Shown: positions 1 to 64,000 of the stretch, piece after piece | Position numbering within the stretch: the stretch's first letter is position 1 | Layout: each line of letters begins with the position of its first letter | Assembly: GCA_910890315.1 (NCBI GenBank) | Contig: CAJVGD010000011.1 | Location: forward strand, 558,001-622,000 | Reading direction: 5' to 3' | DNA: 64,000 nucleotides | From: Serendipita indica DSM 11827 | Taxonomy: Eukaryota; Basidiomycota; Agaricomycetes; Sebacinales; Serendipitaceae | Program-made: the position numbers and the translations under genes | Notes under the pieces: generated by a model | Database searches by the model: none | What the model was told of the DNA's origin: nothing | What the model saw: the letters and a program-made list of their open reading frames with translations, nothing else

Positions 1-374
1 GGCAGCCTACGATTTGTTCAGAGCAGCCGTCCGACTTGGGTACGCCTTCTCGTCTTTGGATTGAGGATGCGTACTAATCTCGGTTGCAGGAAGCCTCTAG
101 CTTTCCATGCAGTCGGGTTTTCGGAGGAGAGCGTGGGATCTGTTCACCTGGAGCGAATGACGCAGATTGCAACAGAGATCTACGATTCGGCTCCACCTGA
201 CCCACTTTTGCCGGCCGGTGTGAACCCTTGTTCATTCCATAGTGCCTTGGACACAGTATGTGTACTATACCCTAGAAAGCCACATTTAACCCCTCTCAGG
301 TTCAACTCGCGAATACTTACTTGTCCATTGCAGAATCGCTTGGGAACCCACGGGCCGCGCTTCGACGGATCTAA
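1..374 (+). CDS. 3' end of a von Willebrand factor A (VWA) domain protein
   Basis: Partial gene whose 5' part lies outside the window. Three exons, 1-39, 90-255 and 300-374, join in one frame across two short GT-AG introns (40-89 and 256-299) and end at TAA 372-374. The joined tail starts AAYDLFRAAVRLGKPLAFHAVGF and ends VQLANTYLSIAESLGNPRAALRRI. The pattern of a hydrophobic strand (LAFHAVGF), a Met-rich helix (LERMTQIATEIYD) and a conserved ALDT-x-QLA-x-TYL helix matches, from memory, the C-terminal half of fungal VWA domains. The metal-binding DxSxS motif would lie upstream, so binding function cannot be judged. Family call is by eye only. Confidence 0.55.
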
Positions 375-486
375 CGGCTTAGTAATGCATATGTACTCCA
401 CGAGGTATACAACTGCTATTCCTGGATGAGAACACTCTGACGCAATACGAATCGATTCTTACCTTCCCCCCTCTGAGCCCTTCAGC

Positions 487-1442
487 ATGATCATCCTCAC
501 TGGAACGACAGGAAATCTGGGTAGCCGCGTATTGAAGAGCATACTGGCGCGAAAGTTGATCCCTCCATCTCAATTGATCATTTCGACGTCCAACCCGGAT
601 AAGGCACCTGATTTCGTTAAAGAATCGGGTGCTGAGATTCGTAAAGGCGACTTTCTGAACCCAGCATCTCTGGTAGAGACTTTTAGAGGTGGAGAAGTCC
701 TCTTCCTCGTCTCGTTTCCGAGTCCCTCGGTGGAGCGGTGGGAGTATCATAGAGCTGCCATTGACGCTGCCAAAGTCGTGGGAGTCAAGACGGTCATATA
801 CACGAGTTTGATGTTTGGAGGCGAGACGGGGATGAAGAGCGTGGCTGGCGTGCAGCAAGCTCACATCAAGACGGTCGATTATCTCGTAAACTCTGGGCTC
901 GACTATATCGTTATCAGTGAGGGTATATATGCAGAGAGCTGGTGGCTCTATGCTGGGTTCCTCAAGTTTGACCGCAACGATGCGAGCAAAGCGCCAATCG
1001 AGTTTGTGATGCCAGGTGACGGGGAGATGGCATGGGTGACCTGGGATGACCTGGGAGAGGCGACTGCGACGATTATGGCAAACTATGCAAGTCGAAAAGC
1101 CCCGCCTTTATTCGATGTTGACTGTGTTTGTAGAAGGAATACATTGGCCAGACTATCCGGCTGACTGGCTCACGAACGGCGACGATGAAACAAGTTGCAA
1201 CGCTCTTGGAAGAAAAGTCGGGACGCCCCGTCGAGGTGCGCATTGTAAGCCCCGAGGAGGCGGCTCGATACCACAAGGAGCGCAAAGTGGCATCCCCATT
1301 TTACATTGACAGCTGGAGTGGTTGGTTTAGTGGTATTAAAGGTGGTGAATGCGCCGTGGTAGATCCCACGCTGGAGAGGATCCTAGGCAGGAAGCCTCGC
1401 GGGATTGAAGAGATGGCCGACCAGCTCTTTGGCAAAGCATAA
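487..1442 (+). CDS. NmrA-like NAD(P)-binding Rossmann protein
   Basis: About 302 aa from two exons, 487-1086 and 1134-1442. The N-terminus MIILTGTTGNLGSRVL holds the GxxGxxG dinucleotide-binding loop of atypical short-chain dehydrogenases, followed by the GDFLNPASL and YTSLMFGG stretches usual in NmrA/quinone-oxidoreductase-2-like proteins. There is no clear YxxxK catalytic pair, so it may be a redox sensor or a reductase; I cannot tell which. The intron (1087-1133, 47 nt) begins GCAAGT and ends TTTGTAG: only this GC-AG splice joins TIMANY to KEYIGQTIRLTG, which keeps frame and restores the family's usual stretch before the C-terminal helix. Starting at the first ATG puts the Rossmann strand right at the N-terminus, as is normal for the family. 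Likely cytosolic. Confidence 0.8.
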
Positions 1443-1943
1443 AAAGAAGTAGAAAAGAGAGAAGTATTATGCGAAGCCGAGCTCCAAGGCCAAAGGTCCC
1501 GGGGTCAGAAAGAAGAGGGAGTTTGCGAAGACGCACGCGTTGTCCTGAAGGAGTATCCAATCCTTGGAGAGACCCAACTTTATCTTCAAGAATAAAACTG
1601 ATTTTATGGACGATAAAATGGCAGGTGAAGAGACGCGTCGGAGGACCTCGAGGTTCAAACTCCGATTGTTGACCACACCCGTTGGCCTCGAGCCACTCCT
1701 CCAGCGATTTCAAACACCCGCGACACCTCTTTACACAGTCTCAACGCGATACCTGGATTCAAGAATTACGAGTTATTCACGCGTATGTGGTTCAGCCGCG
1801 CACTGACCGCATGTTGAATGATGCTCACGAGACATTTGCACTCAATCAGACCACAATTCTCAATCTTTTTGAACAAAAATACATCGTAAACACTGTAGAA
1901 AACACTTTTACACGATTGCGGATCCCACAACATCGATTCAGGC
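1443..1943. other. Intergenic, no gene seen
   Basis: About 500 bp between the NmrA-like gene and the large membrane-protein gene. Only short overlapping reading frames on both strands without start context or family resemblance. It should hold the terminator of the first gene and the promoter of the second. Confidence 0.5.
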
Positions 1944-4900
1944 ATGGCGGATGCTCCTCCATTGCCCGACCAACCTCTGCCGCCGTGGATGAGCTACTCG
2001 CTCATCACATATCCAGATGGAACTCAGGATTACACAATTGTTGACCTTCCATTAACCTACTATGGTCCCTCGGTACGTCGAGCCTGCTCTACCAAACCAT
2101 TCGCTGACGTACATCCGTAGATACCATTGGGAACAGACTACACGTACGGAGGCTCAGAGTCTCCTGTCGAGACTGCCGGGCCAACACCAGCACCAACCAG
2201 CGACGCTCCACAACCGACACCAGAGCCGGTGACCGTAACCTTCATCCCGGAACCAGTCACGGTCACTGTGACTGTCACAGTGACAGAAACAGTCCAGGCT
2301 GCTCCGACTCCAATAGTTCCTCCGCCCTTTTCTTCGTCATCTCCGACGCTTTCGACGTTTCCGACATTCTCGACATTCGCTCCTATACCAAGTGGAGGAA
2401 GCAGTGTTCCCTCTTTCCCCTCTTTCTCCAGTCCTCCCACTCCTACACCGCAATCTACCGCGTCTTCATCATCTCCAACCCCGATCATCCCATTGCCGCC
2501 GGGCGGTTCGACCTCGAGCTCGAATGGCCCTTCAAGCTCCAGTTCGAATATCCCGTCAAGTTCTAGCATCGGTAATACCAGCACATCTTCAACGCCAACA
2601 CCAGCCCCGTCCTCTTCCTCTTCCACTACTCGTGGCGTTCCTGAATCGGCGGTACCGACGGTTGCAGGGACGTCTCGAAACTACCTAGGGCTTGCACCTG
2701 GCGCATTTCTTGGAGTTATTCTCGCCATCGTCTTCTCATTATTGCTCCTCTTATGCTGTCTATTCATTTGGTGCCGACGTCGACGACGGCAAAATCGACG
2801 ACCACCCATCACCCTTCTCTCGACTCCACCAAATGAGTACGGTTCTCGACTTTTAGCAGGAGATAGAGATCCTACGCGAGAAGATCTTACCTATCCATAT
2901 GGCAATCACAACCGAGAGTACCGACGCAGTCAAATAGCAATGATGCGTGCTAGGGGTGAACTCGATGACGAATGGGAAGACCGAATGCACAGTCCATCCA
3001 TGCGCTCCGCATCGATTCGAATACCAGATGACGATGTGGGGACTACGTACGGGATTCGTGACCGAGCATTGGTAGCTGCAGGCGTCGGATTGCCATATGC
3101 ATACTCTCGTGTGCCTCGTGATTCACCTCGTGATACTCCGAGCGTGAAGACCGGTATGAGGAGTATTGCAGAGTCTAGCAACGTTGCAACCGTGACACCG
3201 GGGAATATGGGCGGTGCCGGACTACTCGTCACCAATCCCGACGAGCACCGCACCTCTCCAACGCCGCGTAAGGATACGCAGTCGACAGATGCCACAAACG
3301 ACTCTTCTGCCTTGCACATGTACGCAGCTGGTGGTCGAAGTCGCATGGATTCCGACGAGTCGGGCAACTTTTTCTACCCGCGGACGTCAGAAGGCGAGGG
3401 ACCTTCTCCAATGGCATCGAGCTCGGATCTTCACTTCCTTCAAAGATTCACCACACCCGCTGCCGCAGCTGGAGCCGCGGTCGTTATTACCGATCAAAGG
3501 ACCGGTGGTTCTGGACGCGGAAGTGGCTCTAGCGGTGGACACCCAAGCAGCGCACCGCATACCCGGAATCTCGAGGATATACCAGGGACAGCCATTGCGT
3601 ATCCGGAGAGCCCTGTTTCCGACACGCGAGAAAACGAGCAACTCATGCAAGAAGGCACAGATGGAAATCAGAGCGTTGGAACCTATCACGACATGTCGTC
3701 AGGCAGACATAGTCGTTCCACCCGTGAGAGCGCTCTCAGTCGGTGGACAAACGATAGGACGGATCGCTCGACACGCACGGCACAACAGCCACCCATCTTC
3801 CAGAGGATACTCAACAAAGTCATGGGCACTTCGTCCTCCCAGCCCTCATTCGCCATCATACCGCCTTCAGATCCTTTCGAACATCAAGTGCAGCCTTCTC
3901 TTCAAGATCAACAAACTAGAGATCGCGTACACGCTCGTATTAGTAGCCGAGACTTTGATTTTGGCGGTGGACTTCTCTTCCCTCGCCCACCAATCCATAC
4001 TGGTTACTCGAGCGCTAGCGCGAGCACGGCACGGGATGATATGAGAAAGTGGGGTGGCGTTCTTCCGTCGCGTTGGTCTTCCGGCACTGGAAACCGGACA
4101 CCCGTCAACGGAGCAGAAGCATCGTCGATGAGAAATGTTCCTACCAGTTCTGCCCCTGGTGAACCCGCTGCAGCCCCGTCACAGATGGAACAAGGAAATG
4201 CTCGGTCTGGGCCATTGGTAGGCACGCCAATTCGTTCTCACCAGGACCTGCAAACACAGATGAGGGAGCGTACTCCGACCACTACCCCGATTCCTCTTAT
4301 GGGCTTTGGACTTCGCCCGCCGCCGCCATCTGCGTATCCAATCGAACGTACTGTATCAGGTGTCTCATCCGGTACTGGTCGCTCGACAGTATACTATGAC
4401 GCTCACTCGAGGATGAGTACGCCAATGGGCACTGTCAGCACGAGCCGCGAGCACGCAACGACCCCTGTCGCTCGTCTAGAGTCTCCACCACCGCAACCTA
4501 TCGGAGCTCTCCGCTCTGCGCGGAGTGCCGCATCTCTTCAATCAGCTGGCTCCGGTCCAGCACCCCCAGGTCTTTTCGTCACGCCGTCTGGACAAGACGA
4601 AGACATTCTTGACGAGGCTCCACCAATGCCTATACGTGACGTCCGTCAAGCAAGATCGCTCAATACCATTCTCTCCGTTAGCAGTGCAGAGACGTATGAT
4701 ACTGCGAACCCTCCACCGTCCATCGGGCGTGCCTTCCTCCGAGATGAAAACATCAGGTTCCCACCACCAGGTCTCGATCCGGCGCCACGAACCTTGCGTT
4801 CCGTGCCATCGGATATCACTCCTTCAGAAGCCGCTGATGCTGACTTATCGGCAGGGTATCGAACAGGAAGCATTGGTGGTAGTTGGCCTCGCGATAGAGA

Positions 4901-6183
4901 CAACGTGATTCATGAGGACGAGGATATCCTAGAGGATGAGCCGCCGATGGCTGCTACGCAGTGGCGTGTACTTTCTGCATACCCCAATTCGGAGACTGGA
5001 AGTAGAGGCGGTAGTGTCAGAACTGGGAACACTGGTCGCGAGATGGGTGAACGACCCGATTGGAGACTCACTCTGGGACAGGTACGCTTGAAAGTTGCCT
5101 GAAGCTTTTCGCTATTGCTAACCATCCTGACAGTCTGTTATTCTCAACAATGCTCAGGGGACAGGAAGTTCTCGCAATTCGCAATTTGATAGCGTTCTCG
5201 CCCCGCATCACGAACAGGCTAGCCAAGCTGGCTCTGGATCCCAAAACTCGCGCGGTAGCTCCAATCGCACAAACGCCAGCCACTCTCGGGATATTCATTC
5301 ACTTCGTGCCGAGGAGATTGGGGGAACTGGCGGCTCCGGTGGCTCCAATCAGTCAAAACCATCCCGACGCTCGGTCTCGGAACATGGTGCCTACAACTAT
5401 TCATCTGAGACGGTGGGTGAAGGCGCAGCGCTTCTCAGTGCATTCGGATCTGGACCAGGATCGCGACCATGGAGCAATATTGGTCGCAGTCACGATACAA
5501 CCAATACCGGTGGTGCCGTCATCTCTCCATCTCCTCGTCGGTTCTCCTTCTGGAAGCGAGAAGGCAGAGAAAGTCCCCGCCCACCAAGTCAACAAGCACC
5601 TCGTGCGAGTACTCCTCCAACCGCACCCCTCGCAACAACCACCCCTGGTATTCGCCTTGTTGGTTCCTCGCGATCGGCCAGCATGGACCAAGTTCCCATT
5701 ACCCAAAATTGGTCGTCACAAGCGATTCCTCGGGATGTCACGCCCGCAGATGGTCGTCGAGGCTCTCAGACGCACTCCTTTGTCTATCGCGAGTCACCTC
5801 TCCATGCATATTCACCCCTCCGCTCTGCTTCCCCTGGTCCTTCGCACGCACACTCGCTCTCAGGAGGAGGAAGTCATGATCATCATTCACTGCCGAGTAT
5901 GAGCTTGGACCACAGCCATACGCATGGTACGCACGGTCAAGAGACGACGCTGGCAACGATGACCGAGGCAATGACGGATGATCACGAGCACGAAATGCCG
6001 CCAGAGATACCGCTTTCAGATATGGAGCAGATACTGCAAGAGCATAGGCTTCCTGATGTCGGTGGCGGAGGCGAACCCAAGATTGTCAACGAGGACATCG
6101 CGCGTGAAAAGCTCCTGCAGGGGCGAACGTCACCGCCGACTACCTCTGCTTGGGCAGAGGCTTCGCGATGGCAGCAGCTATGA
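1944..6183 (+). CDS. Large single-pass membrane protein, Ser/Thr/Pro-rich ectodomain
   Basis: About 1379 aa from exons 1944-2072, 2121-5081 and 5134-6183; both introns (48 and 52 nt) are phase 0 with GT-AG ends. Residues 1-43 (MADAPPLPDQPLPPWMSYSL onward) lead to a Thr/Pro/Ser-rich stretch including a (TV)n run, then one strongly hydrophobic segment at about residues 233-256 (LGLAPGAFLGVILAIVF and on to LFIWC), followed at once by a basic stop-transfer RRRRRQNRR. The remaining roughly 1100 residues are low-complexity, rich in S, P, R and G. The layout resembles fungal mucin-like sensors (outside-in, Mid2/Wsc style), but there is no WSC domain and no clear cleaved signal peptide. Insertion is probably by the transmembrane helix itself. 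Function unknown; a cell-wall or surface sensor role is inference. Confidence 0.75.
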
Positions 6184-6435
6184 TTGAAGTGTTTCCCAAT
6201 GGACTAGCATGCCGCGAGCCGCGTGCATTTTCATGATTTGTCCGTTTTCGTCTCTTTTGTCTTATTGTAGTTATCTCTTGCTTATTTTACAATGATTTCG
6301 CTCGATATTTCGCTCGATAGATCGTTGGTCGAGGGCAAACAAACCTTGGCGCCTTGCACTTTTGGCGCGCTCCTAACTTGTGCTCTCCCATCTCCAGACT
6401 ACACCAAGGACGTCAGTGTATCTAAGTTGGGAATC

Positions 6436-9400
6436 ATGAATGGTCCCATATCGACTGGTCCTGGACTGCGTTTGCTCGTACTCGGTGAGTCCGTCACACC
6501 CACGAGTAGATCAAGACTCATGGTGACGAGTTTAGATGGAGGGGACACACGATCTATATCTCAACTCGTTATTCTTGATCAAATTATGAAACGAGTCTCT
6601 TGGAAGGACGATCCACAGCATGAAGAGTGCATCAAACCTTGCGAGTTTTTCGATCTTGTCATGGGAGTAGGCACCGGAGCGTAAGTTGCCTTTCTCATCA
6701 AAACCCCAAATTCAGAGTTTGTAGTGTCATCGCCATGCTTCTAGTCGTCTGTCGTGCAACGATACCAGAGGCTAAGCGGCTGTTCTTCGAATTCTGCAAA
6801 GACGTGTTTCAAGACGGGCAAATGTCTGCGACCGAACGAACGAAGAGGCTCGAGTCGGCATTAGAAAACATTCTGTCGCAAAAGGGACTATCACCGGACA
6901 CAATGTTACTCGAGCAAAGTCGGGATAAAGATCGTAGTCTCTTGTTCGTCAAGACTCCTTTCTCTATAGCCATACTGACCAACCCGCAGGGTCATTGGTG
7001 CCACAAGTGCGGCAAACCTCCAGCTGTGTCGTCGCTTTCGAACATACCGGTCATGTGATGCACAGGACGACGTTTCGATCCTCGATGCCATCCATGCTTC
7101 TTGTGCTCACGCCAACTTTATCAATTCAGCCTTTGTGGGCAAGTCTACATTTTCCGAGGAGTATACAGGGACAAAGTTCTTCTTTACCAACCCAGCGCGT
7201 GAAGCGATTCAGGAAGCGCGCAGTCATTTTGGTCCGATGGCACAGGTGGCTTGTGTTCTCAGTTTGGGATACACGGGTTACGAGACGTGGTCCGCAAGTA
7301 CGTCTGGCTCTCGAACGGCGCTGCTCGATGTGGATCAAACAGTTGCACGGGAAACAGAACGGATAGCCACTGAATTAGAGAGGCAATTGGGTACGAGGAA
7401 TGTTTTCTTTCGGTTCGCTGTGGAGAAGGGATTAGAGTCGCCTATTGTGGAAGTCTCACCAATGTCGATCGGAGCCATCAAGTCGACTACTGAGAGCTAT
7501 CTGGGTCAGCCGCGCGTGAGCTCTCTAATAGATCAATATGTCGCCACCTCAAGCCATCCTGGTGTGCTCACCATTAGTGCCATGTGTGAGCAGTCCATTT
7601 CCTCACATTCCTTCTCATATAAACTTTGCATCCAGGCGCATTGCAGTCAAAACCATTGACCGTCATCCAGGGTTTGCCTCCTCTTTCCAAGTTTCATGTC
7701 GTGAGACAGCGACAGTTGGCTCTCATCGCAGAATCTCTGTTCAGTGAAGAGGATGGACAAGCTATGGTAGCCGTGACAGGAGCTGGAGGCACCGGAAAAA
7801 CTCAGCTGGTCGCCCGATTTGTTCGAGACTATCGACATAAGTAAGCAAGGCCCATGTCAGCATTGAGTAGCACTCATCATACTGGCAGATTCCCCAATGT
7901 ATTATTCCTGGATGCAAGTTCGACCCAGACGATCCGCAGCTCACTCATTGCAAGAGCTCGCGACCTGGGCCACTTTTGCAAGTCTGTCGAGGAGGTACTC
8001 GATACCCTGACACGTTGGGACGACGCGTCTAATGGCCCGTGGTTGATGGTTTTCGATAAATTGGACGACAAGGATATCGTAATTCGGAACTTCATACCAA
8101 GCTGCGAGCATGGATCAATCATAATTACCAGCAGGCTGAATGACATGGGCCAACTATCGCATCATCATGTGAAGCTGGATACCATGGATCCCAACGAGGC
8201 CGCTTCGACGCTACTGAAGGCTGCTTTGGGTCCTTCAACCGTTCCGACTCCCGCTGAGTTCGATTTGGGCCTAGAGATTGCAGAGCAGCTGGGATATCTC
8301 CCAGTAGTTCTTGTGCAAGCAGGTTGCTATATCCATTCGACGCGCCGTCTCCACCAGTTCCTCGATATGTTGCAAATGAGTCGCCACAAGGTACTTACGC
8401 AATCCATTAAAGCAAGAGACGCATATGAACACAACGTATATGCGATGATTGATGTGACGTTGGATTCATTGTCGAAACGGGCTCAAAATTTCTATTATCT
8501 ACTCTCATTTGCACATCATCGAGACCTCCCACGCCCTTTGATCAAGCTGGCTGCTCAATATCACTTTCTTCTCGAATCCCTGACCCTCTTGGAGCGACGC
8601 CCCGACTTTTCGGAAACGACGGAACTCTTATACGACACCTTATCCCCCTCAAGAGAATGGCAGGATCATGAATTCGACGACCTCGTTGTCGAGCTCCAAC
8701 GAGCTTCGTTGATGACCGTCGAAGAATGTAATGGTGTCGTCACACTCAACTGTAATTCGCTGCTGTTGGCGTGTTCGCAGGAGAGGTTATCGCAAAGCGA
8801 GAAGCTCATGTACGCGCGTGCTATGAGCCGCATCATTGCATCTGGTACGACGACGGCTGGAGTCGCGCTGCACGAGTACTTGGTGCCCCATATTCGTGCA
8901 CTCAAGGGATACTGGAATCAGCTCGAAGTCAACGATCGCGCAGGCTTCGCGGATCATCTCGCGTGGCCAGGCATTGCCGACGAGTGCGTTCAGATATGGG
9001 AAAGCATCCGGGATGAAGTCGAGGCCGCATCAGGCCCCACGAGCGAAGCGTTGATGGTTGTATTGAGGCGGTTATCCAACGCATATGTTTTGCAGGGTGA
9101 TAACAAGCGCCACGAGCATACAGAGGAATCTATACGTCGCCTCCAAAGTGTCCTCGAAGAAAGAACAATCTCTACCCACGAGCCAGATCCTTTGACTCCA
9201 GTCTCGGCCAATGACCACATGTCAGATGCACCCACTGGTATGGCCGTGGCATTATCTTCTTTAGAGTCCCAAGTTCAGTATTTCAAAATTCAGGGGTCGT
9301 GGAAGGAGGTTATACGCGTCGGGAGGCAAATTCTCAACATACGTGATGGCTACTTCAATTCTGACCGCCATGCCACCCTACATACACTGCGACTCCTCGC

Positions 9401-11513
9401 AGTAGCGCATGAAAAGCTGAATCATTATGCGGACGCTAAGGCCCTTTGGACGAGGATTCTCGAATCTCAAGGTGATTCAATACCGAAGGAAGAACACAGT
9501 ACAACGCTTCAACACCTCATTTCCTGCTGTGAAATACTCAAGAGTTATACCGACTTGGAGGCTGCGTTGGAAGAGTTGATCGATTTGCAGCTGGGCGACG
9601 AGAGTACATCGCGAGAGGCCATTGAGGAGACGACGTTGCGACTGCGGATGACATACGAGAAAACCCAACGTCACTTCAAGATCGATCATCTTCTAAAGCG
9701 CATTTTAGACACTAATCGCGAGCGACAATGTCCCCAGGATGTTATTTGTGCGGATATTGACCGCCTAGCTACTTATTACGGTGATTATGGAGAGTCTTCA
9801 AAGGAGGAGGAATATCTCAACTTGCTGATTCAAGAACAAAAGGCGCTATATGGTGTGCGCCATGTATCTACTGTACGCACAATGCGCCGTCTTTTGTCCT
9901 TGCTTGTTCATCTGGGCCGAGAGGAGGAAGCAGCGCAACTGCGAAAGCTGATAGAGAGTATTACGCTATCGCAAAATGCACTAGATAGGACTGAGCATCT
10001 CAAACGTGGCATCGAGGACAACATCCATGGGTCCCATATTCCTGAAGCACTCGCAGGTCTCACTGCCCTCTTGATTTCAACAGAGCCTGCGGGTTCCGAG
10101 CACATAGACGTTTTAGAGTGGGCCGCAAATACCTATGAGACAATCGGGTATCACAGAAACGCAGAGACACTATGGCGAGATGTTCTCCAAGTTCTCCGTC
10201 GCGACAGCATCGCAAACGAACCGAGTATTCGAGTTATTCTTAACCGAATAGCTCATGCTTGCGAAATGCAAGCGAAATATACAGAATCTATCGTCGAGCT
10301 CCTTCAGTTGTTGGACATGGAGCCTGTGGACGATTACGAAGGACGCGTCTCTATCATGGAGCGTATTGCTACTGATTACGAGTCTTGTTCTGATTGGACA
10401 TCTGCCGAGCAAATGCGAGAAAATATCGTGGACGTGACAAGAAAAAAGGTTGGAATTACGCACGACAACTATTGGTCAACCCTGTGCAAGTTGCTGACGC
10501 TGCGTTTGTCTCAAGGGAAGCCGAAGGAGGCATGGAATCCCCTTGTTACATACCTATCTAGGCTGCTACTACGCGACATCCATAACCGAGAGGCATACCT
10601 TCTACTCGTCGACATCTGTCGAGGCCTGGGTGAGGAAGAAACAACAACTATGTGGGCCAAGTCAATTCAAAAGGAATACAGCTACCTGCAAGTGTCCCTA
10701 GTCACTGGGATATGCTCCCACGTGCAGCGACTTGGCTCTTCTGCGGTTAAGCCGGTTGTAGTCCCTCTTATTATGGGCTACTGCGGTCTGCTAGAAGAAT
10801 CGATTACGACAGTAGTCTCGCCGAAAATTGATGATAGTGCGGTGAGGGCGCTAGTACTTGGGGTAGAAGTCCTCGACCGAGCCTATGAAGCGTACGGTCA
10901 AGACGCGCCAATTGTGCGTGTCTGGCGCCTAATACTGGCAGCCAAGTCTGCAAAGCAAAAGCTGGAAATTGCAACGTCCTGTGATGTGGCTTCTCGCTAT
11001 GCTAGCACCGAGATTGTTTTGCAAAATCTCATCGACCACACTCCTGAAGCCGACACTGTAATCGCACCGAGAGACTTGCTTTCTAGACTCTCTTCGATAC
11101 AATCTAGACGTTCTCTGCGCGATGACGATGTCCGAGCATGGTCCAGCTTTGAAAAGGCGAGCGACGAAGGAGATGTGGAGGCGCAGCGTACCTATCTCCG
11201 CGATCCGGTATTCAAGAGTCGGGTCGAACGCCTTATTAAGAGCCATCAATCTCATAACAACACGGATGCCGCACTTCAGAAACTCCACACCCTCTCATCC
11301 GTCCAACGATCCGTCCTGGGCATTGCCAGCGCAGAGACCCTCTTCACCATTGACCAGACGCTCCAAATATGCAAAGAAGAGCGGCGCTTCCAAGAGGCCG
11401 AGCAACTCCTTCGCCAGTGCAAAGAAGTTGCTACGAGGGAGGATGGAGGTGCCTTCTTTGCGATTGCCGTTCGGGAGGCCAAAGTCCGCCAATGGGCGGC
11501 AGAGGCTTCATAA
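6436..11513 (+). CDS. NLR-like protein: patatin-like domain, NB-ARC/NACHT-type NTPase, TPR repeats (copy 1)
   Basis: About 1612 aa; exons 6436-6484, 6536-6680, 6725-6943, 6990-7585, 7636-7840 and 7889-11513 join in frame (the 6944 donor is the least certain). N-terminal patatin-like domain: LRLLVLDGGDTRSISQL is the oxyanion-loop region and FDLVMGVGTGAVIAM the nucleophile elbow. The P-loop is GAGGTGKTQL, the Walker B-like strand LMVFDKLDD, followed by SIIITSR and LGYLPVVLVQAG, the order expected of STAND NTPases. The C-terminal roughly 900 residues are helical TPR-like repeats. By position the catalytic Ser of GxSxG is Gly, and the Asp-Gly of the second catalytic motif reads TGT (EEYTGTKFFFTNP), so lipase activity is doubtful. 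Fungal NLRs of this make-up are thought to act in non-self recognition or programmed cell death. A paralogue lies on the other strand at 24266-28699. Confidence 0.85.
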
Positions 11514-11687
11514 ATGTAGGAAAAATAGCTTGAGAAATCTTTATTCTTCCACGAAACTAGATACAATGGGAAGTAGACAAATAATGACAGCAACAGCTCA
11601 GAAAAAGACAAATGTAAGGGTTATCATGATAAAGAGACTACAAGGTATAGCAAGTCCTTGTCTTTTGGGTGACGCGAAAACAGCACG

Positions 11688-14600
11688 TTAGGGGTCTGTA
11701 GTAACTGTCGAAGCCGGGGGATCAGGCGCGACGGATGCAAGATTGGCCGTTGGAGAGTCTGTCATAACTGTGTCGGTGGGCGCAGTTGTCAGCACGCCCG
11801 TGGGGGTGTTCATGGACACAGAAGAAAGTCCCGGAGTAAGCTGGGTTGAGGCAACGGCGGTGGGAGCCAGTGAGGATGGTGGTCCACCTGGAGTCGACGG
11901 AACTTGACCCTTGCGCTGTGCAATCTTGTAGAGATGCTGACGGTTCTTGAGATGAACCTCGAAGTTTTCCAATGTCTCTTCTGGACCGGGTTTGTAAAGC
12001 TGTATCAAATTGTCAGCAATTCTGTAGCCAGGAAGAGTCGAGCCATATACGAGCCTTTTGTGGACAATCATTGCACTTGACACGCCACTCGATGGTCCCG
12101 TCTCCAACATTCGGGTCGGTTGGCTTTCGGAGCACGTAAAAGGAACTATCTAGATATTGGGCATGCAAGCGCGCGATCTCGTCGAGAAGCCATTGTGGCT
12201 TCTTAACAGCATTGATTAGACATCATTGTAAAGCCAAGAAAAATCAACTTACAGGCTCATCGTTCGTTTGCGACGTCTGCCGTCTCAAAGGAGCAGGGGG
12301 TGTCGGCGTAACGGGACGAGGAGGCTCTGGGAGCTTGTCAAAAGTCGAGTTGGTCGGCTGTGGAGTAAAAGGAGGTGGTGACAGAGACGAATCAGGCGAA
12401 TGGACGACTTGCTTGGATGTCTTGGAGTTATTCAACGGTCGAGGCACCGTGGTGAACAAGGGCGCCGACTGTCCTTGATTCGCGCTAGAGCTTTGTCGCT
12501 GAGCTGCCGCCGCTGCTGCTGCGTTGCGACTGTCGACAATGGCAGCAGCAGCCGCCTGCGCGGCCTTGAGACCGCCCTTCTTCTTCAAGCGCCGATATTC
12601 ATCTTCTTTTTTCCGCCTCTCCAAATGATATTCCTTATCGGTGCGATATATGATGTCCATCGGCTTGCGATGTCGATGCCACCATTTCCCACAATCTCCA
12701 CACATCGTCTTTGGCCCCAGCGGTCCTTGACGGCGACCAATGGCGATTTCCTCTGGGCATCCACAGCTTGAACAGTGCCATACACCGTCGATCATATTTG
12801 GATGCAGACCTTCTGGCAGCTCACGTTCTCTGTAGAGTGTCTTCTTCTTCTCACCAGCCTTGACCTTTCCATCCAGACCGCGCAAATATTCTGGCACGGG
12901 TCCATCAGGATTGACGGCAGTACTTGGGGGTACAGGTCGAGAGCGCAAGACGCGGGCTGCAACAGGCGGTCCGCGAAGGAGCTCTTGACGATCCTTTTTA
13001 GGAGGCTCCTGTTTGGCCTGTTGGGCCATGGAGCCGTTGGCTGGGGCAGACATTTGTCGTTGACCGGGTTGTTGTGGCGTAGCAGCCATTGTGCCCATGA
13101 AGGGTGCAGGTTTGAGGTCCGGTTCCGACTCGATGACGGCAATTTGTGCATTCGCGCGCTCTGCTTGCACTGCAGCCTGTCGACGGGGTGCCGCATAGTT
13201 CTGCGTCTCCTTTTCAACTTCGGGGAAACCGATCATGGGTGAACGGAACGTCTTGAGAGGCTCGCGATCTGGCAATGGGATTGCGCCTGCCCTTCGACCA
13301 CGAGGTTGCCTTCGCTTTCTCGGGCCTCCCCGCTCAAAGGTCTTCTCTAGATCGACCTCGTTGAAGAATCCGAGTTGGGGTGTGTAGGCGGCAATCTGAT
13401 CCATCGGACGAATACACGAAGCCAACGAGGGCAAGAACGCCAGGCGAAGATCCTCGTCTTGAATGGTCGTACCGTCCATTGGATGCCCAACGAGGTAGAG
13501 CGATTTTTCATACACTTGAACTTGCTCGCGAATGCTGTGCGCAATTGCCGTCTTGAATTCACCAGAAAGGCCGAGATCTACACAGTAGACCTCTGCAAAT
13601 TGCTCTGGCGAGTTGCGCTTGTCCGAAATGTCCCATTCGAATTGATCCTCCAGTCGTCGAACGCCAAACGCAATATCAAGCTAGTGAAGGTTCAGTATTC
13701 ACAGAGTGCATCGGTACTATGCATACCTTGATCAAAATCCTCAAGTCTTCATTGATGTTATCGGCTGGCTCCTTTTCTTCGTCGTCCACAAAGATCAGCT
13801 CGCGCTGATATTCATCCGGCTCTGACACGATTGGCACCTTCAAGTCGACCTCTTCAGCTTCGATCTTGACACTCTTGGACGACGAGCCATTGGCCAACGA
13901 CGCCTTGGACTTTCGTCCTCCTACGCGTAACGCCGGCTTGGAGCTTCGACCCGCCTTGCCAACCCCAGCTACTTTGGCCTTTGAGGACTTTCGAACGGCC
14001 GAGCCATCAAGAGCGCGCATTCGCTTGCGCCATCGCTCCCACCACTGCACCTCGTCCTCTTCCTCAAACTTGCCGACACCGCTTGGGCCATCGTTTGCGG
14101 GTCGATGTCGCTTCTTGCCAATGCCACTATCGACAAACGAGGCGCGCTTTTTGATGGCCGATATCGGTTTCTCGCTCTTTTCCCGTTCGCCAGGAAGAGG
14201 CGTAGCGGACCGCGATCGAGAGGCTTCCCTGCCGAGACCATTGACCGTCAATCCTCCAATCGTCGATATGGGCTTGCTATGGATTGGGAGCGGGGTACCA
14301 GATGTAGACGGTGGTACAGCAGCAGTCGAAGGCTTGGTCGTATTTGCCTCAATCTCCACGCGATGATTCTTGTAATCCGTAATCTGTTCGTGAATGCTCG
14401 AGACGACTTGATCGATAAACTTTCTGCGTGCACTCTCGCTGGCTTGTCCCAATCCGAATCCAATGGCAAAATCGTCGCAGAGTGTTTGTGCAAACACGGT
14501 TGGGGTGACATATGGGTCTATCCCAGATAAGTTTCAGAATACAACATCTACTGAAAACGCACCATTGGCATTCCAGACAAACGTGTCTCGCAAGCGATTG

Positions 14601-17588
14601 TACCCATCTCCAATGTCGACGTCGATTCGCACAGGGACCAGCATTTCTTGCTTGCTCACCGCTTCTGGGTCCACCTTCTTTGGCCTATGATAACCGCTAC
14701 GTGAGCACACGACCACAAACCAAGTAAAGCACCCACAAAAACACGGGCTGGCGACCCAAGCGACTAAACTTGGACTTTTTCTCTTCACGCTTCCGATGAG
14801 GCCACAAGAGCGCATAATGGGGCGGTTTATGATCCTTGCGCGCGTCTTCTCGATAGTCCTTTTCGAACCACCGAATCTTGGAGCCCGTCACACCAACACC
14901 AACTCCAGACGCACGAAGTGGGTGATCATTGGGCGCATTCGAAAAGGCCTCTTTGAGCTCGCGTCCCATTGCCTCTTTCATCTTGCGATACTCAATCTCA
15001 TACGCTCGGTCCTTTTCGATCCACTCGTGCACATTCTCAATCTCCTCTTTTGTCAAATCCGGCAGTGTCTCGCTGAGTGGGTGTTCTGGATCATCGGCGG
15101 GCACGGGCGTGATTCGCGCGAGACTTGGGATGAGAGCGGCCCTCTGACGCGGTGAAAGGGTGCGTTCGGCAATGTTCTGTGGTGCAGGTGGAACTGGCGG
15201 GGCAACGGCAGTAGCAGTAGCAGCAGCAGCAGCTGATGCAGACGTTCCTGGAGCAGATACAACCGCACCAGCGCCAGATCCCGAAGACGAAGGTGGGACG
15301 ACTTGACCAGGGACACCACCAGGTCGTGCATGACGTGCCATGGCGATGGGATTGTTCACATTCGGAATCATCATCGGTGCACCAATGCTCATCGGTCCAG
15401 ACGCCGTCAATGGTGCACCACCATACGGAGCACCAGCACCGGGAGCACCAGGAGGAGCCGTTCCAGGCGGCATACGTGGATTCGGTTGAAGCGACGCAAG
15501 AGGCGCAGGTCCAAGTCCACCTGTAACCTGACGAAGATTTGTCGCGCCAGCACCAAACGGTGGTTGACCAGGCTGGACACCATTGATCCCCATCGTTCCA
15601 GGGATCGACATGCCACCAGGGAGTTGAGCTTGAGGAGGACCCGGATGCGATGGCGTTTGTGGTGTTGGCGTCTGCTGAGTCGGTTGTCCACCGGGCGTAG
15701 GTGTAGCAAACATGCCAGGTGCAACCGTCGATACACCCCCCATGCCGACCTGTTGACCAAGCATTTGAAGCTGCGTCAACGCCGATGGGTCGTTCCTCAT
15801 CATACCCATCCCACCGGGCATCATTCCACCCAATGGCGTAGGCGGAGGTCCCATTCCACCAGTCGCACTCGGCTGCATACCCGGATACGACGACATCCCA
15901 ATTTGAGAACCAGGCGGAGGAGGCGGCATCATCCCACTCGTATTCACCGCCGTCGAACCACTCGCGGAACCAGCTGCAGATGGAGGTCGATTGAAACCCT
16001 GAGTGGCCGTCGCAGACGTAGGAGTCGACGAAGATCCCGGCTGTTGTTGTTGTTGTTGTTGTTGTTGTTGCCCTCCTCCCATACCTGGTGGCGCCATCGT
16101 CGTCGCATGGGCCGACTGAGGAGTGAGCGTCGGCGTCGGTTCGCGTCCGACAGAGGCAGAACGTGGAGCACCCGGTGCAGATGCCGGTGTCGCTGGCGTC
16201 TGGGGAACGTTTGGATTCGCATTCGCTGGCGAAAACTGTTGAGTGCCTGCGCTCGATGGTCCATGCTGGGAAGGCGTTCCAGTCGTGTATGGAATGGCAA
16301 CAGAGGGACCAGTCATGTCCATATCCTGCGAGCGACGATGCTGTTGCTGTTGCTGTTGTTGGCGATACTGTATCTGCATCACTTGTTGAGGCGTCAATCC
16401 CGTCATTGGCATTTGCATCCCTCCAGCGCCACCCATGTTCATTGGCATCGTCATGGACACTTGCATCGGGTACCCATTTGGCTGAGAAACACCTTGCTGT
16501 TGTTGCTGCTGCTGTTGTGGTGTTTGGGTACGCTGTTGTGGCGTCGGAGCGCGCATAGCTTGGGCAGATGGCTGAGAGCGTGAAACAGGCGTTGGTGGTC
16601 CTCCCATCGACCCTTGCATAGGGACTGTACCAGGCATCATTGGCCTTGGTTGATGAATGCCACCCATCGCGGACGGAGGTCGTCCAGGTCCGGAGATGGT
16701 GCCATTTTGCGGTTGCTGGCCTGGCTGCTGGGATGCCGGTGCGGGCGTTCCAGATGTCGAATGTGCCGTCGATGGTTGGGCGTTGGGTTGAGTTGTACGC
16801 GTGGGCTGCGAGGGATTCGATCCAGGAGCGGCTTGCATATAATTGCTCATCATCTGCGGGTTAGGTTGTGTCGATTGGGCGTAGAGTGGGTTCATAGACG
16901 TTGGTAGCGACTGCTGTGGTTGTTGCGGGGTCGCTCCAGGCGGTAGAGGTGCACCCATGCCGGGCGCAGTCGGAGGACGTTGTCCATAGGACATACCCAT
17001 TGCTCCTGCCAATTGATAAGCTTGAGCGCTCTCAAAGGATGAAAAAGGCCGCATACCATATTGTCCATAAGCTTGTTGAGGGTATCCAGCACCGGGGTTT
17101 GGGTATTGCTTCATGGCCATTTGCCCAGGAGCACCCATCATTTGTGCACCTCCAGGCTGAGCATACATGGACGGAGGCTGCTGCATATACTGCATTTGCA
17201 TCCCGGGATTCGCCATCGAAGGTTGTCCGCCCGTGGCACCCATCATCGGATTCGGGTATCCAGGTTGACCAGGCATCCTCCCCGGATATCCAGATGGATT
17301 CATCTGCATACCCGCCATATGACCCATACCGTCTCCCGAGTGTTGTGGCTGAAGCGGCTGATGCATTTGCATCATCCCCGGTTGGGCCATGGAGGGATTA
17401 CCGGTAAACTGCTGTGACATCCCCTGGGGTTGATGACCCATACCGGCAGCGGCATTGGCAGCGTGCGCCCGCATCTGCAGCTGATATTGATTGAGCAGTT
17501 GGGATTGCTGCACGGTTGGGTTTGAGAGCATGGGCTGGCCAGAAGGAATACGGGCGCCGTATGGATATTGTTGTTGTGGATTTGCCAT
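11688..17588 (-). CDS. SNF5: SNF5/SMARCB1 subunit of SWI/SNF chromatin remodeller
   Basis: About 1883 aa. Minus-strand exons 17588-14737, 14684-14563, 14517-13727, 13680-12253, 12201-12055 and 11999-11688 sum to whole codons. The first ~950 residues are extremely Q/P/M/G-rich with poly-Q runs. The two SNF5 repeats follow: LVPVRIDVDIGDGYNRLRDTF ... PYVTPTVFAQTLCDDF, then LRILIKLDIAFGVRRLEDQFEWD ... PEQFAEVYCVDLGL, separated by a long basic insert inside the domain. A GATA-like finger comes next (WHCSSCGCPEEIA ... TMCGDCGKWWHRHRK). The C-terminus is TIEWRVKCNDCPQK-LYKPGPEETLENFEVHLKNRQH. The last intron (12000-12054) needs a GC-AG splice (AAG/GC...ACAG) to keep this frame. The start at MANPQQQYPY is chosen over an upstream ATG at 17657. 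Nuclear; nucleosome-contacting core subunit. Confidence 0.93.
16042..16070 (+). repeat. Trinucleotide (GTT)n tract coding poly-Gln on the minus strand
   Basis: An almost pure GTT run, read as CAA codons in SNF5 on the minus strand, giving about ten consecutive Gln. Shorter mixed CAA/CAG runs occur near 16341-16362 and 16496-16517. The tracts are in frame and belong to the glutamine-rich activation-type N-terminus. Length polymorphism between strains is likely. Confidence 0.85.
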
Positions 17589-19015
17589 GATTATTCGTCG
17601 TCTGAAATCGACTGGCAAGGGCGGCTTCAAAATCAGCGTCGCCGGCAGCACGGGCAAGAGGCTTTACGCACGTCAAAGATGACCTGAAATCGTGCCAAAA
17701 GAATGTTGCAAAAGACGTCCAGCTGGCAGAGGACGAGGCGTAGGGGTGGAAAACTGGGCTAGGCCAGAGCAGAAACCTAGACAGCAAACAAAAGTGAATC
17801 TATGCAGGTGAAAAGGACGAAAAAGAGCAAAGACGAGGCGGTCTAAAAAGCAAGGGCGAAAACCACGACGGCGCTAAGCAAGTTGGCGGCGTGCGCGTGC
17901 GAGAAGAGGGAAGCCATGGAGCGGAATAAGTTGGAAAATGCGCAACAAGGTAGAGGAAGATGGACGCGCGGGGAGGACGAGACGACTGGACGCGTCGCGG
18001 TGGTCTCAACGCGCCAGCTAAGCGCAAGGCTGGACTTTGGGGGAAGCGTGGACAAGAGGACGACAGGGAAGATTAGAATCGAAAATGAATCGTACCAGAG
18101 ATTGTGAAACCGAGTAGGCAGGACAGACACAGGCTCTCCTGGTCGATTATGCTGATTATCGGATCTTCCGAGCGCCCGCCGCGGCCCAAAAAACACGACC
18201 TAAGGTTGTTTTGGATTGCAGACGTAGAAATTGAATAAGCTGGGGCGGCTGTTCTCGCCAGTGTCTCCGCGTCTCCACTTCGTTTTCTTCCAAACGGCTT
18301 GTCTGGGCCTTGAGAGTGTGTGGGCCTGGGACGGCGAGGGGCGTAAAAAAGTCGAAAGAAATGGACAGAATCAGATGCGAGCGTGCTCCGTCGTCGGCGC
18401 TGGCCAGGCCGCGGGCGTTGCTCAGAGCAGAGTAGAGTCCAAGTTTTGGACCAGCGCCCGGGGCGTCCAACTGGGGGGGAGAGCAAGGACATCAGAGAGT
18501 CCAGGAGACGATGGATATCGTGGTTTCCATCAAACTAAACCACAAATTGTGGCAGGAGGACGGCGGGGCGCACAGGCATCGCTGGCCGGGGGACGAAGAG
18601 CCAAATGGCGGGACGAGAGCGTGGCGTCCAAACTGAGACACCTGACACGCTCCAAACAATTCCCTATCTCGATCCATGGAGAATTGTACGGGCCACTGCT
18701 CCTCGTCACGCCAGGAGTGGCACTTTTGGTGTTGCAGCACTCGCTCCATCGTCTCCACTTTGATGATTAAATTGGGTATATCTCATCCAACTATGACTAC
18801 TAGCAGTCCATCCAATCATAACCCCTATATTCCCATCTCCGCTACACCAACACAGCCACTGATAATCCGGCATATGGTCTCCCATACGCGCACATATGCT
18901 TCACATGGTTCACCACAATTCGAATCCCGTAAGCCCTCTTTAAACAGCCCACCTGCATCTCCTCCATCTTGGACCCGACCACGACCATCCCTTGTCAACC
19001 GGCCACTCGCCAGCC
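17589..19015. other. Long divergent intergenic region, SNF5 promoter side
   Basis: About 1.4 kb between the SNF5 start (minus) and the CFEM-like gene start (plus). Several open frames of 100-180 codons overlap on both strands, but none has a signal peptide, a domain I recognise or convincing splice partners. The first ~250 bp upstream of SNF5 is purine-rich on the plus strand (pyrimidine-rich leader on the SNF5 strand). No transposon ends seen. Confidence 0.5.
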
Positions 19016-19901
19016 ATGCTCGCCCTCTTGCTCTCTGCAACGCTCGCACTCGCCCAGTCGATAATCCCTACGTGCCAAAAGACATGTCAGGACAAGTCAC
19101 TCACCATTGCGGGGTGCACCGCTCCGTATGTCTTTCTTTCCGCAATGTCTCGTACTCACCCGTGGACAGAACCGATGCCTGTGCTTGCAACTCTCCCTAC
19201 GAGTCTGCCATGACCAATTGTCTCGTACAACCAACTTCAGAGGGTGGCTGCACCTATGATCAGATCCTGTCCTGGCAAACCGCCTACTACACGCAGTGTC
19301 AAGGTCAGAACACCATTCCCATCAAGAAGAGCACTCCATACTGACAATGACCCAGTCTCTGCGCCTCTGGTACCCCCATGCTTGACAATTTGCGACTTGC
19401 AGTCCATCGAGCTGGCAAACTGTTCCTCCGAGTGCGTACGCCCCCCCACCTCCACATGACCTCGCTATTCTAACGTACAGCCTAGGTCCGACACAGCATG
19501 CATATGCGCCAGCACCTATACCAACGCCGCAACATCCTGCATCTCAAAGGGTTGCCCCGACAGACTCGATAAATGGACTCAAGATCACGCGACTCTATGT
19601 GGTACGCTTCTCTCTCCATGAGCCAAAACCCTTCTAACTCTTACCAGGTTCGTCTACTGGAACCTCATCCGGCTCTACAAACACAGGATCCAGCACCTCT
19701 TCAAGATCAGCTACAGCAACATCCGTCTCATCAAATGGTACACAAACGGGCACCGGCACCGCATCGAGTGTGTCCTCGACCGGTACAGGTAGCACCGGGG
19801 CCGCGGCATCTAGTCCTAAATTTGCCATCTACGACGGCCAAAACGTCAAATGGGTCATTGCTGGCACTTGGATGCTCGTTCTCGCTGCCGTCGGGTTCTG
19901 A
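19016..19901 (+). CDS. Secreted, GPI-type surface protein with two CFEM-like Cys modules
   Basis: About 232 aa from exons 19016-19125, 19170-19303, 19356-19435, 19481-19601 and 19648-19901, all in phase. Signal peptide MLALLLSATLALAQS. Module 1 (IPTCQKTC ... DACACNSPYESAMTNC ... QC) has eight Cys in the CFEM-like order with the DxCxC core; module 2 (PPCLTICDLQ ... NCSSEC ... DTACICASTYTNAATSC) repeats it. A Ser/Thr/Gly-rich spacer follows, then a C-terminal hydrophobic tail (VKWVIAGTWMLVLAAVGF) with no cytosolic residues, as expected of a GPI attachment signal. CFEM proteins act in heme/iron capture, cell-wall structure or host interaction. The exact role here is unknown, and the two-module arrangement is assigned by eye. 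Confidence 0.75.
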
Positions 19902-20040
19902 CCTAGGCCTACTTTACAATGATGGACCATGCGCTGTGCGACGTGGGTGTCACGAGCTATGTTCAGGTAGTGCTGGAATACAAGAAACGACGTTTCTACG
20001 TTATTACCATTCGCTCTCCTGGTCAGGCGTTCGGCCTCTG

Positions 20041-20475
20041 TTATTCCCTCGGAATCCAAGGCGCGCGCTCGCCTGCTTCAATGGTCAGTTTGAGCAAAGA
20101 GCAGAGGGTCGTATGATCCAAGAAAGCCGTCTTCGCTAAACCGCGCCGAATCTCCTCGATGTTGTTCATTAGCTTCGAGGTGACCGTCAACTTGCCATCC
20201 TCGACAAGGTTTTGAACCATTTTAACCCTCCGACTGAACACATCTTGAAGATCCTCTAGCGATTCTGAGCTGTAGTGAGCATCAAGAGTGTCGAGGCCAA
20301 GGGAACTGTAGTGATGCCGTCGGCCGTCGAATTCAGTTCCATGTTTCTTTAGATCCCAATCCACTTCCTTGAGTTTCTTCAATACGTCGTACAACTCCCG
20401 GAGCAGGGTTTGAATCACACGAAGGCCCTCGCCCAGTTCCGGACATTTCTCGACGCGTATCGAGTTGGCGAGCAT
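20041..20475 (-). pseudogene. Orphan C-terminal fragment of a FunK1-type protein kinase
   Basis: An open frame of 144 aa from MLANSIRVEKCPELGEG to ERAPWIPRE. Its core (DWDLKKHGTEFDGRRHHYSSLGLDTLDAHYSSESLEDLQDVF) closely matches DSDLEKHGTKFDSQYHYYTSLALDTHDAHYSSKSLEDLQHLF in the FunK1 copy at 33779-36623, and the ends FLDHTTLCSLLKLTIEAGERAPW and FLLDHASFCSFLRFTIDARERALW also correspond. No kinase lobe is visible upstream in this orientation, so this is a detached tail. It is uninterrupted, so a short expressed protein is possible. Likely a duplication relic of the 34-37 kb kinase group. Confidence 0.65.
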
Positions 20476-21218
20476 GGTGATACTCGGCTGAAAAATATGT
20501 TAAATAAAATGTTATGGTTGGAGTACTTGTATGTCCCTTGCGAGCAAGGGGTCGGACCAGTTCAATGTTGAGCTCTGCACTGACCTTCGTAGCTTCAGCG
20601 GCGAGCTAGAAGCAAGGAAGGAGTAATAAATAATCGAGCGTCTGACAAGCGCGAGGTGACTACGATGTGGGTGACGTGGAGGCGTCCAAGTGCTGGCTGG
20701 GGCGAGGGATCGAATCCGCTGGTACGAGCATTCTTCTACCCATTCCATATCACGCTAGTTGAATACCCTCGCGAAGTGGCAAGACATGTGGGGATCAGCT
20801 GTAACGTATCTTAGTATAATTGACAGAGGAAAGGGGCTATAAGCTACCGAGTTTATCAGCCATTCAAACCCGCCACTTCAGATGCGAAAGTATCTCTCTA
20901 CAGTTTGCTGAGAATCTAACGATGGACATGGGTCAAAGTAAAGAGATGGTGCTCATATATCCGTCGCCTCGGAAGTGCAATTAATTACTATGAGCAGCGC
21001 TTGTGGCCGCCAATTAGAACGCGTTATTTACCGTTTGACTCCTGACATCGACTAGGTCGGCAGCTCGGCTTTGAACATCATTCAATATTGACGTGGCGAA
21101 GGGTTGTCCTGTCGGCAAGTAGCACTTAGCATGTCAACTCTCGTCAAAGAGCAAATGGCTTGTACGCCTGGAGTTTAAAATATAGATCCTAATTAGTGAC
21201 TAGAACATAACTTAACGA
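20476..21218. other. Intergenic, no gene supported
   Basis: About 740 bp between the FunK1 fragment and glutathione synthetase. I looked for the missing kinase lobe on the minus strand and found no HRD/DFG-like stretch. One short frame (20512-20748, minus) has no recognisable content. Confidence 0.45.
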
Positions 21219-22972
21219 TTAATCAACCAGCAATGCAGAATCTAACACTGAAAATCCAGTCGCTAACCCTCCCTCATCGCTCTCTACGCCTTTGGTCCGC
21301 AAAAGATAACCACCGCTCTCTTCCTGCAGCTTGATGGAGGAAGGGAGAGAGGTTTGGGTGTGCGTGAAGAGCGCCCATCCAAAAGTACCCAACTCACTCA
21401 CCACATTCGCCAATGTGTTTTCTCTCCCGCTTCTAACGAGCCAATTTCTCACACCAACCGGAGCGCGAATCAACCTCATGGCGATCCACGCCTCCCTTTC
21501 CTTTTCGTCCAGCCCTTCCAAAAACGATGGAATGTGTGCTTTGTACACATTGTTTCCACCTCCCTCGCGTTGGGGCTTGAGCACCATATCCATGTGCTGT
21601 GAGAGTGTGCGTGTGATGGCGTTGGGTGTGTCAAGAGAGTACATCTCCATCCAGCTCGCGCGGAGTTCTTCGACATCTCTAACTGTAAACACATGGTCCC
21701 CTACGGAGCTCGACTGCTTCTCTCTTGCGTTACGACATAATTTCGGAGATCGGAGGAGGAAACTCTCGACGACACCCGGATCCGATAGCACGGCTTGGAT
21801 TTTCTTGCTCCCAGCAAGCTGAAGTGCAATAGGTGGGCACTTGATTGCACGTGATCTTTCCAGTAATTTTCGAGTCTCGAAATGTGCTGGCGTTGGATAG
21901 TCGGTGGGGGTGTACCCAGCACGAAAGTAGATGACGGAAATTTCCCACCCATCATCTTGGTCTTCATCCACTCCGTCTCTGTCGCACGAATCCTGGTCCT
22001 TGACGTACAGCCGCCGCCCATCCCTCTCGGATATACGTGCACTCGCGAGCTGGTCCAACCTCCGTCGGACAACGTGTATCCCATGATGCATCAAGAGTGC
22101 GTATTCGAGTGGTTTCTGGTCGAAAATGTTTCGTTCGTTTGGCTGCACCACGAACAATATTCTTGGAACTCGCTTCGTGCCATTTGATGAAGCGCCTAAT
22201 ACCGGGGATGAGCCTACAGCGCCAAATTGGAGGTATGCCTGGTGCGCTACGACCAGACCCTTGACAACCTGAACAAGCGTATCGTTCGTCGCCAAGTTTG
22301 ATGCTTTGAGGATGTCCGAGCCATGAAAGTATTCCGTACAGGCAAGGAGATACCTTGTTCATGATTAGCACAACAAGTTTACTTTAGAATAAAGGAGTGA
22401 AGACCTATGTAGACCATCGGTAGCCTGCGAAAGCGCACCAGCGGCGGAGGCAATGGTGTTGAATTCGACTTGCTTGATAGTCATCTCTCCTCCACCCTCG
22501 TCATGTAGCAGATAGTCTGATCGAAAGATTCCCAATTGAAGAGGCTGGTAAACGATCAATATAACCATTTGCTGTGACCAAGATAAGGGCCCACCTGAAT
22601 AAGACCTTCTGTCCTCACGTCCTTCCATATACGCCACAATGTGCCAACAAAGTTGTCTACCTTGCCCATGCCTACGTCGGCCGAGAAAATGCTATCAAGA
22701 AAGTCCTCATCGGAGGCAATTCTTGTATAAAGAACATTGTATATCCTTTGGAGCTTCATTGCATGCTCGAATAAGTGGCGAGGAAAGGGAGTAGGGAAAA
22801 GAGCAAATGGCGCGTGGTCTGCGCTGGCTGGTGCGGGAGATGGATGCTTGGAAGATTCCGAGTGGGGTGGAAGGAAGAGTAAAGAGTTGGCAAGGGCATA
22901 TGTCGTTGCCTGTAGCGTTAACTCTTCCAACTGTGCTTGAGATAGCGACGGTGGCCACGGAGGAAGAGGCAT
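21219..22972 (-). CDS. GSH2: Glutathione synthetase (eukaryotic type)
   Basis: About 550 aa from minus-strand exons 22972-22595, 22544-22405 and 22353-21219, in phase. It joins gamma-glutamylcysteine and glycine using ATP, the last step of glutathione synthesis, in the cytosol. Family marks: PPWPPSLSQAQLEEL at the N-terminus, PLQLGIFRSDYLLHDE, IKQVEFNTIASAAG (substrate-binding region), PTDYPTPAHFETRKLLERS, IKCPPIALQLAGSKKIQ, and the glycine-rich ATP-grasp loop REGGGNNVYKAHIPSFL. The start ATG at 22972 is chosen because upstream in-frame codons begin only at a TTG. Slightly longer than typical enzymes (about 480-500 aa), the excess lying in linkers. It shares a divergent ~540-bp promoter region with the rhodanese gene. 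Confidence 0.93.
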
Positions 22973-23513
22973 GGGCGTTATTCCAACGGCGAAGGCAACT
23001 CGGGTCAAGATGCAGCCCGTCGGACGGCGTATGTATTTATGGGATCGAATTGGGAGCCAAGAGAGTGACTAATGTGCCATCATGCCTCGGTCGAGCATCC
23101 TTCTCGAGCGTTCTAGGCGCGCAAAAAACAAAGCGCTGTCTCAGCGGACTTTCGGGGATGTGTCAACCCTTTGACTGAATAGGCTTGAGGCTTATTCAGG
23201 ATTGGGTTTACGTTTTCATCCATGCGACTGTCTATCAGCCCCCACTGACTTAGAATTGGCGCTAGTTTGATCTATTTCATGCGCGCTTGCAGATTTGCTG
23301 TCACTTTCTGGGGGCACATAAATCTTCCAATGACCTTTCCTAGTACGTACGCTTCTCTGCTAGCTTAGGTAAACGAGGGTTACGAAGCAAGGTTATTACG
23401 AAACCAAGTGTCCAATATATGCCTCAATCGGCCAGGGGCCGGGAGGTAGATTAGCGCTTACTGATTGCCGGGACCGATATGATTGCGCAAGCTCGCACTT
23501 GATCTCTACCACC
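22973..23513. other. Divergent promoter region GSH2 / rhodanese gene
   Basis: About 540 bp between two start codons pointing away from each other. No open frame of interest. The two genes may share upstream control, which would suit two thiol-redox functions, but no specific site could be identified by eye. Confidence 0.4.
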
Positions 23514-24002
23514 ATGACCTCGCAGAACAACGCGGAGCCAATCTGGCACAATGCATACCCAACGCCCCGTTTCGACGCGCCTCGAATGTCTCCCGACGAA
23601 CTCGCAGAACTTGTCAAGACCAAAGTGGCCGGACGCGACTACATTGTCGTCGATGTCAGAAGGACGGATTTCGAGGTTGATAATTCATACATACTCTAGA
23701 AAACAGATGCTAACGGGCCATAGAACGTCTTTATCAAAGGCGCTCTCAATCTTCCCGCACACACGTTCTACCCGACCAGAGAAACGATCGTGAAAGTGCT
23801 CTCAACGATACCTATCGTTGTATTCCACTGCAGCAGCTGTGGACCAACAGGAAGAGGCCCAAGAACTGCTGGGTGGTACCGCGCAGAACTTGAAAAGCAA
23901 GGGATTGACGAAGCTCAATCTTCCGCCCGTGTCCTCGACGGTGGCATCAAGCTATTCGCTGAGCGATACGCAAACGACGCGAGTCTTGTATCCAAGCCAT
24001 GA
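23514..24002 (+). CDS. Rhodanese-fold protein of the Cdc25/Arr2 (arsenate reductase-like) type
   Basis: About 146 aa from exons 23514-23675 and 23724-24002 (phase 0 intron ending CCATAG). Layout: RMSPDELAELVK helix, DYIVVDVRRTDFE strand and turn, VFIKGALNLPAHTF, then the active-site loop IVVFHCSSCGPTGRGPRTAGWY and the C-terminal RVLDGGIKLFAERY. The HC of the loop is the expected catalytic Cys of single-domain Cdc25/Ibp1/Arr2 phosphatase-reductases. The loop reads CSSCGPTGR, longer than the canonical CX5R, with a second Cys three residues on, so chemistry could be thiol transfer or arsenate reduction rather than protein phosphatase. Cytosolic; small single-domain size fits the family. Confidence 0.75.
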
Positions 24003-24265
24003 TGTTCTGATGAATAAACAATACGTTACTTTCGGCACCTGTCCTTTTGGCCCAGCTCACTATGGCTGGTACCAATTTGAACAATACTTATAAAACTGAG
24101 AAGGACATTAGCTGTTTCAGACGTCGGTATTGAACCAATTTGATCGCTTTCCAGCGCATCCAAGACTCTAGTGGGATATATATAATACGAACATAGAATC
24201 TATCAGGCTATCGACTTAAAACACGACAAAAGAAGGAGTCTAGTTTAATGAATAAAATGATTTCT

Positions 24266-27200
24266 TTATGGTGGAGCAGCCGTTCCGGATGACTGCTTCG
24301 AACGTTTGCTCTTTAGCTTCATCCTGCTGAAGAGGCTTGTGAAACGCCGCGCAAAGCCACCGCTGCCAGAATCGCTAGGTGATTCCGAGAGAGACGGTGT
24401 AGCCAATGCTGACGCTGGAGTTGTCACCTCTACATAGTCGTTGCTGTGCTCCGGCACGCTCCCAAGAGATGGGGTCGGGAGATTTCCACTGGATGAGTCT
24501 TGACGATGATTTTGATGCGAATTCGCCGAGGTGGCGCTTCCTGGAGTGTGTAGATGAAGTGAATGGGATCCGACGTTGTACATCTCGGCGAATGCCAGGG
24601 CTTCCTCATCACGCCCTTGGATACGCAGGTTTCGTACAAGTCGCTGTGAAATATCGACCGTACTCTTGTCTTCCAGTTTTGGTGCTCCGCGAGGGGCCAC
24701 TTGGTGCAAAAGACATTTCCAAAGGGGCTCTGCGAGAACGAACTGCTTGCGAAGTTCATATGCCTTTGCGAGCTCTTTTGTTGCCCACAATGTATGAGGG
24801 TGATCCGGTCCACAATGAAGGCGAGTGTCTGTCTCAATAGGGATCCAGATATCGACAAGTTCATCGTACTTCCCCTGAAGCCCAAGGTTGCGCGCGAGTT
24901 GGTGAATAGCCGTAAGGGTGGCATCAGTGTATTCGGGGAGCACTTGCTGTCTCTGATAACTATCGACGACGGCTCGTCGTAAAACTTCCGCCTTGTCGTA
25001 CCTCTTCAGAGCTTCGTAAACCTGTGCGAGTGCCGACTGTGCGACTCTTGTCTCCTCGGAGAATCGATCCTTTGTAGACTGGAGCTCGAGTATCTTGACA
25101 CGGAGAGTGATTGCATCCTCCAGCCTCCCGGACTGCTCGTAAACGGCAGCCAGTGCTTCGCTGAAGATGATCCACGGTAGCAAGGATAGGTCATCGCTCG
25201 CATTATATCCAAGGGAAAGCTTTTCCTTGAGGAGACGGACGGCCTCTTCAATAGGTCGTCGGTTCTCGTAATTGTTCGCCAGCTTTCTTGCCGCCACTCG
25301 GATGTTGGTAAGATTATTGGTTGCTCTCGCCTCTCGCAGGAGATTCTCCCGAAACGGTGTTGCCTGATCGAACTGCCCGTTCATCTCCAGTGCCTCTGCC
25401 AAGCGTCCTAGGGTATCATGTTCCACGGATTGATCCGCACCCTTTACGCGTTGTTGATATTGTAATAATGTTGCGAGAAACTTGGCTGCCTCACGATAGC
25501 ATTTACGCGCTTCGTAGTTTGCGGCAAGCTTCGATAGTGCGTCAAGGGTGCGGGGATCCGTCTTTCCATGATCTCTGAGCAACTGGCTAAGTATTGTAGA
25601 TCGATGATTCGTCGCCTGTTCTGGTTGCCCCGCCATCTCGTACATTTCTGCGACGAATTCTTGCGCCCAAAGGGTATAGCCGTGCAGCGGACCTAGTTGC
25701 TCCCGCCCGTAGGTGAGAAGGGATTCTCCAACCCGGGCTGCCTCTGTATACTGTTCTTCCTGCTGATAACGCATAGCTAATTCCTTCTCAGCTAGAAAGG
25801 AGGCAGTATCGCGACCTTGGTAGGTTTGAACGAGTGCAATAGAACCCCGGGGGCTGGAGGGTCCCGCTCCTGGGGTTTGAAGGTGCTCCACTTGGGAATA
25901 CCGAGGTGTTGGACTTTGCGGGACCAAATGTCGATATGAACTGGTGTTCCACGTTGAGGCCGGGTGGTTTCGATTCCAAAAGTCTGAACCCGATCGATCA
26001 GACGCCATGGGTCTTCTTCGATCCATCTGAGCGAGTACCAGATCCAGTTTGGCGATTTCCTGTTGCATATACATGGCACGCTTCTCATCACCTTGCGTCT
26101 GGTACGCAAGCTTCAACCGCTTGAGGACTTCGAGCGTTTGATTGCTGACTTCCCCGTGGGCTTTGAGCGTTGCGCGATGAACACTCTCCCATATTTGTAC
26201 GCAGTCATCTGCTATTCCTGGCGCGGCCAAGAGATCCGCAAACGACGCGCGGTCGTTCACATGCAGATCCTCCCAGTTGGCGGATAGCGCACGTATATGT
26301 GGAATCAAATGTTCATGAAGTTTTACGCCCTCGCGACCAGAACCGCAAGATAGTAATCTGGCTATAGCGTTTCGGTACGCGACAATCTCCTTCTCCGGCA
26401 ATCGGTCCCGGGCCCACGTCCGAACGAGCGGATGCATGCTAAGTACGCGGGTTTGATCACCGTCCTCGGAAAGTGTCACAAGGGAGACTCTTTGGAGCTC
26501 AACCAATACGTCGTCGAAATCATCATCCACCCATTCGCCGCTAGGACAGAATATATCGTGAAGAAGAGTTGTCGTACGTCGAAACTCGTCATCTCTGTCC
26601 AAAAGGTCTACTGGATCGAGGAGGAAGTGATGTTTGGCCGCGAGATCAACCAGGGCCAATGGGAAATTCCGGTGGTGACCGAAGGAAAATAGATGGAGAT
26701 ATTGTTGGGCTCGGGGAGAGAGCTCTTGTGATGTTAGGTCGAGTGATGCGTACAAATTAGTCTGATATTTGTCTCGTTGCTCCGGCAATGGATGCGTAAG
26801 AACGCGTTGGTGGCTTCTCTTTAGTCGATTGAGATAGTCACCCAGGCATCTCCGCTCCCTAATGTATCCTCCAGCTTGGACCAGCGCGACAGGGAAGTAA
26901 CCCAATTCGTCGGCGATTGTGAACGCGATATCAGCTTGTTCATCTGTTGCGCGTTGTCCAGGGGGTAGAATGACCTTTAGGAGAGCCTCTATCGCCTCGT
27001 TTGCGGACATTTCTCCTAGCTCTAGATGAGCCTGTGGGGCTAAACTTCCAAGTGCGTGATTTCGTGTAGAGATGATGATACAGGCCCGTTCGGACTGGGG
27101 GAAGTAGTTGGCGATAGATACCGAGCGATCATCGACGTTGTCGAAGATGATGAGATACCGTCCATCTGTTTGCTCGTCCCATTGGCCCAAGATCTGAAGC

Positions 27201-28699
27201 GCATCATATACAGTGCGACAGGTGTGGCCCAATGCCCGAACTCTCCGAACCATATTGTTCATGACGGTCTGAATTGAGCTCCCATCAATGAAAAAGACGT
27301 GTTTGAATCTAAATTGAATCAGAAGAGCGCCCTCGGGATCATTAAATCATACCTGTCGGCATTTTGGAGGGCGAAATGGAGAATCAATTGGGTCTTGCCT
27401 ACACCTCCCATTCCAGAAACGACCGCAATACGCGGCCCCGAGAAGTATCCTCCAAATATTCCTTCATTGAGCGCATCCAATTCTCGGCGCCGAACGACGA
27501 AAAATGCGGAGAGGGCAGGTAGACCGTGATTGTTACTCCTCGGTTTCGTTTTCCATCGCGCTATGAAATGTTATCATTTAAATGCCATACAATCACGAAG
27601 ACTAACCCAATTCTCTGGTGGTCAGTTGACCAGCTCGTCGACCAGCCCGTAAGCAATCTTCTAGCTCGCGCTGTACCCTCTCCTCGCGGAGATAATACTG
27701 AGTGATCTCTATTATTCGCACTGCTATTCGTGGTGGCGAGGGAATGGATTCCAATCCACGTTCAACAGAGAAACGATAGTATCCTTGGTTCATCGAAATC
27801 GTGCGCTCTATCTCTGTTGCCACCCGATCGTTCTCCGCCAATATGCGGTCCATCGGATCACTCAAAGAGGTGGATTCGGCATTAGTACGCGTCGAGATGG
27901 GCGGTCGACCACAACCTAGACTGATGAGAAGGGAGACGGTGCTGGCGACGGGATAGTGTGACGCGGCTTCTGCGATGGCTTCTCGTATCGGGTTGTTGAA
28001 GATAAACCCCGTTCCTCCGTATTCCTCTGCAAATTCAGATTGTCCTACGATGACGGGATCAAATATGGGAGCACCCCAGCTCGCTCGTATGGCTTCGACC
28101 ACTGAGATGTTCGAGGGTGGTTCCTGACATCTGTATGTCCGAAGCCGACGGCAATGTTGTTCATTGGTCGAGGGTGATGCACAAACGAACCTACAAACGG
28201 ATCAGTACGTTCCTCTGCATGCCGCGAGACATACCCTATACAGTCGCTTTGGTCTCCTAATAGCCGCATTTCTGGGTCTTTCCCATATTTTCGTAGAAGC
28301 TTCTTGATTTCCTCCGTGAGAAGCTGCGTACGGTTTGTGCGACTGCTGCGAGCATCAGCAAAGATTGTTTCGTATAGCCTATAAAACGCCTCTTTCGCAT
28401 CTGGTACTGTCATTTTGAATATGACGAAGAAGAGTGCTAAGACGGCGCCTGTTCCCGAGCCCACTATCAAGTGGAAATAATCGCACGGGGGCAAATCGAC
28501 GTCTGAGCCCTCTTGTCGATTCTCCCAATTAGCCCTATAGAGCAGCTGCTCCAGAATTTCTAATTGTGAAAAGGCCCGAATGTCGCCATGATCTACAGAG
28601 TGGTCTCGCTCGCCTTCACGTGTTCATGTTAGACGCCCAGGAGAGTTGCGTACCTAAAACGAGTATACGAAGCCCTTCTACTGCTGCCGGGGGGTTCAT
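24266..28699 (-). CDS. NLR-like protein: patatin-like domain, NB-ARC/NACHT-type NTPase, TPR repeats (copy 2)
   Basis: About 1412 aa from minus-strand exons 28699-28654, 28592-28235, 28190-27607, 27560-27353 and 27308-24266, fully in phase. Start MNPPAAVEGLRILVL parallels copy 1 (MNGPISTGPGLRLLVL), including the phase-1 intron right after LVL. P-loop GMGGVGKTQLILHF, Walker B-like YLIIFDNVDD, then CIIISTRNHALG, LGYFPVALVQAGGYI, and TPR units such as ARVGESLLTYGREQLGPLHGYTLWAQEFVAEMYEMAGQPEQA repeated to the end, closing with a basic Ser-rich tail. The patatin domain reads DHGDIR at the oxyanion loop, IVGSGTGA at the nucleophile elbow and EEYGGTGFIFNNP at the catalytic-Asp site, so all three catalytic elements look altered. 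Copy 1 has an extra intron just after GVGTGA that is absent here, so the pair is not recent. Confidence 0.87.
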
Positions 28700-29308
28700 T
28701 AGATCTCCTACAGCCCGGGAGAACACGTAATGGCAACCAAAGCGATGCAGGCAGCGGACAAGGTGGGTGGGTAGGGCGAAGACGGGAAGGCGCTGATGCC
28801 CAAGGCCGTTCAGAACGCGGTGCTTGTCGCGCTTTGAATCAGCGAGGAAGCCACAAAGTGCATATATTATCGACTGGCATCCACATGTCAGGACATCTTG
28901 CGGGTTGACTGGCAAATGAATTTAGTTACTATTCACTCCGGCCTTGGAAGGGAGAAAGCATACATAGACTGGGCGCGACTATGTGATTCAAGATCAATCC
29001 GGATGCCAAATGAAGTACCTATATCGCAGAAATGAGTGTTGAAGACCCACAAATGGCACGGTAGACATGTGGGAGATATGGCGGAGAGCAACTTACATCC
29101 CCGACCTCTTCATACCCTCTTCTTCGTCCACAAGCAAAGCAATAACTAGCTTACGTGATTTGAGAAGAAAATGAGAGCAATCTCGAGTGACTCGGTCTCT
29201 AGGCTGGAACCATAAATTAAATCTAGCCACTGATACGATGAGTGCGTCGAAAAGAGCATTAGCGTTAGATATTACATAGCCCACTGGTCAAAATTATCAA
29301 CAACTCCA
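28700..29308. other. Intergenic, no gene supported
   Basis: About 600 bp between the second NLR-like gene and the glutamine amidotransferase. Short minus-strand frames (for example 29093-29284 and the extension of the NLR frame to 28915) show no domain. It should contain the NLR promoter and the amidotransferase terminator. Confidence 0.45.
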
Positions 29309-30235
29309 CTATAATACTTTATCTCCGCTTTTCAAATGGCTTTGCTGAGTTTGCTGAGTAGAGGGAGCTAGCAGTATCTTCCAGACTGCCTTTGCAATCG
29401 CACCGGCACCATCGTGTGGTTTATATGCATCCGTTCGCGCTCTTGCAGCTCTGGCTTTGTCGAGGATACCACGTTGCTCTCGTACCCCTGTAATCTTCTC
29501 CACGATAGGTCCAGTAAACTCCGGATGCCCTTGAACCGTCAAAATATGCGTGTCTTGGGCAGTGGGTATCGCCCCATCGGCGGAGGGTGAATATGGCAGA
29601 AGCATTCCCTGAATTGGGGAGGTGGTGGTTGAACCCAGGAGGATAAACCCTGAGGGTAGTGACGGAACATGGTCACGATGAAATTGCTGGATGGCCTGTA
29701 TAGAGGCTAAATACAACAAATGACGAACTATAATACGCACTCACTATGGATTCGAGTTCAAAGACGTCCCTCCCCGCAGGTGTTAGGTCTACCTCGGTGA
29801 CACCAATCTCCCAGATTCCGTCGTTTGGTACGCAGTCCCCACCGAGAGCAGATGCGATGATCTGATGACCGAAGCAAATTCCGATGAGTCGCACTCGAGG
29901 ATGATCTCTAGCCACTCTCGCGACATATTCCTTGAGCTGCTCAATCCACGGCAAAGGAGCATAAGCGGATGCCGCTGGTCAAGCCCTCAGTAGAACGATC
30001 CAGGCGAAAGAGAGCTATTACCTGAACCGGTAAGGATCATCGCGTCGTATTCTGTAGGATTTGGATACTCCTCAGGTGAATCAAACACGTCAAAGGGTGT
30101 CAACTCGAATGCAACATCCTCTGGCTTGGATTCGGAGAGCCAACGTTCGTAAATCTGAGGGTATTTTCCAAACTCGTCGATAACTGGCTGTACTGGAGTA
30201 TCGTTGACCAAGAGTGCTATTCTGAGGTGTCCCAT
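29309..30235 (-). CDS. Class I glutamine amidotransferase-like protein (GMP-synthase-type GATase fold)
   Basis: About 276 aa from minus-strand exons 30235-30022, 29974-29745 and 29695-29309, in phase. The catalytic triad of class I GATases is visible: nucleophile in LIGICFGHQIIASALGG, and the His/Glu pair in LTVQGHPEF. Oxyanion strand YDAMILTGS precedes it. Stand-alone proteins of this kind are common in fungi, have no attached synthetase domain and no settled substrate; some act on gamma-glutamyl compounds. The start MGHLRIALLVND is the natural N-terminal strand. It lies head-to-head with the gene at 30319, with only 83 bp between start codons. Confidence 0.85.
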
Positions 30236-30318
30236 AGTCGGGTTGGGAGTGGTACAAGTCCAAGTGACGATTTTGACCTGGCCTCGTTCGCTCGTACCAG
30301 CCGCGTCAACGTAGACAT
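30236..30318. promoter_or_regulatory. Compact bidirectional promoter (83 bp between start codons)
   Basis: Start codons of the GATase gene (minus) and the unrecognised gene (plus) face away from each other across only 83 bp, so 5' leaders and core promoters must overlap or be shared. No clear TATA box is visible. Depends on the 30319 start being right. Confidence 0.45.
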
Positions 30319-32478
30319 ATGTATTCAAGGAGAATATCACTCCTAATACGGCGAAGGGTCCCACTAACACGACACTTTCGTGTTTCCAATGGCGCACATG
30401 AACAGCAGCTCTTTGAAAAATTGAAGGCACCAGTCAAAGTCGAGCAAAGGCACAAGATGCAAAAGGAGTTGCTGAAGAAACAGGGTGAACCCCATCGTCT
30501 AATGAGACCCCAGTTTCAAGAATTCATCGAGGTATTTTTCTCTCTTGTTGGTCTGTGTAGTCTATTCTCACTTATGTACTCGATATAGTACAACCTCATG
30601 ACCAGTTTGGAAACCCAAAAAAGGGTCCAAATTCTTCAGGATGTCAAATCAACTCTAGCGGCGCGGTTTCCGGACATCCCGCTAACTGTCGACGACATAA
30701 GCCTCGCGACTGCTGGAATTCTCGTTCGACAAACGCCTTTTGAGCTTTCAATTGTCGTAAGTATACATGACTATAGCCGCTTCCTTATCTTGGTATTGAA
30801 TACACACGAGGATGCTGCCAAAGGGTGTACCTCTACCCCCAAAACGACAACTAAATCAAGCTCAATGTATTCCCTGGGGTAAGGGGCGACGTATTCATGC
30901 TTTCGAGAACTCATATTAGACAGAGATGTGTACGGTTGCATCAAGGAAAGATGGCCCGAAGCAGCTTGCGTAGGTGGGACAGATATCTCTGTTGAAACGA
31001 TGCTACCTCCAGCACGGATTATTACCAACGACTTTATTCTATATTTTCCATCGCCATTGCACAGGCGCCGACTGGAGCTACTCAAGCAGTATATCCGCAC
31101 GTACCCAGAGCTTCGCAGCCTCATGGCGATGGTGTTTTTGATACACCATTGCGGAAAAGTCTACGTCCATCACGCTACTGCTATGGCTTACTTTATCTTG
31201 ACTTTTTTTGTCGAAACCTTCCACATACCTTCTCCCTTCGACGGTGAAGATCGTGCAAAGGTGCTATCCATCAAGTCTCTGTCAAAGGGCGACGGAAGGA
31301 CGCGCGGTAAACCGGTCAAGGAAACTATAGCCTCCACGCTCCCACCTTCCCCAACGTCTGAAACACAGATGCTCGTGCGCGGGTCATGGGCTAAAGGGTT
31401 AGGTCAAGAAGCGCTAATAGATACGAAATTCGACATACCCGAACGGGTCCCCATCGTGATGCAGAGTGAACTTTACGAACCCATGTTTTTTCAGTTGCGA
31501 CTGGTTTCAAAGTATATGAAGTAGGTTATCTCAACCTCAGCCTGCCCTGTGGCTGATAGGCTTCTACGTAGCTGGGCGAGGGACTTCAACCGACAATTCT
31601 ACGTTTGTGTTCCAGCAGCTGGGCGTGCAGGTCGCCATGCCGAGCTCCACCTCAGGAGAAACGCGACATTCGATAAACCCGAGTCGACCATGGCAATCAG
31701 AGCACAGGAGGCCGAACTCATACGCGATGGGAAACTCGATCCCGAAGCGACTCCCCAGCACCTTAGGACATGGGATTGGAACGCTGCTCCGTTGGTTGTA
31801 CAGGATCCCTTCTGGCCTATAAATGTGCGTGCACAGTATTGTCCCAACTCTCATGTTGAATTGATTCACCAGAACTTGGCTGCCGGTACCACGTTAAAGG
31901 AATTTGGTCGGATGAAGCAAATGTACACCCTCTTCACTTCTCAGGTTATGCTCGGAACCAGATTCTCAGAGATTCTAGCTAGCATCCTTCGACCAGATGT
32001 CGAACCCCCAAGTTTCCCTCACGAGTCACTCGTATCGAAACTATCAATCCTTGAATCTCCGTCTAAATCCAGACAAATGAACCCCGCAGAGCGAGATAAA
32101 CGGCCTGTCGGTCTCCCTCTGTCGGGTGATCTCATGTCGTCGCCACCGAAGGACTCGTCCTCATTGATGGTATCGCCCCGTCAATCTCGGTCTACGTGCG
32201 TGGAAAGCAAGCCCACAGTCGAGAGGTTGAAGAGGAGCCGGTCGCCGGAGAGTATCCCGCCAAGCGATATAGTCTCCACAGCGAATCCATTGGCTAGGCT
32301 CATAAATTCGCGGCGGCGAGTAATGTGGTCGTCGACAAAGGAGCAAGAAGACGCCGAAATAAGTTCCGAAAGCTCGCAAGTCGAAGACGTCGTAGAAGAG
32401 TACAACCCGCTGAAGAATATCGAGCGGCGGTTGGAAATCACCAGATCTTCTGATCCAGGACGTGAAGGTAGCTCGTGA
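30319..32478 (+). CDS. Unrecognised protein with weak nucleotidyltransferase/poly(A)-polymerase-like features
   Basis: About 647 aa from exons 30319-30531, 30589-30756, 30824-30878, 30920-31520 and 31572-32478, all phases agreeing. The N-terminus MYSRRISLLIRRRVPLTRHFRV is Arg-rich without acidic residues, like a mitochondrial presequence. The middle (LHRRRLELLKQYIRTYPELRSLM ... HHATAMAYFILTFFVE) and the later VVQDPFWPINVRAQYCPNSHVELIHQNLAAGTTL recall the helical core and the DPF motif of Cid1/TUTase-type poly(A) polymerases. I could not find the catalytic GS and DxD motifs, so the family call is a guess. The last ~160 residues are polar, Ser/Pro/Arg-rich and probably unstructured. A mitochondrial RNA role would be inference only. 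Confidence 0.6.
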
Positions 32479-32580
32479 CCTTACCCGTATTTATTTCATC
32501 CTATTATCATCTGATAGCATATCTAATGGTTAATTGTATTCAATTTCACGTTTCGAAGGCGACTATGGGACAGAATCCCG

Positions 32581-33502
32581 CTAGAGTTTGGAGAGGACAT
32601 GATCTGCGCCGGAGACGGTCACACCAGCTACGGGATTCCTAGTCAGGGCGTTGTAAGAGACGAAATTGAGATCTTACGAGCAGACTCTCCCTCGGTGGAA
32701 ACCACCTTCAAGTCGTCTAACAGCAGGTACCAACGTCCGGTGCGCCTTCCCATTCCTGCATTGGTCATATCCTGACCATAGCCGAGCTCCCTGCTCCAGG
32801 CCGCCTCAGGATCTGAGAGAGGAAGGATCTTTTGGGATTAGAGAAGGTATTGTAAGCCGTGGGTATCTCACCTTGTCCTTGAATCCTAGAGTCTTGGCCC
32901 AGGCACGCCTTGAAAGTTTTAAATAGAGGAAAGGAGACCCAAAGAGCGACCTTACATGACCCAACCGTCGTTTGCGGCCACGACTGCGACAATCTACAAC
33001 GCTCAGAGATGATAGAATGTAATGAGAAACGTACATCAATTCCTTTGGCCTTGAATTCGTCGTATTTGGCCACATAAGGAGGAATGTGTTTCTGGTGGCT
33101 GATGAGACGGTAAGAACCAGTTCAACGAACTAGATTATGCAGGTACCAAGTTCCCTGTGAAATTAAGTATCGGATTCAATCCCAACTATCTACATACTGT
33201 AAAGGCGCCAGGCACAGAGACGACAAGGACCTAGACCCAATCCAGCGTTTATCGAGCGCCATCCGGCGTCACTGACCTTTTTCCCAACCCAGTTCTCAGT
33301 CGAATAGCCTATAGGTGCGACGCAAACATCCTAAAACGTTGCCTCAGTGGACGGGAGAGGAGCAAAGAGGCAGCTATCACCATAGACTCTGTCTCTGCAT
33401 CGTATGGAACATACTTGAAAGTCGTGGATGGAATAGTTTCGCCTTTGCGCCATCAGATCTGGTGTGAACGAGATGGACTGTCTCACCGACGGCAATAGTC
33501 AT
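32581..33502 (-). CDS. AHP1: Peroxiredoxin, Ahp1/PMP20 (Prx5) type, ten exons with an 8-nt microexon
   Basis: 169 aa. Minus-strand exons 33502-33487, 33442-33381, 33330-33277, 33230-33198, 33154-33147, 33098-33035, 32993-32956, 32908-32872, 32828-32678 and 32627-32581 total 510 nt. The protein MTIAVGETIPSTTFKYVPYD ... VGKKVLVVSVPGAFTGTCHQKH ... YVAKYDEFKAKGIDIVAVVAANDGWVM ... GVTVSGADHVLSKL is a full-length Prx5. Active site PxxxTxxC is P51, T55, C58; Cys29 (DVCVAP) sits where yeast Ahp1 has its resolving Cys31. It reduces hydroperoxides with electrons from thioredoxin; cytosol or peroxisome (no clear SKL end). The exon GGAACTTG supplies Gly-Thr and the first two bases of the catalytic Cys codon. 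Without it the frame still closes, but the site reads differently, so the microexon is needed. Confidence 0.88.
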
Positions 33503-33778
33503 GATAGTGGAGTCGAAGCGTCTTCGGTTTGAGGGACCCGTCAAGCAACCCTTCAAAATGCCCTTGATATATATACTCTATACACAGGCCTCTATCCAGC
33601 CTAGGTAAGCAGCCGTATTTTTAGCCACTCGGAAAGAGACACTGAGGGCTCGTTGAAGCGGCTCTCTGAGGCTCTTATTCAAACGATAACTTCTTATTCC
33701 AAAGTCTGTCGAACGCCTTGCTCCACGGTTGATTTGACCCAGTGCACGCATCTAAGCTGGAGCTGACCACCACTACCA

Positions 33779-36623
33779 TGGAAGCGGGCGTGACTCACGG
33801 CACTCCCAGATCCAAATCTCAGAGAGTAGGACTACCAATTTATCAACAATATCAACTAGAAAGACAGGACTACGACGAGAAACTGGTCGACAACGCGGCG
33901 TGGCTCCTGACGGATCACCATATCGAAGTCGTTCGCCCTTCCATTATCCTCCAAGATTTCCCACACCAGAACTCTACAGTAGATGAGAGTACCATGGTTA
34001 AGTTGCGAGGTCTTTTCCTAGAGGCGCTCCAGTCAATCAAAGAGGATCAGAAACACGGCATAAGCCCAAAGGGAAGAGTGATGAGGATGAAACACAGCAC
34101 AAGGCGAGTGAAAAACCTGATTTGAAGGAGGTCGATATGTACTTGGACCCGGTGAGTCTAATTCGACTATCAATCGTTGACTGTGTTTGGCGAGAAAAAG
34201 GTATTCTCACACCCAGCCGTTCATGTTGAAGTCAAATCCAATAATGCCTTCGACATTCCCTTCTTACACGATCGAAAGAACGGCGGCGTGAAGCTGGACA
34301 AACTCAAGGAGCCTTCCAAGCATCTTCTTTATCAATTTCTCCAGTATATTCACTTGGAAAAGCTCCAGAACTTCCGTGGGATCATATCTACCTAATCACC
34401 ATGACTGGATCTGTCGCTCGCATCTGGAAATTTACCCCCACCGGATGTACGGTCACCTCAACAATCAGATATCTCGAACGGCCTGACGATCTCCTTCGAT
34501 TCGTGCATGCGCTGGCATTAAATGGACGTCGTGGCCTGGGACTCTGCGTTGGGTCTGATCGACTGTTCAGAGATGTCGGCTTCACGGGCACTGACTCGGT
34601 GGCCAATGATTACGAAGTAGATCTGACGAAGAAGCTTGAGAAGATAGCGAGGATCTATGTCCAATATTCTAACAACAAACAATGGGCTGAGAGGCAACGA
34701 CTTACCAGCGTATGGGTCCTCAACGTCACCTCGAACAGCCGTTTCAGAACGGAAGGGGTTGATAATCCTCCTCCTGGTCCGCAAGGAGACGATTTACTGG
34801 TCCTGCAACATCCCATCACCCGTCGGGTTTCCATGTTCTCGCGTGCGACTCGATGCTACTTGGCAATTGCCAAGAAAGACCTCGACGACCAAAAACTGGA
34901 AGAATTGACAGAGGAGGTCATTCTAGACAAGATCCGTCTGCTCAAGACGTCCTGACCGCTTGACGACCGTACTCACGAGGCCGAATTTTTTCGCAAGTAT
35001 GAAGACCTGAGACGTGCGGGGGGATAGACCACGTCCATACGGTATTCCGACGCTGCTTGCGTCAGGAAGCCACCCAAGCTGTGATCGAATGGAAGTCAGA
35101 GACGCCCAACACTCTCTCACCACCAGCAGAGATGGGCTCGAGGAAGCAGAAGATCCACTACAATACGACGAAATAGCAGACGAAGGGATGGAACCGGGCT
35201 CGGAATTTCCCGATCTGGAAAGTAAACTCTCTGCAGTACTATCAGATGTAGGCAAAATTATGGACATGCGGAGCTGCCGTCTAGACTGGCTCCTATTCAA
35301 GGAGGTGGGCAAGGATCTGTCAAATGCCAAAGACACCCTAGAGTTTGCATGCGCGATGTACGATGCCGTGAGAGGTCAGCGCTTTCATATTCTTGAGTGA
35401 CGCAGATGATGACCTGAAACTCAGCTCACAAAAGCTTATACGAAGTTGGCCGCATCATCCACAGGGATGTCTCGGCTGGTAACATCCTGATCCTGCTATC
35501 ACCGTCGGATGAGCCCCATGGACTTCTGATTGACTGGGAAATGGGAAAGGACATGGACGAGGAACCAAGAAAGGCACGATCAAATATCAGTGTAGGATCC
35601 CTTCCTATTCTTCCCGATGGGGCTCACTTTCCGATAGGGAACGATGCTTTTCATGTCCATCACTCTGGAATATGTACCACTTCATCAAGCTTGGCACGAC
35701 CTCGAGTCGTTCTACTGGGTGTGGGTGTACATGATCATTCACCACGTCTCCGGCCTCACGCTCAAGGGCAAACCGCTGAATGCGATCGGGAGAAAGGAGC
35801 GCCTGGACTTGATCTTTGGGCTGACAACACTCGAAGGGCTTAGTCTAATAAAACGTGCCACGCTCGCCCACTCAATGGACATCGAGGGGTGTCCGGAACT
35901 TGGGAGGGCCTTCGTGCGATCCGGACCCGGCTGGAGGACTTTATGGTGTGTTGGAAAAACTCAGTGACGTGGATTCGGACCTAGAGAAACATGGCACGAA
36001 ATTCGACAGCCAGTATCACTACTATACGTCCCTTGCCCTCGACACGCATGATGCTCACTACAGCTCAAAGTCTCTAGAGGATCTTCAGCATTTGTTCAAT
36101 CGGGGTTGAAATGTTTCAACAACACGTTGAGGACGGCAAACTGACAGCTACCTCAAGAGCCTACCAGAATCTAACAGACACACTTCGGAAGATCAAAGGC
36201 GGTCTAGGAAACATTTTCCTTCTGGATCACGCGAGTTTCTGCTCTTTCCTCAGGTTCACGATCGATGCACGCGAACGGGCGCTTTGGACTCCGATCGAGA
36301 TAACGACGAAGGAACGTCCAGATCGCCGTAACAGTAAGGCGCTTTCCAGTAGTGGAGGCATAAGTGCAAGCAAGTCGAAAGGTTTCAGCGTTCAACTACG
36401 GGGCGACAATCCGTTCAATGCAGTGCCAATACCAAATGACATCAAAATAAATCTTGAGACCACAACCAGCAGTACTGGGACGAGGCAATCTTTCAAGATC
36501 GAGGGTATCGCTGAAGAGATTCAGTCCGAGGTAGGCAACGATGTAGGCGGAGACGATTCCGTCGCCGGACGGTTTGTTTATTCACATCCTCTCAACTTGT
36601 ATTCTGACATTGCTTCAGTGTGA
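33779..36623 (+). pseudogene. FunK1-type fungal protein kinase, apparently decaying (copy A)
   Basis: Pieces appear in the right order: N-terminal region (MEAGVTHGTPRSKSQ ... LDPVFSHPAVHVEVKSNNAF), the FunK1 pre-kinase part (DHIYLITMTGSVARIWKFTPTGCTVTSTIRYLERPDDLLRFVHAL), glycine-loop side, then the C-lobe: YEVGRIIHRDVSAGNILILLS (HRD and following Asn intact), HGLLIDWEMGKDM (Asp of the DFG position intact), and LEYVPLHQAWHDLESFYWVWVYMI. A helical C-terminus (LEKHGTKFDSQYHYYTSLALDTHDAHYSSKSLEDLQ) follows. Some breaks are ordinary introns (for example 34156-34200, phase 0). At least three frame changes, near 34.04, 34.39 and 35.93 kb, fall inside conserved stretches without plausible splice sites. 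So this is either a pseudogene or a gene damaged by assembly errors. Confidence 0.6.
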
Positions 36624-37030
36624 AGAGGAATAGACGACCCGCCCTAAATCAATGATGGCGCTTTGTGACTTTTCTTGGGCACGTCGATAATATTCGCACA
36701 CTTGTACACGATCTGCCAAGTTGTATTCTATACCGAACCGTATATTACAAGTCTACAGTACTTTCTTCATCATCTGGGAGATCCAAGGTGTACAGTGGAC
36801 CTCGACCTTGATGCTGTCCAGTCCCTACCCATCACTCTCGCCAGTGCTCCATTTTCAGCGGTTAGTCCTCTCTAACGAGCGAAGACTTACTTATCCCTCT
36901 ATTTAATAAACCGATTCTCCTTTGGTGATGGACGCCGTTCTGACTCTTTTGCACGAGCGAGAGACAAGAATGGGGTCATAGAATCTTCAATGAGGCTTCT
37001 ATGTGACGGGTCTATATATATATAGACGTC
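36624..37030. other. Gap between FunK1 remnants
   Basis: About 400 bp with no supported frame. Contains a short TATATATATATA-like stretch at about 37013-37022. Probably the decayed 5' part of copy B or its former promoter. Confidence 0.35.
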
Positions 37031-37814
37031 GTGCACTCTTCCCAGATGCTTCAGGATTTTCCAACAAGCACTCCAGTGCTCGATGGGGACACGACGACAC
37101 AAATGCGCAAAGAAATTGAGTCGTCCAAAGGTCCAGGCCTTCTCACGTACGAGCTCGACGATGCATTAGCAGACGAAACGAGAAGTGTAGATCCCAGGAG
37201 GCGTCATTTAGGTTGACCTCTTTCAAGGAAGAGGGGAAGCCACTGTCTCGAGCGGAAGATTCGTTGGAATTTATGAAGGCGCTGTACGATGCTGTGAAAG
37301 GTGAGTACTTCTATGCCTTGACTTTGTTCAAATGATGACCTGAAGTTCAGCGCACGAGTGCCTGTACGAAGTGGGTCGCATCCTTCAAAGAGATGTCTCT
37401 ACTGGGAATGTTATGACTCGATTATCAACGTCCAGCGAGTCACATGGCATAATAATCGGTTGGGATTGGCAAGAGATATGGATAAGAAGGTGCGGAGACA
37501 TCGGTCTATTGTGGTAAGGTTTGACTCTGGTGTGAGTCCAAGGTGGCTCATATTTTGAGTAAGGGACGATGCGCTTCATGTCCATTGCTCTGGAACATAG
37601 ACCACTTCACCAAGCCTGGCACGATCTCGAGTCGTTCTGGGTATGGGCGTACATGATCATTCGCCACTACCAGCGGCTTGAATCAGAATTCCAGACTATC
37701 GAGCGGGACCTGGCATCCGTTTCATGGTTGGATCATGAGACCCTCTTGTTGCGGCTAAATCTTATCATTGACACAGAAGAGCGCGTGCCTTGGATTTCGA
37801 TGCAAGTAGGTTAG
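37031..37814 (+). pseudogene. Truncated FunK1-type kinase remnant (copy B)
   Basis: Short frames match parts of copy A in the same order. MHSSQMLQDFPTSTPVLDGDTTTQM matches its N-terminal LQDFPHQNSTVDESTM. EDSLEFMKALYDAVK and HECLYEVGRILQRDVSTGNVMTRLSTSSESHGIIIGWDW match KDTLEFACAMYDAVR and HKSLYEVGRIIHRDVSAGNILILLSPSDEPHGLLIDWEM. LEHRPLHQAWHDLESFWVWAYMIIRH and a shortened C-terminus ending DTEERVPW close it. The whole pre-kinase region and most of the N-lobe are missing. The HRD motif reads QRD and the Asp of the DFG position is Gly, so it could not work as a kinase even if expressed. An internal deletion after tandem duplication is the simplest origin. Confidence 0.65.
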
Positions 37815-38161
37815 GCAGGGCGTCTTGGCTGGAATAAGAATACGGACTAGGAATTCTAGTTATTCATGTCATAGAATAGCCTATCCTGTCATTAATTTAG
37901 TGATGACCGATCGCTATGAGTACATACTCCTGAATAGGTGGCTAATAGTAAGTATTCGACTATCTCAAGTCTTAAAGTGTATAGCGACGGCTGTTGATAA
38001 GCAGCAGTCTCTTTGGAAACCGCGGCCGTTCATTACGCCGCGGAGAGGTTGATTCCAAACGTTGGTCTGCTCCACGACGGCCGTCTTGTCCACGTTGACC
38101 ACAGAGTGCGTCTAAAAGTCTTGAAAATATACCTGGAAACTGCACAGAGGACGAAGGAAAC
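37815..38161. other. Intergenic, upstream of YPK1-like kinase
   Basis: About 350 bp; a plus frame from 38013 reads into the kinase gene but out of its frame and has no known content. Taken as promoter and leader of the AGC kinase. Confidence 0.4.
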
Positions 38162-39966
38162 ATGCCTCAAAACTCGAATGGCAGCTCAACGCCAACAGGG
38201 TCGCAATCGGGACGCCCATCGTCCAACACGTTTCGCTCAGGCTTGCTGACAATTCGAATCTTTGCTGGGCGCTCTCTTGCGCTCCCTCCAAATGTCCCCA
38301 TGCCAGAGATCATCGAGCGCGCACTTGCCTCTCACCAGCAGCAAGCTCAATCACAGCCGGCAAAGCAAGCAAACCATCGCATGCGCGATTCTGTCCAGCG
38401 CAAACGCTATTGGTGGCTTCCGTACGTCGTCCTCGAATTCGACAAGAACGAGATCTTGGTCGATGCGCTCGGTGGCGATATCTCTGCTCCAAGCTGGCTT
38501 TACAAGGCAAACTTGTGAGTAGACTCGTCTTTCTCTCGCATACGATAGCTCATCGCACGTACAGCGACGTCTCGCGCACCTCTCCCCTCTCAGTGTCGGC
38601 TTACTTGCGCACCTCGCCATCTGGTGTCCAGGGCGAAAACAATCCTGACATGGGTAACGACATTCTACTTGCACGAGTAGATCTCGTCCCTACCTTGGAC
38701 TCTCCGGTAAGTCATTTAGCCGCAGCCTCATGCAAGGCCTCGCGCTCAAATTTTGACCCTAGCACATGTCTGACCAATGGTATACCGCAAACGCCGGGCA
38801 AGGAGAATTCCACCTACAAATCGCCTACAAACCCATTCGCAACGAACCGCTCACTATTGAATCCTTTGAGCTGCTCAAAGTCATCGGCAAGGGCAGCTTT
38901 GGAAAGGTGATGCAAGTGCGCAAGAAGGATACCCAACGAATCTATGCCCTCAAGACCATTCGAAAGGCACACATTGCCTCACGACCAGGAGAAATCACCC
39001 ACATTCTCGCCGAGCGAACCGTTCTCGCTCTCGTCAACAATCCGTTCATCGTCCCACTCAAATTTTCGTTCCAAACACCTGACAAGCTCTACCTCGTCAT
39101 GTCGTTTGTCAACGGTGGAGAGCTATTCTACCATCTCCAACGAGAAGGTCGCTTTGATCAACATCGATCACGCTTCTACGCCGCCGAGCTTCTCTGTGCA
39201 TTAGAGCACCTGCACGCATTCAACGTGGTATATCGTGACCTTAAGCCGGAGAACATTCTTCTCGACTATACCGGTCACATTGCGCTTTGCGACTTTGGGC
39301 TTTGCAAGCTCAACATGTCTGAAACGGACAAGACGAATAGTGAGTGTGATTATCTATCTCGTGGCTGTCTCTCACCTGTTTCCAGCGTTCTGCGGTACGC
39401 CCGAGTACATTGCACCCGAGCTGCTCGAAAGTCAGGGATACACCAAGACGGTAGACTGGTGGACGCTCGGTGTTCTTCTCTACGAGATGATGACGGGACT
39501 TCCACCTTTCTACGATGAAAACGTCAATCTCATGTACCAGCGGATCCTTCATGATCCTCTTCGATTCCCAGACGACATGGGCAGCGAGGCCAAGAGCGTG
39601 ATGGTTGGGCTACTTCAGCGGGATCCCAACAGAAGATTAGGAAACAATGGAGCCGAGGAAATCAAGAGGCATCCATTCTTCTCGCGACACATTGACTGGA
39701 ATCGGTAAGCAGTATTCGGGTATTTTAAGAAGGAGATTCTCTAACGAGTATCTAGTTTGATGGCAAAGAAGATCCAGCCTCCGTTCAAGCCACTTGTCGA
39801 CTCGGTGCTCGACGTCGCCAACTTTGATTCCGAGTTTACGTCGGAGCAAGTCATCGACTCTGTCGTCGAGCCCAGCCATCTGTCCGAGACGGTGCAAGAG
39901 CAATTCAAGGGCTTTACGTACAATCCCAACAATGAACATCTCAGCGAGAGCGTCAACTATCACTAG
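38162..39966 (+). CDS. YPK1: AGC protein kinase, Ypk1/Gad8 type
   Basis: 533 aa from exons 38162-38514, 38565-38706, 38763-39339, 39386-39704 and 39756-39966, all in phase. The N-terminal C2-like part (SGLLTIRIFAGRSLALPPN ... YWWLPYVVLEFDKNEILVDALGGD ... FDVSRTSPLSV) is the typical front of fungal Ypk1/Gad8. Kinase domain: IGKGSFGKVM, ALKTI (ATP-binding Lys), YRDLKPENILL (HRD as YRD), LCDFGLCKLNM, T-loop TFCGTPEYIAPE (PDK1 site), and hydrophobic motif FKGFTYNP (TORC2 site). This kinase acts downstream of TORC2 and PDK1 in sphingolipid balance, membrane stress and growth. The start is the first ATG that gives the short Ser/Thr-rich leader before the C2 part. Confidence 0.95.
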
Positions 39967-40030
39967 GCCATCTTTCTCCAGATTGGGGCTTTTCCCCTTT
40001 GCAGGTCACGAGTTCGCGATCTTTCTACGT

Positions 40031-40221
40031 AACGGCAGTTCCTTTATCTATCTCTCTTCAAACACAATCCCTTTTAGATCCTGGGATCCATCCCATTCTC
40101 TGTATGTTCACCGACTAGCTGATGTCGCGAATATATGTATTATCAACACCCATCTACCTTGAGTGCATAAACAAAATCTACGGCGTCTGCCTTTTGCCTT
40201 TTTCCTCGGGCCACTCTGGGA
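40031..40221 (+). repeat. Direct repeat, older copy of the MPP6 3' end (unit 1)
   Basis: About 190 bp that align by eye, with scattered differences and small indels, to 40535-40730. Shared runs include GTCGCGAATATATGTAT and GGCCACTCTGGGA. On the minus strand unit 1 still reads SQSGPRKKAKG, the end of MPP6. It lies between the YPK1-like stop and the second unit. No target-site duplication or transposon feature seen. Confidence 0.75.
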
Positions 40222-40534
40222 GATTGCAACTTGTGAATGCGTAATACACCGGGCTTGACTCTGGCCACCCATGCTGTACTCGTTGTGGCAGCTATATAAC
40301 ATATAAAAGCATGTCCTATTTCGTAACATGAATTATGCTAGGAGATGGGATCTCACTTGTGACCATATAGCACCCGTCTGCTCGGAGCTCGACTGCAATG
40401 AGCTCCTAGCGACATTCAGGTGTCCTCAAGTCTGTTGAAGTAAAGCCGAGCTTGTAATGGGTTGAAAGGTGAAAGTCAAGCTATGTTTGATAGCGAGTAG
40501 TCCGGTAGACTAGTTAGCAACTATCTTTCTCCTC

Positions 40535-40730
40535 AGCGGCAGTTATACCCCTCTCAATGCGTAATCTCTTTAGGTTCTAGGATCCATCTCATTCTGTGTG
40601 TTCATCAATTAGCTGGCGTCGCGAATATATGTATGATTAGCATTCGTCTACCTCTTATTAGTACATAAACGTAATTCTATGACTACTCTCCCATCTGTCT
40701 TTTCGCTTTTTTCCGGGGGCCACTCTGGGA
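40535..40730 (+). repeat. Direct repeat, functional MPP6 3' end (unit 2)
   Basis: Partner of 40031-40221. Includes the last codons of MPP6 (SQSGPRKKAKRQMGE on the minus strand) and its presumed 3' UTR. The spacer between the two units is about 310 bp and is not itself repeated. Confidence 0.75.
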
Positions 40731-41583
40731 CGGGTCGACCTCGTCAACTTTGCGTCGTTGCTTTCCACCGCCGGATATAGACTTTGGAATCTTGTATTCA
40801 TTGCGTTGCGGTACTGGTGTCGAGGATGATGTTGCAGAGGGTGTCGGAGTGTATGAAGAGGTACTTGACTTCCGTGCGTTAGCAATCATACTTGCGAGCT
40901 GTTCTCTTCGTGATACCGCTGATACTGCTGATGTGGATGTTTTGTGGGAGTTGGGCACGTCTACGCCGGCTGGACGGAGAAACTGAGGTGGCAATATAGT
41001 CTCCCCTTGCTCGCTTGTCGAGTTTAGTGGTGCATTGGTGGTCGGTTTTCGTCTTGTTTGCACCTGTTCCTCCTCTGAAGAGTCAACATCGCCGCTCTTC
41101 GACTCTTCCTCTGCCGCTTCTTGATCGTTGTTATCTGATTTAGGAGCTTTGGCGTCTTGTTCCGTTCCCATAGTGGCTTCATGCCCGTCTTGAAATGTGC
41201 GTCGGCCGCGAGGAAAGGTATTAATGGCCATAACGTTTCCGGATTCGTCTTCATTTCCATATAGAAAAGGTACATAGGACGGCTCGTAGCTCACCCCGTC
41301 CCTGTTCACAAGAAAAGAGGAAAAGACGATGCGGATGAGGCCAAAGAATACGCAAGTGCAAAGCAGGGACTATTGAGATCAAAGAGAATGACTATTTGAG
41401 AACGCACTTTTGTGGTATATTCATAACGGGTCTGTCTTTGCTCTGCGCGATGATCCACTTCGAATCGTCGACGATTTCTGCTCGGTCCAGTTGGACAGGC
41501 GTCTCAGTCGAGGATAGACCGCGTTGCATGAACTTTAGTGAGAGTACGCCATTGGAGAGCGTGCCAGGTGCTCGCGGTGGCAT
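40683..41583 (-). CDS. MPP6: Mpp6/MPHOSPH6-type nuclear exosome cofactor
   Basis: About 264 aa from exons 41583-41408 and 41301-40683 (phase 2 intron, donor GTGCGT, acceptor GAACAG). The N-terminus MPPRAPGTLSNGVLSLKFMQRG carries the LSxxxLxxKFMQR signature of Mpp6, the short protein that links the nuclear RNA exosome to Mtr4 in 5.8S rRNA and cryptic-transcript processing. The SYEPSYVPFLYGNED and FNTFPRGRR-like regions follow, then acidic Ser-rich linkers and a basic C-terminus (GPRKKAKRQMGE), fitting a small RNA-binding, mostly disordered nuclear protein. Longer than yeast Mpp6 (about 186 aa), the excess being low-complexity. The 3' end is duplicated downstream. Confidence 0.8.
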
Positions 41584-41980
41584 CTTCTTGTTGGGAAATG
41601 GAGGGAGGTGGTCGGGTCCAATTTTGTTCCCGAGAACAGACAGGACAATATTGTCTTTGAGCAAGGTGCCTATGAAAGATGAAGAGACATGAAAGCTAAA
41701 AGCGGTGGCCACCAACGAAGAAAAAGTATCCTTAAATAAAATTCTGCTAAAAACTGGTTCTTTGTCGTCTCGACCACCTATGGGTGATTCGAGCTCCCAA
41801 GATCGACCAAGTAATCTGCCAGGAGGAGTAGTCTGATTATTACACGATTCTATCCTAGTATTTGCATCCTAACCCTCCCAGAAAGCGCCGTGCGAGAGGA
41901 GAGAGGGACTCTCGAGCGCAGTTGTATAGGGCTACGTGGTAACTTAGGATACAAATGAAATGCATAATGCAGCGACTTAC

Positions 41981-42957
41981 CTAACTTCCGCTTCGCTCGA
42001 TGAAGCTTGTAACTCTCATTCCTCCCGCGTACGGGACCTGGCCTTGCTGATTGGATGGGAGAGGAGTCGTATAGTTGTAGTACGGATTTAATTGTGGATA
42101 CTGTTGATAGTTCCAAGGACCGGATTCTCGCTGGCTGTATAGTTCTTGATCAAAGGCTCCTTCTACTTTGGGCGGGAAATCCCCCGGATTCTGTTGCCAC
42201 TGTTGGTCCCTAAATTGATAGCGGTTATTCAACCTGTGGAATTGTTTGCGATAGTGGACTTGGATCGCAAACTCTGCCCAAAGAACAAACGTCCCAACCC
42301 ACGCGAGAGCCGTTTCTACCATCGGTACAGAAATATGAATGTAGGAACTCCCTTCGAGTATTATAACAACTGTGTACGTGCTTGCGAGGGCCACCCAGAG
42401 AACGGCAAGGAGACAGGTTAGCACCGCGCTGACAACGCTGTAGATGGACGTGGTTTTGGGCTGCCCGCGTCTTTCTTTATACGTGTTTCTCCACACGGGA
42501 AGCGAGACACTGTGAAAGACGACAGTCACAATGCAGACAGCTGGACTGCTGTAAATGCTGTAAATTCCAAAGGAATCGATCATAGCAACAGAAAAAAGAA
42601 GGAGACTAATCAATATCGATGTAATGATTAGTCCAAAGAGCCATTTTGTGTGCGTTTGCATTTGTCTCGAATCAGATTTGGTGAGCAGATTGAAGATGGA
42701 GATGGCAAAAACAGCCACAAGGGACGAACAGCGGTCATTTTGAAGATCCAAGTCACCGGCTAGGTTGGGCCAGATGCTTCGAATGGATGCGTAGTGCTGG
42801 CAGCTGGCATGCGCCGTATCAAGGACTAGACAGCTCGCGTCGCTGATCAACTGTGGCTCTAGATCACCTATGACAATTCAGACCACCGATTGATCTACAT
42901 CATCAGTGTACCTTGTTCACAGTACTACTCACTACAGTTCGGGGCTCGCCAGTACAT
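41981..42957 (-). CDS. Multi-pass membrane protein of unknown function
   Basis: About 303 aa from exons 42957-42933 and 42867-41981; the short first exon MYWRAPNC joins SDLEPQLISDASC in phase across an intron starting GTGAGT and ending GTCATAG. Hydrophobic helices: SLVAVFAISIFNLL, WLFGLIITSILISLLLFSVAMI, AVCIVTVVFHSVSLPVW, SVVSAVLTCLLAVLWVALASTYTVVIIL and ALAWVGTFVLWAEFAIQV, so five or six spans, then a polar, Q/Y/P-rich cytosolic tail (YQFRDQQWQQNPGDF ... NPYYNYTTPLPSNQQG). The layout resembles small fungal tetraspan/MARVEL-like families but I do not recognise a specific one. Function unknown. Confidence 0.7.
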
Positions 42958-43015
42958 TTGCTCCCTAGATCAACTGAACGTACAATATAGACAATTTTGT
43001 CAAGGCTTTCGAGTT

Positions 43016-43492
43016 ATGAGTACTCTTAGGCAACCATTCCACTCCGCAATTGGGAGATTCCGACGCGCAGCAGGCGAAGAGGCAAGATATTTCGACGACG
43101 TCGAGAAAGCGACCTCGAGTCATCTTCAGTCTAAATTATATTGGATTAAGAAACCTAAGATAGATATCGACGACCAGGAGGAGGAGCTCTCGAGTTGCTC
43201 CCTTAGACGCTCACACAATTCCTCCACCTCATGGTTGGAGACCGAAGGTCTCTCCGTGCTGCGACAGGCAGACGAGGAACAGATAGCGCCACGTATGATA
43301 GAAAATATAACTTTTACTGAGCCAATGGCCTGCGCACAGGAGGCGACTAAGTCGCAGGAAAGGCTCCGCCACAGCGACGACACACGAACATTTGGGGAGC
43401 CAAAGTTAGGATTATTTGGGCGATTATTGCCGTCGATTATTTTCGATTATTTGGGCCGATTAATCGAGGTTCGAAATAAGCGGCGGGGGTAG
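43016..43492 (+). CDS. Hypothetical protein, doubtful
   Basis: Open frame of 158 aa from ATG at 43016: MSTLRQPFHSAIGRFRRAAGEEARYFDD ... FGRLLPSIIFDYLGRLIEVRNKRRG. Charged, mostly helical, no signal peptide, no recognised domain. The 3' part runs into an AT-rich repeat with a perfect hairpin and ends inside it, so the C-terminal residues may come from repeat sequence. No intron needed. It could be chance. Confidence 0.2.
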   Translation: MSTLRQPFHSAIGRFRRAAGEEARYFDDVEKATSSHLQSKLYWIKKPKIDIDDQEEELSSCSLRRSHNSSTSWLETEGLSVLRQADEEQIAPRMIENITFTEPMACAQEATKSQERLRHSDDTRTFGEPKLGLFGRLLPSIIFDYLGRLIEVRNKRRG

Positions 43493-43520
43493 CTGCTTAT
43501 TTCAATTATTGCGATTAATC
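43458..43520. repeat. Nested perfect inverted repeat (hairpin), with CGATTAT direct repeats before it
   Basis: Outer arms GATTAATCG (43458-43466) and CGATTAATC (43512-43520); inner arms GAAATAAGC (43473-43481) and GCTTATTTC (43495-43503). Just upstream (about 43410-43457) the heptamer CGATTAT or close variants recur three or four times. Could be the end of a decayed MITE or a strong RNA hairpin; no matching partner copy found in the window. Confidence 0.7.
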
Positions 43521-44652
43521 AACCTTAAGCCACGCGTACTGAAGGCGGAAGAATCTCTGGTGTGTAGAATTCATCTTTTCTGTTTCTGGTTGAATCTTAC
43601 TTTTGAACCGGACAGGTGCTAGAGACGTTGCCTGTCCCCTCGGCTTGTCCAAAATGCGCAGCCAAAGCGTGGTCGAGGGATGCAAGCTGGCATTTGTAAC
43701 ATTGCAAGGGCATCAGGGATCCGATAGGAAAGCGCAGACTTATTGAGTCTATTTCTGTAGAGTTCACTGTAGCCTGACCTTGTTTTTGTCTTCTGGATGG
43801 AGCATAGCAAATGACCCTCTGCGTTGACATGACCCCAATATACGCCACGCCATGGAAAATTCCAATGACGGCCCAGTATACTTATAAAAGTTCTGGGAGG
43901 ACGAGCAAGCCGCCATCCAGCGGCTCCTGACGCCTGCTCCAACGCTATTCAATGGCAGTTGGCTAGGACCGCCCATGACCATGGGGTCATCGATATCACA
44001 AAGACGTCGCAAACGATGACAAGTTTGCTCAAGTCTATCGTCCTTGTATCGAGATATTTGACGCATCGATCTTTGGGGACTCTCGAATGCCTTGTGCAAT
44101 GTGCGAACCCAGGACCCTGCATTCCGGAGGCCCCACGAAAGACGCTAGACGAGATCAAGAGATGCCAGAAAGCACTGAGGCTGGAGAATGTGATACATTT
44201 GAGTAACCTAGATCGGGCTCTCAATCGAGCATCACAAGAGTTATGTGCAGGAGCAGCCGATGGGCTCAACGTTGATTGAGCTGACGGTGCGCGTGCTGTG
44301 AAGCCGATGCATGCGTCTATACGTTTATAGATAATACACGACTGGTCTGAAGTATATATAGAGTTCTCGAACGCCAATGCGTTGTTTTAGATGCGCGTGC
44401 TTTGCAATCGGGCAATGGGAACCTCTGTATGCAGAGGATGTAGCGTCGACGACGCGCAAGTTATCAGTCTGGAAAGGGGAGGGAAGGAAGGGGTCCAAGT
44501 TGTGAACAAACAGGTGACAAACACTCGACTGGTTTATATACTTATGTTATTTGTACAAATAAATACTCCTGACGTGCTGTCGGGTTTCTATGTGGGCGAG
44601 AGAAAGGCACTTGAAGCTTGACCCTCAACTGTGACGACGACTTTTGGGAACC

Positions 44653-45263
44653 ATGGCCGACGACCCGCGTGATGCCTCACTCGAAGTAAAACTCACGCGT
44701 CCTCAAACTTGGACAGAGACGACGGGTGCGTTGCGGTTCACCAGTCCCCGCGTCGACATGGGCTCGCTCGCTAACGATCCATATTCTGATTACACGACAT
44801 TGTCCACAACATACTATCGACAATAAAACACGTTTATGACAATTATACGCGTCGCCTTTGTCGTGTCTCGGGTTGGTCGACGTGTAGACTTTATCTCGCC
44901 GTTTAGCATGCTTTTTGCGGGTATAACCATGCTCACCCGCAACAGGTGCATCTCTTTGTCCTTTTTCCATCTTGCTCGCGTTGCTTACCGTGTTCCGAAC
45001 AGACAATTGGCATGGCCAGCGCTGGCTATTGCCCTCTCTGGATGGGTGAACGGGCACCCATTGCGAACAAAAGAAGGTGGTGCAGGCGTTGGACCATTCC
45101 TGTAAGTTATTCCTCTCTTTCCCGCACCAACCTATTGCCTGGTTGTCGCCGATTGGTGATTGACATTTACTGCAGATTCGCACTAGGAGCCCTCTTTTCA
45201 ACGTATTTGCCGACAATGATGCTCCAGCAAAGCCCGGCAACGCAGGTCCCACTCTCGACGTAG
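44653..45263 (+). CDS. Asterix (UPF0139/WDR83OS-type), PAT complex subunit
   Basis: 124 aa from exons 44653-44801, 44907-44945, 45003-45101 and 45176-45263, in phase. The joined core NDPYSDYTT, MLFAGITMLTRNR, QLAWPALAIALSGWVNGHPLRTKEGGAGVGPFLFALGALFSTYLP matches the three-helix Asterix family (RxxDPYSDxxT motif, TRNR, short third helix ending TYLP). With CCDC47 it forms the PAT chaperone of the ER that shields polar transmembrane helices during membrane-protein insertion. The second exon is only 39 nt, and the first donor (GTCCAC) is weak, so that junction is the least certain part. Small size fits the family (about 100-125 aa). Confidence 0.85.
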
Positions 45264-45390
45264 AGCATTCATTTCCTCACTTTATACTTTATGCAATCTA
45301 CGCGCTTTCTATGGTAACACAAACGACACGTTTATAAATTTCTATCATACAGCATACAATCTAGTCCACACGAATCAACGTTCGATTTAA

Positions 45391-47051
<1,661 letters not shown>

Positions 47052-47646
47052 GGTAGTTTGCGTCGATGGGGAGTTGCAAAGTGCTGGATGACACTTGGAG
47101 TGCTGTCTGCAGACGTTATATACCCCTCTGTGTCATCTATCCTACTCGAGTCGTGCCAATCAGAGCGGGCGATAAGCCGCGAGTCCTTGTCGATAATCGT
47201 AATCGTTTTGCGTGGCGACAATCGCAATCGAATTGACGTACAAGGTTTGATTAGTTGGCTGCTTCTCTTCGAAATCCAGCCGTAAACGTGTTCGGCCATT
47301 TACGCCCGGCTGCTAGTCGAGCGGAACAAAGCAAAGTGTACAAGCCTCCGCAAGCGAACCGAACATTGAGATCCGCTATAGTTGATCGAGTCCAGCCCTC
47401 CGTTCCATCTTATCAGTCTCGGCCCGCCAAATCCCACATGGCTTTAGCCGTGACTGACTGCGGTCCTCCGCTGTCGAGGAGACGTGACGATCCTCTCGTC
47501 GGCACTCGGGCAGTCGCACCACTTCGGTCAGACCGCTTGCCATTGGCGCTGTGCGTAAGTGCTCCAACTCGGCTTTTAAAATATTACAAATGTCCCTTAG
47601 CATCAGAACCGACTACTAGAAGAGTACCAAAGCTAAGGTCGCTTGC
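47052..47646. other. Intergenic between gdhA start and GWT1 end
   Basis: About 595 bp: gdhA promoter side and GWT1 3' side. A plus frame at 47255-47749 and a minus frame at 47376-47603 have no recognisable content. No promoter motif could be named with confidence. Confidence 0.4.
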
Positions 47647-50051
47647 TCATAGCCGGACTAGCCTACGTCCCCGAAACACCCATGCAAACGTGCAGAGTAC
47701 ACCCATGTACCCAACGAGAATAATATATGCAGTCAAATCTTCTGCGTAAATCGTCTCCATAGACAGGTTGACCAAGCCCGTCAACACGTTTGCCTAGATA
47801 TTCCTTTGTTCAGCAAGCCATCGCTACCGTAAAGTATAAGCAACGTACCAATAAGAATATGACCAACCCGTTCCGATTCACGGCCTCGAGCAACTCTGGT
47901 GATGTCGGCTCCGGTCTCTCTTCTCCATCCTTGTTCTTTACTCCACGTTTCGACGATTTGTTCACCCGAGCATTCTCGCCTTTGACTTCGCTTCCTCCTC
48001 CATCCTCCTCGTCTTCATCTGCAAACCCCTTTCGGAGCACGAGCTCGGGTCCCTCCCAGCTCTTGCGCGCAATTCGCTTCTTATTCTTCGGATCCACCTT
48101 CTTCTTGGCGGACAAATCACTTTGGTCATCCAAATCCGACAACGACTCTGTCGAAATCCCAAACCTGGTCGATCAAATGGCGGAGGGGACAGTAGATGGG
48201 CTCGAGTGTTTGTGCCTTCTAGAAGAGAGGTTGTAGCCGCCCGCGTGAGAGGCGGGGGTACAAGCGACGTCGATTTATACGCCGTTTGATCGAGTGCTGT
48301 AGTCCACGATGTGCTGTCTGTGGGTGGGTTGAGGTTATAGTTGTAGTTTGGCGGTGCATACGCCGTTTCGCCTGGTCCCAATTGCTTTGCTGCGTCCGTT
48401 GCACGCCCGGTACCTGATGAGAAAAAGTATAAATCGTGCACGATATAGAGCAGCAGGAAGAAGATATTGTACGTCGTCACCCAGAGGATGTATTGTAGAT
48501 TGGCCTATCACTCGTCAACCTACAGATAAATGAAGGAGAGCATCTTACAAGTCGTCTGGATACGCCATCCTCATCGGCGTACATGTAGCACATCTTGACC
48601 ACACCAAAGAGGAGTCCATAGAGCACACCGTATCCGCCAAGCTCGGTCACAGTCTTTCGATCGTCGCGTCGGACCTTGTGGCCTTTTGAGGGGGAACTGC
48701 GCTTGCTTTCGTCGATCCACGCATCGCTCGCATATGCCGCGTCCGCATCCTTTTCCTCCCCCTCGCTCTCCCGCTCGCTCTCGTCCGAAGACTGGTCGGG
48801 CTTGGAGCTTCGACGACCAGACTGTATACCCAATCCAGGTCGAGGTGGGAAGATGACTAGTCCGGTGTTCAGTCCGAGGATGTGTATGGCGAGATATCCA
48901 GCGAGCGAGACGATGCCTTCCTTGTTGTGCGAGATGACATCGGTTCGGGTGGCATACAACGCCCACGTTTGCAGGGGGGTAAAGGTGAGTAAGAGTTGAT
49001 AACCTCGCACGTGTCAGCGTCAAGTAAATATTCGAGATCCCTCCTACCCGTCGCAATGCAGAGTCCAACAATCATCGGCGAAATGTACTGGAATACTGGG
49101 TGCAGTAATGCTTGGAGAGGTGGCAACGCTGCTAGCGTTAGGAAGAAGTTCCAATGGGTGCCATACTCTGAAATATGCTCCTAGGACGCCATCGGCAAAT
49201 GCAAGTGCTGATAGAAGATACATACCCCAGGATAGTCTGTAGCTTTGACGAGTAAAAGGCGAACAAGCCCGAGCGCGATGAGAGGAGACGACTTGCGCGC
49301 GCTAGTGTAGACCTTTGGCCATAGCGCGGCCGTCAGGTAGTCGGGCGTCTTGAGTAGGGGAAGCGCGGATGCGACTCCTTGAGCAAACACAAAGGACCCA
49401 ACGCCTACGTCCATCTACGATCCATGAGCGTCTGCGTTGAGATGAGGGAATGGAGGGTGGGCCTACCAAGGACACGCCAAAGGTCTCACATTTGACAAGT
49501 GAGCGTGGAAAGACTTGAAAGTCCACAGCGAGTATGCAAAGGGCCGTCATAAGCATCATATGCGCTCGCCACGTTGAGACCGCGGGTAGGCGAAATACGT
49601 CTGTATCTGCCTTTTGCACATGCTCGGATAGTCGCTTGCTAAGTTGTGTGCCTAGGTGTTTCTCGCTGAAGCTACCCCCACGAGTAGGGAGCGGCGAAGC
49701 AACGGGAAGGACTTGCTTGACCTTCTGTTCATGATGCGGAGCGGGAAAACGTGCGGAAAGCATGATCGTTATCGCCATCATGGCAGTGTTCCATTTGAGT
49801 GCGTTGGTTCCTGAACCATGTGCCCCAACCGTCACCGCACCTAGGAGCGGAAGTACGAGAAATGCAAACTGGACGACGAAAAGGGCAGGCGCGTTCGCCG
49901 GAAAGAGCCAGGAGAGCCGTGTACGGTATGCGGTGAAAAGACTGAGTGCAGAGAATGCGATCAGGGAGATGAGATTGATGTGGGTCAGTGTGGACCCTGC
50001 CTGGTCTGATACGAAGCTCTCCTTCGCGGCTTTGTAGGCATCTTGAGTCAT
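47647..50051 (-). CDS. GWT1: GWT1 (PIG-W) inositol acyltransferase of GPI-anchor synthesis
   Basis: Minus-strand exons 50051-49467, 49414-49226, 49180-49048, 49003-48549, 48504-47849 and 47793-47647. Start [21 protein letters not shown]. Multi-pass ER membrane protein that acylates the inositol of GlcN-PI. Family marks: [30 protein letters not shown] (the strongest GWT1 signature), [50 protein letters not shown], and the C-terminal [49 protein letters not shown]. Exon 5 is 656 nt, not a whole number of codons: the frame changes by one base in the poorly conserved linker around 48.0-48.17 kb, between [15 protein letters not shown] and [15 protein letters not shown]. No intron fits, so a sequencing error or a lesion is likely. 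The linkers are unusually long and acidic. Confidence 0.88.
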
Positions 50052-50700
50052 CCCAAGTGTTTCAAAGAGCTGGGTTACTCCGTATTGCGAAGTCAACCGG
50101 TCCGTCGCTGACGACGTCGAGAGCAAGTTTGGGTGCTCACACAAGCCGCCGCTGAGATGCAGAATGTGTATAAAATCTGATTTTAATACTTGTATTATTC
50201 TCTTCTGCATTCCAGGAGGTTGGTTTGGGCGAGTTTGTCACTTGGTCCCCACCTATTTTTGCCAAATCTTCGCTAGCTTCGACATGGAAGCGGTTCGAGA
50301 CCGTCCTAAACCGTTTAACCACGCCAATGAAAGTCTGCGGAACGGAGAATCTTCATCTCTGAGGCGTTTGAGGGTGACGTTCAATTATCAACTCTGCGGA
50401 GATTCTCCATGATCATTTGAAAGTGGGCAAAAACGGCGAGTTACCATCAACTGCACTCAATCGCGTTCCTTCATGGATCGTCAATCACGTTCCGCGAAGC
50501 AAGGACTGTGTACTGGAGTATCTCCGCGCGTGGTACGCGTCCATACTACGAAGCAACCTCCACACCTGACCTTGTTCTAGTTCTTGAAACAAACCTTGCA
50601 CTATTTCTCGGCGAAAGAATTGCCGCTGGGCTATCGACCTCATGGCTTAAAAGGGGGGCCTCGCGTGTCTGTGACATCCCCCACGTTTTGGTAGTCCACA
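50052..50700. other. Divergent intergenic region GWT1 / esterase
   Basis: About 650 bp, no gene supported. The right end holds the esterase promoter: the CGG-N11-CCG site listed separately and a CTTAAAAGG stretch (50646-50654) as possible TATA box about 50 bp before the ATG. Confidence 0.5.
50609..50625 (+). promoter_or_regulatory. CGG-N11-CCG element upstream of the CE1-CBM1 esterase
   Basis: Exact CGG, 11-nt gap, CCG, 92 bp before the esterase ATG at 50701. The left flank TTGCACTATTTCT resembles the TTGCACTAACC before the 63398 site. Fits a binuclear Zn2Cys6 (Gal4-like) factor site; factor unknown. Confidence 0.5.
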
Positions 50701-52160
50701 ATGCTCCTCACAATTCTCCACGTGTTGGCCGCAACCGGGGTGGCGTTTGCTGCTCAGCAGCAGCTGGTCAAGGTCACAAATTTTGGGCCTAATCCTACAG
50801 GCGTTGGAATGTGTGAGTACTTTGAAATCGTATGAGCTTGACTGACGCGAGTAGACGTATACAAACCCAGTCGGCTTGCCAACCCTCCCCCTCTTCTCGT
50901 TGCTATGCACTATTGCGGTGGATCTGGCCCAGGGTATTTCTCTTGTAAGCCTTTCTTGTTGCCCGGCAAGCACCTGCTGACGGACGCTTAGACTCCAAGT
51001 ACGCCGACAAAGCGGATCAATACGGCTTTATCGTCATCTATCCAGATGCCCCTCGTAGTCCACAGTGCTTTGGTGCGTGGATCCTTCAGTAGATGCTCAG
51101 CTGACCGCTTTCCAGATGTCGCGAGTTCAGCAACGCTCACCCATGATGCTGGTGGTGACTCTCAAGGTATTGCATCCATGGTCAAGTACGCCATCAGCAA
51201 CTATGGCGTCGACGCATCTCGTGTCTTTGCGAGCGGCACTTCTTCTGGTGGAATGATGACCAACGTCATGATTGGATCCTACCGTGGGTTTGATCCCGCC
51301 AGAGAGGAATGCTGGCTAATAATGTGTTTGCGACAGCCGAGCTATTCGCCGCCGCCTCGTCTTATAGCGGTGTTCCATTCGCCTGTTTCCCCACCAAGAC
51401 CGAGACGGGTTGCGTCCAGGGTAACGTCGCGACTGTAGCCGCTTCGAAATGGGTAAGCTCTGCGCCTTCGTAAGGCACGAGTCTGATACCGATCGACAGG
51501 GTGATCTCGTGCGAGGTGCTGAGCCGGGTTACTCTGGACGGCGCCCAAAGATGACTGTTTGGCACGGAACGACGTGAGGCTTTCATCATCGAAGAACTCC
51601 AATCGCTCATTATACCTTGCAGCGATACGGTCGTGAACTATGTCAATTATGACGAGCAAATCAAGCAGTGGACAAATGTCTTTGGTATCAGTGCCACCGC
51701 GACGTCGACCTCTAACAATAATCCGCAATCTAACTATATCAAGCGGGTGTATGGAAACGGCGAGGTGATTGGCTATACGGCCACTGGCGTCGGGCACGTC
51801 GTGCCACTTCACGAGGACATTGAACTAGCATGGTATGGAATCACTGGACAGACGAACACTCAGACAAATGGTCCAACATCATCTGGTCCATCGTCCTCCA
51901 CACCAGGAAGCACTTGGACGCCGCCACCCACGACCACGTCATCGTCGCCCCGCGCTGGTCAGACGCTCTATGGTGCGTTAAAAGATCCTTGTTTATAGCT
52001 CACTACTGACAATACAAAGGCCAGTGCGGAGGTCAAAATTGGACTGGGCCTACCACTTGCTCGCAAGGGACGTGCAAGTACTCCAATCGTAAGTCGTTTC
52101 TATTATATTTATGCACATACTAAGACCTTTCCAGCCTGGTACAGCCAGTGTTTGAACTAG
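50701..52160 (+). CDS. CE1-type esterase (acetyl-xylan/feruloyl esterase, PHB-depolymerase family) with C-terminal CBM1
   Basis: 361 aa from nine exons, 50701-50812, 50855-50944, 50992-51072, 51116-51283, 51337-51452, 51500-51573, 51623-51972, 52020-52088 and 52135-52160, all in phase. Signal peptide [17 protein letters not shown]. Catalytic Ser in [11 protein letters not shown] (GxSxG), Asp in [18 protein letters not shown] and His in [11 protein letters not shown] give the triad of carbohydrate esterase family 1. A Thr/Ser/Pro linker ([19 protein letters not shown]) leads to CBM1: [34 protein letters not shown] with its four Cys. It removes acetyl or feruloyl groups from xylan while anchored to cellulose; secreted. 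The CBM core is a separate 69-nt exon, flanked by phase-1 introns on both sides. Confidence 0.92.
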
Positions 52161-53428
52161 ACGTGGCGACAGTGAATGCAATTGTTATATTATTATACCC
52201 AGTACTCTTTCTCCTTTAGAGGCTTGAAATGTTTGCCTGGCATATTGTCAAAAGGGCTCGATGCATAACTAGGAATTTGACGGAGTTATCGAGGACGATA
52301 AAGCGCTCACTCCAATAACAGCCGTCTTTGAGGAGGTGGGTTCGCGTCGCACCCAGAGGAGAAATTTTCCAAACCCAAAAAGATTTTAGCAGTGGATACT
52401 TGTAAACTCTTTCTTTGTGTTCTTTTTCAATCCAGGGTCCCTCAAAGTGGCCAGCGACCATCCAGCCGTCGCCTCGAACTTTGCCGGGCTGGCGCCAACG
52501 AGAGGTAGACTCTGGAGCGAGACAGACGCGGAGACCGAAGCGATAATAAACGAGTGGAAAGTAATAAAGCACGAAATATTTCATCTTCGACGCATAGTGG
52601 AGCAGATCACAAAAGTGTGCGTTGTCAACAATGTACCACGAGAGCCAGCACAATATGGTTTCCTGTATTCTGCCTTCCTTTTCCTCACAAAAAGCCGCAG
52701 TCGTCGAGCTGTTCCACAACTCTCAGTCAATAATCACATTTCTTTTTCCGCCGGCAAACGCTGCAGCCATGTTTCCTATTTACCCCATTGTGGTCCTTCG
52801 TATCTTCAGCTGGGTCGTTTCCATCCCGACTTCTCGACCAAATATAGATAATGCTCTAGCCATTGCATTAAATACAGGCTTGTCGGACTTAACGCAATAT
52901 GGCTAATGGAACGCATAGAATCTCTAGAGCAACACTCATGCATGGTGCGGTCAATCCTCGTCCAAATTCTGGAAGTTCTCCGGAATTATGAGGTAGTTGC
53001 CCTTGCAGGATAACGAGGAAGACAATGATGACCTTCCACATATGTCGATATCATAGATCCGCCGATGTACGGAAAGAGGCCGCAGAATTGACGTGAAGAG
53101 GGTGAGTGCAATTTGCGACGTTGTTGATTCGGTACAGACCCTGCTAGTAGACCTGTAGAGTCATTATCCCTGATATGGTGAGAAGAGTCACGGGCTAAGC
53201 GTCGCATTCGTACGCTAATCCCGATTTTCTACCATCCCTATAGATTCTCAGGTACTATGTCCGATCCTCTCTCGACTATATCCGCCCGTGAACTGTGTCA
53301 TGTCACGTTCTACAACAGATTCTACGCCAACTTCGGTAGACTTAACTTGTATTTGATATTCCTTGATGGGGTGTGGCTGCACAAAAGGGCCTTCCAACAG
53401 CTAATTACCGCTTTCGTTTGTGTTTCCG
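52161..53428. other. 1.27-kb intergenic stretch, no gene supported
   Basis: Open frames up to about 167 codons (52216-52719 minus, 52417-52851 plus) overlap in opposite directions and lack domains or signal peptides. It contains the promoter of the next CBM1 gene. Confidence 0.45.
53334..53350 (+). promoter_or_regulatory. Degenerate CGG-N11 element upstream of the repeat-linker CBM1 gene
   Basis: Left half conserved (CGCCAACTTCGG), right triplet reads TGT instead of CCG. It lies 95 bp before the ATG at 53429, the same place as in the other CBM1 genes. Confidence 0.3.
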
Positions 53429-53993
53429 ATGCATCTCGTAACCATACTCACCTTGGCTCTGAGCAGTGTCGCGCTCGGTGCTGTCACTGATCCCGGAGGG
53501 TATCCAAACCCTACAACCTCCAGAACGACGATGATTGTCACTGGTCCAGGAGGTTATCCGAATCCTACAGCCTCCAAGACGACAACTATCGTTACGGAGC
53601 CAGGAGGCTATCCAAACCCAACAACTTCTAAGACGACAACTATCGTTACGGACGGGGGAGGATATCCTCCTCGTAGTACCACCACAACGACCTCCAAGAC
53701 AACGACCATTGTGACAGATCCTGGGGGATATCCTAATCCTACCACTTCGAAGCCAATTTCCACCACTGTGTCTGCACCTCGCACTGGCCAGACACTCTAT
53801 GGTGCGTCAATGTTGGCTTGTGTAAAGTTCGCTTCTGACATTAAGAAGGTCAGTGTGGAGGTCAAGGTTGGAATGGACCTACTATCTGTGCTCAGGGCAC
53901 CTGCAAGTACTCCGATCGTGAGCCGTCATCGTGCATGACTAGCGTCCCTTGACTCACGTTTCCGAAGCCTGGTATAGTCAATGTCTGAATTAG
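53429..53993 (+). CDS. Secreted repeat-linker protein with C-terminal CBM1
   Basis: 155 aa from exons 53429-53801, 53849-53917 and 53968-53993, in phase. Signal peptide [17 protein letters not shown], then a linker built from imperfect copies of (D/E/G)[17 protein letters not shown], then CBM1: [34 protein letters not shown], four Cys and the aromatic cellulose-binding face. There is no catalytic domain. The CBM exon is again exactly 69 nt between phase-1 introns, and the [10 protein letters not shown] lead-in nearly repeats the esterase's [10 protein letters not shown], so its 3' end was probably copied from the esterase or from a common source. Role: cell-wall binding, perhaps an effector-like or adhesive protein (inference). 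Confidence 0.85.
53488..53752 (+). repeat. In-frame tandem repeat coding the [17 protein letters not shown] unit
   Basis: Four full units of about 57 nt plus one altered unit ([21 protein letters not shown]). Units differ mainly at the first residues and third codon bases. O-glycosylation of the many Thr is likely. The same words (TPTIVTDPYPP, IVTDPC-GYPNPTT) recur in the linkers at 57934 and 59394. Confidence 0.85.
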
Positions 53994-54869
53994 AAGTTGA
54001 ATGTGAATATACAAAGTATCCGTTACTCTCACCACCTACTAGGCCCGAGTTGCGCACTAGTACTCAGTCAAAATGACCGAGTCAGCGACATGAATTCCAC
54101 CTTGGAACTTCCCAACCAACTTGATTATTCGCCAGACTTTGAAAGCTTGTTACTGATCCGTTGGACGGACGCACTAATAGATTTCAAATCTCTAAAGACT
54201 ACTTTATCATGTGTATTATGTCACTTCCTGAGTAATAAATCGAGATCAAGTACCGAAGCCAACGAGTTCCAGAGTTTCTCTCCTTGTAATGCATCCAGTT
54301 ACTATCGGAGCGCTTAATTAGGTCGATCACTGGTTGCAGGACTACGTGAAGTAAGTGGTTGCTCGAATCGTCTTGGACTAAGCTCCCATTCAGAGTCTTG
54401 ACCAGCGTATTACTGGGACCTCCATATGTGGGTAGAAGTTTAGCGTCGGATCCATGCAAACGAGTGCATGCCTTAACAAAACTTGGTTCACTCGTTTGTA
54501 TGCACACGGGAGAGTCTATACAGAGGAATTGAGGGATGTAGTATTACTACATATGATCAGGCTCGGTTGGTTCTGTACGCCTCCTTTGGACATCTACTGG
54601 AGATCTTGTTGCCAATCGCTTATCCTCGCATTCATGAACTCTCTGGGGCCATCTGCTGAAGGTGATATATCTCCTCAGGGATCCATTGAGCGCGACCGCG
54701 GGGAAGTTGTTGCGGGAACTGCGCAGCTTACCAATTCAACGCAATCAAAGGGACCTGAAGTGCTGAAAAAACATGCACGTAGCTCATTTGTGGAACAGAC
54801 GCCGGTAGTTTTCATGCTAGAATGCGATAGAGATCATTCAGCTCACATAGTCGCTGTTTCTGCAGATAC
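53994..54869. other. Intergenic plus unresolved 5' part of transporter gene
   Basis: About 880 bp. A plus frame (54634-54945, MNSLGPSAEGDIS ...) may give the cytosolic N-terminus of the next gene, but no splice of correct phase joins it to the first membrane helix. Confidence 0.35.
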
Positions 54870-56370
54870 GAGGGGGCTCTCCTTTTCAACCTTTGTGCAT
54901 TCATCCTTCCTGCTCTCTATGCAACACTCAGCAAGTTCTGGGTAGCCAATATCGACTCGAGCCTTGTCGTCACGACAGACATCTACACCTACATTGGCGT
55001 AATCGTTGAAGTGATCAACGAAGGCCTCCCTCGAGCATCATGGCTCATTATTGGAGATAAATCTTCAAGGCCTCTCGCAACCAGGATCCAATTAGCCTAC
55101 ACACTCATCTCAATCCAAATGCTTCTTGGAACCCTTCTCTCCATCGTCTTTCTCACATCATCCTCCCTACTTGCAGGATTCTTCGTCCCTGCGGTGGTAC
55201 GAGCAACGTCCTTGCGATACGTTCGCATTTCCTCCTTTTCGGCCCTTGCATCGACTACCGAATATAGTGTCTCCCTAGCGACCCGAGCCTTGGACCGTCC
55301 AGATGTCCCACTACTCATTAGCTCGGTTAAGTTTGCGATCAATATCGTCCTCGATCTCATCTTTATATCAAAGATTCACGTTCGTGGCGTGATTCCAAAC
55401 GTCAATGCGCAAGCCGCGATTCGACTGAGTTGCGATCTAGCTGCAGCCTTTTCCGGTCTCGTATACTTTGTTTCACGCAACAAACGCCTGGGAGGCACAA
55501 TGAGGGGAGAAACTCAGGAGCACAGTACGACGCCTTCATTGCCCGCTCTCAAGGTTCTTGCCTACCCCGGCACTTTCACCTTTATAGAGTCTGCAGTCAG
55601 AAACGCTCTATACCTGTGGCTCATCCACAGCATGATAGAGTTGAGTGCAGACTATGCTACTGCCTGGGGTGTATTCAATACCATCCGGTGGGGCCTTGTC
55701 ATGGTACCGGTACTCGCTCTTGAATCATCAAGCCTGGCTTTCGTTGGCCATAAATGGGGCGCTTGGAGAGCCAGAGTCGGCCTGAACACCTCTCCCATGA
55801 CGGTGGCAAAGAAGGAGCTTTTCGGTCAGTAGATTGCTGAGGTATATATCTCTTTAAATTTGCTCTTAGGTATTATTCTACCTGCCTTGGTGTCTGTGGG
55901 TATTGCCTTGCTCGTTGAGGTTCCTCTTTGCATCTTTTTTTCCCTATGGGGTGCACAATCCTTCGCATTCTACCTCTCTGGATCAACATCAGTCGCTGCA
56001 ATCGCAGGAAACATGTGGAGAGTACGTCTAATAATGCCTTTCCCCTGCTCTGATCTCCCATTAGACCATTGACTGGTGTTACATCTTTTATGCCATATCG
56101 ACGCAGCTCGCCACAATTCTACTCGCAACCATTCCGAGATGGTACCTCTACCAGAGCCTAGCTTCCAACGTCCTCTGGGTTCTGCCGTGGGCGATTGTGG
56201 TCAGTAAAGCGAACCTTACCGTGGAAAATGCTTGGCGTTATCATTCGATTGTCTTTGGGGGGAGCTTGGTCGTCAGCTTCATCGTAGTCGTCCTCTTTGA
56301 CTGCATATGGGCCTGGAAACTTCTCAGTGGACGCCTACGTCTGGCTCCCGTTGCGTCAATTGACGTATAA
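54870..56370 (+). CDS. Probable MATE-type multi-pass transporter (5' end unresolved)
   Basis: Exons 54870(or upstream)-55824, 55870-56021 and 56065-56370 join in phase and code about 470 residues. Hydrophobic spans run through the whole length, beginning [24 protein letters not shown] and including [41 protein letters not shown]-like, [36 protein letters not shown] and [20 protein letters not shown], about eleven to twelve in all. The [17 protein letters not shown] segment in the first loop is, from memory, a MATE-family feature. A drug or sugar-conjugate exporter is possible; family confidence is moderate. It stands in the middle of the CBM1 gene array, and part of its third-last region recurs, decayed, at 56749-56903. 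Confidence 0.55.
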
Positions 56371-56589
56371 CTGCCTAAGTAACTCAACAATGACCATTGA
56401 TTCCATTGCGAATATATGCACAATTTTCGCTTTTCTAAAATACATATGGCTGCTTCTTCATGCTACGACCTCGGTTCGAGACTCAGGTCCGAAGGAAAAG
56501 TGTTTCATAGTCAAACCAGAGTTGGCGCATTTTATACCTACTGCTGAGAAGACTCTCATAGTCACGACTAATAAATCATCCTCAGGGAG

Positions 56590-56680
56590 ACCCGGATTAC
56601 CGGATATAACGCCTGTAGCATTTCCGAAACCAGTACCCTGCTCGGGAAGCTGCCACTCGGAATGTTGCAGGGACTTTTCG
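56590..56680 (+). repeat. Intergenic repeat block, copy 1 of 3
   Basis: Core pattern CCGGAT-ATAACGCCTGTAGCATTTC-GAAACCAG ... GGAAGCTGCCACTCGGAATGTTGCAG. It aligns by eye to the other two copies with substitutions and short gaps. Not coding. Confidence 0.6.
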
Positions 56681-56748
56681 ATCTCGGTAACTTTGTTAAT
56701 AATCCTTCTAAGTAGTAGAGTATCGATCTACCTACCTCAATGCATTTC

Positions 56749-56903
56749 TATTAGGTGCCGTTTCACAAACGCTGACATTGCCTCACTCGTCGAAGTAATC
56801 CTTCGCATCTTCTTCTTCATATATGGCGCACAATTTTTCGCATTCTATCACTCTAACCGCCGCTCGTATCGCGGACCGACAGACATTGAGGGTGCGCCCT
56901 TAT
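56749..56903 (+). pseudogene. Decayed fragment of a second transporter copy
   Basis: The frame reads ADIASLVEVILRIFFFIYGAQFFAFYHSN, aligning to [30 protein letters not shown] of the gene at 54870-56370 (LVEV, IFF, GAQ, FAFY in register). It is preceded by an acceptor-like CTATTAG as in the intact gene. Flanking exons of that gene are not recognisable, so only one exon's worth survives. Confidence 0.65.
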
Positions 56904-57284
56904 GACGCGTTACCTTCCCTCCTTCCCCAACTTCTATTCAAATATCTTTTAAGTCATTATAATGTAGCATGTGACTCTAATCACTGCGATTTTACGCTGG
57001 TATGTCCATCAGAGACAGCCTCGTGTTACACCGACCAACGTATAACTGTTCTATAGGTTTTGAATTGAGCCAGATACTATCTCAAGCCGCAATATCAAGG
57101 TATCTACATCAGTTAAACTTTGCATCAATGATAAAATTCTTCCTCCGTGCCCCAATCTTTATTCGTCGAAAGAGGACGAGCGCTTTGCTATTTGAACAGC
57201 AGCTCGGGCCTGACTTGTCCAGCGTTTACTGCCAAATGCCTCCGTACCCATTGCTCAATATCCTCGGGGTGCGCTAACGATGAC

Positions 57285-57370
57285 CGACTTGCTGGATTTA
57301 GCGCCTGTAGTGCTTCGGAAACGAATCAAGTCATAACGAAGCTCCCAGTCTGAATGTTGCGGTGATTCCT
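57285..57370 (+). repeat. Intergenic repeat block, copy 2 of 3
   Basis: Core GCTGGATTTAGCGCCTGTAG ... CTTCGGAAACGAA ... GAAGCTCCCAGTCTGAATGTTGC, continuing into TCCTCGTATG-like sequence shared with copy 3. Confidence 0.6.
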
Positions 57371-57828
57371 CGTATGTCAGAGGTAGATTGTCCCGAATCG
57401 TTTAGTTGTAAGGCAAGTGTCGGCATATCTGAACCCCTGTTGGCAACCAAACTGAGAGCCACCTCGTAGTTTCGACTTATATGTCCAGCCAGCCCGAGTC
57501 GTGATCGCTGGATGTTCAGAGCTGGAAGTCAGTAATGCGCATCGCTTGACCTACCTTATGCGGCCCCTGCGAACCTTCATTTGAATGAGTACATATATAT
57601 TACCCAGCTTCTCGGCTTTTTGTCGTTATGAGATTGCATGGTGGCGGCTCACACGTTCGAACCGTATCATCTCGGCCAGCCAGATACTAACGCTCAGCGA
57701 AGGGTTTAGGAGCCCTTGTAGTGCCAAGAAATCATTCAAGAATATCGCCGCCGGCTCACTTGCGCTCCATGGGACTCAGGCCACAGGTATCAATTATCGA
57801 CTTCGCCAAACACTTCCTGCACTAACCT

Positions 57829-57845
57829 CGGGCAAAATTATCCCG
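57829..57845 (+). promoter_or_regulatory. CGG-N11-CCG element upstream of CBM1 gene 1
   Basis: CGG, GCAAAATTATC, CCG, preceded by CTGCACTAACCT; 105 bp before the ATG at 57934 and 28 bp before TATAAAA (57874-57880). Five of the eleven inner bases differ from the 59282 site, yet both triplets are kept. Confidence 0.6.
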
Positions 57846-57933
57846 TGATCGCAGATCTACAGAGGTATATAGCTATAAAAAGAGGTCTCATCGATCGCTC
57901 TCACTCCAGTCTTAACGCGCCTTCTGGTTCAGC

Positions 57934-58324
57934 ATGCGGCTCTTCACCACCTCGCTCTACGCTCTCGCTCTCGCGGGTACCGCAGCGGCTTGTACGACAA
58001 CATCCACGACACCGACAATAGTTACGGATCCCTATCCACCTCGCTCGAGCACTAGCTCAACCAAGGTGACGACAATCATTGTGACCGATCCTACTCCATC
58101 CAAATCAACAACTACGACCTCTACAAAGTCTGGCTACAGTAAGCTTTGGTATCAATGTGGTGGCTTTCAGTGGCCTGGCCCGTTCGCTTGTTCCGAAGGT
58201 GTATGCACATATCTGAACGGTATTCCTTCTCCATCTAGTTGAATTGGTTGCTTATATTCTTGTAGCCTGGTTCAGCCAGTGTCTCCCAGAAAACTACTTC
58301 AGTACCACGACAAGTGCGCCATGA
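57934..58324 (+). CDS. Small secreted CBM1-only protein 1
   Basis: 114 aa from exons 57934-58219 and 58266-58324. Signal peptide MRLFTTSLYALALAGTAAAC, Thr/Ser/Pro linker (TIVTDPYPPRSSTSSTKVTTIIVTDP), then CBM1: KLWYQCGGFQWPGPFACSEGVCTYLNAWFSQCL with four Cys, and a short tail PENYFSTTTSAP. There is no catalytic domain. The single phase-1 intron splits the CBM just before the last loop (N/AWFSQC), as in all six genes. The first ~90 nt are nearly identical to gene 2 (59394), so that pair is a recent duplication. Likely binds cellulose on the plant wall, or the fungus's own surface glycans; exact role unknown. Confidence 0.88.
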
Positions 58325-59281
58325 TTGCAATGGAGTACCACGATGCGCAACGCTCAACCAATTCCTTACTAGTTATCATGAATATCGAGATCAATTCCAA
58401 CTGATAAAGCGTAAATTCTTCACTCTGACCTCATTCGCTCCTTACTGCGAGTGAAATGACCCTTGCCAAGACGTGGCGCCCGTATTCATCAAAGAAGACC
58501 TAAGAATATATGCATACCACTTGTTTGTTCCCTCCGTCTCCTCCATTGGGATCTCTTGGCTAAAAGAGAATTTCACTATTTCAAAGGCAGATATATATAT
58601 ATCTCACCACGGTGCGTGTCCACATACACCCACAGAGAATTAGGGATAACCAATGTGCCGGACTTAACACCCGTAGCGCTTCAGGAACCAATATCCTCTT
58701 CAGGAAGTTGACACTCGAAATGTTGCAGCCCTCGCGGTCAATCCTCGTATATTGGAGGCAGGTTGCACCGGATCATGATACTTGTCGGGCCGCAATTGTA
58801 CTAGCAAGACACATATTGACAGATCTGAAACTCTACAGGAGCCCAAATCAAAGGTCACCTCGAGGCCAAAGGGAATGGGTGTCGAGGGGGCATCAGATAT
58901 TGTTGGAATTAATTTACTTAGTCCTGCCAATTTCTTCTGAATCAGCATGCATCGGTTGCCAACTTTTTCCGCAGTTCGCAGTGCTGATAGCTGTTATTGC
59001 GTTTGACCGTCAACAAAAACTGGGGGGAGTTCTCATCGTCAAATTATGTGACATTTGTGTCCAATGCCTCTGTTAAAAATACGCAAATACCGCACCTGTA
59101 GTGTATCTCGACCAACGCAACCTGAGTAGCGACGCTCGGCGGAGGGACGTGGTAAACATTCCAATGCCAAGGGAGTACACATTCTTATCTCCGTTCATTA
59201 ATGCGCTCAAACCAGGTTGCTATAAAAGCTCGGGTCATAGCTGTCAAACTCGACTTCTCCAAACACTTCTTGCGCTAACTT
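58325..59281. other. Spacer between CBM1 genes 1 and 2
   Basis: About 960 bp. It holds repeat block copy 3 (58650-58780). Plus frames at 58463-58711 and 58612-59076 run through the repeat and show no domain. Confidence 0.45.
58650..58780 (+). repeat. Intergenic repeat block, copy 3 of 3
   Basis: Core GCCGGACTTAACACCCGTAG ... GCTTCAGGAACCAATA ... GGAAGTTGACACTCGAAATG and onward to TCCTCGTATATTGGAGGCAG, the last part shared with copy 2. Confidence 0.6.
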
Positions 59282-59298
59282 CGGCCAAAAGAGCCCCG
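59282..59298 (+). promoter_or_regulatory. CGG-N11-CCG element upstream of CBM1 gene 2
   Basis: CGG, CCAAAAGAGCC, CCG, preceded by CTTGCGCTAACTT; 112 bp before the ATG at 59394. An AAATAAAAGG stretch lies about 37 bp downstream as TATA-like box. Confidence 0.6.
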
Positions 59299-59393
59299 TG
59301 CTGATATGTCCGCATGTCACTCTCGCCATAAAGTAAATAAAAGGAGACCACAGTGACTAACCTCATTCCCCAAGCAGTCGTCTCTGGTTCAGC

Positions 59394-59778
59394 ATGCGCC
59401 TCTTCACCACCTCACTTTACGCTCTCGCTCTCGCGGGTACCGCAGCGGCTTGTACGACATCATCCACGACACCGACAATTGTTACGGATCCTTACCCACC
59501 TCGGTCCACCACCACCAGCTCGACCAAATCGATTATCTTGACCGACCCGTGTGGATATCCTAACCCAACTACATGCTTATCCTCGACGACCTCTACAAGG
59601 TCAGGATATTCTAAGCTGTGGCAACAGTGCGGGGGTATTGGATGGACTGGGCCCATCGCTTGTTCTGAAGGTGTATGCACGTATCTGAATGGTATTTCCT
59701 CAAATTCTAGCCATCCCCTCTCCTCACGATATTATAGCCTGGTTCAGTCAGTGTCTTCCGGCAACCACCTCCAGTTAA
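59394..59778 (+). CDS. Small secreted CBM1-only protein 2
   Basis: 112 aa from exons 59394-59691 and 59738-59778. Signal peptide MRLFTTSLYALALAGTAAAC, linker [41 protein letters not shown], then CBM1: [39 protein letters not shown], four Cys in the module. The linker adds two further Cys (DPC, TTC) absent from its near-twin at 57934, which could form an extra bridge. It carries one copy of the GYPNPTT word of the 53429 repeat protein. Secreted; cellulose binding inferred from the CBM. Confidence 0.88.
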
Positions 59779-60943
59779 AGACCTTTGTCGCGATAACTCT
59801 GAAATTCAATGTAAAAAAGATACACAACCCAAACGAGTCTATGCGGATTCATGATTTGAGATCAAATGCAAACTGAGAGATCGTTATATTGATTTGCTAA
59901 AACCTTTGTAAAAGGGGGAACATCTTTTCTGTTTGGTGCCGGCATCGAGGATACAAATAGTTATGCCTGCCGGTCGATGGACGCCCTCCAATTGGCGAGA
60001 TCACACTGAATTGAGCCCGCCCCAAGAGCAAGAACTTCGCGGGTTTGCGCAGGCTTTCACAAATCATAATAATTCCTGATCCATCTCTGATATGATATTT
60101 ATTCTGCCAGCAGCATAGTCATCATCACACGCACAATTTTCTCTCAACCGACCTAAGAATCGGACATACTTGACCAGTAAATTGTTTGCTTACGCTACTC
60201 TGTCTTCGTGCCGAAACACGCTTGCTTCAGCATTGGCGGACGCCAAGTCTCATTGACCAGTCTCGCCTTCCTACGGTTCCGTCATGCTTGCAAATAACTG
60301 GAGGCGGCTGGGATGATGTTCAACCCAGTTCCGGTACCGCTTCGTAAATGAATGAATTGAACAGGGAAGTCGCTCCGGAGATATAGACAATTCTGCGGGC
60401 ATTCTTCGTCTATTAAAGACCGGTCGTCCCACATTGTGACACCTACCGGCCCGCTAGTACTGTCCAAAGGTGTCGGGTATCTACATATTTGATCCTATAT
60501 GAAAGGCTGAGGTATATTTCGCTCGTAGGCTCGACTAAACGTGAGTTCAGCGATGTTGAGCTTGAATAGCCCCAAAATACCACGTATTTCAGGTTGGATT
60601 CACAACATTAATTATGTTCGCTCTGCTATTATTGACGAGTACGGGGCTGTCTTGTTTTTGGCGAGTGTCTCTGAACCGGTGGGGTCTCAACATTGATTGG
60701 ATGTCTGAAAAATCATCTGACCAGCTCGTTACATATTTAATATGTCATCTTTTTTCGTTCAACGCGCGCATATGTCGGAGCCTCGCTCTCCGTGCTTGTG
60801 ATCTACAGACCATAGTGCGGGCAAGTCCCTAGTTTGTCAAGGTATCGTTGAACAGTATTTCCGCTCGTGGCACATGCTCGAATTACGAAGCGCTATAAGT
60901 CGGGCCACTGCTGTCAATCATCGACTTTCCCCAAACACAACCT
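59779..60943. other. Spacer between CBM1 genes 2 and 3
   Basis: About 1.17 kb with no supported gene. Short frames only (for example 60614-60832, which looks like random hydrophobic coding). Confidence 0.45.
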
Positions 60944-60960
60944 CGGTCAAAAGAGCCCCG
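60944..60960 (+). promoter_or_regulatory. CGG-N11-CCG element upstream of CBM1 gene 3
   Basis: CGG, TCAAAAGAGCC, CCG, preceded by CCCCAAACACAACCT; 118 bp before the ATG at 61062 and 37 bp before TATAAAG (60998-61004). Confidence 0.6.
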
Positions 60961-61061
60961 TGGTTAGCAATCAATAAAGAACCAGAGTGTGGAGTGATAT
61001 AAAGAGTGGGTCACCTCAGAGACTTATTGGAGCCCCAAGCCTTCAAAGCCCCGGAACCGAC

Positions 61062-61444
61062 ATGCGCCTTTCTGTTGCTACCCTCTATGCCCTCGCCTTT
61101 GCGGGAACTTCAGTGGCTTATACCACCCCGAAAAAGTCGTCTACGTCATCTCGCTCTAGCACTAGCTCAGTAAAGTCGACGATCGTGACCAGCCCAGGCG
61201 GGTATCCCTACCCGCCTTCATCATCAACGACCTCTACAGTCACAGGCCTCAGCCCAGTTTGGGGACAATGCGGGGGAAGAGGGTTCATGGGGCCGACTGC
61301 CTGTGCTGGAAGCATCTGTGTATACTATAATGGTATTTCCTTCTTCCTTTGGCTCCTTTACCTCCTCCTAACGACAATCTAGTCTGGTTTAGTCAGTGTC
61401 TCCCAGCAGATGTTGCCAGCACAATCACAGTCTCTAAGCCTTGA
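61062..61444 (+). CDS. Small secreted CBM1-only protein 3
   Basis: 110 aa from exons 61062-61332 and 61383-61444. Signal peptide MRLSVATLYALAFAGTSVAY, linker TTPKKSSTSSRSSTSSVKSTIVTSPGGYPYPPSSST, CBM1 [33 protein letters not shown] and tail PADVASTITVSKP. Four Cys. The TTPKKSSTSSRSSTS stretch is almost identical in gene 4 (63501), making a second recent pair. The aromatic residue at the first binding position is Trp (VWGQC). Confidence 0.87.
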
Positions 61445-63397
61445 GACTGGCAAGCCCACGTCTACTGCGATAAAGAAGGATAGGTCGGGCTTGGATGACT
61501 GTCGATATTGAATACTTGAATTTCAGTGGTGCCGCTTCCTCTTTCCAAGTAAAATGAGCAGCATGCGGAAGTCACCATACTATTGCGACCGTGGTCCATC
61601 TGATTTAGTTTGCAAAGCACAGAATGAGCAAAGGGGAGACGAATTCTGTCTCATTAGAAAACCAATGCATTAAATGTCGAAAACGCGGGATTTGAAGTGG
61701 TGGAAAAAGAGACTTGGTGTAGGCCCAAGGCTATATACACCAATATAATATGATATATTTCAATTTGAGCCTACAGCCTTGCGGTTCATTATTGTGCGAG
61801 CTATCGTTACTCTTCCTTTTTTTATAATCTAGCTTTTCAAATGCTGGAAGATTTGCTCTCAGGAGCTTTCGGACACCAGAACTTGATATATGTGCGCCTT
61901 ATTGGAAGAAGATCCGGTCATACTGGTACGCCAGAGTAAACCAATTGCTCAGTGCTCTCGGAGAAGGTCTGACGATGACCGGGGCCTGGCGCTTGTAACG
62001 CCACAGGCGTGAACCAGCCGATCATCAAACGACTTTCCCACATTGCACGCTCTGCGGTCTTTCGTCGCATGTAAGAGCTTTAGTGTCCGTAATTTTCACA
62101 CTTCTCAGAGCGTTTTGCGAAGTGTAGTAGCGGATAGGACCGACTCTTCATGGGAAACTGAACTAACCCCAGTCACGTTCAAGGGTGGTCACTTTGCGGC
62201 TGCTAAAGTTTGCTGAATCGATGTTTAACGGGTTCTAGCTTAGCATATATGGAGCATGCACCTTCTTAATCACTTGCGAGCATCTCACAAGGCATTCCAT
62301 TTTACTACTATCGACGTGCAAACGTCCGGACCCTGCTTTCAATACTGATGGTTCGCGGATAGCTCGTATACGTCAGTCTTGTAGACACACACTCGCTGGT
62401 ATCTCCGTTCGGGATAAATGTCGAGCTATCTGGAGCCTGGCTGTGTGCCTCACGCACGTGTGATTTTGAACAAAAGGTACATGATTGAAGGAAAAGTTGA
62501 AAGTAGCCCAAGGGTTAATATATGATATCATAGTCGCGCATCGCCGAACTCGTAGTAGACCTGGATCTGCCCTTACGATCCTTTATCACATCACGACAGA
62601 GATACATCAGTATTCCACGCTGGTATTGTCAAGCTGCGGACACCCGAAACTGAAATACATATTGGTCGCGCTGCCTTGCTCACCGGTCCGTCGAGATGTC
62701 CCTTCAGCTATATACTTCTCGGCGAGGGCTTGACGATGACCGAATTGAGGCACTCGGACTGTAACGGTGTGAAAATGAGTCGATTAAGTAAGGAAGTTGC
62801 TTCTGGGAATGATGTAGAGATCTGCGGCCATTTCTCATCTGTCAGGGGACTTTTACCCCGGATCTTGGCACCTATCAGTTCAATAGAGTACATATTTTCG
62901 GGTCTTACTCTTTTGGCAAGCTGAATCGAGTCCCAGCTCCGGCGCTCGACAGATAGATGGTGGGTATACATGCATTGAGTTGCGAATTTGATAGGACTTG
63001 ACCCATACCAATCTTCGCCTTCCACAGGCTACGAATCGACTCACCATGCATGTAAAATACATCCTCTCCACTATTTGCGAGTTCGAGATGGCCCCATCCT
63101 GGAGCGACTCGTTTCCAGATTTCTGGATCAACGGTGGCGAGACCTTAAGCTCGTATGATCAGTTTATTGCACATAGAACCTCGGAAATCCATCACGAGAT
63201 ACCGTTCAATAGGTGCATATTTCCGATGCTTGCTCGCAATGCTGATGCTCCGCCGATGGTTCAGGTAGGTCATTTCTTTGTTAGCGTATTGTTCAGTAGT
63301 ATTTCCGGTCTGGGCATGTGTTCCTATTCCGAAGCCTTGCGAGACCCGGGCTGCCTGTCAATATTCAACTTCTCTCATACACTGCTTGCACTAACCT
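61445..63397. other. Spacer between CBM1 genes 3 and 4
   Basis: About 1.95 kb with no supported gene. Frames at 62485-62733, 62708-63025 and 62998-63471 overlap and lack domains. Words such as GACGATGACCG recur near 61971 and 62734 and in repeat copy 2 (57280), hinting at more decayed copies of the intergenic block. Confidence 0.45.
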
Positions 63398-63414
63398 CGG
63401 CCAAAAGAACCCCA
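63398..63414 (+). promoter_or_regulatory. CGG-N11-CCA (one-base variant) element upstream of CBM1 gene 4
   Basis: CGG, CCAAAAGAACC, CCA, preceded by GCTTGCACTAACCT; 103 bp before the ATG at 63501 and 36 bp before TATAAAA (63451-63457). One base away from the full palindrome. Confidence 0.5.
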
Positions 63415-63500
63415 TGGTCAGTAGTCTGTGACAGCTGTATTCTCTCAAGATATAAAATGAGGTCTCAGTGATCACCCACCCAGGAGCTCCAGAACTCGGA

Positions 63501-63915
63501 ATGCGCCTCTTTACCGTCGCTCTCTACGTCCTCAGTCTCACGGCTGTATCAGTGGCTTATACCACCCCGAAAAAGTCTTCGACGTCATCTCGCTCTAGCA
63601 CTAGCCCAGTAAAGCCGACGACCGTGTATCCTTCCCCGACAACATCAACGTCAACGTCAACATCAACGCCAAAGGCAACATCTACATCCACAGTATCTGG
63701 GGCCACTTCCTTGTGGGGACAATGCGGGGGAATTGGGTTTACAGGGCCCCATGTGTGCTCCGAGGGCGTCTGCACATTTTTAAATGGTACTCCTCCTTCT
63801 GGTCTCTTCTCTTTCTCATGATATTCTAGATTGGTTCAGCGTGTGTCTTCCGGCAGCAATGGCCAGTTCCCAAACAAGCTCCAGCTCCAGTTCCAGCTCG
63901 AAGCCTTATTGGTAA
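63501..63915 (+). CDS. Small secreted CBM1-only protein 4
   Basis: 123 aa from exons 63501-63786 and 63830-63915. Signal peptide MRLFTVALYVLSLTAVSVAY, linker TTPKKSSTSSRSSTSPVKPTTVYPSPTTSTSTSTSTPKATSTSTV, CBM1 [33 protein letters not shown] and a Ser-rich tail ending SSKPYW. Four Cys. The usual WYSQC Gln is Val here (WFSVC); that Gln normally helps contact the glucan chain, so binding may be weaker or altered. Linker dinucleotide-like (ST)n coding is prone to length change. Confidence 0.87.
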
Positions 63916-64000
63916 TAGGGAAGATGGGATCAACTGTACCAAGATGATGCAATTTCAAGCTACTTCACATAAATATGCAAGATTTTGAGACAAGCACATT

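What the first reader, a model, noticed from the sequence alone, without database searches (positions are those of the whole stretch)
50609..63414. Shared Gal4-type CGG-N11-CCG element before all CBM1 genes
In six CBM1-bearing genes a CGG lies 92-118 bp before the ATG, preceded by a CTAAC(C/T)T-like word in most. After exactly 11 nt comes CCG in four cases (50609, 57829, 59282, 60944), CCA in one (63398) and TGT in one (53334). At 57829 and 50609 five or six of the inner 11 bases differ from the 59282 copy while both triplets are intact, which is what selection on a Zn2Cys6 dimer site would leave. The esterase gene shares the element although its coding region is otherwise unrelated to the short CBM1 genes. 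This suggests a cell-wall regulon with its own activator.
Basis: partly seen in the sequence, partly recalled or inferred. Interest (0 to 1): 0.8.

Follow-up and report, generated by a model that had tools for sequence, protein, structure and literature searches.

The report
Inherited promoter island, not Gal4 regulon
A row of neighbouring cellulose-binding-protein genes in the root fungus Serendipita indica shares a stretch of promoter that came along with gene duplication and was probably kept by selection, but it is not a general switch for cellulose genes, many of which in this genome carry a different, differently spaced CGG pair.

Summary
The letters are as reported: CGG 92-118 bp before six ATGs, then CCG in four, CCA in one, TGT in one. 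The Gal4/regulon reading mostly fails. (1) CGG-N11-CCG is not over-represented in window or genome and lies within 200 bp of 1 of 32 other CBM1/AA9/GH7 genes, as chance gives. (2) A 22-nt core occurs genome-wide (at most 1 mismatch) only before the tandem genes S2-S5. (3) Conserved there is a ~60-bp island (36 of 51 ungapped columns invariant; 114 of 497 elsewhere upstream) while fourfold sites are 33-70% diverged: probably a selected cis-element, but its two triplets are not kept better than the rest (5/6 against 31/45, P = 0.42). (4) The esterase promoter aligns with S5's over ~110 bp and its CBM1 end matches S1's, so descent explains that sharing; S1's promoter is only marginally similar. 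(5) Other CBM1 and LPMO promoters here instead carry direct CGG-N8-CGG (15 of 32; 9 of 20 families against 0.9 expected; 0 of 66 controls); the six genes lack it. The organism is Serendipita indica. No expression or binding data were available.

The parts
50509..50619 (+). Esterase (CE1) promoter stretch that aligns with S5's promoter (63290-63409); holds CGG 50609 and TAT-N2-CCG 50519
   Evidence: local alignment score 49, 0 of 200 shuffles reach it
50609..50625 (+). CGG-N11-CCG before the esterase gene (reported element)
   Evidence: letters
50701..52160 (+). Gene CE1: signal peptide + acetylxylan-esterase-like domain (PF10503 in its records) + C-terminal CBM1, 361 aa, 9 exons
   Evidence: hand-made model, no transcript; homologues
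53334..53350 (+). CGG-N11-TGT before S1 (second half-site absent)
   Evidence: letters; marginal similarity
53429..53993 (+). Gene S1: signal peptide + repeats like [17 protein letters not shown] + CBM1
   Evidence: hand-made model; CBM1 end 73% identical in DNA to CE1's (D4)
57788..57849 (+). Conserved promoter island of S2 (CGG 57829)
   Evidence: alignment; coordinates
57934..58324 (+). Gene S2: signal peptide, S/T-rich stretch, CBM1
   Evidence: hand-made model (stop read); public model SIIN_4375_T lacks the CBM1 core
59242..59302 (+). Conserved promoter island of S3 (CGG 59282)
   Evidence: alignment; coordinates
59394..59778 (+). Gene S3: signal peptide, S/T-rich stretch, CBM1
   Evidence: hand-made model; nearest record PIIN_06067 of Serendipita indica, 98% over 89%
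60912..60964 (+). Conserved promoter island of S4 (CGG 60944), 10 nt missing between its two halves
   Evidence: alignment; coordinates
61062..61444 (+). Gene S4: signal peptide, S/T-rich stretch, CBM1
   Evidence: hand-made model (stop read)
63356..63418 (+). Conserved promoter island of S5 (CGG 63398, CCA in place of CCG)
   Evidence: alignment; coordinates
63501..63915 (+). Gene S5: signal peptide, S/T-rich stretch, CBM1
   Evidence: hand-made model (stop read)
57874..57881 (+). TATA box of S2, downstream of the island; equivalents 60998 (S4), 63451 (S5), weaker 59338 (S3), A-rich words only at 50648 (CE1) and 53382 (S1). S3 also has TATAAAAG at 59221, upstream of its island
57743..57750 (+). 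TAT-N2-CCG, the only spaced word (3+N0-11+3) found in all six promoters (-230 to -1); also at 50519, 53256/53277, 59186 (and 59305), 60856, 63300

Best explanation
The shared element is part of an ancestral promoter spread by local duplication. The esterase-CBM1 gene and the short CBM1 genes are neighbours related by descent, and S2-S5 are old tandem duplicates that took their upstream DNA along. Inside that otherwise scrambled upstream DNA a ~60-bp island has been kept, most likely by selection. Inferred mechanism: the island is the array's own upstream activating sequence, bound by sequence-specific factor(s) on two modules, TCRACTT-N3/4-CAWACAC and AACYTCGG-N-CAAAA-N4-CCC-R-TG; in S4 exactly 10 nt (about one helical turn) are missing between them. 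It is not a CGG-N11-CCG Gal4/CLR-2 site marking CBM1 or cellulase genes; that role in this genome fits a direct CGG-N8-CGG better. Shown: the island, its restriction to the array, the esterase-S5 promoter similarity. Inferred: selection rather than conversion, factor binding, activation, which factor, and the order of duplications.
For: Island columns 36 of 51 invariant in S2-S5 against 114 of 497 ungapped columns elsewhere upstream, Fisher P = 1.4e-11. The 40-column window over the island has 80-89% identity in all six gene pairs, 45-61% in the next window downstream; among the other upstream windows only two pair-windows reach 78% (S2-S4, 15 columns; S2-S5 near the TATA, 27 columns). Fourfold-degenerate sites of the same genes differ at 13/40 to 26/37. 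Core pattern, at most 1 mismatch, genome-wide: 4 places, all S2-S5; at most 3 mismatches 37 against 30 for the backwards control. The S2-S5 profile finds nothing in 30 other held loci of ~3 kb, 28 of them CBM1 loci. Intergenic repeats D5 and D8 recur through the array. CE1-S5 promoter alignment ~110 bp, 0 of 200 shuffles. CE1 and S1 share the CBM1 end (D4).
Against: No expression or binding data. Only four sequences define the island, and its bounds were set on the alignment that shows it. High-identity tracts in coding DNA (S2/S3 92%, S4/S5 94%) show that short-tract gene conversion may happen in this array and could homogenise promoters too. The profile of S2-S5 does not find CE1 or S1; CE1 is clearly similar to S5 but not to S2 or S1 (45 and 46 of 200 shuffles) and S1 to none at the element. 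S3 has a TATAAAAG upstream of its island, so there the island could lie near or after the start site. Sister-species promoters could not be read.
Confidence: 0.68

Rival explanations
1. One reading: a Zn2Cys6 homodimer (Gal4/CLR-2 type) binds CGG-N11-CCG and drives these CBM1 genes as a regulon.
For: CGG present in all six and CCG intact in four. CGGN11CCG is given as the CLR-2 site for Chaetomium thermophilum cellulase genes, citing Neurospora work (PMC12911045, passages). 4 of 6 promoters against about 0.035 expected per 200 bp from the genome rate.
Against: Three of the four hits are homologous copies and the fourth lies in a related promoter. Triplets are not preferentially conserved (P = 0.42). 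S5 has CCA and S1 has TGT. In 1 of 32 other CBM1 and cellulase promoters, 4 of 66 control upstreams. Genome-wide below its backwards control.
Confidence: 0.15
2. Pure inheritance: the block is similar only because the genes were duplicated and homogenised by gene conversion; it has no function.
For: Tandem array with inherited intergenic repeats and short conversion-like tracts in coding DNA.
Against: The island stays at 80-89% in all six pairs while flanks and fourfold sites are strongly diverged. Conversion would have to hit the same ~60 bp in every pair. Its 3' edge is sharp, right after CCC-R-TG.
Confidence: 0.14
3. Chance: the esterase and S1 matches are coincidences picked out by eye.
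For: The 30-nt motif gives P = 0.62 (CE1) and 0.39 (S1); a CGG 85-125 bp before the ATG is present in 10 of 24 other CBM1 promoters. The S2-S5 profile misses both.
Against: For CE1 the gapped alignment is non-random (0 of 980 background stretches; 0 of 200 shuffles against S5). For S1 chance remains open (P = 0.018).
Confidence: 0.08

Closest known systems
CLR-2 (Gal4-like) site CGG-N11-CCG of ascomycete cellulase genes (PMC12911045, passages)
   Same: Same two triplets and spacing in four of the six genes; genes with cellulose-binding modules
   Different: Here confined to one gene neighbourhood, imperfect in two of six, triplets not specially conserved, in 1 of 32 other CBM1/AA9/GH7 promoters examined
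AmyR site CGG-N8-(C/A)GG, and the Ace3/Roc1 cellulase activators, whose Zn cluster is described as highly conserved with AmyR's (PMC4943734 and PMC12997857, passages)
   Same: 15 of 32 other CBM1/AA9/GH7 promoters of this genome carry direct CGG-N8-CGG
   Different: None of the six genes of the finding carries it within 800 bp upstream
Lectin-like CBM1 proteins of Piriformospora (Serendipita) indica (14 of 67 CBM1 proteins lack other domains; PMC3192844, passages)
   Same: S1-S5 have this make-up by their models: signal peptide, small, CBM1 only
   Different: The passages seen do not mention a promoter element or this array

Membership tests
Zn2Cys6 (Gal4/CLR-2 type) binding site, CGG-N11-CCG | Both triplets intact at 11-nt spacing | tested here: not met
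   met in 4 of 6 (CE1, S2, S3, S4); CCA in S5, TGT in S1
Zn2Cys6 (Gal4/CLR-2 type) binding site, CGG-N11-CCG | Triplets conserved above the spacer and flanks | tested here: inconclusive
   5 of 6 triplet columns against 31 of 45 other island columns, P = 0.42; no sign of it, but four sequences give low power
Zn2Cys6 (Gal4/CLR-2 type) binding site, CGG-N11-CCG | Bound by a Zn2Cys6 protein in vitro or in vivo | not testable with these tools
   no binding data
CBM1/cell-wall regulon marked by this element | Enriched before CBM1/CAZyme genes genome-wide | tested here: not met
   0 of 24 other CBM1 promoters; 1 of 32 with AA9/GH7 added, 1 of 20 families, 0.76 expected; core pattern at most 1 mismatch only at S2-S5. 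The sample is 24 genes, not all CBM1 genes
CBM1/cell-wall regulon marked by this element | Co-expression of the six genes | not testable with these tools
Conserved cis-regulatory island of a tandem gene array | Slower divergence than flanks and synonymous sites in all pairs | tested here: met
   (S2-S5)
Conserved cis-regulatory island of a tandem gene array | Lies upstream of the core promoter (TATA) | tested here: inconclusive
   TATA-like words 39-56 bp downstream of the CGG in all six, good in S2, S4, S5; weak in CE1 and S1; S3 also has TATAAAAG upstream of the island; no start-site data
AmyR/Ace3-type direct repeat CGG-N8-CGG | Present in the six promoters | tested here: not met
   0 of 6 within 800 bp

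The most novel reading that the evidence does not exclude
S1-S5 are a Serendipita indica-specific set of secreted CBM1 lectin-like proteins. They were born when a copy of the neighbouring acetylxylan esterase gene lost its catalytic domain but kept promoter, signal peptide and CBM1, and they then multiplied. A private two-module ~60-bp promoter island, inherited from the esterase, puts them under a separate control (for instance early root colonisation) from the enzyme genes, which run on CGG-N8-CGG.
Probability: 0.3. Interest if true: 0.55.

Novelty: new member of a known kind. Interest (0 to 1): 0.36.

Why it matters
It separates two promoter classes in a model root endophyte. Many CBM1 enzyme and LPMO genes share a direct CGG-N8-CGG repeat, a concrete, testable candidate for the Ace3/Roc1 site in Sebacinales. 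An array of non-enzymatic CBM1 proteins, with few relatives found elsewhere, carries a different conserved island. If the two classes respond to different cues, that would show how symbiosis-related wall-binding proteins are uncoupled from wall degradation. It also corrects a tempting reading: repeated promoter words in a tandem array are descent first, regulon second.

Tried and rejected
Considered and set aside: (1) 5'-UTR intron end (CTAAC as branch point): TATA-like words lie downstream of the element in all six; for S3, with a second TATAAAAG upstream of the island, it is less sure. (2) Repeat-element origin: the core pattern occurs only at four array genes genome-wide at 1 mismatch. (3) The two other exact CTAACYTCGGN11CCR places (C5:44467, C27:69826): no match to the island profile; their genes were not identified. 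(4) Near hits beside other CBM1 matches, not followed up: C13:1036979 (1 mismatch) lies ~570 bp downstream of the CBM1 match at C13:1036349-1036408; C2:1893310 (3 mismatches) lies ~2.2 kb upstream of the CBM1 match at C2:1891042-1891107. (5) Other CGG/CCG arrangements: spacers 0-20 in three orientations scanned; direct N8 stands out; inverted N7 (7 of 32; 4 of 20 families against 0.47) is in 6 of 7 promoters the same site read one base off. (7) Paper search by guessed locus tags PIIN_06063-06068: 0 papers; topical searches: nothing on this promoter in the titles and abstract starts listed. The Roc1 paper of Schizophyllum and the Neurospora CLR-2 target paper are not held, so Roc1's motif was not read.

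Selection of rows: 30 CBM1 loci were fetched of 74 matches. Two lie in the window. Of the other 28, 22 gave a start directly and L056's gene was used through L094; L040, L041, L044, L045 and L051 were dropped for want of a recognisable start or of upstream DNA; L095 was added. Total 24, starts chosen by me from signal-peptide-like ATGs. L043 has only 178 bp upstream. The loci reach 1.5 kb either side of the match, so genes starting further away are missed. The eight AA9/GH7 promoters (seven AA9, one GH7) were chosen for a well-placed first exon and are not all such genes. CGG-N8-CGG was noticed on the 24, so its P value is post hoc, multiplied by the 63 arrangements tested: 5.6e-6. The eight later promoters are the held-out part: 4 of 8, 3 of 6 families (one of these families, L097/L098, was joined to L052, which lacks the repeat). 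Families were collapsed by my own score cut-off. The 66 controls are upstreams of signal-peptide-like ATGs in held DNA, not verified genes. The six promoters are partly homologous, so comparison with unrelated sextets overstates surprise. In one search the positions printed for the CGG-N8-AGG variant are wrong by an offset and were not used.
Full report
What was checked. The window is C11:558001-622000 of a 24.7-Mb genome in 55 contigs. The protein search names the organism: S3 matches PIIN_06067 of Serendipita indica DSM 11827 at 98% over 89% of its length, and S2's own record (SIIN_4375_T, P0122) has a contig of 990,683 bases, the length of C11. Taxonomy: Sebacinales, Agaricomycetes. No relatives of this genome are held, so sister-species promoters could not be compared.

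Observation. The bare pattern CGG-N11-CCG is no rarity: 12 in the window against 14.8 expected, 4365 in the genome against 5498 for the backwards control. The longer word CTAACYTCGG-N11-CCR occurs exactly five times in the genome, three of them here; with up to 2 mismatches it is rarer than its backwards control (579+608 against 959+1067). So there is no genome-wide excess. The striking thing is local.

The local thing is a promoter island. Aligning the upstream DNA and genes of S2-S5, one stretch stands out: the 40-column window over the element has 80-89% identity in all six pairs, the next windows 45-61% (downstream) and 50-70% (upstream). Two other upstream pair-windows also reach 78% or more, each in one pair only (S2-S4 over 15 columns; S2-S5 over 27 columns near the TATA). 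Over the 63 columns of the island 36 of 51 ungapped columns are invariant, against 99 of 424 further upstream and 15 of 73 between island and ATG (P = 1.4e-11); the best other 63-column window has 20. Fourfold-degenerate sites in the same genes differ at 21/57, 17/35, 20/34, 26/37, 19/31 and 13/40. The duplications are thus old and the island has been kept. It ends abruptly after CCC-R-TG. S4 lacks 10 nt between the module ending AAACAC and the module starting AACYTCGG, about one helical turn, which would leave both on the same face of the DNA (inference). TATA-like words lie 39-56 bp downstream of the CGG in all six, good ones in S2, S4 and S5, only A-rich words in CE1 and S1; S3 has a further TATAAAAG upstream of its island. 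For most of the genes the island thus sits where an upstream activating sequence would.

The triplets are not special. Within the island, 5 of 6 triplet columns are invariant against 31 of 45 others (P = 0.42); the inner CAAAA and the flanking AAC and TG are as constant as CGG, and the last G of CCG is not. The argument that inner bases vary while triplets stay fixed is not borne out by the alignment, though with four sequences the power is low.

Who shares it. The 22-nt core with at most one mismatch occurs at S2-S5 only (the pattern was written from these four). A BLAST search with S3's promoter and start finds only itself and S2. The island profile, built from S2-S5, finds those four in the window and neither CE1 nor S1, and nothing in 30 other held loci. 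The esterase (CE1) shares it only in a longer gapped alignment: 0 of 980 background stretches score as high, and its promoter matches S5's over about 110 bp, 50509-50619 against 63290-63409 (0 of 200 shuffles), with weaker or no support against S4, S3, S2 and S1 (4, 9, 45, 46 of 200). S1 is marginal (P = 0.018; 130, 154, 135 of 200 against S3, S4, S5, and 10 of 200 against S2 at a place far from the element). A search for spaced words (3 + N0-11 + 3) in the six promoters returned exactly one in all six, TAT-N2-CCG, at -152 to -208; CGG-N11-CCG is not one. Sextets drawn from 21 unrelated promoters gave at least one shared word in 1 of 300 draws; TAT-N2-CCG is in 1 of 32 other promoters.

The genes are related. 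CE1 (361 aa, nine exons in my model) is an acetylxylan-esterase-like protein with a C-terminal CBM1; apart from an identical unnamed record, the best homologue is an S. indica protein at 64%, whose gene is L095 and whose promoter lacks the element. A 165-nt stretch over CE1's CBM1 end is 73% identical to S1's, the last two introns lie at the same places and both end in WYSQCLN. S2-S5 keep the second of these introns. S3 has three homologues in the protein database at E 1e-3: two S. indica records and one called endoglucanase (that search sees only relatives sharing exact 5-residue words). The simplest history is a copy of the esterase gene that lost its enzyme part (S1) and tandem multiplication of such short genes; the direction is inferred. 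S1-S5 would be among the 14 lectin-like CBM1 proteins counted for this species (PMC3192844, passages seen). That paper reports some lectin-like proteins (LysM, WSC or CBM1) induced in living roots; whether these five are among them was not visible.

The regulon test. I took 24 other CBM1 genes whose signal-peptide start could be recognised and, in a small later fetch, seven AA9 and one GH7 promoters. CGG-N11-CCG lies within 200 bp of 1 of these 32 (1 of 20 families; 0.76 expected); the GH7 gene has one at -221. A different arrangement is strongly over-represented: direct CGG-N8-CGG, either strand, in 15 of 32 promoters, 9 of 20 families against 0.91 expected from 174,976 background bases, the first site 110-156 bp before the ATG in 12 of the 15; P = 8.9e-8, 5.6e-6 after correction for 63 arrangements; 0 of 66 control upstreams of signal-peptide-like ATGs carry it, 4 of 66 carry CGG-N11-CCG. 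In the eight promoters fetched after it was noticed it is in 4; the single GH7 lacks it. Genome-wide it is not enriched (3781+3708 against 5805+5880 backwards). None of the six genes of the finding has it within 800 bp. CGG-N8-CGG is the AmyR site (PMC4943734, passages), and the Zn cluster of the Ace3/Roc1 cellulase activators is described as highly conserved with AmyR's (PMC12997857, passages). That Ace3/Roc1 reads this repeat in S. indica is inference.

Regulator. Sixteen Zn2Cys6 domain matches are found in the genome (a lower bound), none in the window; the only one on the contig is at C11:761569. A linked dedicated activator has no support; an unlinked one is open.

Verdict. Real letters, a real and probably functional shared promoter island, but confined to one duplicated neighbourhood and not shown to be a Gal4-type site. 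The regulon claim in its stated form fails; a different CGG pair marks many of the CBM1 and LPMO genes of this fungus.

Noticed in passing
L031, L032, L034, L035, L036, L038, L039, L046, L047, L060, L094, L097, L098, L100, L102 (upstream of CBM1/AA9 genes): Direct repeat CGG-N8-CGG in 15 of 32 CBM1/AA9/GH7 promoters (9 of 20 families, 0.91 expected), 0 of 66 control upstreams: candidate Ace3/Roc1-type cellulase site.
   Followed up: partly
window 57923-58052 with 59383-59512; 61110-61187 with 63549-63626: Short high-identity tracts (92%, 94%) inside otherwise diverged paralogues: looks like local gene conversion.
   Followed up: partly
window 61956-62094 and 62717-62864: Between S4 and S5 the intergenic repeats (D8, D16) occur twice without a CBM1 match between them; perhaps a lost array member.
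   Followed up: no
window 57934-58324 and 59394-59778: Public gene models look wrong: SIIN_4375_T (P0122) lacks the CBM1 core of S2, and PIIN_06067 (P0121) reads on through the intron of S3.
   Followed up: partly
window 50519, 53256/53277, 57743, 59186, 60856, 63300: TAT-N2-CCG is the only spaced word found in all six promoters; function unknown.
   Followed up: partly
G000 C13:1036979 and C2:1893310 (no locus held): Weak copies of the element (1 and 3 mismatches) near other CBM1 matches, one ~570 bp downstream, one ~2.2 kb upstream.
   Followed up: no
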